The notes under the pieces are model-generated. The model saw only the letters and a program-made list of their open reading frames with translations, had not been told where the DNA came from and did no database searches. A stretch of 35,109 bases of DNA from Terriglobia bacterium (GTDB lineage Bacteria; Acidobacteriota; Terriglobia; Terriglobales; Acidobacteriaceae), in the NCBI GenBank assembly GCA_020073015.1, contig JAIQFZ010000062.1, forward strand, positions 1 through 35,109, read 5' to 3'. Positions 1 through 35,109 of this stretch are shown one piece after another. Numbering within the stretch: position 1 is the stretch's first letter; each line of letters begins with the position of its first letter. The translations under genes and the position numbers were made by a program.

Positions 1-126
1 ATCGGCACCTACATCGACCGCCACAACGAAAGCCCGAAACCGTTTATCTGGACCGCCAGCGCTGCCGACATCCTGGAAAAAGTGAAACGCGCTCGCCGCA
101 CCCTCAATAAACGTCAATCTGCATGA
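1..126 (+). CDS. IS630-type transposase, C-terminal fragment (cut by window edge)
   Basis: Frame 1 is open from the first base to a TGA at 124-126 and encodes 41 residues starting IGTYIDRHNESPKPFIWTAS. The pattern Y-I-D-x-H-N-x-x-P-K-P-F-x-W-T followed by a basic helix (ADILEKVKRARRTL) is the characteristic C-terminal end of IS630-family DDE transposases. Transposases of this family cut and paste the element at TA targets. Only the tail is visible, so whether the element is intact cannot be judged. I could not identify a convincing terminal inverted repeat in the 89 bases that follow. Confidence 0.72.
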   Translation: MGTYIDRHNESPKPFIWTASAADILEKVKRARRTLNKRQSA

Positions 127-215
127 CGCACTACACTAGGAGGGAACCCACTTCTTCGAAGTCGTGACGGGTTGGCCGGTTGGCGTGCTAGCATTTTCGT
201 GGGAAGGACTCCTCT

Positions 216-2198
216 GTGAAGCGCTGGCTCCGTATCAGTACCGTGGTTTTGAGTCTGCTGGTTACTGCCTTTCATTCCCGCCTGGCCTTTGCCTCCGATG
301 AACCAAAGTGGGTTGAAGTGCACTCCGCGCATTTCTCTGTGATTACGGATGCAGGAGACAAGAAGGGGCGCGAGGTTGCTCTGCGGATGGAGCAGATGCG
401 AGCCGTGTTTGGGCTACTGCTACAGAAGGACAAGCTGAAGATGCCGGTGCCGGTCACGGTGGTGGCACTGAAGAGCGATAAGCAGTACGGCATGGTTGCG
501 CCCGGCAAGCAGAGTATGGGGGGCGGAGTCTACGTGCCGGGGTCGGATCGGATCTACATCGTGCTGAACCTGTTTGCGACCGATCCGTGGCGGACGGTGG
601 CGCATCCGCTGGGGCACTATTTTCTGAATTACAACTATCCGCCCGCGCAGGGATGGTTTGACGAAGGGTTGGCGGAGTATTTCGGGTCGATCCAGATCGG
701 CAGCAAGCAGGTGGAGATGGGCGGTGATCCAGAACTTGCGCCGGAATGGCATGAGGACATCTTCGACGAAATGCGGCGCGATCCGAAGACGCCGCAATCG
801 CTCACGCAGTTGCTGAGTTCGCCGGTGTGGCTCTCGATGTTGGACCTGTTCAAGATGAAGCACGACGGTTCGGGGGCGCGTGAGGGGACGCACAACACAC
901 TCTATTACGCGCAATCGTGGATGGTGATTCACTACCTGGTGAACATGAACAAAATGCCGGAGACGGGCACGTACTTCGATCTGGTGCTGAACCAGAAGGT
1001 GCCGGTCGAGAAGGCGATGGTCGAGGCCTTCGATCTGTCTCCGGCCCAGTTCGAAGAGGCGGTCAAAACGTATTTCAAATCGCTGAGCGGGTTGGGCGTC
1101 GCGCTGGATCAATCGAAGAAACCGGTGGTAGATCCGATGAACAATCCGCAGCCCGTTCATTTCAACGTGCCGTTTGACGCGGATGAGGTTGGGGTCGCGG
1201 TGAATTCGGTACCGGACGCGGAGGTGCGGGCAGTGATCGGCGACATTATGGCGCGTGTGCCCGAGCATCACGACCAGGCGATCCACGACCTGCAACAACT
1301 GGTGGCGGATCCGAAAGACAACGAGGCAGCGCATCGCGGACTGGCCTGGGATCATGTGCAGCGGAAGCGGTTTGACGCGGCGGCGGATGAATTGGAGAAG
1401 GCGGCCGACTTGAATGGGCGGGATCCGTGGATTTGGTACTACCGGTCGGTGCTCAAGTATCGGCAAGCGCAGGCGGCGCGTCAGGAAATGCAGGGCTTGG
1501 CAAACATGATGCAGGATCTGCGGGCGGTGACAGATTGGTACCCGGATCTGGCCGACGCTTACAACATGCTGGGCATGGCGCGTATCGAGGGTGGCGGGAT
1601 CAATTCGGCGCTGGAAGCGCAGCGGCAGGCGATTGCGCTAGCGCCGCGGAATGTCGAGTACCAGTTCAATCTTGGGCAGATTTATGTGGCAGGGAAGAAG
1701 TGGGACGAGGCGCGCGAAACGTTCAACCGGTTGAAGGCGGGAACCGATCCGCGGGCGGCGGCTGCGGCGAGGCAGCAGTTGGATGATCTGGCGACGCTGC
1801 AGAGGTATGGGATCCGTCCGCAACGGGCGGGGGAAGTGCAGGCTCCAGCAGGTGCGGCGAGCACGCCTGCGGCGGGCGCAGGAGGGACGGCTGAGTCGGC
1901 GGACGACGAAGATACGACTGCGACTCCGAAGCCGGCGCCTGTGAAGCCCGGGACCACCGGGCCGGTGCAGTTTTTGAAGGGGAAAATCGTGCGCAGTGAC
2001 TGCTCGAAGCCACCCGAGGCGATCGTGACCGTGTTGAGCGGGATGAAGACTTACAAGATGCATGCGTCCGATTACAAGTCGCTGCTGGTGATTGGAGAGG
2101 ATCAGTTTTCGTGCGAGTGGAAAAATCGGGCGGCGGCAGTGAATTACCGGCCGGTGGGGAAGGACGGGGGGGAATTGGTGTCGGTGGAGGTGGAGTAA
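216..2198 (+). CDS. Exported peptidase-MA-like protein with TPR repeats and a degenerate zinc motif
   Basis: 660 residues with a GTG start at 216 and a GGGAAGGA ribosome site at 201-208. Residues 1-26 form a signal peptide ending AFA. Residues about 30-300 resemble the gluzincin 'peptidase MA' fold: a strand-rich start (WVEVHSAHFSVITD), then H130-P-L-G-H134 and W147-F-D-E-G-L-A-E-Y. In this family the helix normally reads HExxH, with the Glu of EGLAEY as third zinc ligand. Here the catalytic Glu is Pro, so hydrolytic activity is doubtful. Two TPR-like blocks follow (about 365-410 and 445-510), then an Ala/Pro/Gly linker (about 545-590) and a short C-terminal beta domain. It probably acts in the periplasm or at the cell surface; the substrate is unknown. 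It stands alone between an IS relic and a pseudogene. Confidence 0.8.
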   Translation: MKRWLRISTVVLSLLVTAFHSRLAFASDEPKWVEVHSAHFSVITDAGDKKGREVALRMEQMRAVFGLLLQKDKLKMPVPVTVVALKSDKQYGMVAPGKQSMGGGVYVPGSDRIYIVLNLFATDPWRTVAHPLGHYFLNYNYPPAQGWFDEGLAEYFGSIQIGSKQVEMGGDPELAPEWHEDIFDEMRRDPKTPQSLTQLLSSPVWLSMLDLFKMKHDGSGAREGTHNTLYYAQSWMVIHYLVNMNKMPETGTYFDLVLNQKVPVEKAMVEAFDLSPAQFEEAVKTYFKSLSGLGVALDQSKKPVVDPMNNPQPVHFNVPFDADEVGVAVNSVPDAEVRAVIGDIMARVPEHHDQAIHDLQQLVADPKDNEAAHRGLAWDHVQRKRFDAAADELEKAADLNGRDPWIWYYRSVLKYRQAQAARQEMQGLANMMQDLRAVTDWYPDLADAYNMLGMARIEGGGINSALEAQRQAIALAPRNVEYQFNLGQIYVAGKKWDEARETFNRLKAGTDPRAAAAARQQLDDLATLQRYGIRPQRAGEVQAPAGAASTPAAGAGGTAESADDEDTTATPKPAPVKPGTTGPVQFLKGKIVRSDCSKPPEAIVTVLSGMKTYKMHASDYKSLLVIGEDQFSCEWKNRAAAVNYRPVGKDGGELVSVEVE

Positions 2199-2225
2199 GG
2201 AGCGAGTTCAGTGGGCTGGCCGAGC

Positions 2226-2282
2226 ACAAGGTCCCTCGACTCGTGCTTAGTCGCTTCGCTCCTGCGCCCTTCGCTCGGGATG
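2226..2282. repeat. Intergenic repeat-like sequence abutting truncated fah
   Basis: The stretch CAAGGTCCCTCGACTCG..., TCGCTTCGCTCCTGCGCC and TTCGCTCGGGATGA has the look of the dispersed 'TCGACTCGTGCTxxGTCGCTTCGCTCC...CTCGGGATGA' intergenic repeats I associate with acidobacterial genomes. That is recollection, not a search. It runs directly into the first fah-like codons, so it may mark the recombination point that removed the fah 5' half. No second copy was seen in this window. Confidence 0.4.
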
Positions 2283-3160
2283 AATGTAGGGAAACTGTTT
2301 CGACCAGATAATCCGCTGCTACCAAATTACAAATACATTTCGATCGGCTACCACGGACGGGCTTCCTCGCTGGTCCCGAGCGGGGCGGCGGTGCGACGGC
2401 CGTGCGGCCAGACACGCGACGGCGATGCCGAGCCGTGTTTTGGACCGAGCAACGCGCTGGACTACGAACTGGAAGTGGGTTCTTTGTGAGTGTGGGCAAC
2501 TCGCTGGGCGAGGCGATCGCAATCGGCGTGGCTGAAGAACACGTCTTTGGTATTTGCCTGGTGAATGACTGGTCCGCGCGCGACATGCAGGCTTGGGAAT
2601 ATCAGCCGCTGGGGCCGTTTCTGGCAAAAAGCTTTGCGACGACGTTGTCGCCGTGGGTAGTGACCCTGGAGGCGATGGCTCCGTTTCGGACGCGAGCCTT
2701 TGCGCGGGCGGAGGGCGATCCGGCGCCATTGCCGTATCTGCTTGACCCCAGCGATCAGGAGTACGGTGGACTTGACTTACGACTAGAAGTTTTTCTGTCG
2801 TCCGCGCGAATGAGGGAAGCCGGGGTGGCTCCTGCGTGTTTGAGCCAATCTAATTTTCGCGACCTGTATTGGACGATGGCGCAGATGCTGACGCATCACG
2901 CGAGCAATGGCTGCAGTCTGAGGCCGGGTGACTTGCTGGCGAGCGGAACCGTGTCGGGCCCGGCGAAGGATGCGCGCGGGTGCTTGCTGGAGCTTACTTC
3001 GCGGGGTAAGGATCCACTTTCACTGCCGACCGGCGAGCAGCGAAGGTTCCTCGAAGATGGCGACGAAGTGGCTCTGCGCGGATTCTGTGAGCGCGACGGT
3101 TTCCGGAGGATCGGGCTGGGCGATTGTGGCGGAGTGGTGGTGCCGGCGAAGAGGGATTGA
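2280..3160 (+). pseudogene. Fumarylacetoacetase relic: 5'-truncated and frameshifted
   Basis: Fumarylacetoacetase (FAH) cleaves fumarylacetoacetate in tyrosine/homogentisate breakdown. Similarity starts at MNVGKLFRPDNPLLPN, equivalent to about residue 136 of mammalian FAH. The SH3-like N-domain, metal ligand Asp126 and catalytic His133 are therefore missing. Remaining hallmarks are YHGRASSLVPSG, LDYELEVG (two metal-ligand Glu), VNDWSARDMQAWEYQPLGPF, LTHHASNGCSLRPGDLLASGT and DGDEV. At 2478-2480 one base is missing: the upstream frame reads V-G-S-L-stop (TGA 2487-2489). Shifting after GG restores FFVSVGNSLGE, the expected GFFVxxGNxLG. Two independent lesions make this a pseudogene rather than a start-site problem. 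A TCCCTTC/GAAGGGA hairpin follows at 3178-3196. Confidence 0.88.
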
Positions 3161-3177
3161 ATCATGGCTGAAGACGT

Positions 3178-3196
3178 TCCCTTCACCAGGAAGGGA
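3178..3196. terminator. Stem-loop after the fah relic
   Basis: TCCCTTC, loop ACCAG, GAAGGGA form a perfect 7-bp stem 17 bases after the fah stop. There is no T-run, so it could be a Rho-independent-like pause or a relic. A second weaker hairpin, AGCCGCC-AGGA-GGTGGCT (3239-3256, one G-U pair), follows and precedes ATTTTT. Confidence 0.35.
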
Positions 3197-3330
3197 GGGT
3201 AACCCGAGAGCTAAGCCCAGATTTCTTGTCTGTGACAAAGCCGCCAGGAGGTGGCTAAAACGATTTTTCAGGTTACAGTAGGAAATTGCCCGAGCAACGG
3301 GTAGTCTTGTCGCGGAGGAAACAGAGGCCC

Positions 3331-4863
3331 ATGCCTGTTGTCAACCCGAACGTCTCACCCAGCGCTGTCTCGACGCCAGACTCCGGTTCTACCTACAGAG
3401 TTGCTCTGATGGTGGTCACGTCCCTGTTTTTCATGTGGGGTTTTCTCACCTGCTTGAACGACATACTGGTTCCCCACCTGAAGGCGATCTTCGATTTGAG
3501 CTACAAGAAAGTGATGCTCATCCAGTTTGCTTTTTTCTCGGCATACTTCGTGTTTTCGATTCCTTCGTCCAAGATCGTCGATTGGATGGGATATCAGAAG
3601 ACCATGGTGGTTGGCCTGTTCACCATGGGGCTGGGTGCGTTGTTGTTTATTCCTGCTGCCAGCGTGCCTTCGTATCCTCTTTTCCTGATGGCGTTAATCG
3701 TGCTGGCTGCGGGAATTACAGCATTACAGGTCGCGGCTAATCCGTACGTCAGCGTGCTGGGGCGCCCCGAGACGGCCTCCAGCCGCCTGAACCTGACCCA
3801 GGCATTCAACTCCTTAGGAACATTCATCGCTCCGTGGTTCGGCCTCCTGATTCTAAGCGGCGTCGCCTTGGGTGCGGCGGAGATGCGTCAACTCGCGCCG
3901 GATGCGCTGCACGTGTACCGTGTGCACGAAGCGGCTACCGTCAAAGGGCCCTACTTTGGACTTGCGCTCGCGCTCTTTTTGCTCGGAATTATCATAGCGG
4001 TCATTAAGCTCCCCGCCATCCCTGGTGCCGTACACCACAAAGGCGATGTACCGGCAGGTATGCCATCCAGCATTTGGAAGTATCGCCACCTGGTACTCGG
4101 CGCGGTTGCGATTTTCGTTTACGTAGGAGGAGAGGTTTCGATCGGAAGCTTTCTGGTCAACTACTTCAGCCAGCCTGACATCGGTAACCTGATCCCACAG
4201 GAGGGAGCAAAGCTGGTTTCCTTCTACTGGGGAGGTGCGATGGTGGGGCGCTTCATCGGCTCGGCCGTACTGCACGGCCTCAAAACACTCCATGCCGGTT
4301 TTTCCTTCATCATCGCTGCGCTTCTCCTGACCATTTCATTCCTCGCGGGTGGTCACACGCTAGCCGGCTCACAGTCTGGCATCGCTGGTGTTTTGCCTTT
4401 CGTCCTGGCGCGGCTCGTGCAGGCGCGTCCGCTCATCGGCTTGTGCACGATCGCACTTGGCATCCTGCTGGCAGTCTCGCTGCTGAAAGGGGGGCGTGCG
4501 GTGGTGCAGACCGGCCATCTGCTTGGCCTGTGCGCCGTGAGCTCCGCTCTGCTCGTCAGTACCTCGATGTTAAGCAGCGGATACGTGGCCATGTGGAGCA
4601 TCATTCTCGTCGGCTTCTTTAACTCCATCATGTTCCCCAGCATATTTACGCTGGGTATCGCGGAACTGGGGCCACTGACCGGCGATGGCTCGGGCCTTCT
4701 CGTGATGGCGATCGTGGGTGGCGCGCTAATCCCGCTGCTGCAGGGTGCCATAGCGGACAGCATCGGCATCCACCACGCGTTCTTACTTCCAGTCCTGTGC
4801 TACGCGTATATCGTGTTCTACGCGTTCTGGGGTTCTAAGCCTAAGTTGGCGCCGGCGAAGTAG
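3331..4863 (+). CDS. FucP/GluP-type MFS sugar permease
   Basis: Inner-membrane proton-coupled sugar importer of the fucose/glucose-galactose permease branch of the major facilitator superfamily. The start chosen is ATG 3331 (510 residues), with GGAGGAA at 3314-3320; the frame is open further up to a TTG at 3286, but that start lacks a ribosome site. Family signatures in the first half are FFMWGFLTCLNDILVPHLK, the GYQKTM loop and AANPYVSVLGRPETASSRLNLTQAFNSLGT. About 12 hydrophobic segments are visible. Length is somewhat above E. coli FucP (438), with extra loops around residues 200-260 and 370-410. It is followed after 16 bases by a ROK sugar kinase, so uptake and phosphorylation of one hexose (glucose, galactose, fucose or an amino sugar) are probably coupled. 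The exact sugar cannot be read from sequence. Confidence 0.9.
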   Translation: MPVVNPNVSPSAVSTPDSGSTYRVALMVVTSLFFMWGFLTCLNDILVPHLKAIFDLSYKKVMLIQFAFFSAYFVFSIPSSKIVDWMGYQKTMVVGLFTMGLGALLFIPAASVPSYPLFLMALIVLAAGITALQVAANPYVSVLGRPETASSRLNLTQAFNSLGTFIAPWFGLLILSGVALGAAEMRQLAPDALHVYRVHEAATVKGPYFGLALALFLLGIIIAVIKLPAIPGAVHHKGDVPAGMPSSIWKYRHLVLGAVAIFVYVGGEVSIGSFLVNYFSQPDIGNLIPQEGAKLVSFYWGGAMVGRFIGSAVLHGLKTLHAGFSFIIAALLLTISFLAGGHTLAGSQSGIAGVLPFVLARLVQARPLIGLCTIALGILLAVSLLKGGRAVVQTGHLLGLCAVSSALLVSTSMLSSGYVAMWSIILVGFFNSIMFPSIFTLGIAELGPLTGDGSGLLVMAIVGGALIPLLQGAIADSIGIHHAFLLPVLCYAYIVFYAFWGSKPKLAPAK

Positions 4864-4879
4864 AGGGCGGGGCACAGAG

Positions 4880-5884
4880 ATGTCTCCAGGCTCAACGCGC
4901 GCAGCTGTGGTCATCGGCGTGGATATAGGAGGGACCAAAGTTGCCGCCGGTCTGGTGCGAGCAACCGGGGAGATCCTGTTCCACACGCGGCAACCGATGG
5001 TCGCCCACGACTGTGCCGAAAGTGGCCTGGCCGCCGTCAAAGACGCGATCCAATCGGTGGCATCCCAAGCCGCTGACTCCGGCAATCTGCAGAGTCCAAT
5101 TGAAGGAATCGGACTCTGCGCTCCCGGACCGCTCGATCCGAAGACCGGAGTGGTGCTCAACCCGCCGAATCTGCCCTGCTGGAGAAATTTTCCGCTGGGA
5201 GCGGAGATCGCGAAAATCTATCGAGTACGCGTCAGGGTCGAAAACGACGCCAACGCCGCGGGGTTGGCGGAAACGCTGTGGGGAGCCGGACGCGGCTATC
5301 GCAATGTGTTCTACGTTACCGTTGGCACCGGCATCGGAACCGCGATCGTGTTGGACGGCCACATCTATGGTGGACGCACGGGCGCGGCCGCCGAAGGCGG
5401 ACACGTAAGCATCGATTACCACGGCCCGCGCTGCGGGTGCGGGAAGCGCGGCTGTGTCGAAGCTCTGGCCTCAGGGCCCGCGATTGCGCGCAGAGCGCGT
5501 ACCAAACTTGAGGCCGGCAGCCGTTCCCATCTGCGGGATCTGGCAGGCGGGAAACTGGAACTCGTGACATGTGCGATGGTCGGTCAGGCACATGCAGAGG
5601 GAGATCCGCTCGCCGCCGAGGTACTGCATGAGACGGTGGAGCTTTTCGCGTTCTGGTTGGGGAACATCGTCGACCTTCTGGAACCCGACATCATGATCGT
5701 GGGTGGCGGGGTATCGTCCATGCTGACTCCCTTCTTTGGGGAAATTCAGGATCGTCTCGTGGAGTTTTGCTTAAACCACCGATGCCGTGAGATTCCGCTG
5801 GTGCCGGCGCGCTATGGCGAAGATGCCGGTGTGGCGGGCGGGGCCGCGCTGTGCTTTGAGGGCGCCCAGTCAAGCGCTGTCTAG
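4880..5884 (+). CDS. ROK-family sugar kinase
   Basis: 334 residues; a cytoplasmic ATP-dependent hexose kinase (glucokinase, fructokinase or amino-sugar kinase type). The ATP phosphate-binding motif GVDIGGTK lies at residues 13-20. E121-N-D-A-N-A-A carries the catalytic Asp. E172-G-G-H175 is the sugar/zinc-binding ROK signature, followed by GPRCGCGKRGCVE, whose three Cys plus His175 bind structural zinc. There is no N-terminal helix-turn-helix, so it is a kinase and not a NagC-like repressor. It lies 16 bases after the FucP-like permease and is very likely co-transcribed with it. Its stop overlaps the stop of the convergent CRTAC1-like gene in the shared CTAG at 5881-5884. Confidence 0.9.
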   Translation: MSPGSTRAAVVIGVDIGGTKVAAGLVRATGEILFHTRQPMVAHDCAESGLAAVKDAIQSVASQAADSGNLQSPIEGIGLCAPGPLDPKTGVVLNPPNLPCWRNFPLGAEIAKIYRVRVRVENDANAAGLAETLWGAGRGYRNVFYVTVGTGIGTAIVLDGHIYGGRTGAAAEGGHVSIDYHGPRCGCGKRGCVEALASGPAIARRARTKLEAGSRSHLRDLAGGKLELVTCAMVGQAHAEGDPLAAEVLHETVELFAFWLGNIVDLLEPDIMIVGGGVSSMLTPFFGEIQDRLVEFCLNHRCREIPLVPARYGEDAGVAGGAALCFEGAQSSAV

Positions 5885-7686
5885 GGGGCTGGTTTGCTGG
5901 TTTTCAGTTTCGGCCTGACCTGCTCCGGCGGAACAGTTCCTTTTCCTTCCAGAACCGAATAGAAAGTGTCAGCGGCGAGGTTGTTCAGAATTTCTGTTGC
6001 GCCGGACGGCCAGCGGATCTCGATGCTCTCCACCTTGGTGGCCGATCCCAAGCCGAAGTGCACGCGGAAATCGTTCTGCGAAAGATAACTACCGCCGCTG
6101 CGGATTTCTTCGGTCTGCGTCATACCTCCGGCAACGATCTTCAACCGGGCGCCGATGGCGAGGCGATTACTGTTTGTGCCCGCGAGTTCAAAGCTGATCC
6201 AATGCCGGTTCGCGATCCCGCGGTTTCTCAGGATCATCGGACTGCCTTCCAGATCCTCAATCACGACATCCACGTTGCCGTCGTTGAAAAGGTCGCCGGC
6301 GGCCAGACCACGGGAAACGCGGTTCTCCAGCAGAGCAGGGCCCGCCTGATCGCTGGCATCGCAGAATGTGCCGTCCTTCTGATTGAGGTGCAGGAATTTG
6401 GGCTGGCGAAACCCGTGTGCGGAAGGCAAACTCTCGGCTTGCGGATACACGTGCCCAGTCACGAGGATCAGGTCGAGCCAGCCATCGTTATCGAAGTCCA
6501 CGAACGCATCGCCCCACTTCACCAGGAGAATCGAAGGCAATCCGGTGCCGGACTTGTAGCCGACATCTTCGAAGGTCCAGTTGCCATCATTGCGGTAGAG
6601 AGGAGAGTAATCGAAAGAGAAATCGGTGACGTACAGGGAAGGCCGCCCGGTGTGCAGGTAATCACCAAGGGCGGTCCCCATCGACGCCTGTTCGCCGCCG
6701 TCTTCGCTGAGCGCGGTTCCCGACTCAAGACCGATCTCCTTGAACTTGCCTTTGCCGTCGTTGCGGTAGAGGTAGTTGGGAGTGGAATCGTTCGCGATAT
6801 AGATGTCGGGGCGTCCGGTGTTGTTGAAGTCGGCCCAGACCACGCTGAGACCGTAGTATCCGGCTGCGTCATCCACTCCTGCGCTCTTGGAAACATTCGT
6901 GAATGTGCCGTCGCCGTTGTTGTGAAACAGGGAGTCACCGGATCCTCGAAGCCCGCGGGGGCCGCACTGCACATCGATGCCCATGTATTTACATGTTGGA
7001 ACGCTGCCAAACTCGGGAGGATGCTCGAGGTCAAACTCGGTGTAGTTGGCGACCATCAGATCGACGAAGCCGTCGCCGTCATAGTCGGCAAAGGCCGCGC
7101 CGGTGGACCAGCGGCCGTCGGCCACTCCCGCCTTCGCGGTGACATCGGTGAAGGTCCCGTCACCGTTATTGCGATAAAGAACATTGCCGCGGAGACAGGT
7201 GATATAGAGATCGGGCCAGCCGTCGTTATTGTAGTCGGCCACCGCCCCGCCCATCGCAAAGCATGGCGTCGCAATGCCCGCTTTGTCGGTCACGTCGGTA
7301 AATGTGCCATCGTGATTGTTGTGGTAGAGGGCGCCGCGGGCCTTCTCTCCTTTGAGGGCCATCGCGATGGTCGGGGCATTCGTGAAATAGATATCGAGCC
7401 AGCCATCGCGGTCATAGTCGAGCAGGAGCACCCCGCCGCTCATCGACTCGGGGATGTAGCGGGCTTCGGGAGCAAAAGTGTGGCGGAACCGAATCCCGGC
7501 TTTTTCGGTGACGTCTTCGAGTTGCGGAACTGGGCGATCGTGGCACTTGGTGACCTTCAGGCCAGCGGGTGGGGCCGCACCTTGAGCAACTCCCTGGGCG
7601 AAGGTCTGGTGAGGCCAGGTGAGGCTGGCAATGAGCAGAACGCGCGTCAACAGACTGCAGAAACGCGAGGGCGTTCCAGACGTCAT
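5881..7686 (-). CDS. Exported CRTAC1-type FG-GAP/VCBS repeat protein with ASPIC/UnbV domain
   Basis: 601 residues from ATG 7686, which gives a clean signal peptide (SLLTRVLLIASLTWPHQTFAQ). The frame also permits a TTG start at 7719; neither has a clear ribosome site. The body is a run of FG-GAP/VCBS blades, each with a calcium-type loop: DYDRDGWLDIYF, DYNNDGWPDLYI, DYDGDGFVDLMV, DFNNTGRPDIYI and DFDNDGWLDLIL, consistent with a seven-bladed beta-propeller. The C-terminus is the ASPIC/UnbV domain (NRLAIGARLKIVAGG ... HFGLGSATKVESIEIRWPSG). These secreted proteins are common in Acidobacteriota and Planctomycetota; adhesion or ligand binding is inferred, and the molecular role is unknown. Confidence 0.9.
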   Translation of the reverse strand: MTSGTPSRFCSLLTRVLLIASLTWPHQTFAQGVAQGAAPPAGLKVTKCHDRPVPQLEDVTEKAGIRFRHTFAPEARYIPESMSGGVLLLDYDRDGWLDIYFTNAPTIAMALKGEKARGALYHNNHDGTFTDVTDKAGIATPCFAMGGAVADYNNDGWPDLYITCLRGNVLYRNNGDGTFTDVTAKAGVADGRWSTGAAFADYDGDGFVDLMVANYTEFDLEHPPEFGSVPTCKYMGIDVQCGPRGLRGSGDSLFHNNGDGTFTNVSKSAGVDDAAGYYGLSVVWADFNNTGRPDIYIANDSTPNYLYRNDGKGKFKEIGLESGTALSEDGGEQASMGTALGDYLHTGRPSLYVTDFSFDYSPLYRNDGNWTFEDVGYKSGTGLPSILLVKWGDAFVDFDNDGWLDLILVTGHVYPQAESLPSAHGFRQPKFLHLNQKDGTFCDASDQAGPALLENRVSRGLAAGDLFNDGNVDVVIEDLEGSPMILRNRGIANRHWISFELAGTNSNRLAIGARLKIVAGGMTQTEEIRSGGSYLSQNDFRVHFGLGSATKVESIEIRWPSGATEILNNLAADTFYSVLEGKGTVPPEQVRPKLKTSKPAP

Positions 7687-7761
7687 TTGCAGGCTCAGTT
7701 GTCTTTGGGGGCTACGCAAGTGGCCATTCTAACGCTTCAGTAGGCGCACGCGATGCTCGCG

Positions 7762-10668
7762 CTAGAAGCTGAACATCGCCTGCAATTCGATTTTTCGATT
7801 CGCGCCACCGCTGGAGAATGGGCCGCCGGCGAGAGCGTTCGACTTTCCGAAATAGTCGGAGCTCAAAGTTCCGACCGGAGTTGCGGGATTTACATGATTC
7901 AGCACGTTGCGCGCATTGATGCTGAAGGTTAGGTTATAGCGGCGGGTGCTTGTACTGGCACCGAACAAACCGCCGGGGCCTCCGCCTCTTCCAAACCCGC
8001 CACCGCCGGGTCCGCCATGGCCGCCGCCCGGACCGCCGCCGGGACCACGGGGGCTTGCGCCCTGAGGTCCGCCTGCGGCCGTTGCCTCCCGCCCGAAGCC
8101 AAACGTTTTGCTGAGCCGGAGATTGAGCGTGAACTGCGCCGGGCCGCTGAGGTAGTTGATAGGAATCGGAGTGTAGGTTCCTGTAGTGGGGACTGTGTAG
8201 TAGCACTTCGCAACCGTAGAAGTACACGTGCCAGGAGCATTGGTCGCGAAGGCCGGCCGGTCGCTGAAAACCGAGTCTCCGTTTACGTCCCTGTCGCCCA
8301 CAGTGACGTTGTAGGGAGAACCTGAATTAAAAACCATGAACGGGCTGATCCGAAAGCCGTAGCGCATGGCGATACTGCCGCCCAAAAACAGCCGGTGCCG
8401 CGTGTCAAAGGAGGACCGGCCATAATCCGCGGCGATGTTGTAGGGATTGGACGGAGATCCGGAAACGTCGCTATTGGCGTAGTTCAGCATGTAGAAACCG
8501 AACAGCGTCAGCTTCGAAGCCCGTACGTTGAAGTTGGTGATGAGTTGGTTCTGGCGGAAAACTCCCTTCGAGTCGTACAGGAAGATATTGCCGGCGGACG
8601 GATCGGGACGCGGACCGGCGGAGTTGGGGGTTCCCGGCAAAGGCGCGTTTGAGTTCCAGGTCACGAATTGATGTACGCCGCGTGAGTTTAAGTACGACAC
8701 ACTGAGGTTGGCGATCTTCGATAATTGCCGCTCCAGGCTGAACGCGCTCTGCATGATATAGGGCGAATGCAACTGCGGAGCGATCCGGTAGATGGTGGGA
8801 GCGGTCTGGGAGGGCGGCAGGGTGTTCACCGGTGGAATCAGCGGGAAGAAATCGATCGGGTTGGTGGAGGTCGCGGCGACGACATATTGCTGCTGCGTCA
8901 CGCCATCCATGCGGTTGGAGTTGAGCACATTGCTCTCAGAGAAACGGTCGTAAAACATGCCGAAACCGGCGCGCAATACGGTTTTGGCCGCGTTCTTGCC
9001 GTTTCCGCCGATGCCCCAGGCCAGCGCGACGCGGGGCGCCCAGTCGGCACGATCGTGGATTGCATTCTGGGTTTCGAAGCGCAGTCCGTAGCTGACCGTG
9101 AAGTTGGAGCGCAGCCTCCAATCATCCTGCGCGTACAGCCCAATATCGGCTACGGTGGCAGTCACCGTGGGAGCTGTGCCACTGGCGGTTGCGTTGATCA
9201 CGAACTGGCTCGCGCCCGGGGCGGTCGTCGCGCCGCCAGCCAGGGCTTCCACGGCGGTCTGGTAAACATCAAGGCTGGGGAATGTGAAGCTGCCATTGAA
9301 TCCGGCGCTCGTGAGGACGACCTCGTGTTCCGCGCGCAAGCGCCCTCCAAATTTTACGAAGTGTTTGCCCCGCACGAGGGACGTGTAGTTCTGCAGTTCG
9401 TAGTTGTCGGTATGGTCCTGCCGCGTGCCTTGACTGCTTCCTCCGCCGGTGAAAGCACCCATTACGTTGATCGAGGGGTCCGTGCTGAGCGGGGTCTGAT
9501 TTCCGCTCTCGTGCTCGTACCGGAAGCGAGTCTCGTTCACCGCTTTGGTACTCAGAACCTGGGTATCGCTGACCTGAAAGGTGTGCTCGGTGGAATTGGA
9601 ATTGTTTCCGGTCGAGGGCAATGAGAACTGCCCAATACCGGCGTTTTCCTCAGTCTCACGGAAGTACTGGTAGCGGGCGGTCAGGGTATTGTTTGGCGTG
9701 ACTTGATAGTCGAGGCGAGGGCTGAGGCTCATGTGCGTCCGCGGATTGGGAACGCTGGCCGTGAATGTCGTTTTTTCGTTATTCGAGCCCAGCGCAGGCG
9801 TGTCGATGATGGACACTTCGTTGATGTCTCTCCGGTGAAAGTCGAAGAAGAACGACGCCTTCTTGCTGAGCGGTCCCCCGACATTCGCCATGTACATGGT
9901 CGAGTAATAAGGCTGTTCCTCTACGGGCGGCTGTCCCTCCGCGCCGCCGAGAAAAGGGTTAGGGGAATTGAACGCCGAGCTGTTCCCCATGGCCGAAACC
10001 TGTCCGTGGAATTTGTCGGTGCCGGGCTTCGTGAAGACCTCGATCCTTCCGTAGCCCAGTCTGTCGTATTCCGCCGAAAACGGGTTCTGATTGATGCGGA
10101 CCTCACGAATCGAGGACTTCGGCGGAAGCTGTCCGCCGGTGAATCCGTCGATGTAGATCTGGCCGCCATTGGGTCCGGCGGAGGGGCCGGCGAGTGCTTC
10201 CAAGTCCTGCTGCAGTTCATCGGGATCGTCGGAGAGTGACTCCAGATCTTTGCCGCTGAGAACGAGCGCGCTGGCATTGCTGGCGGGGTTGACGTCGATC
10301 TGGGGGGTCTGCTCCTCGACGTTGACTTTCTCTTTCTGCACACTGATCTCAAGCGCGATGTTGAGTTGCGCAGTCTGGCCGGCGGCGACTTCCACGTCGG
10401 TTTGCGCGAAGGTGGCAAATCCCTTTGCGTTTGCGGTGACCGTGTATTTGCCGGGCGTGAGATTCCCAAGTTCATAGATGCCGCTGCGGTTGGTTGCGGC
10501 AGAATGTGTCGGTACACCGTTCACAACGATGGCCACGGTGGCATTGGTCACGACGGCGCCGGAGGGATCGGTGACCTGGCCGCGCAAAGTTGCGGTCGGC
10601 GCCTGGGCCACAGCGAACGCGGAAGAAGCGATCAGAATTCCAACTAAGATGAACGAAGAAAACTTCAA
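7762..10668 (-). CDS. Oar-like TonB-dependent outer-membrane receptor with Gly-rich tract
   Basis: 968 residues from TTG 10668, chosen because AAGGTGTGAG precedes it and a signal peptide follows at once (KFSSFILVGILIASSAFAVAQ). The frame extends to 10782 but would overlap the upstream gene. Domains: carboxypeptidase-regulatory-like beta-sandwich (about 25-105, LRGQVTDPSGAVVTNATV), TonB plug (about 120-250, including YDRLGYGRIEVFTKPGTDKFHG) and a long beta-barrel ending in Phe (LQAMFSF), the usual barrel C-terminus. Around residues 865-905 a Gly/Pro-rich stretch (GPGGGPGGGHGGPGGGGFGR) interrupts a late barrel strand region, probably as an extracellular or periplasmic loop. It imports an unknown substrate, likely an oligosaccharide or peptide. 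It lies 46 bases downstream of a DUF5666-like gene, probably one operon. Confidence 0.9.
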   Translation of the reverse strand: MKFSSFILVGILIASSAFAVAQAPTATLRGQVTDPSGAVVTNATVAIVVNGVPTHSAATNRSGIYELGNLTPGKYTVTANAKGFATFAQTDVEVAAGQTAQLNIALEISVQKEKVNVEEQTPQIDVNPASNASALVLSGKDLESLSDDPDELQQDLEALAGPSAGPNGGQIYIDGFTGGQLPPKSSIREVRINQNPFSAEYDRLGYGRIEVFTKPGTDKFHGQVSAMGNSSAFNSPNPFLGGAEGQPPVEEQPYYSTMYMANVGGPLSKKASFFFDFHRRDINEVSIIDTPALGSNNEKTTFTASVPNPRTHMSLSPRLDYQVTPNNTLTARYQYFRETEENAGIGQFSLPSTGNNSNSTEHTFQVSDTQVLSTKAVNETRFRYEHESGNQTPLSTDPSINVMGAFTGGGSSQGTRQDHTDNYELQNYTSLVRGKHFVKFGGRLRAEHEVVLTSAGFNGSFTFPSLDVYQTAVEALAGGATTAPGASQFVINATASGTAPTVTATVADIGLYAQDDWRLRSNFTVSYGLRFETQNAIHDRADWAPRVALAWGIGGNGKNAAKTVLRAGFGMFYDRFSESNVLNSNRMDGVTQQQYVVAATSTNPIDFFPLIPPVNTLPPSQTAPTIYRIAPQLHSPYIMQSAFSLERQLSKIANLSVSYLNSRGVHQFVTWNSNAPLPGTPNSAGPRPDPSAGNIFLYDSKGVFRQNQLITNFNVRASKLTLFGFYMLNYANSDVSGSPSNPYNIAADYGRSSFDTRHRLFLGGSIAMRYGFRISPFMVFNSGSPYNVTVGDRDVNGDSVFSDRPAFATNAPGTCTSTVAKCYYTVPTTGTYTPIPINYLSGPAQFTLNLRLSKTFGFGREATAAGGPQGASPRGPGGGPGGGHGGPGGGGFGRGGGPGGLFGASTSTRRYNLTFSINARNVLNHVNPATPVGTLSSDYFGKSNALAGGPFSSGGANRKIELQAMFSF

Positions 10669-10714
10669 CTCACACCTTTTCTTTCCGGGCAGATCATTGA
10701 AACGCCAGTTCCAA

Positions 10715-11755
10715 CTATTGAGCGGTTTCACCTTCGCCACTTGGGGCGCTAAGCGACCACGGCGAAAGAATCGTGGATGCACCTCGGTTCGGCGCTGCGG
10801 TCAAAATGGGTTCGACTCCGGAGAGCAGCGTAATGGCGGTGACGGTTCCTGCGTCCCCGCCCTGCGTCGAGACCATCATGACTGCATCGCCCTTTTGCAG
10901 GTCAGCGAGCGAGCTATTGGGCAGCCGGCTCAAAAAGCGCTGTAAATCGGGCGAGCCATTTCCATTCCCGTTCTGCATGGCGCCGGGCCCGTGGGACATC
11001 TGTGAACCTGTCCCCGCGGGAGGTCCTCCCGCCGATGCGGGCGAGGCCCGGGGCCCGGCGCCATGATCGCCATTCCCCCCGGCGTTGCCTTTCAATCGCA
11101 TCGCGATCCGCTGCGCGAATTCTTGCGGCAACTTCTTCAGCTGCGAATCGGCTGAGACTTTTACTACGACTGGCGTTTTGCCGATGGTGTCCTGCACGGT
11201 CATGGTGTTGGCTGCCGTGTCGATCGCCGAGATGGTTCCCGCTATGTTGCGAAACGATCCGGAGACGATTTCTTCGGCCGTAAGTTCGGCGCCATCCGCG
11301 CTGTGGGTGCCCCGCACACGCAACTGATCTCCAGGCACCGAACTGGGCGCGTAGCGGCGCAGGACCGTACTCTTTGTGGTGTGGACGGCGATCTTCCGGG
11401 TGGCGCCGAGGCTGCCGGAGGAGACCGTGATGGTGCCGCTCGCGGCGTCCACTGCATCCACCAGGCCGCCGAGCCCTCGCTTCTGCCAGTCTTCGCGGTC
11501 GCGCTGCTGCTTCTCCGACAAATCGCCTTGCTTCATGACGATGACCGCGAGCGCCGCGATGGAGCGGCCGTCCGCGGAGGCCTGCCCGCGCACCAGTACT
11601 CGATCTCCGGTTTGCAAGTCTTGCGCGGTGAGGGGGACCTGAATGTCTCCAGGAGTGGCTTGCTTGGCCTGAGCGCTGCAAATACCGGCAAGACTCAGAA
11701 CGGCGGCCGCAGCGATCAGAGCCAGATCTGCAGGTCGGTGGAAGAATTGCGCCAT
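10715..11755 (-). CDS. Exported DUF5666-like protein
   Basis: 346 residues from ATG 11755, giving a standard signal peptide (MAQFFHRPADLALIAAAAVLSLAG). ATG 11770 is also possible but adds two acidic residues ahead of the signal. The mature part has at least three repeats of an OB-like beta module: LQTGDRVLVRGQASADGRSI, GGLVDAVDAASGTITVSS and AGTISAIDTAANTMTVQD. The pattern 'G-x-V/I-x-x-I/V-D...TitV' is typical of DUF5666. A Gly/Asn/Pro-rich linker occupies about 225-275. It acts in the periplasm or envelope; its function is unknown, though it is co-oriented with the TonB receptor 46 bases downstream and divergent from the VWA gene. The shared upstream region holds the TTTAC array. Confidence 0.75.
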   Translation of the reverse strand: MAQFFHRPADLALIAAAAVLSLAGICSAQAKQATPGDIQVPLTAQDLQTGDRVLVRGQASADGRSIAALAVIVMKQGDLSEKQQRDREDWQKRGLGGLVDAVDAASGTITVSSGSLGATRKIAVHTTKSTVLRRYAPSSVPGDQLRVRGTHSADGAELTAEEIVSGSFRNIAGTISAIDTAANTMTVQDTIGKTPVVVKVSADSQLKKLPQEFAQRIAMRLKGNAGGNGDHGAGPRASPASAGGPPAGTGSQMSHGPGAMQNGNGNGSPDLQRFLSRLPNSSLADLQKGDAVMMVSTQGGDAGTVTAITLLSGVEPILTAAPNRGASTILSPWSLSAPSGEGETAQ

Positions 11756-11794
11756 GTCTAAATCTAGCATCGGGAAAGATGCAAGAATGCAGGG

Positions 11795-11943
11795 TTTACG
11801 AAGTTTTACGCAGGCTTCATGTGACGAATCGAGGACTCAGTGTTCGGTCGCCGGAGCTTGCGGCACGGTGTTGGGTTGAAGTTTCAGTGGTTCGGCGGAA
11901 GTCCGGCTTTACAAGACTTTACTGCGGTTGACCGAGTCTTTAC
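11795..11943. promoter_or_regulatory. Phased TTTAC direct-repeat array between divergent genes
   Basis: Five TTTAC motifs, all on the + strand, begin at 11795, 11805, 11908, 11918 and 11939. Within each pair the spacing is exactly 10 bases (TTTAC-N5-TTTAC), and the fifth lies 21 bases after the fourth, so the sites fall on one DNA face. Such phased direct repeats are the usual target shape of OmpR/PhoB-type winged-helix response regulators. They lie between the DUF5666-TonB receptor operon (minus) and the VWA gene (plus). No clear -35/-10 pair was found. The binding factor is unknown; an orphan regulator of this class lies at 17372-18097. Confidence 0.5.
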
Positions 11944-12003
11944 AGAGGTGCTGCAACTCGGTCTTCGCTATGGGCATCCCTCATGCATAGATGTGAGGGC
12001 GAG

Positions 12004-12141
12004 ATGACAACCGGAGAGCCTAAACTCGAATCACAGGCAAACTCCGCATTGGGATGTCTGCTGTACCGTCTCACGGTAATGTTTCCGAGTTGGGCAGGAG
12101 CTTTTCTGGCGCTGTACACGATGAGAACACGTTTTCGATAA
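12004..12141 (+). CDS. Possible 45-residue peptide upstream of the VWA gene
   Basis: ATG 12004 follows a purine-rich GAGGGCGAG (11995-12003) and opens a 45-codon frame ending TAA at 12139-12141, six bases before the next start. The peptide has a polar N-terminus and one hydrophobic stretch (LGCLLYRLTVMFPSWAGAFLALY) with a basic tail, suggesting a single membrane segment. The ribosome-site spacing is close, and no homologue is recognised. It could be a leader peptide coupled to the VWA gene or simply chance. Confidence 0.3.
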   Translation: MTTGEPKLESQANSALGCLLYRLTVMFPSWAGAFLALYTMRTRFR

Positions 12142-12147
12142 GGGGAA

Positions 12148-13284
12148 ATGCTATTGGTTGACTATCTGCGGAAGTTCCTGGTCTGTGAGCTAGTGGTCGT
12201 GTTGGCGGTGCTGCCGCTGCTTGCCCAATCGTCGGAGAGGCAAGAAGCCGCAGCCACATTGTCGGTCGATGTGAAAGTAGTGACCTTGCCCGTCACGGTG
12301 CGGGACAAGCATGGCCAGATCGTTCGCAATCTGACCAAGGACGATTTTGTGCTACAGGAAGATGGCCGTCCGACGACGATCAAATACTTTTCGCAGGAGG
12401 CCAATCTTCCGCTGACACTCGGTCTGCTAGTGGATACGAGTCTGAGCCAGAGGAACGTGCTCGATGAGGAGCGCAACGCGAGCCGGGGTTTTCTCGACCA
12501 GATGCTCGCGCAAGAGAAAGACAAGGCATTCATCGTCCACTTTGATCATGAAGTGGAATTGCTGCAGGATCTGACTTCTTCGCGCGATTTGCTCCAGAAG
12601 GCACTGGATGCGCTGCAGACGCCGCCACCGGATCGGGAGCGATCGGGGGACGACGGAGACTCATCGCCCAACGGCCAGCGAAGAATGCATAGAGCTGGCG
12701 GCACGCTGCTTTACGATGCAGTGTTCCTGGCATCGGATGAGTTGATGAAAAAGCAGCAGGGGCGCAAAGCGGTCATCATTCTTTCCGACGGTGTCGATCG
12801 GGGCAGCAAGAAGTCGTTGGAAAGCGCGATTGAAGCAGCCCAGCGCGCCGACACGGTGGTCTATTCCATCCTGTTCAAGGATAGCCAGCCCGAGCGGGCA
12901 GGTTACGAACATCAAAGACGTGGCGGAATGGGAGGCGGTTGGCCCGGCGGTGGTGGCGGCTACCCTGGTGGCGGGGGTGGATGGCCCGGCGGTGGCGGCC
13001 GAAGGGGCGGAGGTCCGCGCCCTCAGCAGGAAGCGCGCACAGACGGAAAGAAGATTCTGGAACGAATTTCGAAGGAAACGGGTGGCCGACTTTTCGAAGT
13101 TTCCAAGAAGGAATCGGTCGGTCAGATCTATACCAGCATTGCTGAGGAACTGCGCACACAGTACAGCCTAGGCTACACCCCGAATAAACAGGAGTCTGCC
13201 GAGGGATATCACAAGATCACGCTGACGGCGAAAGGCAAGGACCTGTCTGTGCAGACGCGCGACGGGTACTACGCCGACCGGTAG
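12148..13284 (+). CDS. VWFA-related acidobacterial-family protein
   Basis: 378 residues with an N-terminal signal (FLVCELVVVLAVLPLLAQS). Residues about 38-80 (DVKVVTLPVTVRDKHGQIV, LTKDDFVLQEDG) are the beta-module that precedes the VWA fold in the family known as VWFA-related Acidobacterial domain. The MIDAS metal site is intact: D96-T-S-L-S, a Thr in GGTLLYDAV and D214 in ILSDGVDRGS. A Gly/Trp/Pro-rich insertion (GGGWPGGGGGYPGGGGGW, about 260-290) splits the domain before the final KILERISKETGGRLFEV ... TQYSLGYTP segment. It is exported and probably mediates protein-protein contact. AAGGGG at 12140-12145 sits very close to ATG 12148, so TTG 12154 is an alternative start. It is divergent from the DUF5666/TonB receptor pair. 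Confidence 0.88.
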   Translation: MLLVDYLRKFLVCELVVVLAVLPLLAQSSERQEAAATLSVDVKVVTLPVTVRDKHGQIVRNLTKDDFVLQEDGRPTTIKYFSQEANLPLTLGLLVDTSLSQRNVLDEERNASRGFLDQMLAQEKDKAFIVHFDHEVELLQDLTSSRDLLQKALDALQTPPPDRERSGDDGDSSPNGQRRMHRAGGTLLYDAVFLASDELMKKQQGRKAVIILSDGVDRGSKKSLESAIEAAQRADTVVYSILFKDSQPERAGYEHQRRGGMGGGWPGGGGGYPGGGGGWPGGGGRRGGGPRPQQEARTDGKKILERISKETGGRLFEVSKKESVGQIYTSIAEELRTQYSLGYTPNKQESAEGYHKITLTAKGKDLSVQTRDGYYADR

Positions 13285-13351
13285 GCGCGGCCGGCATTCG
13301 TGACCGCGTGAATGTCCCTGCTGTCGACCCGAGATTGCTGATGGAGCGCCG

Positions 13352-13384
13352 GGCGTCCCCGCCCGGCTGGACGGGCGAGACGCC
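13352..13384. repeat. GC-rich palindromic hairpin between convergent genes
   Basis: GGCGTC pairs with GACGCC and CGCCCG with CGGGCG around a GCTGGA loop, with a small 2/1 internal loop. It sits between the stops of the convergent VWA and nucleotidyltransferase genes, so it may act as a bidirectional terminator. The wording (GCGCCGGGCGTCCCCGCCC, GGACGGGCGAGACGCC) resembles dispersed acidobacterial palindromes. Confidence 0.5.
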
Positions 13385-13394
13385 GTCCCTCCAC

Positions 13395-14204
13395 TCATCT
13401 CCCCAATAATCCTTCCTCCCTGAGTCGAGCATCCAGTGGATCAATCAGCCTGTCGATGCTCTTAAGAAGGGTTGTGCGCTCAGCGTCGAGTAGCCCGCGC
13501 ACCAGTGATGCCCACTGCTCCGGCAGGTGAGTGAGAAGGCGCTTCTCGCCCGGGTGAGGTTGCCGCTCAAGGGCGAACCACACATCGAAGAAGCTCGCCA
13601 GCAGAGCGGTGATGCGGTGGTGAACGCTGACTGCGTCGCCGCGTTGCAGTGCCAGTTCGATCTGCCGGCGGTAGGATGACTGGTTGCGGCGAAGAATGGG
13701 CCAATTTTTCGCGATCACGGCGCGTCGGAGTTCGTCCGGGTATGCCACGTTGGCACGGCTCTGCAGTTGTTGGAACCAGCCCTCCCGATCAAACAGCGGT
13801 TCGGAATGAAGGGCGTTGAACCAGAAGCAAGTGGTGTAGCCGATAGAAGGCTCGTGCCTGACCAGAACTCGATTAAGCTGGTCTTCGATCCACTTGGGAG
13901 AGCGGTACATGATGTCAAGCCTCAGACCAGCCGCGAGGTCGCTCGCCTCGTCGCCCGGTTCCCAGAAGCGATTGTCGATCTCCGCGCCGTCACCGAGTAG
14001 ATCTCGGCGGAATTCCACGGGGACCTCGGCGGAGGAGTAAACGTAGATATCGAAATCGGATTCCGGATCGCTTGTCCCGCCACCCTGCGAACCGGCCAGC
14101 ACCACAGCGATGACGTACGACAGCTCCGCAAAACGGCTTGCCAGTTGAAGGAGGTACTGCCGTGATCTCGATTTCACAAGGTGATTGCTGCGGCTATTCG
14201 GCAT
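13395..14204 (-). CDS. Nucleotidyltransferase-domain protein (DUF4037-like)
   Basis: 269 residues, ATG 14204, with GAAGAGA just upstream. The N-terminal third is a Pol-beta/MNT-type nucleotidyltransferase: A-G38-S39-Q-G-G-G-T-S-D-P-E-S-D50-F-D52 supplies the GS motif and two metal-binding Asp, and LRLDIMY supplies the third. The C-terminal two thirds are helical (SSYRRQIELALQRGDAVSVHHRITALLASFFDVWFALERQPHPGEKRL), matching the DUF4037/DUF4111-like partner domain seen in aminoglycoside-nucleotidyltransferase relatives. It is cytoplasmic. It may transfer a nucleotide to a small molecule or protein; the substrate is not evident. It stands alone, convergent with the VWA gene and divergent from malQ. 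Confidence 0.8.
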   Translation of the reverse strand: MPNSRSNHLVKSRSRQYLLQLASRFAELSYVIAVVLAGSQGGGTSDPESDFDIYVYSSAEVPVEFRRDLLGDGAEIDNRFWEPGDEASDLAAGLRLDIMYRSPKWIEDQLNRVLVRHEPSIGYTTCFWFNALHSEPLFDREGWFQQLQSRANVAYPDELRRAVIAKNWPILRRNQSSYRRQIELALQRGDAVSVHHRITALLASFFDVWFALERQPHPGEKRLLTHLPEQWASLVRGLLDAERTTLLKSIDRLIDPLDARLREEGLLGR

Positions 14205-14316
14205 GCGTCTCTTCTATTGTCGTTCATCGGGTTTGAAAAGATGGTTACGATTCTCTCCGCTCTGACCAGCTTTGCGCTATGCTTGGGAGCCCGGCCGGTA
14301 GCCAAGTCGGCCAAAA

Positions 14317-15846
14317 GTGAAGATGAAATTCCCGCGCTCCAGCGGCGTCCTGTTGCACCCAACCTCTTTGCCAGGCCGGTTCGGCATCGGCGAATTCGGG
14401 CCCGAAGCTTACGCCTTCATTGATTTTCTCAGAGCTGCGGGGCAGAAGCTGTGGCAGGTGCTGCCACTGAATCCGACTGGCTACGGGGATTCTCCCTTCC
14501 AATGCTTTTCGGCTTACGCGGGCAATCCTCTCCTGATCAGCCTGGAGAAGTTAATGCAGGGCGGCGTTCTGGAGTCGGAGGAAGTGCGCAATCCGCCAAA
14601 CTCTGCCGCGGAGACGGTGGACTTTGGTCCGGTGATCCGGTGGAAAATGCTGCTGCTGAAGAAAGCGGCGGAGCGGTTCTTGAGGTCTGCTGCCGGTGAT
14701 CAGAGACGGGCATTCGAGGATTTTTGCCGTGACAATGCGAACTGGCTCGATGATTTCGCCTTGTTCATGGCTTACAAAGATCGGGACAGCAAACTCATCT
14801 GGAATCAGTGGCCCGAAGGGCTTGCGTCTCGGCGGCCGGAGGCTCTGCACGAGTGGCGTGAGCGCCTGCAAAAAGACGTTCAGGCGAATCAGTATTGGCA
14901 GTTTGAATTCTTTCGTCAGTGGAACGATGTCCGGACCTATGCGCGCCGCAACGGGATCCGCATCCTGGGCGATATTCCGATCTACGTTGCGCTCGACAGC
15001 GCCGATGTCTGGGCCAATCGTGAGTATTTCCACCTGGATTCTGGGGGCCATCCGCTGCAAGTCGCGGGCGTTCCTCCGGATTACTTCAGCGCTACCGGGC
15101 AGCTCTGGGGAAATCCTATCTACGATTGGGAACGGCACAAACAGGCCGGCTACCGCTGGTGGGTGGACCGCTTTCGCGCAGCGCTCAGTTTGTATGACGC
15201 GGTGCGCATCGATCACTTCCGTGGCTTCGAGGCTTATTGGGAAATTCCGGCCGGCGAAACTACAGCGATGAATGGCCGATGGGTCAAGGGGCCGGGCGCA
15301 GAATTGTTCAGCGTGCTCCAGCGTGAACTGGGTGAGTTGCCGATTGTGGCGGAGAATCTGGGCGTGATCACGCCCGAAGTGGAAGCCATTCGCGCTCAAT
15401 TCGGGTTTCCGGGCATGTCGATTCTGCAGTTTGCTTTTGGCAACGATCCGCAGGGTCCCAGCTTCCGCCCGCACAACTACGTTCGCGAGCTCGTCGCCTA
15501 CACCGGCACGCATGACAACGACACCACCGTGGGTTGGTGGACCAGCCAGGGCGCAAAGGACAGCACGCGAACTCCCGGCGATGTGGTGAAGGAGCATGCC
15601 TTCGCTCGCGCCTACCTGGGGTTCACCGACGAGCCGATTCATTGGGTGATGATCCGCACGGTTCTGGCGTCGATCGCCGATACCGCGGTGATCCCGGCGC
15701 AAGATCTGCTTGGTTTGGGAAGTCCAGCACGCATGAACCTTCCGGGCACTCCCAGTGGCAACTGGCGTTGGCGCTGCAAGAAAAATGCGCTCACTGGGGA
15801 ACTGGCACAGCGCTTGCTGAAAATGGTTACCATGTACGACCGCTAG
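14317..15846 (+). CDS. malQ: 4-alpha-glucanotransferase (amylomaltase, GH77)
   Basis: 509 residues from GTG 14317; ATG 14323 is an equally possible start, as neither has a strong ribosome site. This cytoplasmic enzyme moves glucan segments between maltodextrins and releases glucose. GH77 hallmarks are clear: SSGVLLHPTSLPGRFGIGEFG at the N-terminus, QVLPLNPTGYGDSPFQCFSAYAGNP, the nucleophile Asp299 in VRIDHFRG, acid/base Glu346 in IVAENLGVITPEV and Asp400 in TGTHDNDTTVGW. These positions agree with the roughly 500-residue bacterial type (Thermus amylomaltase Asp293/Glu340/Asp395). A sugar transporter of the SLC45 type follows after 30 bases, so the pair probably serves maltose/maltodextrin or sucrose use. 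Confidence 0.95.
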   Translation: MKMKFPRSSGVLLHPTSLPGRFGIGEFGPEAYAFIDFLRAAGQKLWQVLPLNPTGYGDSPFQCFSAYAGNPLLISLEKLMQGGVLESEEVRNPPNSAAETVDFGPVIRWKMLLLKKAAERFLRSAAGDQRRAFEDFCRDNANWLDDFALFMAYKDRDSKLIWNQWPEGLASRRPEALHEWRERLQKDVQANQYWQFEFFRQWNDVRTYARRNGIRILGDIPIYVALDSADVWANREYFHLDSGGHPLQVAGVPPDYFSATGQLWGNPIYDWERHKQAGYRWWVDRFRAALSLYDAVRIDHFRGFEAYWEIPAGETTAMNGRWVKGPGAELFSVLQRELGELPIVAENLGVITPEVEAIRAQFGFPGMSILQFAFGNDPQGPSFRPHNYVRELVAYTGTHDNDTTVGWWTSQGAKDSTRTPGDVVKEHAFARAYLGFTDEPIHWVMIRTVLASIADTAVIPAQDLLGLGSPARMNLPGTPSGNWRWRCKKNALTGELAQRLLKMVTMYDR

Positions 15847-15876
15847 AATCGCAGGAACAACGGAGACACTCTCCTC

Positions 15877-17208
15877 ATGGAAAAACCCGTACGCAGTGCG
15901 TGGCAGATCTCGAACATGAGTTTCGGCTTCCTCGGGATCCAGTTTGGGTGGGGGCTGCAGCTGGCCAACATGAGCGCAATCTACGAGTATCTGGGCGCGC
16001 ATCCAGATCAGATCCCGTTCCTGTGGCTGGCCGCTCCGCTGACCGGACTCATCGTTCAGCCTATCATCGGACATTCGAGCGACCGCACCTGGGGGTGGTT
16101 GGGCCGGCGCCGCCCGTATTTCCTCACGGGCGCGCTCTTGAGTTCGGCGGCGCTTACTCTGATGCCGCGCGTTTCCGCGCTTTGGATGGCTGCCGGCCTG
16201 CTTTGGATTCTCGATGCCTCGATCAACGTCAGCATGGAACCGTTCCGCGCGTTCGTGGCCGATCTTCTGCCGGAGAAACAACGCACCCTTGGATTCACGA
16301 TGCAGAGCCTGTTCATTGGCCTGGGTGCAGTGTTTGCATCGGCGTTGCCTTACCTACTGACCCACGTGTTCCGGGTCAGTGATACGGGGGGCGCAACATC
16401 GGTCATTCCTTATACCGTCCGGCTCTCTTTTTCGATTGGGGCAGTCGTTTTCCTGACGGCTGTTCTCTACACGATCGTGACGACTAAGGAGTATCCGCCC
16501 GACGACATGGCCGCTTTCAAGCAGATGAAACAGGAACGATCGGGACTCCGAGAGAATGCTGCCGAGATTTTTCAGTCCATCCGCGAAATGCCTAAGACGA
16601 TGCGGGAACTCGCTCCTGTGCAGTTCTGCACCTGGTTGGGCCTGTTCTGCATGTGGCTCTATTTTGGCGTTGCGATTGCGCGAAGCGTGTTTGGCGCAGC
16701 GACGCCCACCTCCTCTGGATACAATGATGGCATTAAGTGGGGAGGAGTCTGCTTCGCTGTCTATTCCGCCGTCACGTTCGCATTCGCCTTTGTGTTGCCG
16801 TCTGTTGCCGGGACGCTGGGCCGGAAATGGACACACACTCTTTGCCTTATTTGCGGAGCGCTCGGACTGCTCTCGGTCAGTGTGATTCACGACAAATGGT
16901 TTCTGATCGGGCCTATGATCGGCGTCGGAATCGCCTGGGCCAGCATTCTGTCCATGCCGTACGCGGTGCTGGCAAGCTCGCTCCCTCCCGCGAAGACCGG
17001 CGTCTATATGGGGATTTTCAATTTCTTCATTGTGATCCCGGAGATCATCGCCGCCGCGTTCTTCAATCGCATTGTCAATTTCCTTGAACCCAACCTGCCG
17101 AAGTCGGTGGATGTTCGCCTCGCTGTTGTCATCATCGGCGGTTTCTCTCTGTTGCTGGCCGCGCTGTTGATGCAGCGAGTCAGCGATCCGGGAGAGAAAC
17201 TCGCGTAG
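15877..17208 (+). CDS. SLC45-like MFS disaccharide transporter
   Basis: 443 residues, ATG 15877, with a GGAGA about ten bases upstream. It is an inner-membrane importer with about 12 hydrophobic segments. The start (SFGFLGIQFGWGLQLANMSAIYEYLGA), the first-half loop IIGHSSDRTWGWLGRRRPYFLTG (the DRTxxxxGRRRP variant of the MFS motif A) and NVSMEPFRAFVADLLPEKQR are typical of the SLC45/sucrose-maltose-proton symporter branch. Placed directly after malQ, it probably imports maltose, maltodextrin or sucrose with protons. The two genes look like one transcription unit that ends at the hairpins at 17240-17297. Confidence 0.87.
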   Translation: MEKPVRSAWQISNMSFGFLGIQFGWGLQLANMSAIYEYLGAHPDQIPFLWLAAPLTGLIVQPIIGHSSDRTWGWLGRRRPYFLTGALLSSAALTLMPRVSALWMAAGLLWILDASINVSMEPFRAFVADLLPEKQRTLGFTMQSLFIGLGAVFASALPYLLTHVFRVSDTGGATSVIPYTVRLSFSIGAVVFLTAVLYTIVTTKEYPPDDMAAFKQMKQERSGLRENAAEIFQSIREMPKTMRELAPVQFCTWLGLFCMWLYFGVAIARSVFGAATPTSSGYNDGIKWGGVCFAVYSAVTFAFAFVLPSVAGTLGRKWTHTLCLICGALGLLSVSVIHDKWFLIGPMIGVGIAWASILSMPYAVLASSLPPAKTGVYMGIFNFFIVIPEIIAAAFFNRIVNFLEPNLPKSVDVRLAVVIIGGFSLLLAALLMQRVSDPGEKLA

Positions 17209-17230
17209 CAACTGTGGAAGAAGGTCTGTT

Positions 17231-17300
17231 TTTGGGTGGCGCAGCGCTTTTAGCGCTGCGATAAGGGCCCCTTTTTCAATAGCGGCTTCAGCCGCTGCGG
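17231..17300 (+). repeat. Dispersed palindromic repeat, copy A
   Basis: TTTGGGTGGCGCAGC, a variable centre, GCTGCGATAAG, a spacer and GCCGCTGCGG recur as copy B at 25256-25324. In copy A the first palindrome is perfect (CGCAGCGC-TTTTA-GCGCTGCG, 17240-17260), and so is the second (AGCGGCT-TC-AGCCGCT, 17281-17296). It follows the SLC45-like gene by 22 bases and may double as its terminator. Confidence 0.7.
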
Positions 17301-17371
17301 TCCGTGATCCGACTTCTTGCTCACGCTCCGGGTAATGGGCTTTTCCCGTTGCAGAGTGGCAGGCGAGTCCA

Positions 17372-18097
17372 TCAGCGCGAAGCTTCGAACCGGTAGCCGA
17401 CGCCACGCAGTGTCTTCAGATAGCGCGGATTCCGCGGGTCCGACTCGATCTTCTCCCGCAGACGGCGTACGAACACGTCAATCGAGCGCGGCGTCACGAA
17501 GGAACCTTCTTTCCACACTGCGTCGAGGAGTTGATCGCGGGTAAAGACCCGTCCGCGGTGCCGGGCCAGGTATTCCAGAAGCCGGAATTCCCGAACGGTG
17601 GTGGGCACGGTGCGGCCCCCGACTCGCACGGTCATGGATGCCAGGTCAATTTCTAAATCGCCTGCTTGAACAACCTCGGGATTGCAAACACCCACGGGAT
17701 CGCGGAGAGCATTCCGCACACGGGCAATCAGTTCTCTGGGGCTGAAAGGCTTGGCGATGTAGCCGTCGCCACCGACGTCGAAGGCGTGGACACGATCCGG
17801 TTCCTGGGTCCGGGCGGAAAGAAAGATGACCGGGGTTCGGGATAGCCGTTCATGTTGGCGAATCTGGCGGCACAGATCGAACCCGCTCATTCCCGGAAGC
17901 ATGATGTCCAGCAGAAACAAGGAAGGCTGCCGCATCGCCGCCGAAGAAACGACCGTTGCACCGGAGAAAAAAGTGGAAACGTCGTAGCCGGCGGTACGCA
18001 GATTATGTTCGATCAGATGCGAGACATCCGGATCATCTTCCACCACGAAGATCAGGTTCTGGGAGCGCGAATTGTCTGTGGCCTCCAAAGGATCCAT
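17372..18097 (-). CDS. Orphan OmpR/PhoB-family response regulator
   Basis: 241 residues, ATG 18097. Residues 14-130 form the receiver: acidic pair Asp21-Asp22, phospho-acceptor Asp64 in LFLLDIMLPGMSG, Ser94 in FLSAR and Lys116 in YIAKPFSPREL. The usual GADDY is GGDGY here. Residues about 145-238 are the winged-helix DNA-binding domain (LEIDLASMTVRVGGR, TVREFRLLEYLARHRGRVFTRDQLLDAVW, RSIDVFVRRLREKIE, YLKTLRGVGYRFE). No histidine kinase is encoded nearby, so the partner is unknown. Its own ribosome site is weak. Regulators of this class bind phased direct repeats, such as the TTTAC array at 11795-11943, but no direct link is shown. Confidence 0.95.
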   Translation of the reverse strand: MDPLEATDNSRSQNLIFVVEDDPDVSHLIEHNLRTAGYDVSTFFSGATVVSSAAMRQPSLFLLDIMLPGMSGFDLCRQIRQHERLSRTPVIFLSARTQEPDRVHAFDVGGDGYIAKPFSPRELIARVRNALRDPVGVCNPEVVQAGDLEIDLASMTVRVGGRTVPTTVREFRLLEYLARHRGRVFTRDQLLDAVWKEGSFVTPRSIDVFVRRLREKIESDPRNPRYLKTLRGVGYRFEASR

Positions 18098-18260
18098 GGG
18101 GGAAAACAGCTTCTAATCGTTTCCGGACGCTACGTTAGGTGAAGTCCAACCACACTAGAGCGGCCATGTTGCCGCAATGTTGCGGGATTGTTAAAACGCG
18201 ATGAATTTCGTTGGTCAGCGATTCGACGAGTCTGATTTTCTGACCAGCTCTGAACCTGCT

Positions 18261-18315
18261 GTTGAGTCCTCAACAAGAAGGTTGGCCCGCCGGAGCTGAC
18301 TCGCGCGGCGGGCCA
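18261..18315. terminator. Two stem-loops in the gap before the response regulator
   Basis: GTTGAG-TC-CTCAAC (18261-18274) and TGGCCCGCC ... GGCGGGCCA (18283-18291 with 18307-18315, 15-base loop) lie just beyond the stop of the minus-strand anchor-domain fragment. The position fits a terminator of that lost gene; there is no T-run. The rest of 18098-18336 shows nothing else I can support. Confidence 0.4.
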
Positions 18316-18336
18316 GTTGAGGTCCTGAACCAGATC

Positions 18337-18493
18337 TTAATTCCCGGTTCCCGATAACGCTGCTTTCTGGGGGCTCCCTCCGCCGTTGTCATTGACTTGC
18401 AGCGTGGCATTGCGGGCACCCGTTTTTGTGGGAGTGAGCTTCACCCGTAACCGTGCAACTCTGTCCGGCGGCGATGCTGGTGCCGCAGTTGCT
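18337..18493 (-). pseudogene. C-terminal fragment of a choice-of-anchor-D (ASPM/SPD-2/Hydin-like) repeat protein
   Basis: Reading the minus strand, SNCGTSIAAGQSCTVT (18493 to about 18446) is followed, after a one-base shift near 18445, by VKLTPTKTGARNATL, QVNDNGGGSPQKAALSGTGN and a TAA at 18337-18339. The chain 'N-C-G-x-S-I/L-A-A-G-x-S-C-T-V ... F-x-P-T-x-T-G ... L-x-V-x-D-N-x-x-G-S-P-Q-x-x-x-L-S-G-T-G' is the standard last repeat of choice-of-anchor-D surface proteins. A TAA five codons upstream in the same frame and the internal shift mean only a relic remains. The rest of the parent gene has been replaced by the frameshifted exported-family gene next to it. Confidence 0.65.
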
Positions 18494-18544
18494 CGGGCAG
18501 GGCCTCCTTTATTGCATCAAGCCACAGCTCGACACGCGTCGCAG

Positions 18545-19164
18545 TTACTTCTTTCTCGGCGGTGAGGGTAGTTTCTTCGGTTTGATTTCTTCCACGCGCG
18601 GGCACTTGCCGGTTGGCTGGAACAGCGCTGGATCCGGCGTCGCGAGCACAATGTCGCGAAAGATGAAGGTAGGGGAACCAGGAGCTTCGATCCTCACGGA
18701 GAACCCCTTCAGATCGTTCGCTTCCCACACTTTCGCGTGCAATGTTTTTCCGTCAGCTGATGTCAACACGACCTCTTCGACGGTGCAAGCGTGGCCTTCG
18801 AACACTTCAGTTCCTACAGGTTTTTTTCTATTTTCGTACCCGGCTCCTGTTGCAGGGGGCTGCGCATGATCATTGCTTTGTTCATCGGTAGTTCCATGCA
18901 AATTGCCCCGTTCTGGAACGCGTTATAGACCTTATTACTACCAGGGATATAAATGGTACTTTGACCGGGCGAGTTCTCCGTCCGGAAATTCGCGCCGGAT
19001 TTATAGATCTTCCACGGCGGGTTCTGCGGGCTCGTAGGAGGCGCCTGAGAAATCTGTGTAGCAGAGAAGGAGTCGGGCAGGCCCCAAACATCCTGTGCGG
19101 CTGCGCCGGCCGCTGGCAGCGCCAACGCAAGCACCACCCCTAGTTTCGTAATGGCTCTCAGCAT
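18545..19164 (-). pseudogene. Frameshifted paralogue (1 of 3) of a small exported family
   Basis: Start ATG 19164 with GGAGAG eight bases upstream, then a signal peptide (MLRAITKLGVVLALALPAAGAAAQ). The mature part DVWGLPDSFSATQISQAP ... KIYKSGANFRTENSPGQSTIYIPGSNKVYN ... CMELPMNKAMIMRSPLQQ runs to GTKIEKNL-stop. The remainder, KKPVGTEVFEGHACTVEEV ... SPTFIFRDIVLATPDPALFQPTGKCP, lies in the next frame. The break is exactly at seven A on the coding strand (18821-18827); one more A would join both parts colinearly with the intact neighbour at 19326-19967. It may be a real pseudogene, a sequencing slip or slippage-dependent expression. The family has no name I recognise. Confidence 0.8.
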
Positions 19165-19325
19165 TCGATGCACTCTCCACGTCACAAATAGTTCGCCCGC
19201 GGGAACTTGTCAGGAGGAATGTCAGGTGGCAGGACGAACGGTGCAACAATGTTGTAGTACGCTATTTCAATTGTCAAGACCAGCGGGGGCAGTTGGGAAA
19301 GAGATAATTCTGATACGGAGACCAT

Positions 19326-19967
19326 ATGCAATTTTCCAGAGTCAAACGCACAGCCACGCTTCTCATCGCATGGGCATTCCTAGCGGGCGTAGCCCACGCG
19401 CAGGATGCCTGGGGTTTACCGGATTTCTCAGCCACGCAGATATCCCAAGCGCCGGCGTCAGTCCCGCAGATGGGGCCGCTGAGGATCTACAAGTCGGGCA
19501 TGCGATATCGCACGGAACGGGACCCAGGACAAGCGGTCATCTGGCTGCCGGCTAGCGACAAAGTTTACAACCTGCTCCAGAACGGAGCGAGTTGCATGGA
19601 ATTGCCACTAAATAACGCTCCGCTGATGAGCAGCCCGCTGCAGCAGCCGGCGGATACCAAGATCGAAAGGAAAGTGGTTGGCCACGAAACGATGGAGGGG
19701 CATCCATGCACGGTCGAGGAAGTCACGCTGGCCGCACCAGATGGAAAAACCATGCAAGCCAAGGTTTGGGCAGCCACGGATCTGAAAGGTTTCCCGGTGA
19801 AAATTGAGGCCCTCCGGTCGCCCACATTCATTTTTCGGGACATCAAGCTGGAGACGCCCGACGCGGCGCTGTTTCAACCGCCCAGCAAATGCCCGCCCCT
19901 GGAGAAGATCAAGCCCAAGACGCTCTCCCCCCATCCACCCAAGCCATCACGTCCGCCAGATAAGTGA
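19326..19967 (+). CDS. Small exported protein of unknown family (paralogue 2 of 3, intact)
   Basis: 213 residues, ATG 19326, with CGGAGA seven bases upstream. The signal peptide covers about residues 1-25 (TLLIAWAFLAGVAHAQ). The mature protein begins DAWGLPDFSATQ and is rich in beta-strand patterns: RIYKSGMRYRTERDPGQAVIW, CMELPL, EGHPCTVEEVTLAAPDGKTMQAKVW, LKGFPVKIEA and SPTFIFRDIKLETPDAALFQPP. It has paired Cys residues (CMEL, CTVEE, KCPP) and ends in a Pro/Lys-rich tail. The repeated 'strand-turn-strand, then FxRDIxLxTPDxALFQP' layout suggests a lipoprotein-carrier-like half-barrel such as DUF4412/LolA relatives, but that is a guess. It is divergent from the frameshifted paralogue, sharing a 161-base upstream region. 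Confidence 0.72.
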   Translation: MQFSRVKRTATLLIAWAFLAGVAHAQDAWGLPDFSATQISQAPASVPQMGPLRIYKSGMRYRTERDPGQAVIWLPASDKVYNLLQNGASCMELPLNNAPLMSSPLQQPADTKIERKVVGHETMEGHPCTVEEVTLAAPDGKTMQAKVWAATDLKGFPVKIEALRSPTFIFRDIKLETPDAALFQPPSKCPPLEKIKPKTLSPHPPKPSRPPDK

Positions 19968-19987
19968 GTCGCCCGGCACGGTCCGAC

Positions 19988-20015
19988 AAAAAAAAGGCCC
20001 TGCGGGGCAGGGCCT
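19988..20015 (-). terminator. Rho-independent terminator of the sedolisin gene
   Basis: Read on the minus strand: AGGCCCTGC-CCC-GCAGGGCCT followed by eight T (the A-run 19988-19995 on the plus strand). It has a perfect 9-bp GC-rich stem and tail and lies 22 bases after the sedolisin stop. It also sits just beyond the convergent paralogue-2 stop. Confidence 0.88.
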
Positions 20016-20036
20016 CGAGTTTGCGACGCGATCAAT

Positions 20037-21407
20037 CTACTTCCCGACTTTTCCTCGCGGAGTACCAACGCCAGTGCAAAGGTCATACAACGCCGCGGCG
20101 CTGTAGCCGTTGGAACCGGATTTGGGGTCGTAGAAGTTCTTCTTATAGTCCACGGCGGTGGGCATCTGTCCGTAGATCAGGTAGGCTTCCTGGTTCTGCA
20201 GGTAGCCGAATCCCTGGAAGGCGTAGGGCGTTCCCTGTCCAACCTTGTTGCCGATGTTGTCGATGATACCGGCCAAAGCAGGTGAGGCAACGCTGGTACC
20301 GCCGACGATCCACCAGCCACCGTTGTAGTAGTCGTAGACCCACACGCCGCTGGCCGGGTCTGCGTTAAAGGAAAGATCGGGGATGGCGCGCGAGCCGCCG
20401 GCCGTCAGCGGGAACTGATAGCCCTGCGAGTTTTCGTATGCGCTGTATCCGCCACCCGAACCGCCCCAGCAGGACTCATTCGCGAAATTGCCGTTGGATT
20501 TGCGATTCACCGTGGTGCCGCCTGCGGCGAGGACCCAGGGAACCGAGGCTGGCCAGCTGGCGCCAGCACCACCGTCGCCCGAGGACGCCAAATAGGTGGT
20601 CTTGTCCCACGCGCTGTAGAAATTCGGATCAAAGCTCCCCTCGGTCGACCATTCCCCGCAACCCCAGCTATTGGAGACGGTGCCGCCGCCGGCCGCTTGC
20701 ACGTAGGCGCCAGCCCACTGCACCGCGTAGGCAAGATCGGCACAGGAGTTGGTGGCTGCCTCGACGAGGTAGACTGCGGCTGAGGGGGCCATTACGTGCG
20801 CCCACTCAATATCCAGCGCTTCTTCCAGCCCCCAACCAGTATTTCCCGCAGGCGGAGCATTCGAGGTGTAGCAACCGCCATTGACAGCGGCTGTGGTGCA
20901 GTAGATCTGCGCAAAGCTGGCCGCGGGCAGCCCCCAGTAACTGGAGAAGCTCGCCAGGTCATAGGCTGCGTAGGGGTTGTCGTAGGCATCCACCAGGGCG
21001 ATAGCTCCGAAGCCGCCGACTGGGTGCCGGGTACCGCCGGTTGCTGGGTTACATCCGGTATAGGTCGGTCCAATCTTGTAGACGCAGCCCATGGAGGCGG
21101 GTGTCTCCGCTTCGGTGATGAGCGGAACTGCCGCCGCCGCAGGCTTGGCGCCAGTGGCACTGCGAAGAACGTAATGAGTGTTGGCCAGCTTTCCAGCATC
21201 GCCCGGCTTGGCGATGCTGCTCTCCGGAATATAGGCATTCGTCAGGGCGGGTTTCGCACCCACTTGAGGCGCTGCGCCGCGGGTGCCTGCGATCGGCGCG
21301 TTGTCTTGGGCTAGGGCTACGGATGTCAGGCTCCCGGCAAGGGTTGCAATGATTGCGATGAGAGCTGCTTTGCTCGAAATGCTGTGACTAATTTTCTCGA
21401 CATACAT
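20037..21407 (-). CDS. Sedolisin-type (S53) serine-carboxyl peptidase, short pro-region
   Basis: 456 residues, ATG 21407, with GAGGAGAA nine bases upstream. Signal peptide about 1-33 (AALIAIIATLAGSLTSVALAQ). Catalytic residues of the S53 fold: Glu195 and Asp199 in GLEEALDIEWAHVMAP, Asp278 in YLASSGDGGAGASWPASVPWV and Ser372 in GGTSVASPALAGI. The last segment FYDPKSGSNGYSAAALYDLCTGVGTPRG matches the calcium-site end. It is a secreted acid-type endopeptidase. Most sedolisins carry an activation pro-domain of roughly 170-190 residues; here only about 90 residues separate the signal from the catalytic core (GFGAIALVDAYD). So it belongs to a pro-domain-poor subgroup or has lost the domain. It has its own terminator at 19988-20015. 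Confidence 0.88.
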   Translation of the reverse strand: MYVEKISHSISSKAALIAIIATLAGSLTSVALAQDNAPIAGTRGAAPQVGAKPALTNAYIPESSIAKPGDAGKLANTHYVLRSATGAKPAAAAVPLITEAETPASMGCVYKIGPTYTGCNPATGGTRHPVGGFGAIALVDAYDNPYAAYDLASFSSYWGLPAASFAQIYCTTAAVNGGCYTSNAPPAGNTGWGLEEALDIEWAHVMAPSAAVYLVEAATNSCADLAYAVQWAGAYVQAAGGGTVSNSWGCGEWSTEGSFDPNFYSAWDKTTYLASSGDGGAGASWPASVPWVLAAGGTTVNRKSNGNFANESCWGGSGGGYSAYENSQGYQFPLTAGGSRAIPDLSFNADPASGVWVYDYYNGGWWIVGGTSVASPALAGIIDNIGNKVGQGTPYAFQGFGYLQNQEAYLIYGQMPTAVDYKKNFYDPKSGSNGYSAAALYDLCTGVGTPRGKVGK

Positions 21408-21486
21408 AATTCATCTTCTCCTCGGTAGAAGTACGCGAGTCGGAACACACACGTCCGCTGACGCCCTCGACTGTTGATCGAAGGAC

Positions 21487-21505
21487 ACACAGAGACACTC
21501 TGTGT
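21487..21505. other. Hairpin in the sedolisin upstream region
   Basis: ACACAGAG-ACA-CTCTGTGT is a perfect 8-bp stem about 80 bases upstream of the sedolisin ATG. It may lie in the 5' leader or be an operator. The rest of the 334-base gap 21408-21741 shows no gene or RNA I can support. Confidence 0.35.
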
Positions 21506-21741
21506 TTCCAACCGTCGTCTAGTTTTCGTTGGCTTGCTTTACTTCGGGCCGGGGAAGAACGTTGGCCCCTTATGACTGGACAGCATCATGTGTCAGGTCC
21601 GATTCTTTGTCAAGAGAGAAACAGAGTCGAGCGCAAAAATAAATATCTGATCGGATATGAAACGAAAACGCGGTTTCCACCACACCTTCGTCGCCAGGCT
21701 GACGGCAACACGTTGATGAGAACTGGAGTGTGTGGGGTCTA

Positions 21742-21826
21742 TGGCGCGCCCGGAGAGATTCGAACTCCCGACCTACAGCTCCGGAGCTCCGGAGGGTGCT
21801 GCTCTATCCAGTTGAACTATGCGCGC
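21742..21826 (-). pseudogene. Decayed tRNA-Arg duplicate
   Basis: The 3' 45 bases (from the anticodon loop through the T-arm, acceptor and CCA) are identical to the intact tRNA-Arg at 22904-22980. The 5' half differs: acceptor GCGCGCA instead of GCGCCCG leaves mismatches at positions 5 and 7, GCAGC of the anticodon stem is GCACC, and CTCCGGAG is tandemly duplicated, adding eight bases in the anticodon arm (85 versus 77 nt). The upstream promoter is also copied, but its -10 reads CACACT (21842-21847) instead of TACACT. A functional cloverleaf is unlikely. Confidence 0.75.
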
Positions 21827-21917
21827 TCGGTGGATTCATCCAGTGTGCATCGCGGCCACGGGCGTCTCAATGTCCACGGTCCCACTTGGGGACCACTTAC
21901 CGGAGGGATTCCCCTGC

Positions 21918-22628
21918 TTACCTATTCTCCGGAGTTTTGGTATCAGCAGGCGCCTGCTGCTTGGGAACTGGCTGCTTCTTGGGTGGTTTGGGCGGGGTCA
22001 GTTGCTTTTCGGGAGGGACTACCTGGCCGGTTTTTTCGTAGGGCACGCACTTGTAGGCAGGATTGAACAGTTCAGGGCTGACAGTCTCAAACTTGACGTC
22101 GCGGTACACTGCCACCATCCCTTCACCCAGCTTGGTCTTGACCGCGATCTTCACGGGCACGCCTTTTAAGTCTTCCGCCTCCCATATTTTGAAAGACGTG
22201 GTTTTGCCGTCTGCGGCGGTGACCACCACAGTTTCGACCGTGCATTTGTGGCCTTCGAACTCTGCGCTTCCAGCATTGGTCCGTTCAACCTTGGTGCCGG
22301 AAATCAACTGCATGGGGCTGGGCAACATGGTGACCTGGTGTGTTTTCATCTGGACACAGACCGGTTTCGGCGAGTCCGTGTGAAAGAGATTGTAGGCCAG
22401 ATCGTCCTCGGGTCGATAGATGGTGGCAAGGCCGGGAGCGAACTCAATGCGGAACTTTGTGCCGGAACGATAGATCTTGGAGGGTGGCACACCGCGGTTC
22501 CGACTCTGCAAATACTCTGTCGCCGTGAAGTCGGGCAGCTTCCAGGCATCCTCCCCCAAGGCGAGCGCTCCGGGCACGAGCAGGGCGGCGAAAGTCGCAA
22601 GCTTCCCCAAGGTCGGCAGTCGTCGCAT
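21918..22628 (-). CDS. Small exported protein of unknown family (paralogue 3 of 3, divergent)
   Basis: 236 residues from ATG 22628, chosen because GAGGAGA lies seven bases upstream and a signal peptide follows (LATFAALLVPGALALG). It aligns along its length with the 19326-19967 protein: EDAWKLPDFTATEY, SKIYRSGTKFRIEFAPGLATIYRPEDDLAYN, MLPSPMQLISGTKVERT, EFEGHKCTVETVVVTAADGKT, LKGVPVKIAVK and VYRDVKFETVSPELFNPAYKCVP. The tail is Pro/Lys/Gln-rich (PPKPPKKQPVPKQQAP). It diverges more than the other two do from each other. It lies between the two tRNA-Arg copies. Function is unknown; the conserved Cys pair and repeated strand pattern suggest a ligand-binding periplasmic fold. Confidence 0.75.
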   Translation of the reverse strand: MRRLPTLGKLATFAALLVPGALALGEDAWKLPDFTATEYLQSRNRGVPPSKIYRSGTKFRIEFAPGLATIYRPEDDLAYNLFHTDSPKPVCVQMKTHQVTMLPSPMQLISGTKVERTNAGSAEFEGHKCTVETVVVTAADGKTTSFKIWEAEDLKGVPVKIAVKTKLGEGMVAVYRDVKFETVSPELFNPAYKCVPYEKTGQVVPPEKQLTPPKPPKKQPVPKQQAPADTKTPENR

Positions 22629-22903
22629 AAAAGATCTCCTCAATTTGCGAATTGATACTGTTACGGATCTGAACAGCCATTCGCTCTGCACGTTCGAGCG
22701 TTCGGGGGGAAGCACTGCCAACGCCTGTGTTGCCTGAGTTTTTCATGAATTGTATCAGGAGGGTCTGCGAAACATCGAATCCGAGGGTTGCCGTTCTGGG
22801 CGCTTCATCGCCGAAGATCAGTGCGAAACGAATTAAATCCAGCGGGGTGGGGATGCCGTGCTGGATCGCGAAGGCGAAGAGCGAGAATGAAGCGGAGGCA
22901 AAC

Positions 22904-22980
22904 TGGCGCGCCCGGAGAGATTCGAACTCCCGACCTACAGCTCCGGAGGCTGCCGCTCTATCCAGCTGAGCTACGGGCGC
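22904..22980 (-). tRNA. tRNA-Arg (anticodon CCG)
   Basis: 77 nt including an encoded CCA. On the minus strand: acceptor GCGCCCG pairs perfectly with CGGGCGC, D-stem GCTC/GAGC, anticodon stem GCAGC/GCTGT with loop CTCCGGA (anticodon CCG at 34-36), T-stem GGGAG/CTCTC with loop TTCGAAT, discriminator G. It reads CGG arginine codons, common in this GC-rich genome. A decayed copy lies 1.1 kb downstream at 21742-21826. Confidence 0.97.
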
Positions 22981-22995
22981 GCGGTGGATTCATCT

Positions 22996-23024
22996 AGTGT
23001 ACATCGCAAGCAGGGGCGTCTCAA
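22996..23024 (-). promoter_or_regulatory. Sigma-70-type promoter of tRNA-Arg
   Basis: On the minus strand, TTGAGA (23019-23024), a 17-base spacer and TACACT (22996-23001) precede the tRNA 5' end by 15 bases. The decayed tRNA copy keeps TTGAGA and the 17-base spacer (21842-21870) but has CACACT. Confidence 0.75.
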
Positions 23025-23050
23025 CGGCGGAGGATGCCGAGTCGCAGCGC

Positions 23051-23296
23051 TCAGCAGCCGCCGACTTTCCAGAAGTGTTCTTCCTGATAATCAAGGTGCA
23101 GCAGGCGGTTGCGCGGGTCGTGGCGCTTGCCGCAGTTGGGGCAGGGGATAAAGCTGCGGATGTGCATCCCCTTGCGATCGTAATCTTCGGAGACGGCAAA
23201 GCTGGCGCCGCAACTGCAGGGAATGAGGAACATGCGGAACTTCTTCTGTTCTTCGCACTTCTTTCCTGGGCGTTTCTGGGCGATCGCCTTCGGCAT
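23051..23296 (-). CDS. Small zinc-ribbon-like protein coupled to typA
   Basis: 81 residues. Its ATG (23294-23296) shares one base with the typA TGA (TGATG), a classic translational-coupling overlap. The N-terminus is very basic ([21 protein letters not shown]); the core has C-S-C-G about residue 28 and C-P-N-C-G about residue 53, a four-Cys pattern that would bind one zinc ion in a ribbon fold, followed by KRHDPRNRLLHLDYQEEHFW. A nucleic-acid or ribosome-related role fits the basic tail, the zinc ribbon and the coupling to a ribosome-binding GTPase, but this is inference. I do not recognise the family. Confidence 0.65.
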   Translation of the reverse strand: MPKAIAQKRPGKKCEEQKKFRMFLIPCSCGASFAVSEDYDRKGMHIRSFIPCPNCGKRHDPRNRLLHLDYQEEHFWKVGGC

Positions 23297-25119
23297 CAGC
23301 TCTCTTCGACAGCGGCCAACGAACTCTTCTTTCGCTTATTCGATTGTAGAACTTTTTTGCGCAGGCGCAACGTCTTGGGCGTGACCTCGACGAATTCGTC
23401 ATCGGCGATGAACTCGATAGCCTGCTCAAGATTCAGTTGGCGGTATGGTACCAAGCGGATGGCTTCGTCGGCGGTGGAAGCGCGCATGTTGGTCAGCTTT
23501 TTTTCGCGGACCGCGTTCACGTCGAGATCGGTATCCTTTGCGTTCTCCCCGATGATCATGCCCTCGTAGAGTTCAATGCCTGGGCCCACGAAAAGTTCTC
23601 CGCGCTCCTGCAGGCCCCAGAGCGCATAGGCGGTCGAAATCCCCGCGCGGTCGGCGATCAATGCGCCCGTCAGCCGGTGCGGAATCTCGCCCTGCCATTC
23701 TTTGTATCCATCGAACAGCGCATTCATCACGATCGTTCCGCGCGTGTCGGTGAGCAGCTGGCTGCGCAGGCCGATCAGCCCGCGCGAAGGCACGCGGAAT
23801 TCGACGCGCACGCGGCCGTAGCCGTGGTTATGCATGTTGGCGACTTCGCCCTTGCGAGAGCCCAGTTGTTCCATGACCACGCCGACGAATTCTTCCGGCA
23901 CATCTACGGTGAGGTGCTCCACTGGTTCCATGAGCTTGCCGTCGATGCGCTTGGTGACAATCTCGGGCTTGCCGACCATGAGTTCGTAGCCTTCACGGCG
24001 CATCATTTCGAGCAGGATGGAAAGCTGGAGTTCGCCGCGCCCGAGCACTTTGAATGAATCGGTGCTGCTGGTTTCTTCCACGCGCAGCGAGACGTTGGTC
24101 AGCAGTTCCTTGGCCAGCCGGTCGCGCAGGTTGCGCGAAGTGACGTAGGTGCCGTCGCGCCCGCAGAACGGCGAGTTGTTCACCGTGAACAGCATGGCGA
24201 TGGTTGGCTCGTCGATGATGATGGGCGGCAGCGGCGCGGGATGGTCGGCGTCGGTAATGGTTTCGCCGATGGTGATGCCCTCAACCCCAGCGATCGCCAC
24301 GATGTCGCCGAATAACGTTTCGGTACTGTCGGTACGCTTGAGTCCGGAAAAGCTGAAGAGCTTGGTGATCTTCGTTTTGTGGAACGACCCGTCGCGTTTG
24401 GCGATGACGACGTCTTCGCCGGTCTTCAAGGTCCCCGAAAACACGCGCGCGATGGCCAGCCGGCCTAGGTAATCGCTGTAGTCGAGATTGGCGACCAGGA
24501 TCTGCAACGTGCCGTCAGCGTCGCCACGCGGGGCGGGGATGGTGTCGATGATAGCTTCAAACAGCAGACGCAGGTCCTCGCCGTGAGCACCCTGATGGAC
24601 AGCAGCCGTGCCCGCTTTGGCGTTGGTGTAGAGAACGGGAAAGTCGAGCTGCTCTTCCTTGGCGTCGAGATCAATAAAGAGGTCGTAGACTTCGTTCAAA
24701 ACTTCCTGCGGCCGCGCGTCGGGCCGGTCGATCTTGTTGATGACGAGGATCGGCTGCAGATTCGCTTCCAGCGCCTTGCTGAGCACGTAGCGAGTCTGCG
24801 GCAGCGGACCTTCACTGGCATCGACCAGCAGCATGACGCCGTCGACCATTTTCAGCGCACGCTCCACTTCGCCGCCAAAATCGGAGTGGCCCGGCGTGTC
24901 GACGATGTTGATCTTCACGCCCTTATAAAAGACAGCCGTGTTCTTGGCCAGGATAGTGATGCCGCGCTCGCGCTCCAGTTCGTTCGAGTCCATGACGCGC
25001 TCGGCGACCGTCTCGTTGTCGCGGAACGTGCCGCTCTGCCGGAGCATGGCGTCCACCAGCGTGGTCTTGCCGTGGTCCACGTGGGCGATGATAGCGATAT
25101 TGCGAATACTGGGATTCAG
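23296..25119 (-). CDS. typA: Ribosome-binding GTPase TypA/BipA with apparent CTG start
   Basis: 607 residues if translation begins at CTG 25119. TypA/BipA is a translational GTPase that binds the 70S ribosome and aids assembly and stress adaptation. G-motifs: [13 protein letters not shown] (G1), RGITI (G2), DTPGH (G3), NKIDRPDAR (G4) and NAKAG (G5); then the EF-G-like beta domain, domain V ([25 protein letters not shown]) and the TypA-specific C-terminal domain ([43 protein letters not shown]). The only standard start nearby, GTG 25080, falls inside the P-loop (AHVDHGK) and would delete its first strand. Upstream in frame there is no ATG, GTG or TTG before a TAG. CTG 25119 follows GGAG by eight bases and yields the conserved start [18 protein letters not shown]. 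It overlaps the zinc-ribbon gene by one base. Confidence 0.95.
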
Positions 25120-25207
25120 ATCGAAAACTCCTCTAGGTTTGCCGTTGGGCGTGTACTACTACTTTACTATGGCGGGGAGGTTAGGGTGTTGACCGAATCC
25201 AACGTAG

Positions 25208-25228
25208 GGACAGCCGCCTCGGCTGTCC
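25208..25228. repeat. Perfect short palindrome upstream of typA
   Basis: GGACAGCCG-CCT-CGGCTGTCC is a 9-bp perfect stem with a three-base loop. A second hairpin, CCCAAAA-TGC-TTTTGGG (25245-25261), follows and runs into dispersed repeat copy B. The 317-base gap 25120-25436 is almost filled by these palindromes; no gene is seen in it. Confidence 0.6.
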
Positions 25229-25255
25229 AGGTGGGTGGCGGGTGCCCAAAATGCT

Positions 25256-25324
25256 TTTGGGTGGCGCAGCAGTTCACCGCTGCGATAAGTGGCCTACTTC
25301 CCCAGCCGGCTTTGGCCGCTGCGG
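25256..25324 (+). repeat. Dispersed palindromic repeat, copy B
   Basis: Shares TTTGGGTGGCGCAGC, then CGCTGCGATAAG after a variable centre, and finally GCCGCTGCGG with copy A at 17231-17300. Total length is nearly equal (69 versus 70) and both lie between genes. Here the palindromes are less perfect (CGCAGCAG-TTCAC-CGCTGCG; GCCGGCTTTGGCCGCTGCGG). Confidence 0.7.
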
Positions 25325-25436
25325 CGAGAATGGGCCACCATACTGACTGTTTAAGTTACTAGTAATTAGACACAAAAAGCAGTGACAGCCGCAGAACAAG
25401 TTGGACTTGGCCGGTGCTGGTGAGACAATCGAGACG

Positions 25437-25637
25437 ATGAAGAACCGTGATGCCAATCGTCACCCGGGCCCCTCGCGCGTGATGCAGGTGGACTCGGAGT
25501 TTGCCGGCCTTCTTCTCGCGGCTGCATTCCTGCTGATGGGCGCTGTCGGCCTCGACATCGGAAAATGGTTCGTGCAGGGGGCCCTTGCGCTTGGCGTCGG
25601 TGTTGCATTACTGCTCCGTTTCACTAGGAAGACGTAA
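25437..25637 (+). CDS. Small two-helix membrane protein
   Basis: 66 residues from ATG 25437; the frame is open upstream to an ATG at 25401, and an internal ATG gives MQVDSEF. No strong ribosome site is seen, only a weak GAGAC. Two hydrophobic helices (FAGLLLAAAFLLMGAVGLDI and VQGALALGVGVALLLRF) are joined by a short loop (GKWF) and followed by a basic tail (TRKT). It is probably an inner-membrane protein; no family or function is recognised. It stands alone between the typA upstream palindromes and the SnoaL-like gene. Confidence 0.45.
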   Translation: MKNRDANRHPGPSRVMQVDSEFAGLLLAAAFLLMGAVGLDIGKWFVQGALALGVGVALLLRFTRKT

Positions 25638-25756
25638 CCTCAGAGCTCCCCGAGCCTTTCGGATTTATCCGTTGCGCGTTGCCGTACCATCCATCAGTTC
25701 CGCCGCGATCGGCGGAGCTCCTCCCGTCCCCACTCGCAGCCGATGCCAGAACACCG

Positions 25757-25796
25757 CTTGCGCGCTCTCGTAACATTGCTATAATCTCGCAAGGTT
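25757..25796 (+). promoter_or_regulatory. Promoter with operator-like dyad, copy 2 (SnoaL-like/permease unit)
   Basis: TTGCGC (25758-25763), 16 bases, TATAAT (25780-25785). The TATAAT sits inside the dyad AACATTGC-N9-GCAAGGTT (25772-25796), which has one mismatch between its arms. The same arrangement with a perfect dyad lies between the MerR-XRE-cupin regulator and the TonB receptor at 30686-30726. The next gene start is 129 bases downstream. Nothing else is evident in 25638-25924. Confidence 0.62.
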
Positions 25797-25924
25797 TTAG
25801 GCGGCGCGCTGTCCGTCCCGTCAGGCTGGATCGAGGCTGCTAGAACGGCGATCCGCGCTAACGGAAGGCCGGTGGAAGATTGCGCCGCCAACGTTCTGAT
25901 GAACAACGATCGGAGAAAATGAAA

Positions 25925-26416
25925 ATGGATAGGAAGCGAACTCTAACTGGCGCCGTCGTGCTCGCCATGCTGGTTCTGCCGGCGATCGCGGCCCCGCCCG
26001 AAGGCAAGACCGCTGCGGAACGGGATGCCGCTGTGGCGGAAAAGTGGATTGCCGCGTGGAATTCCCACAGCCCGGACAAGATGCTCCCGGTGTTCACTGA
26101 CGATATCTTCTACGAAGACGTGGCCTTTGGCGAGGTCAGTCACGGCAGCGCCCAATTTCGTAAGTTCGCCGCCTCCGAATTTGAAGGCGTCCCTGATCTC
26201 GAACTCAAACTGGTGCGCGCCAATGTCCACGGGGGCCACGGCACCATCGAATGGGTCTTTAGTGGCACCGATAAAGGCGTCTTCAAGACGGGGAAAAAGT
26301 TTTCTGTGCGAGGCGTTAGCGTGATCGACGTTCGCGATGGCAAAATAGCGCGCAGTCTCGATTTCTACGATTCGGCGACTATCATGCGCCAGGTCGGAGT
26401 GTTGCCAGCCCAGTAA
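25925..26416 (+). CDS. Exported SnoaL-like/NTF2-fold protein
   Basis: 163 residues from ATG 25925, which has GGAG nine bases upstream; ATG 25919 is too close to that site. Signal peptide about 1-21 (TLTGAVVLAMLVLPAIAAP). The mature part is a single NTF2/SnoaL-like cone: helix AAVAEKWIAAWNSHSPDKMLPVFTDDIFYEDVAFGEVSHG, QFRKFAASEFEGVPDLELKL, then beta strands GTIEWVFSGTDKGV, KKFSVRGVSVIDVRDGKIARSLDFYDSATIMRQVG. The fold occurs in steroid isomerases, polyketide cyclases and many small-ligand binders, so the function is not determined. Export to the periplasm is unusual for catalytic members and suggests ligand binding. It may be transcribed with the permease 72 bases downstream. Confidence 0.8.
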   Translation: MDRKRTLTGAVVLAMLVLPAIAAPPEGKTAAERDAAVAEKWIAAWNSHSPDKMLPVFTDDIFYEDVAFGEVSHGSAQFRKFAASEFEGVPDLELKLVRANVHGGHGTIEWVFSGTDKGVFKTGKKFSVRGVSVIDVRDGKIARSLDFYDSATIMRQVGVLPAQ

Positions 26417-26488
26417 CGGCAAACGGAAAGTCTAAATGACTCACGGCTTCCCGGAATTCTTCGGGCCCCAACTCCGAAAAGGATCTTT

Positions 26489-27991
26489 ATGACACCAAAC
26501 CCACCCGCAGCCGACCGAGACTCCGCTCAGCTCGAAGCTCTCGGCTATGACTCCAAGTTTGATCGCTCCATGAGCCTGTGGGCGAACTTCGCGCTTGGCT
26601 TCACGTACCTGTCCCCCGTGGTGGGAGTTTACACACTCTTCGCCATCGCCTTTGCCGCCGGCGGGCCGCCGATGTTCTGGACTTACTTGTTTGTCGGAAT
26701 CGGACAACTGTTCGTGGCTATGGTGTTCGGAGAGATTGTTTCTCAATTTCCCATTGCCGGCGGACTCTATCCCTGGGCGCGACGGCTGGTAGGAAAGCGT
26801 TGGGCCTGGATGGCGGGTTGGGTTTACCTGTGGGCCTTGTGCAGCACGATCGCTGGGGTGGCAGTGGGTGGAGCTCCTTACGTGGCGCAGCTTTTGGGCA
26901 TCCAAGTCGGGCAAGCCGGAGAAGTTGCGATTGCCGTGGCCATGATTGTCGGCACGACCGCGCTGAACGTCAGCGGCACCAAACTTCTTGCGCGGGTGGC
27001 CATGTTCGGATTCATTTGCGAGCTGTTGGGCGCGATTGTGGTGGGTGGCTATCTGCTGATCGTGGCCCGGCACCAGAGCTTCGGAGTTCTCTTCCAAAGC
27101 TTTGGCCTCGGCAACGGACACTATTTCTCCGCCTTCGTGGCGTCGAGCGTGGCTGCGATGTGGTGTTACTACGGTTTTGAAGCTTGCGGCGACGTCGCCG
27201 AAGAAACTCCTGACGCCAGCCGCGCCATCCCCAAGGCGATGCGCAGGACCATTTATATCGGCGGCTTCGCGGCCATGTTGGTTTGCCTGGCTTTCGTACT
27301 GGCGGTGCCCGATCTGAACGCGGTGTTCTCCGGAAAGGATACCGACCCGGTGGTTACCGTCCTGAACACAGCTGTGGGGCCAGTCGGACTGCGGGCGATT
27401 ATTGCAGTGGTCATGGTTTCCTTCTTTTCCTGCCTCATCAGTCTGGAGGCAGCCACCAGCCGGCTGTTGTACAGCTATGGCCGCGACCGCATGATCTTTG
27501 GCAGCGCCCAGCTGAGCGCGCTTTCCGAACGCACGCGCGTTCCGGTGAATGCTCTGCTGTTTGCCGGCATTGTGCCGGCCTTGATTGCGATTGCAGGTTT
27601 GTTCCTGAAGAGAATGGTGGAGACGATCGTCGTATCCAGCGCCGCCGGCATCTACGTCGCGTTCCAGATGATTGTCCTGGCAGCTTTGATCGCGCGCGCC
27701 AGGGGCTGGAAACCGCGCGGAGCGTTTCGTCTGGGGATCTGGGCGTGGCCGGTCAACCTGGCGGCGCTCACCTACGGTGTCCTGGCGATCATCAACATGA
27801 CGTGGCCGCGTTCTCCCCAGGACCCCTGGTATAGCAACTACGGAATGATTGTAGTTTGGGTGGCCGTGGTCGCGATCGGTGTGTTCTACGCCGTCCTGTT
27901 TCGGCCCTACGATCGCCTGGACAAGCCCGAGGGCGATGCTCACCTCGCCCACCTGGACGAGCCGCTGCCCGCCGAGAGCAGCCTCGATTAA
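26489..27991 (+). CDS. APC-superfamily amino acid/amine permease
   Basis: 500 residues, ATG 26489, with AAAAGGAT seven bases upstream. It is an inner-membrane importer with about 12 hydrophobic segments. APC signatures: YDSKFDRSMSLWANFALGFTYLSPVVGVYTLF, GEIVSQFPIAGGLYPWARRLVGKRWAWMAGWVY, CYYGFEACGDVAEETPDASRAIPKAM (the conserved GFEaxxxxAEEtxxpxrxiP loop) and SFFSCLISLEAATSRLLYSYGRDRM. It is nearest in pattern to the GABA/choline/amino-acid permease branch. Flanked by an exported small-ligand-fold protein and an amidohydrolase, it may bring in an amine or amide-derived compound; the substrate is not readable. It converges on the amidohydrolase gene. Confidence 0.9.
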   Translation: MTPNPPAADRDSAQLEALGYDSKFDRSMSLWANFALGFTYLSPVVGVYTLFAIAFAAGGPPMFWTYLFVGIGQLFVAMVFGEIVSQFPIAGGLYPWARRLVGKRWAWMAGWVYLWALCSTIAGVAVGGAPYVAQLLGIQVGQAGEVAIAVAMIVGTTALNVSGTKLLARVAMFGFICELLGAIVVGGYLLIVARHQSFGVLFQSFGLGNGHYFSAFVASSVAAMWCYYGFEACGDVAEETPDASRAIPKAMRRTIYIGGFAAMLVCLAFVLAVPDLNAVFSGKDTDPVVTVLNTAVGPVGLRAIIAVVMVSFFSCLISLEAATSRLLYSYGRDRMIFGSAQLSALSERTRVPVNALLFAGIVPALIAIAGLFLKRMVETIVVSSAAGIYVAFQMIVLAALIARARGWKPRGAFRLGIWAWPVNLAALTYGVLAIINMTWPRSPQDPWYSNYGMIVVWVAVVAIGVFYAVLFRPYDRLDKPEGDAHLAHLDEPLPAESSLD

Positions 27992-28032
27992 AGCACTGAG
28001 CCGACCGCCACGGGATCAGGTCATTTCGGCGA

Positions 28033-29796
28033 TTATTGTTTCGGCTCCGGCGCGGCAGGGTTTTTCCAATTCGGTGATTCGTATACAACCTTGCCGCCCA
28101 CCATGGTCATCAGCACTTCGGTCTTGCCGATCTCGGTCGGCTCGATCAGGAACAGATTGCGGTCGATGACGATCAGGTCGGCGAGCTTTCCGGTCTCGAT
28201 CGAGCCCTCGGTTCTTTCGCGGTGACCGGCAAAGGCCGCACCGAGCGTGTAGGCGCGGAGCGTGTCGTCGAGGCCCAGTCGCTGCTGGGGAACGAATCCA
28301 TATTCAGGCTTGCCATCATCCGTTTGCCGGGTGAGGGCGGTTTGCACGCCGGGCCAGGGGTTCAGCGTGACGATCGGCCAGTCGCTCCCGAAAGCGAGCA
28401 CACCGCCTTTGTCCTCGATGCTGTGCCACGCCCACGCCCGTTTAGCCCGTTCCGGCCCGACGTTGCGGACCCAGATGCCCAGCGTGTCTTCGTTGGGATA
28501 AGAATGCAGCGGTTGCATGCTGGCGACGACGCCGAGTTTGCCGAAGCGGTCGATGTCCGGTGCGCTGACATTCTCGATGTGCTCGATCCGGTGCCGCCGG
28601 TCAGAAGTGTGGTTCACATGCTGTGCGTTGTCGTATGCGTCCAGCGCAAGCCGGATCGCGCGATCGCCAATCGCATGGGAAAAAACCTGAATCCCATGGG
28701 CATCCAGTTCTTCGACTGCCCGCACGTACTTGTCCGGATCCCAGAGCAGATGCCCGGACTGCGACGGATCATCCGCGTAAGGCGCCAGCATCGCGGCCGT
28801 ATGGGTCTCAATCACGCCATCCACGAAAAACTTCGCCTTGCCGGTTGACAGCCAGTCATCGTGGTAGCGGCGCCGAGCATCTTCGATCCGGCGCACTTGT
28901 TCCTCAGTTAGCGCCGGAGGTTGAATGCGCATGGACACATCCAGGCGCACCGTCAGCTGCCCAGACCGCCGCAACTCGTCGTACACATCCAGACTCTCGA
29001 AATCTCCGCCCACCACGTGAACACCATCCGTACTGATGGCACGCACGAGCCCGACACGATTGGCTTCCAGCATGCCGCGGCGCAGAGCTGCTACTACCTC
29101 TTGTTTGCTGGGCCGCGGAATCGCGTGCCGAACCACCTCGTCGGCCGAGTCTTCTTTGACCGCGCCGGTAGGCTCTTCCGTCTTGGGATCCCGCACGAAT
29201 GAGCCGCCCGCCGGATCCGGAGTCGCCTTGGTAATCCCAGCCAGTTGCAGCGCCTTGCTGTTCGCCCACCAGGTGTGGCCGTCAAATCCTTCGAGGTACA
29301 CGGGCCGGTCGGGAACGATCTGGTCGAGATATTTCTTGTCCGGAAGTCCGTCCACACTGAAGAGCGTGTAGTTCCAGCCCCGTCCCTGAATCCAGACCAG
29401 CTCAGGATGAGCGGCGGCGTAGTTCTTGACCCGTTGCTGAACGTCCGCCAGGGTCGTGGCATCCTCCAGATTGACTTGCACCAGACTCAGCGATCCATCC
29501 AGAAAATGGATATGACAATCGGTGAAGCCCGGAAACACCAGGTGCTGACCGGCATCCATCACCTTTGTCGACGGGCCCCGGAAGGCGTCAATCGTTTTGC
29601 GGTCGCCCACGGCGACAATCTGTTCGCCGCGAATGGCCACCGCTTCCGCCCATTTTTGCTTCGCATTCATCGTGTAAATGCGGGCGTTGGTGACGATGAC
29701 GTCGGCGGGAGGTGGGGGGGTGTCGGCGGCTGCCGATGGAATGGAGAAACAGACGGCGAGCAGAAAGAAACGGAGAGGATGGCAGGGGAGGGGCAT
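28033..29796 (-). CDS. Exported amidohydrolase 3 family (YtcJ-like) metal hydrolase
   Basis: 587 residues, ATG 29796. Signal peptide about 1-25 (FFLLAVCFSIPSAAAD). Beta-sandwich start (ADVIVTNARIYTMNAKQKWAEAVAIRGEQIVAVGD), then metal motif H-I-H in VFPGFTDCHIHFLDGS, an inserted YtcJ-type segment (WIQGRGWN, DGHTWWANSKALQLAGI), KFFVDGVIETHTAAM, HAIGDRAIRLALDAY, RHRIEHIENV, Asp in LAFGSDWPIV, and a C-terminal GKLADLIVIDRN. All expected zinc ligands appear present. The family hydrolyses amide or carbamate bonds of small molecules. It lies 21 bases downstream of the MerR-XRE-cupin regulator, so it is probably in its operon. Export suggests the substrate is processed outside the cytoplasm. Confidence 0.9.
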   Translation of the reverse strand: MPLPCHPLRFFLLAVCFSIPSAAADTPPPPADVIVTNARIYTMNAKQKWAEAVAIRGEQIVAVGDRKTIDAFRGPSTKVMDAGQHLVFPGFTDCHIHFLDGSLSLVQVNLEDATTLADVQQRVKNYAAAHPELVWIQGRGWNYTLFSVDGLPDKKYLDQIVPDRPVYLEGFDGHTWWANSKALQLAGITKATPDPAGGSFVRDPKTEEPTGAVKEDSADEVVRHAIPRPSKQEVVAALRRGMLEANRVGLVRAISTDGVHVVGGDFESLDVYDELRRSGQLTVRLDVSMRIQPPALTEEQVRRIEDARRRYHDDWLSTGKAKFFVDGVIETHTAAMLAPYADDPSQSGHLLWDPDKYVRAVEELDAHGIQVFSHAIGDRAIRLALDAYDNAQHVNHTSDRRHRIEHIENVSAPDIDRFGKLGVVASMQPLHSYPNEDTLGIWVRNVGPERAKRAWAWHSIEDKGGVLAFGSDWPIVTLNPWPGVQTALTRQTDDGKPEYGFVPQQRLGLDDTLRAYTLGAAFAGHRERTEGSIETGKLADLIVIDRNLFLIEPTEIGKTEVLMTMVGGKVVYESPNWKNPAAPEPKQ

Positions 29797-29817
29797 AGTC
29801 TTCGATCGTGCTACGAA

Positions 29818-30615
29818 TCAGAATGTCGGCGGCGTGTTGACCCACAGCAGCCAGGTCTCACTCCGGCCGGGATTTTTCCAGTGATGCGGGGTAGCGCTTT
29901 CGAAATAAAAGCTGTCTCCGCGTTTCAGATGGTACTCCTCGTCGGCCAGCGCGATCTGTAATTCGCCGCGCAGCACAAAGAGGAATTCTTCGCCCTCATG
30001 GGCATACGACTCGCCGCTGCCCGCTTGCGGCGCAATGCGGAACAGGTGGGGTTCCATGACGGTGCTGCCCCAGGCGAGCAATTCCATGCGCACCCCGGGG
30101 CCGGCATCGAGCACCTTCCGGCTCGCCGGACGAACCAATCGGGTATTCGATTTGGTCGGATCGAAAAAATCAAGGATGTTCGTCCGGTAGTAGCGTGCTA
30201 GCCTGCGCAGGGTGCCGACGGAAGCGCTCATTTGCGAGCGCTCAAGCGCGCTGAGAAACCCGACGGAGATTCCGGCCGCCGCCGCTACTTCGGCCAGGCC
30301 GACACCGCGCTTCGTGCGCAACTGCCGCAGACGAGGTCCAATCGATGAGGGTGTCTTGTTGTTCGAGGGCTGGATTGCACCCTCGCGTTCCATCATCTGG
30401 ACGATGGCGGCGGCATTGAGGCCGCGCACTTTGCGCAGGTAGCGGGCTTTCTTCAGCAAGCGGACGTCGTCGTTGGTGTAGAGACGATACTTGCTCTTGG
30501 TGCGCTGCGGACGGGTGAGGCCGAGACTCTCCCAACTGCGAATGGACGAAGGCGATATGCCCACCAGTCGCGCTACGTCGCCGATTTTCAGATGGACTTG
30601 AGCGTCGTCCGACAC
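29818..30615 (-). CDS. MerR-XRE-cupin triple-domain transcription regulator
   Basis: 265 residues from GTG 30615, with AGGGGAAA upstream. Residues about 8-78 are a MerR-type winged HTH (LKIGDVARLVGISPSSIRSWESLGLTRPQRTKSKYRLYTNDDVRLLKKARYL). Residues about 92-152 are a second, XRE-type HTH (LRQLRTKRGVGLAEVAAAAGISVGFLSALERSQMSASVGTLRRLARYY). Residues about 180-262 are a cupin sensor (AHEGEEFLFVLRGELQIAL, HLKRGDSFYFESATPHHWKN). XRE-cupin regulators are widespread; an added MerR DNA-binding head is less usual. It is followed by the amidohydrolase and is divergent from the second TonB receptor. The intervening region holds a perfect dyad over both -10 boxes, most simply its own operator. Confidence 0.92.
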   Translation of the reverse strand: MSDDAQVHLKIGDVARLVGISPSSIRSWESLGLTRPQRTKSKYRLYTNDDVRLLKKARYLRKVRGLNAAAIVQMMEREGAIQPSNNKTPSSIGPRLRQLRTKRGVGLAEVAAAAGISVGFLSALERSQMSASVGTLRRLARYYRTNILDFFDPTKSNTRLVRPASRKVLDAGPGVRMELLAWGSTVMEPHLFRIAPQAGSGESYAHEGEEFLFVLRGELQIALADEEYHLKRGDSFYFESATPHHWKNPGRSETWLLWVNTPPTF

Positions 30616-30661
30616 GAGTTTCCCCTATGAATTTTGGTAGCCAGGGGGAAGCACTTTCCGC

Positions 30662-30690
30662 TTGACAGAGGGCAGCGGAACCAATAACCT
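30662..30690 (+). promoter_or_regulatory. Promoter candidate for the second TonB receptor
   Basis: TTGACA (30662-30667), 17 bases, TAACCT (30685-30690). The -10 overlaps the left arm of the dyad at 30686-30710, so binding there should block it. The receptor ATG is 86 bases beyond the -10. Confidence 0.55.
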
Positions 30691-30710
30691 TGCGCGATTA
30701 TAGCAAGGTT
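30686..30710. promoter_or_regulatory. Perfect operator dyad between divergent regulator and TonB receptor
   Basis: AACCTTGC-N9-GCAAGGTT with identical 8-base arms. Its centre contains TATAAT on the minus strand and its left arm overlaps the plus-strand -10. The module recurs at 25772-25796 with one mismatch. It is the most likely binding site of the adjacent MerR-XRE-cupin regulator. Confidence 0.7.
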
Positions 30711-30724
30711 CTCACCTCAAGCAA
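30697..30724 (-). promoter_or_regulatory. Promoter of the regulator-amidohydrolase operon
   Basis: On the minus strand: TTGCTT (30719-30724), 16 bases, TATAAT (30697-30702), with TGC directly before TATAAT as an extended -10. The GTG start of the regulator lies about 82 bases downstream. Confidence 0.65.
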
Positions 30725-30776
30725 GTTGAATCGGATGTAAAAAACAATTCCCCTGGGGATCTGGAGGGTCTGTTCC

Positions 30777-33700
30777 ATGGCTCCGTCGAAACCGTTCTGG
30801 CTGACACGCTGGCTTACTGTTGTGGGCCTCTGTCTGGTTTGTTCCATGCTCATGTTCTCGCAAGGCACCGGAGGCCGAATTTTCGGCCGAGTTTCCGACC
30901 CAACCGGCGCTGTGCTGGCGGGAGTGAAGGTCACCGCCACCAATGAGGCCACGGGCGTTGCTCGCACCACCCAGACCACCGAGAGTGGGGACTACGTCTT
31001 TGTGGATATTCCTGTGGGCACCTATGCCCTCAAGTTCGAACAGGCCGGGTTCACGAGCGCCATTCGCAAGAGCGTCACACTCGAGATCAACCAGGTGCTC
31101 ACGCTGAACATGGCCATGCAGATCGGTCAGACGAAGGAGATCGTCGAGGTGACCTCGGAGGCGCCGCTGGTGGATACGACCAGCACCCAACTGGGCGCTG
31201 TGGTGAACGATCGCGCAGTGTCGCAGTTGCCGCTGAATGCGCGCGACACGTATCAATTACTTTCGCTCCAACCCGGTGTACAGTCGCAGACAGGATCGGA
31301 CCTTTTCTACGGCAGCGATCGCGCGGGCGTGGTTTCGGTGAATGGAGGCCGAGGACGCTCCAATAACTTTAGCGTGAATGGCGGCGACGCCAACGATCAG
31401 TTCGCCAATCTTCCCGCCGTGCAACCCAGTCCGGATTCGATCGAAGAATTCCGCGTTTTGACCAACACGTTCGACGCGGAATACGGTCGGAACTCGGGGG
31501 CGGTCGTCAACGTGGTTACCAAGTCCGGAACCAATAAATTCCACGGAAACCTGTTCGAGTTCTTCCGCAACAAAGTGCTGAACTCCAGGGGGTATTTCGA
31601 CAGCGAAAAACCCGATTTCAAGCAGAACCAGTTTGGCGGCACGTTTGGCGGGCCGATCAAGAAGGACAGGACTTTCTTCTTCACTTCGTATGAAGGGCGT
31701 CGCATCCGGCAGGGAATTTCCTCCGATGCCGTTGCCGTTCCGAGCGATGCGTATCGGTCTGGGGATTTCTCGGGAGGCACATTCACTGGCACGGTCAACG
31801 ATCAGACGGTGGCCGACTTGCTGAATAGCCGCCCTGGATGCACCGCCCCCGGAGGTGGACAGATCGCTGTCGGGGACAACTATTCCGACATCTTTCATGG
31901 CTCGAAGATCCCGACAGCTTGCATGGATCCCGTTGCCGTGGACATGATGACCCAGTTTGTTCCCTCGGCGAATCGTCCGGACGGAACCTTCCAGACAGTC
32001 GCCGGGATCCACAAGGACCGCACCGATCAACTGACGGCCAAACTCGATCACCGCATCAACGACCGGCAGAACCTTTCGGCGTATTACTACTTCAACGACA
32101 GCACCCTGTTCGATCCCTACTCGCGATTCCAGGCAGGGGGCGCGAATGTGCTTACGTTTGGCGCAAATACGGCCGAGCGCTACCAGCAGTGGAATGTCAC
32201 GCACAACTGGACGCTACGCAACAATCTGGTGAATGAGGCACACTTCACCGTCTTCCGCGAGGCACAGGGCAACTTCCTCCATCCGCAACGCACGAACCTT
32301 GTCCAGGATTCCTGCAGCAGTGCGGTTCCTTCCGGCACGTGTTTCAGCGACCCCAATAATCCCGACCTCGGCATTCACCCGGGACTCGGTGCGAGCCGCG
32401 AGGGCGTGCCCTTTGTGTCTGTTTCCGGCTATTTCAACTACGGAAACAACTTCGAGGGCGAAATTCCGCAGGCTGGGAACACCTTCCAGTGGTCCGACAG
32501 CATGAGTTGGATCAAAGGCACGCACACGGTGAAATTCGGGGGAGACGCTCGCTACCAGCGCTTCGACCAGACCCTGTACTACAACGTCAACGGCTTTTAC
32601 AGTTATTACGGGGGCGGTCCCGACGATCCTAATCTCCAGGTGCCGCTGCAGGACGGCACAAACAACACGTTTGAAGATATTTTCCCCTCGTATCTGCTCG
32701 GGTTGCCAGACAGCTTTAGTCAGGGTTCCGCGCAGAGTGAGAATGTCCGGAGTAAGATCTTCTCCGTCTTTGCCCAGGACAGCTGGAAGATCCGCCCCAA
32801 TCTGACCCTGAATTACGGTTTGCGCTGGGAACTGTTCACCCCGCTCACCGATGTTAGCGGGCACGTGCAGAGCTTCCGCCAAGGGCAGACCAGCAAAACC
32901 TATCCCTGTACCGACACTCCAGCCATGTATTGTCCGGTCGGGTTGCTGGTCCCTGGAGATCCGGGAGTGCCGGCGGGGCTTACCACTACTTACTACAAGA
33001 CTTTCGCCCCACGCCTCGGTATCGCCTACAGCCCGGGCAGTTCCGGCAAGACCAGTATCCGCGCTGGTTGGGGGATGTTCTACAACCCGATGGAGCAGTT
33101 GGTGTTGGAGCAGTTCAGCGCGGAGCCCCCCTTCGGGGGCAGCAACCTGATCGCCTCCCCGCTCTTCAACACTCCCTATCAGGACCAGTTTGGCGATCCC
33201 CCCAAGCCGAATCCCTTCGGGGGCATCATTACGCCTCCCAAGGGGCAGGATCCGGACTGGCAGCGGTTCCGGTCGCTCCTGCTTTATGGACAATTCCAGC
33301 CCCATCTGCGCACGCAATACTCGGTGCAATACAACCTGAACATTCAACACGAGTTGACCAAGGACTTGGTCCTGCAGATGGGCTTCGTCGGATCTCAGGG
33401 GCACCGACTGCTGGCCAGCCATGACATCAACTATGGCAACGCACAGACATGTATCGATCTGAATTCGCTACTTGGCGATGGGACCTGCGGCCAGTTCTAT
33501 GCCGATAGCGCGTTCGACGTTCCAGCGGGCACTGTTCTTCCTGATAACCTTGATTTCCATCTTCCCTATTCGGCCAATGGTGGTGGACCTACGGTTATTC
33601 CGCACGGCACGACGCTGACCAACGGTCTGAGGCTCGTCGGTCTTAGGCGGTTTTCCTCTCCCAATTGCGACCCGCTGACGGGGGACGGCTGTCCAGCTGA

Positions 33701-34532
33701 CGGTACCCCAGTTTTCTCCAGTATTTTTGCTGAAGACACCATCGCTTACTCGAACTACAACTCCCTCCAAGCCTCCTTGGAAAAGCGCTTCTCGCACGGG
33801 TTGCAAGCCAACGTCGCCTACACGTTCAGCAAGTCGTTTGACTTGGCTTCGAGCTTCGAAGGCGAACTGAACCCGCTCAATTTCCGGAAGACGTATTCAC
33901 TCTCCCAGTTCGATGCTCGCCATCGCTTCATTCTGAGCTACGTCTGGCAGCTGCCGCTTCCCAAGTACTCTGGGATCGCCGGCCAGATTGCGAATGGCTG
34001 GGATCTGTCCGGCATCTACACTTATCAGAGTGGTTTTCCCATCCGGCTCACTTCCTCGGCGGACAACGAGTTGATGTACAGCGCGTTCTTCGAGTATCCG
34101 GGACAGCCGGACCAGATCGCGGCCTTCCACAAACAGAACCCCAAGTCGAATGGTGGCTACTGGTTTGATCCGGGCAGCTTCACAGAAAATGCGTCGTCTC
34201 CCGTCTACGACGAGGGTGGCAACCTCATCAACGATTGCCAGAACCATCCCGGATTCAACTGTTACCAGCCATCGCTCTTCGGTCGCATAGGCACTGCCCC
34301 ACGGACGATATGTTGTGGCCCGCCCATCAACAACTTCGATTTCGCGCTCCACAAAGTGTTTTCCATCAACGAGGACAAGCGCTTCGAATTTCGGACGGAA
34401 ATCTTCAACCTGTTCAATCACACTCAGTTCAGTAATCCTGACGGCAACACCACCGACGGCTCTGACTTTGGCCGCATCAAGCGCGCCCGGGAGCCGCGAC
34501 AGGTACAATTTGCTTTGAAGTTCTACTTCTAG
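30777..34532 (+). CDS. Oar-like TonB-dependent outer-membrane receptor (large)
   Basis: 1251 residues, ATG 30777, with GGAGGGT eight bases upstream. Signal peptide about 1-29 (WLTVVGLCLVCSMLMFSQ). Carboxypeptidase-regulatory-like domain about 31-120 (GRIFGRVSDPTGAVLAGVKVTATNEATG). Plug domain about 130-260 (TTSTQLGAVVNDRAVSQLPLNARD, SVNGGRGRSNNFSVNGGDANDQ, FDAEYGRNSGAVVNVVTKSGTNKFHG). Long 22-strand-type barrel with typical GLRWELFTPLTDVSG, TYQSGFPI and NLFNHTQF elements, ending FALKFYF. Acidobacterial members are linked to oligosaccharide or peptide uptake; the substrate is unknown. It is divergent from the MerR-XRE-cupin regulator across a perfect dyad, so expression is probably switched by that regulator. 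A stem-loop follows at 34555-34576. Confidence 0.94.
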   Translation: MAPSKPFWLTRWLTVVGLCLVCSMLMFSQGTGGRIFGRVSDPTGAVLAGVKVTATNEATGVARTTQTTESGDYVFVDIPVGTYALKFEQAGFTSAIRKSVTLEINQVLTLNMAMQIGQTKEIVEVTSEAPLVDTTSTQLGAVVNDRAVSQLPLNARDTYQLLSLQPGVQSQTGSDLFYGSDRAGVVSVNGGRGRSNNFSVNGGDANDQFANLPAVQPSPDSIEEFRVLTNTFDAEYGRNSGAVVNVVTKSGTNKFHGNLFEFFRNKVLNSRGYFDSEKPDFKQNQFGGTFGGPIKKDRTFFFTSYEGRRIRQGISSDAVAVPSDAYRSGDFSGGTFTGTVNDQTVADLLNSRPGCTAPGGGQIAVGDNYSDIFHGSKIPTACMDPVAVDMMTQFVPSANRPDGTFQTVAGIHKDRTDQLTAKLDHRINDRQNLSAYYYFNDSTLFDPYSRFQAGGANVLTFGANTAERYQQWNVTHNWTLRNNLVNEAHFTVFREAQGNFLHPQRTNLVQDSCSSAVPSGTCFSDPNNPDLGIHPGLGASREGVPFVSVSGYFNYGNNFEGEIPQAGNTFQWSDSMSWIKGTHTVKFGGDARYQRFDQTLYYNVNGFYSYYGGGPDDPNLQVPLQDGTNNTFEDIFPSYLLGLPDSFSQGSAQSENVRSKIFSVFAQDSWKIRPNLTLNYGLRWELFTPLTDVSGHVQSFRQGQTSKTYPCTDTPAMYCPVGLLVPGDPGVPAGLTTTYYKTFAPRLGIAYSPGSSGKTSIRAGWGMFYNPMEQLVLEQFSAEPPFGGSNLIASPLFNTPYQDQFGDPPKPNPFGGIITPPKGQDPDWQRFRSLLLYGQFQPHLRTQYSVQYNLNIQHELTKDLVLQMGFVGSQGHRLLASHDINYGNAQTCIDLNSLLGDGTCGQFYADSAFDVPAGTVLPDNLDFHLPYSANGGGPTVIPHGTTLTNGLRLVGLRRFSSPNCDPLTGDGCPADGTPVFSSIFAEDTIAYSNYNSLQASLEKRFSHGLQANVAYTFSKSFDLASSFEGELNPLNFRKTYSLSQFDARHRFILSYVWQLPLPKYSGIAGQIANGWDLSGIYTYQSGFPIRLTSSADNELMYSAFFEYPGQPDQIAAFHKQNPKSNGGYWFDPGSFTENASSPVYDEGGNLINDCQNHPGFNCYQPSLFGRIGTAPRTICCGPPINNFDFALHKVFSINEDKRFEFRTEIFNLFNHTQFSNPDGNTTDGSDFGRIKRAREPRQVQFALKFYF

Positions 34533-34554
34533 TCCGCGACTTTTGTCCGAAGAC

Positions 34555-34576
34555 CCGGGCGGCTCACCCCGCCCGG
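34555..34576 (+). terminator. Stem-loop after the second TonB receptor
   Basis: CCGGGCGG-CTCACC-CCGCCCGG is a perfect 8-bp GC stem 22 bases after the stop. There is no T-run, so termination strength is uncertain; partial read-through into the aminotransferase gene is possible. Confidence 0.5.
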
Positions 34577-34623
34577 ACCCAATCTAATGGCCTTATCCGG
34601 CCTGAGCTTTTTGGAGAATCACG

Positions 34624-35109
34624 ATGTACCCCGCACTGCAAAAAGAGCTCGACACGTTCGAGCGTCGTACCCCGAAGTCCGCCGAGGCGCATAAGAAAAA
34701 CCTCAAGCGTCTGCCGCTGGGCGTAGCCAGCAATTACCGCGCTTACGATCCGTATCCCATTTTCGTGTCGGAGGCCTCCGGCAGCAAGTTCCGCGATCTT
34801 GACGGCAACGAATACATCGACCACAACCTATGTTTCGGCACGCTCATGGCCGGCCATTCGCATCCGGCGGTGATCAAGGCCGTCGAAGGGCGCCTGCACA
34901 AAGGCACGGCCTACGGCATGCCCCACAACATGGAGTGGGAACTAGCGGAAGAAATCTGCACGCGCTTTCCGGTCGAGATGTGCCGCTTCGGCAACAGCGG
35001 TACCGAAGCTACCATGCACACGATTCGTCTGGCGCGCGCGGCAACCGGACGCGACAAGATCATCAAGTTCGAAGGCGGCTACCACGGTCTGCACGATGCA
35101 GCCCTGGTC
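34624..35109 (+). CDS. Glutamate-1-semialdehyde-aminomutase-like class III aminotransferase (5' part)
   Basis: ATG 34624 with TTGGAGAATC upstream; the frame stays open for 162 codons to the window edge. The sequence LPLGVASNYRAYDPYPIFVSEASGSKFRDLDGNEYIDHNLCFGTLMAGHSHPAVIKAVE is the N-terminal domain of PLP-dependent class III aminotransferases. The combination GVxSNxRxxxxxPxxxxxAxGxxxxDxDGxxYxD and later FGNSGTEATMHTIRLARAATGRDKIIKFEGGYHG is closest to glutamate-1-semialdehyde 2,1-aminomutase and its catabolic relatives. The PLP lysine lies beyond the edge. Placed after a nutrient receptor rather than among haem genes, it may be a HemL-like catabolic enzyme rather than HemL itself. Confidence 0.88.
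   Translation, partial: MYPALQKELDTFERRTPKSAEAHKKNLKRLPLGVASNYRAYDPYPIFVSEASGSKFRDLDGNEYIDHNLCFGTLMAGHSHPAVIKAVEGRLHKGTAYGMPHNMEWELAEEICTRFPVEMCRFGNSGTEATMHTIRLARAATGRDKIIKFEGGYHGLHDAALV

Follow-up and report, generated by a model that had tools for sequence, protein, structure and literature searches.

A repeated promoter-operator module in an acidobacterial contig and a candidate MerR-XRE-cupin regulon for polyamine uptake and breakdown

Two copies of one promoter-operator module at a single locus raise the question of whether they mark a regulon, and if so which factor would read them, which genes would respond and what kind of compound would be taken up. The locus lies in a stretch of 35,109 nucleotides (the window, below) from a Terriglobia bacterium (GCA_020073015.1, contig JAIQFZ010000062.1). 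A preliminary description had pointed out the repetition and proposed a local regulon, in which one factor controls an outer-membrane receptor, a permease, an exported hydrolase and an exported ligand-fold protein as one uptake and breakdown system whose substrate was not known.

The repeated module and its promoters

The pattern searched, CTTGC-N10-AAC-N-TTGCTATAATC-N-CGCAAGGTT, is 40 bases long and matches with 0 mismatches at 25757-25796 (plus strand) and at 30686-30725 (minus strand). No third copy was found in the window up to 3 mismatches, and 100 dinucleotide-preserving shuffles of the window gave 0 matches, which bears out the shared module. The dyad without the -10 is less striking than the full 40-base module: allowing up to 3 mismatches, the window holds 4 matches vs 1.34 expected, of which only the two sites match at 0 mismatches. 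The few genome-wide copies hoped for in the preliminary description were also found, as the window's own genome (5.5 Mb, 245 contigs, 99% complete) holds exactly 2 copies of the 25-base core up to 3 mismatches, sites 1 and 2 themselves, with 0 for the reversed pattern. The features around them are these:

25758-25785, plus strand: predicted promoter of site 2, with -35 TTGCGC (25758-25763), a 16-bp spacer and -10 TATAAT (25780-25785)
25772-25796, plus strand: site 2, candidate operator dyad AACATTGC-N9-GCAAGGTT, with one arm mismatch; overlaps the -10 and precedes the SnoaL-APC genes
25919-26416, plus strand: exported SnoaL-like protein (PF07366/PF12680)
26489-27991, plus strand: APC-superfamily permease (PF13520)
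28033-29796, minus strand: amidohydrolase (Amidohydro_3, PF07969) whose N-terminus looks signal-like; follows the regulator gene in a shared orientation
29818-30615, minus strand: regulator, with a MerR HTH (residues 10-77), an XRE HTH (96-148) and a cupin (191-259); proposed binder of both sites
30662-30690, plus strand: predicted divergent promoter toward the receptor, with -35 TTGACA (30662-30667), a 17-bp spacer and -10 TAACCT (30685-30690)
30686-30710, minus strand: site 1, candidate operator dyad, a perfect AACCTTGC-N9-GCAAGGTT with 8-bp arms and 9 bp between, common to two divergent promoters
30697-30724, minus strand: predicted promoter toward the regulator, with -35 TTGCTT (30719-30724), a 16-bp spacer and -10 TATAAT (30697-30702)
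30777-34532, plus strand: TonB-dependent-type outer-membrane receptor (PF25183, N-terminal PF13620)
34624-35109, plus strand: first part of a class III aminotransferase gene (AT1), which runs off the contig; 98% identical to the AT1 of locus L085

The reading that we favour, and hold to be probable, is that a local, auto-regulated repressor resembling PuuR and PauR acts at both sites and runs the uptake and breakdown of polyamines.

The TATAAT of site 1 does point toward a downstream gene, as first described, but that gene is the regulator, with the amidohydrolase behind it, and not the outer-membrane receptor. The receptor can be kept under the module by another route, through its own conserved -35 and -10 on the opposite strand, with the dyad lying over that -10. 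In an ungapped stack of 30 genomes (29 regulator-bearing ones and G016) the core AACCTTGCTATAATC-NN-GCAAGGTTA is near-invariant and the flanks have diverged, and the regulator-side promoter, TTGCNN-16-TATAAT, is conserved. A second set comprises 80 named loci, from metagenome bins whose titles are mostly Acidobacteria, Acidobacteriaceae, Terriglobia or Ca. Sulfotelmatobacter, and here the regulator-side TTG stands at the expected spacer in 57 of 77 loci and is offset by one in 13 of 77. On the receptor side, the base after the core is A (the T of TAACCT) at 76 of 77 primary sites of these loci, and TGTCAA with at most 1 mismatch follows at 74 of 77, either 18 (39 loci) or 19 (35 loci) bases past the core.

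At secondary sites, the type to which site 2 belongs, TTGC and a 16-bp spacer are found in 9 of 14 cases, with TTGC offset by one in 2 and missing in 3 (L069, L221 and L222). Both features of the divergent promoter are present in only one of these 14, L074 of G027, where a divergent set of genes is present. The predicted two-way layout accordingly belongs to the primary sites and is almost lacking at the secondary ones, and from these counts the dyad of site 1 would cover the -10 boxes of both divergent promoters and that of site 2 the -10 of one. The secondary sites served here as the control because the reversed word for the divergent -35, AACTGT, overlaps the real motif and makes a poor one (25 of 77 loci match at 15 or 16). 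A consensus promoter scan of 25600-31000 flagged no promoter, since each pair includes a weak hexamer, and the label 'promoter' therefore rests on conservation and not on a consensus score. A terminator scan stayed at chance level (6 found vs 5.6 expected). The only Rfam matches in the window at gathering threshold are two tRNA matches, at 22907-22980 and 21745-21826 (minus strand), comprising one clear tRNA and one weak tRNA-like match.

Genes under the operator and the likely substrate class

Domain matches confirm that site 2 precedes a SnoaL-like protein, for which the ATG at 25919 looks a likelier start than the TTG at 25880, and an APC permease, which is closest to the urea-carboxylase-associated permease model. 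At the other end of the window AT1 is truncated; contig C106 of the same genome (L234) carries, in order, an AT1 from residue 90, a second APC permease (APC2), an aldehyde dehydrogenase, a 4-aminobutyrate (GABA) transaminase and a third transaminase (AT3), the relatives of the first four being 83-91% identical, and this run perhaps continues the window past the contig end. About 900 further bases lie between AT3 and the end of C106. Related loci have the receptor followed by AT1, APC2, aldehyde dehydrogenase and GABA transaminase, and the regulator followed by an optional amidohydrolase and often by PotD-A-B-C. Counts over the 80 named loci, which vary in length, are TonB 76, PotD 62, AT1 61, APC2 52, amidohydrolase 36, APC 5 and SnoaL 3.

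All 15 of the 15 secondary sites that could be placed precede transporter genes or genes like that of spermidine dehydrogenase (SpdH), and none is at a housekeeping gene, in agreement with the expectation that matches would fall at transport and catabolism genes. Seven stand before SnoaL-APC (the window's site 2 included) and one before APC alone (L167, 2 mismatches); four precede a cytochrome c and an SpdH-like flavoprotein, with SnoaL-APC behind in two, one precedes three SpdH-like genes, and two precede unlinked potDABC. Together with the two copies in the window's own genome, these sites support the local-regulon reading. On one side of the L074 site (G027:C38, 6488-6512) are three SpdH-like genes and on the other divergent 2Fe-2S and molybdopterin oxidoreductase genes, through which the regulon might extend to aldehyde oxidation.

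The substrate can probably be narrowed to a class from the homology of the relatives' PotD and SpdH. The relatives' PotD matches the solved PotD 8y5h at 9.9e-31, and their PotA is just under the polyamine subfamily cut-off (348.9 vs 355.6), while the GABA transaminase of L086 is above its cut-off (576.9 bits vs 506.65). Their SpdH-like protein matches the solved spermidine dehydrogenase 7d9f, which we take to be from P. aeruginosa, at 1.7e-159. The PotD-like proteins fall far below the PotD, PotF and YdcS cut-offs. Of what are presumably the ligand positions of PotD, W, Y, D, W, W and D are kept in the relatives and E171 is not, but this pocket argument is weak. All of these polyamine clues (PotD, PotA, SpdH and the GABA transaminase score) come from relatives; the window alone names no substrate. 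The placing of polyamine-transporter and amine-oxidising genes under the operator likewise rests on homology in relatives, as a search at 1e-60 gives no PotD in the own genome, and the five SpdH relatives there (three on C199, one each on C142 and C200) have no operator within 3 mismatches. With these matches taken together, we would put the predicted substrates, with fair confidence, among the polyamines or diamines.

It must be judged unlikely that the same regulator and operator serve another substrate, such as GABA, a compound resembling an opine or a betaine, or an N-acylated amine that the amidohydrolase would cleave. Several enzymes would suit such a compound: the closest models to AT1 are those of glutamate-1-semialdehyde and GntE-type transaminases, the closest to the aldehyde dehydrogenase include those of betaine-aldehyde and aminobutyraldehyde dehydrogenases, the closest to APC2 are those of GABA antiporters, and the affinity of the window's APC permease and the loss of E171 from PotD point the same way. 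Against this, the operator stands directly before potDABC and SpdH-like enzymes in several genomes, and the latter match spermidine dehydrogenase at 1.7e-159. Because of the relatives' PotD, SpdH and GABA-transaminase matches, polyamines or close diamines are put first and other omega-amino compounds are kept as the rival.

Exchange of the transporter

Among 61 genomes, PotD (at 1e-60) is found in 19 and the window's APC permease (at 1e-120) in 10, with an overlap of 0. The 29 of these that carry the regulator include 18 with PotD, 10 with APC, one (G036) with neither and none with both; G016 has PotD without the regulator. Of the 10 APC genomes (the own genome counted), 6 have the site immediately in front of SnoaL and 2 have it in front of CytC-SpdH-SnoaL-APC; it is absent from the remaining 2, G015 and G023, whose APC genes have no site in 491 and 591 bases upstream, respectively. 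Remnants of pot genes lie beside the APC cassette in three genomes: residues 208-282 of potC adjoin site 2 in G008, residues 240-280 of potC are beside the cassette in G019, and residues 44-84 of potD are between APC and the amidohydrolase in G023. The window has no such remnants. In a tree of the regulator the APC label needs 7 changes, of which at least 3 are forced by starred branches, only 4 of the 26 inner branches being starred. G652, of another genus, has SnoaL-APC behind a site with perfect arms and with TACAAT for TATAAT.

These patterns are best read as SnoaL-APC standing in for PotDABC in the window's genome, and they suggest that in relatives the transporter behind the operator was exchanged more than once, usually with the operator kept. 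PotD-A-B-C is found in that order behind the regulator or operator in many relatives, as in the PotABCD systems; it differs in that the window's genome is without PotD at 1e-60 and that the relatives' PotD scores below the equivalog cut-offs. The mutual exclusion and the remnants would tie an APC/SnoaL cassette of no assigned function to the Pot transporter, thereby predicting its substrate, and the genomes offer a natural series for the study of a transporter swap under a conserved operator.

The regulator and its proposed action

The single factor postulated for both sites in the preliminary description still fits, and a candidate was at hand that had gone unmentioned there, since the first gene behind site 1 is the regulator gene, its GTG and the site being separated by 70 bases. 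Its MerR HTH is above cut-off for both PF13411 and PF00376 (MerR_1 2.8e-17), and HTH_3 at 96-148 (2.5e-13) and Cupin_2 at 191-259 (1e-18) both exceed their gathering scores. The protein thus has the XRE/Cro HTH followed by a C-terminal cupin that marks XRE-cupin proteins, and by sequence a palindromic operator within the core promoter adjoins the gene that encodes it; the protein departs from the P. aeruginosa XRE-cupin architecture in the MerR HTH in front, as do two paralogues that were scanned. Three loosely linked parts make up the AF2 model (mean pLDDT 80.6, pTM 0.45), with helices at 92-150 and a beta barrel at 167-260. The fold search adds little: the best Foldseek matches are HppE chains, and the HTH_3 regulator 1y9q is among the matches, with a poor whole-chain fit (rmsd about 12). 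The factor that reads both sites is most likely this MerR-XRE-cupin protein.

Three known regulators invite comparison. Residues 90-265 align with the whole PuuR model (NF007408) at 6.9e-20, but the 71.4 bits fall below the cut-off of 211, so the protein is not a PuuR, and it has the extra N-terminal MerR domain. E. coli PuuR leaves the DNA on sensing putrescine, according to PMC9951944, and binds between puuA and puuD (PMC9951944 and PMC7901475). The N-terminus matches the HspR, CueR and ZntR models, the best MerR-type NCBIfam model being that of the repressor HspR (1.7e-12), whose winged HTH corresponds to residues 10-77; however, the 47.2 bits are short of the cut-off of 105, the domain here is fused to XRE and cupin, and no heat-shock genes are at the sites placed. 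PauR of P. aeruginosa, as PMC7901475 presents it, is the closest in kind, with an XRE HTH and a cupin, palindromic operators including a site before its own gene, and control of polyamine use and catabolism, gabT2 and transporters among its targets. It differs in that no MerR HTH is described (the word 'MerR' occurs 0 times in PMC7901475), in acting at 12 genomic places by the same source, where the present system has one to three sites per genome, and in that the predicted targets here include a TonB-type receptor. The P. aeruginosa XRE-cupin proteins generally are portrayed in that source as local repressors with palindromes in core promoters that act beside their own genes.

Four paralogous MerR-XRE-cupin regulators, L077 (G000:C200:5234-6010), L078, L079 and L080, are 44-52% identical to this one and adjoin other TonB receptors, SpdH, amidohydrolase or transaminase genes. 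An operator common to the paralogues was looked for and rejected, the four examined having AAGGTT-like half sites only and no dyad upstream. Regulators built in this way look like a family that has undergone a modest expansion, and their substrates perhaps differ. Titles and abstracts among the matches listed in open-access PMC contained no MerR-XRE-cupin regulator and no such acidobacterial regulon.

From the sites, their conservation, the tie to the regulator, the gene content and the either-or of the transporters, all read from sequence, we infer binding, repression, ligand and substrate as follows. A dimer of the regulator would sit on AACCTTGC-N9-GCAAGGTT, covering at site 1 the -10 of the regulator/amidohydrolase promoter together with that of the divergent receptor promoter, and at site 2 the -10 of the SnoaL-APC promoter; RNA polymerase would be blocked at the covered boxes, giving repression and auto-repression. 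A polyamine that has been taken up, or a product of one, would bind the cupin and cause the regulator to leave the DNA, switching on receptor, inner-membrane transporter and amidohydrolase, as well as the aminotransferase, aldehyde dehydrogenase and GABA transaminase if these are read through from the receptor promoter. The transporter would be PotDABC in most regulator-bearing relatives, and SnoaL-APC with its own copy of the operator in the window's genome.

The added MerR HTH may help to read the long dyad, or may allow a second mode of action. MerR-activated promoters typically carry their dyad inside an over-long spacer of 19-20 bp, and an activator whose MerR part twists the promoter as in CueR is conceivable here, given the MerR HTH and its matches to the HspR, CueR and ZntR models. 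We nevertheless regard activation as decidedly unlikely: the spacers are of 16 and 17 bp and the dyad lies over the -10, a geometry unlike the canonical one, the best MerR-type match is a named repressor in that library, and the XRE-cupin relatives of P. aeruginosa repress (PMC7901475). Arm spacing gave no decision as to which HTH reads the dyad, whether it is set beside the 12-14 bp that PMC12565409 gives for XRE motifs or beside the spacings of MerR motifs. These last are comparison values from general background.

A wider picture can be offered tentatively, at somewhat less than even confidence, of a double-HTH (MerR + XRE) cupin group in Terriglobia-type Acidobacteriota. It would combine a 25-bp dyad on overlapping divergent promoters with a polyamine route from outer membrane to GABA that has a dedicated TonB-type receptor, and the operator would serve as a tag for unrelated transporters (PotDABC or SnoaL-APC) exchanged in place more than once. 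Soil and peat Acidobacteriota, represented here almost only by metagenome bins, would thereby gain a candidate regulon for polyamine-type uptake and breakdown, one in which the proposed regulator is named, the operator positions are exact and an outer-membrane receptor is put forward.

Site and regulator across genomes

Of 300 family genomes, spanning 79 genera, 71 have site and regulator, 2 the regulator only, 3 the site only and 224 neither (Fisher p 1.6e-62, uncorrected for kinship). The regulator is matched at 1e-50 in 80 of them; 73 were kept as orthologues, the partial G561 among them, and G017, G493, G519, G584, G617, G627 and G656 were dropped as paralogues or a partial weak match. The regulator-only genomes are G466 (54% identity) and G538 (a degenerate site with 3 mismatches). 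The site-only genomes, in which no orthologous regulator was found, are G016, G493 and G511, and in the first two potDABC and the receptor flank the site, with the regulator absent at that place; it may be unassembled, because some genomes are incomplete (G016 82%, G493 84%). An orthologue of at least 64% identity is present in 29 of the 61 genomes (the own genome counted), with the site upstream in 29 of 29. The operator was also found, with 0-4 mismatches, upstream of the regulator orthologue in all 78 testable named loci (78 of the 80 have at least 100 bases upstream), the core having 0 mismatches in 55, 1 in 5, 2 in 3, 3 in 9 and 4 in 6, and the reversed control 6-11; this set shares some records with the numbered genomes, and counts over related genomes are not independent.

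That the site belongs to another factor, and is near the regulator only as the regulator's promoter, is very improbable on these figures. A conserved gene may have its promoter retained for the promoter's own function, and the four paralogous genes are without a site; yet the core recurs at unlinked potDABC, SpdH and SnoaL-APC genes, and site and regulator co-occur almost totally. As for a generic strong promoter or dispersed repeat met twice by chance, which the perfect TATAAT might suggest and of which dozens of matches at housekeeping genes would have been the sign, it can be ruled out for practical purposes by the genome-wide counts: there are 2 copies in 5.5 Mb, the 74 of 300 family genomes with sites have one to three each, associated with a single regulator group, a phylum sample of 396 genomes has the site with at most 1 mismatch in 4, all four of this family, and no housekeeping genes are among the sites placed.

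Some outlying loci deserve mention. L076 (G017:C2:11548-11572) has perfect arms with TACAACGAC between and 2 mismatches; it is near a contig end, was not placed and adjoins a TonB-type gene of weak similarity. The regulators of its genome are all paralogues, and L076 may be a chance match or a related site. L178 (CAJCHZ010000027.1), titled Betaproteobacteria, has the receptor, aminotransferase, permease, regulator, pot genes and an acidobacterial-type operator variant, and is probably a mislabelled or contaminated bin. In the distant loci L182-L196, with regulators 60-65% identical, the left arm AACCTTAC replaces AACCTTGC in 13 of 15, nine of these having a right arm that ends in AAACTT, and L186 and L188 keep the usual left arm; these arm variants provide material for the study of protein-DNA co-variation.
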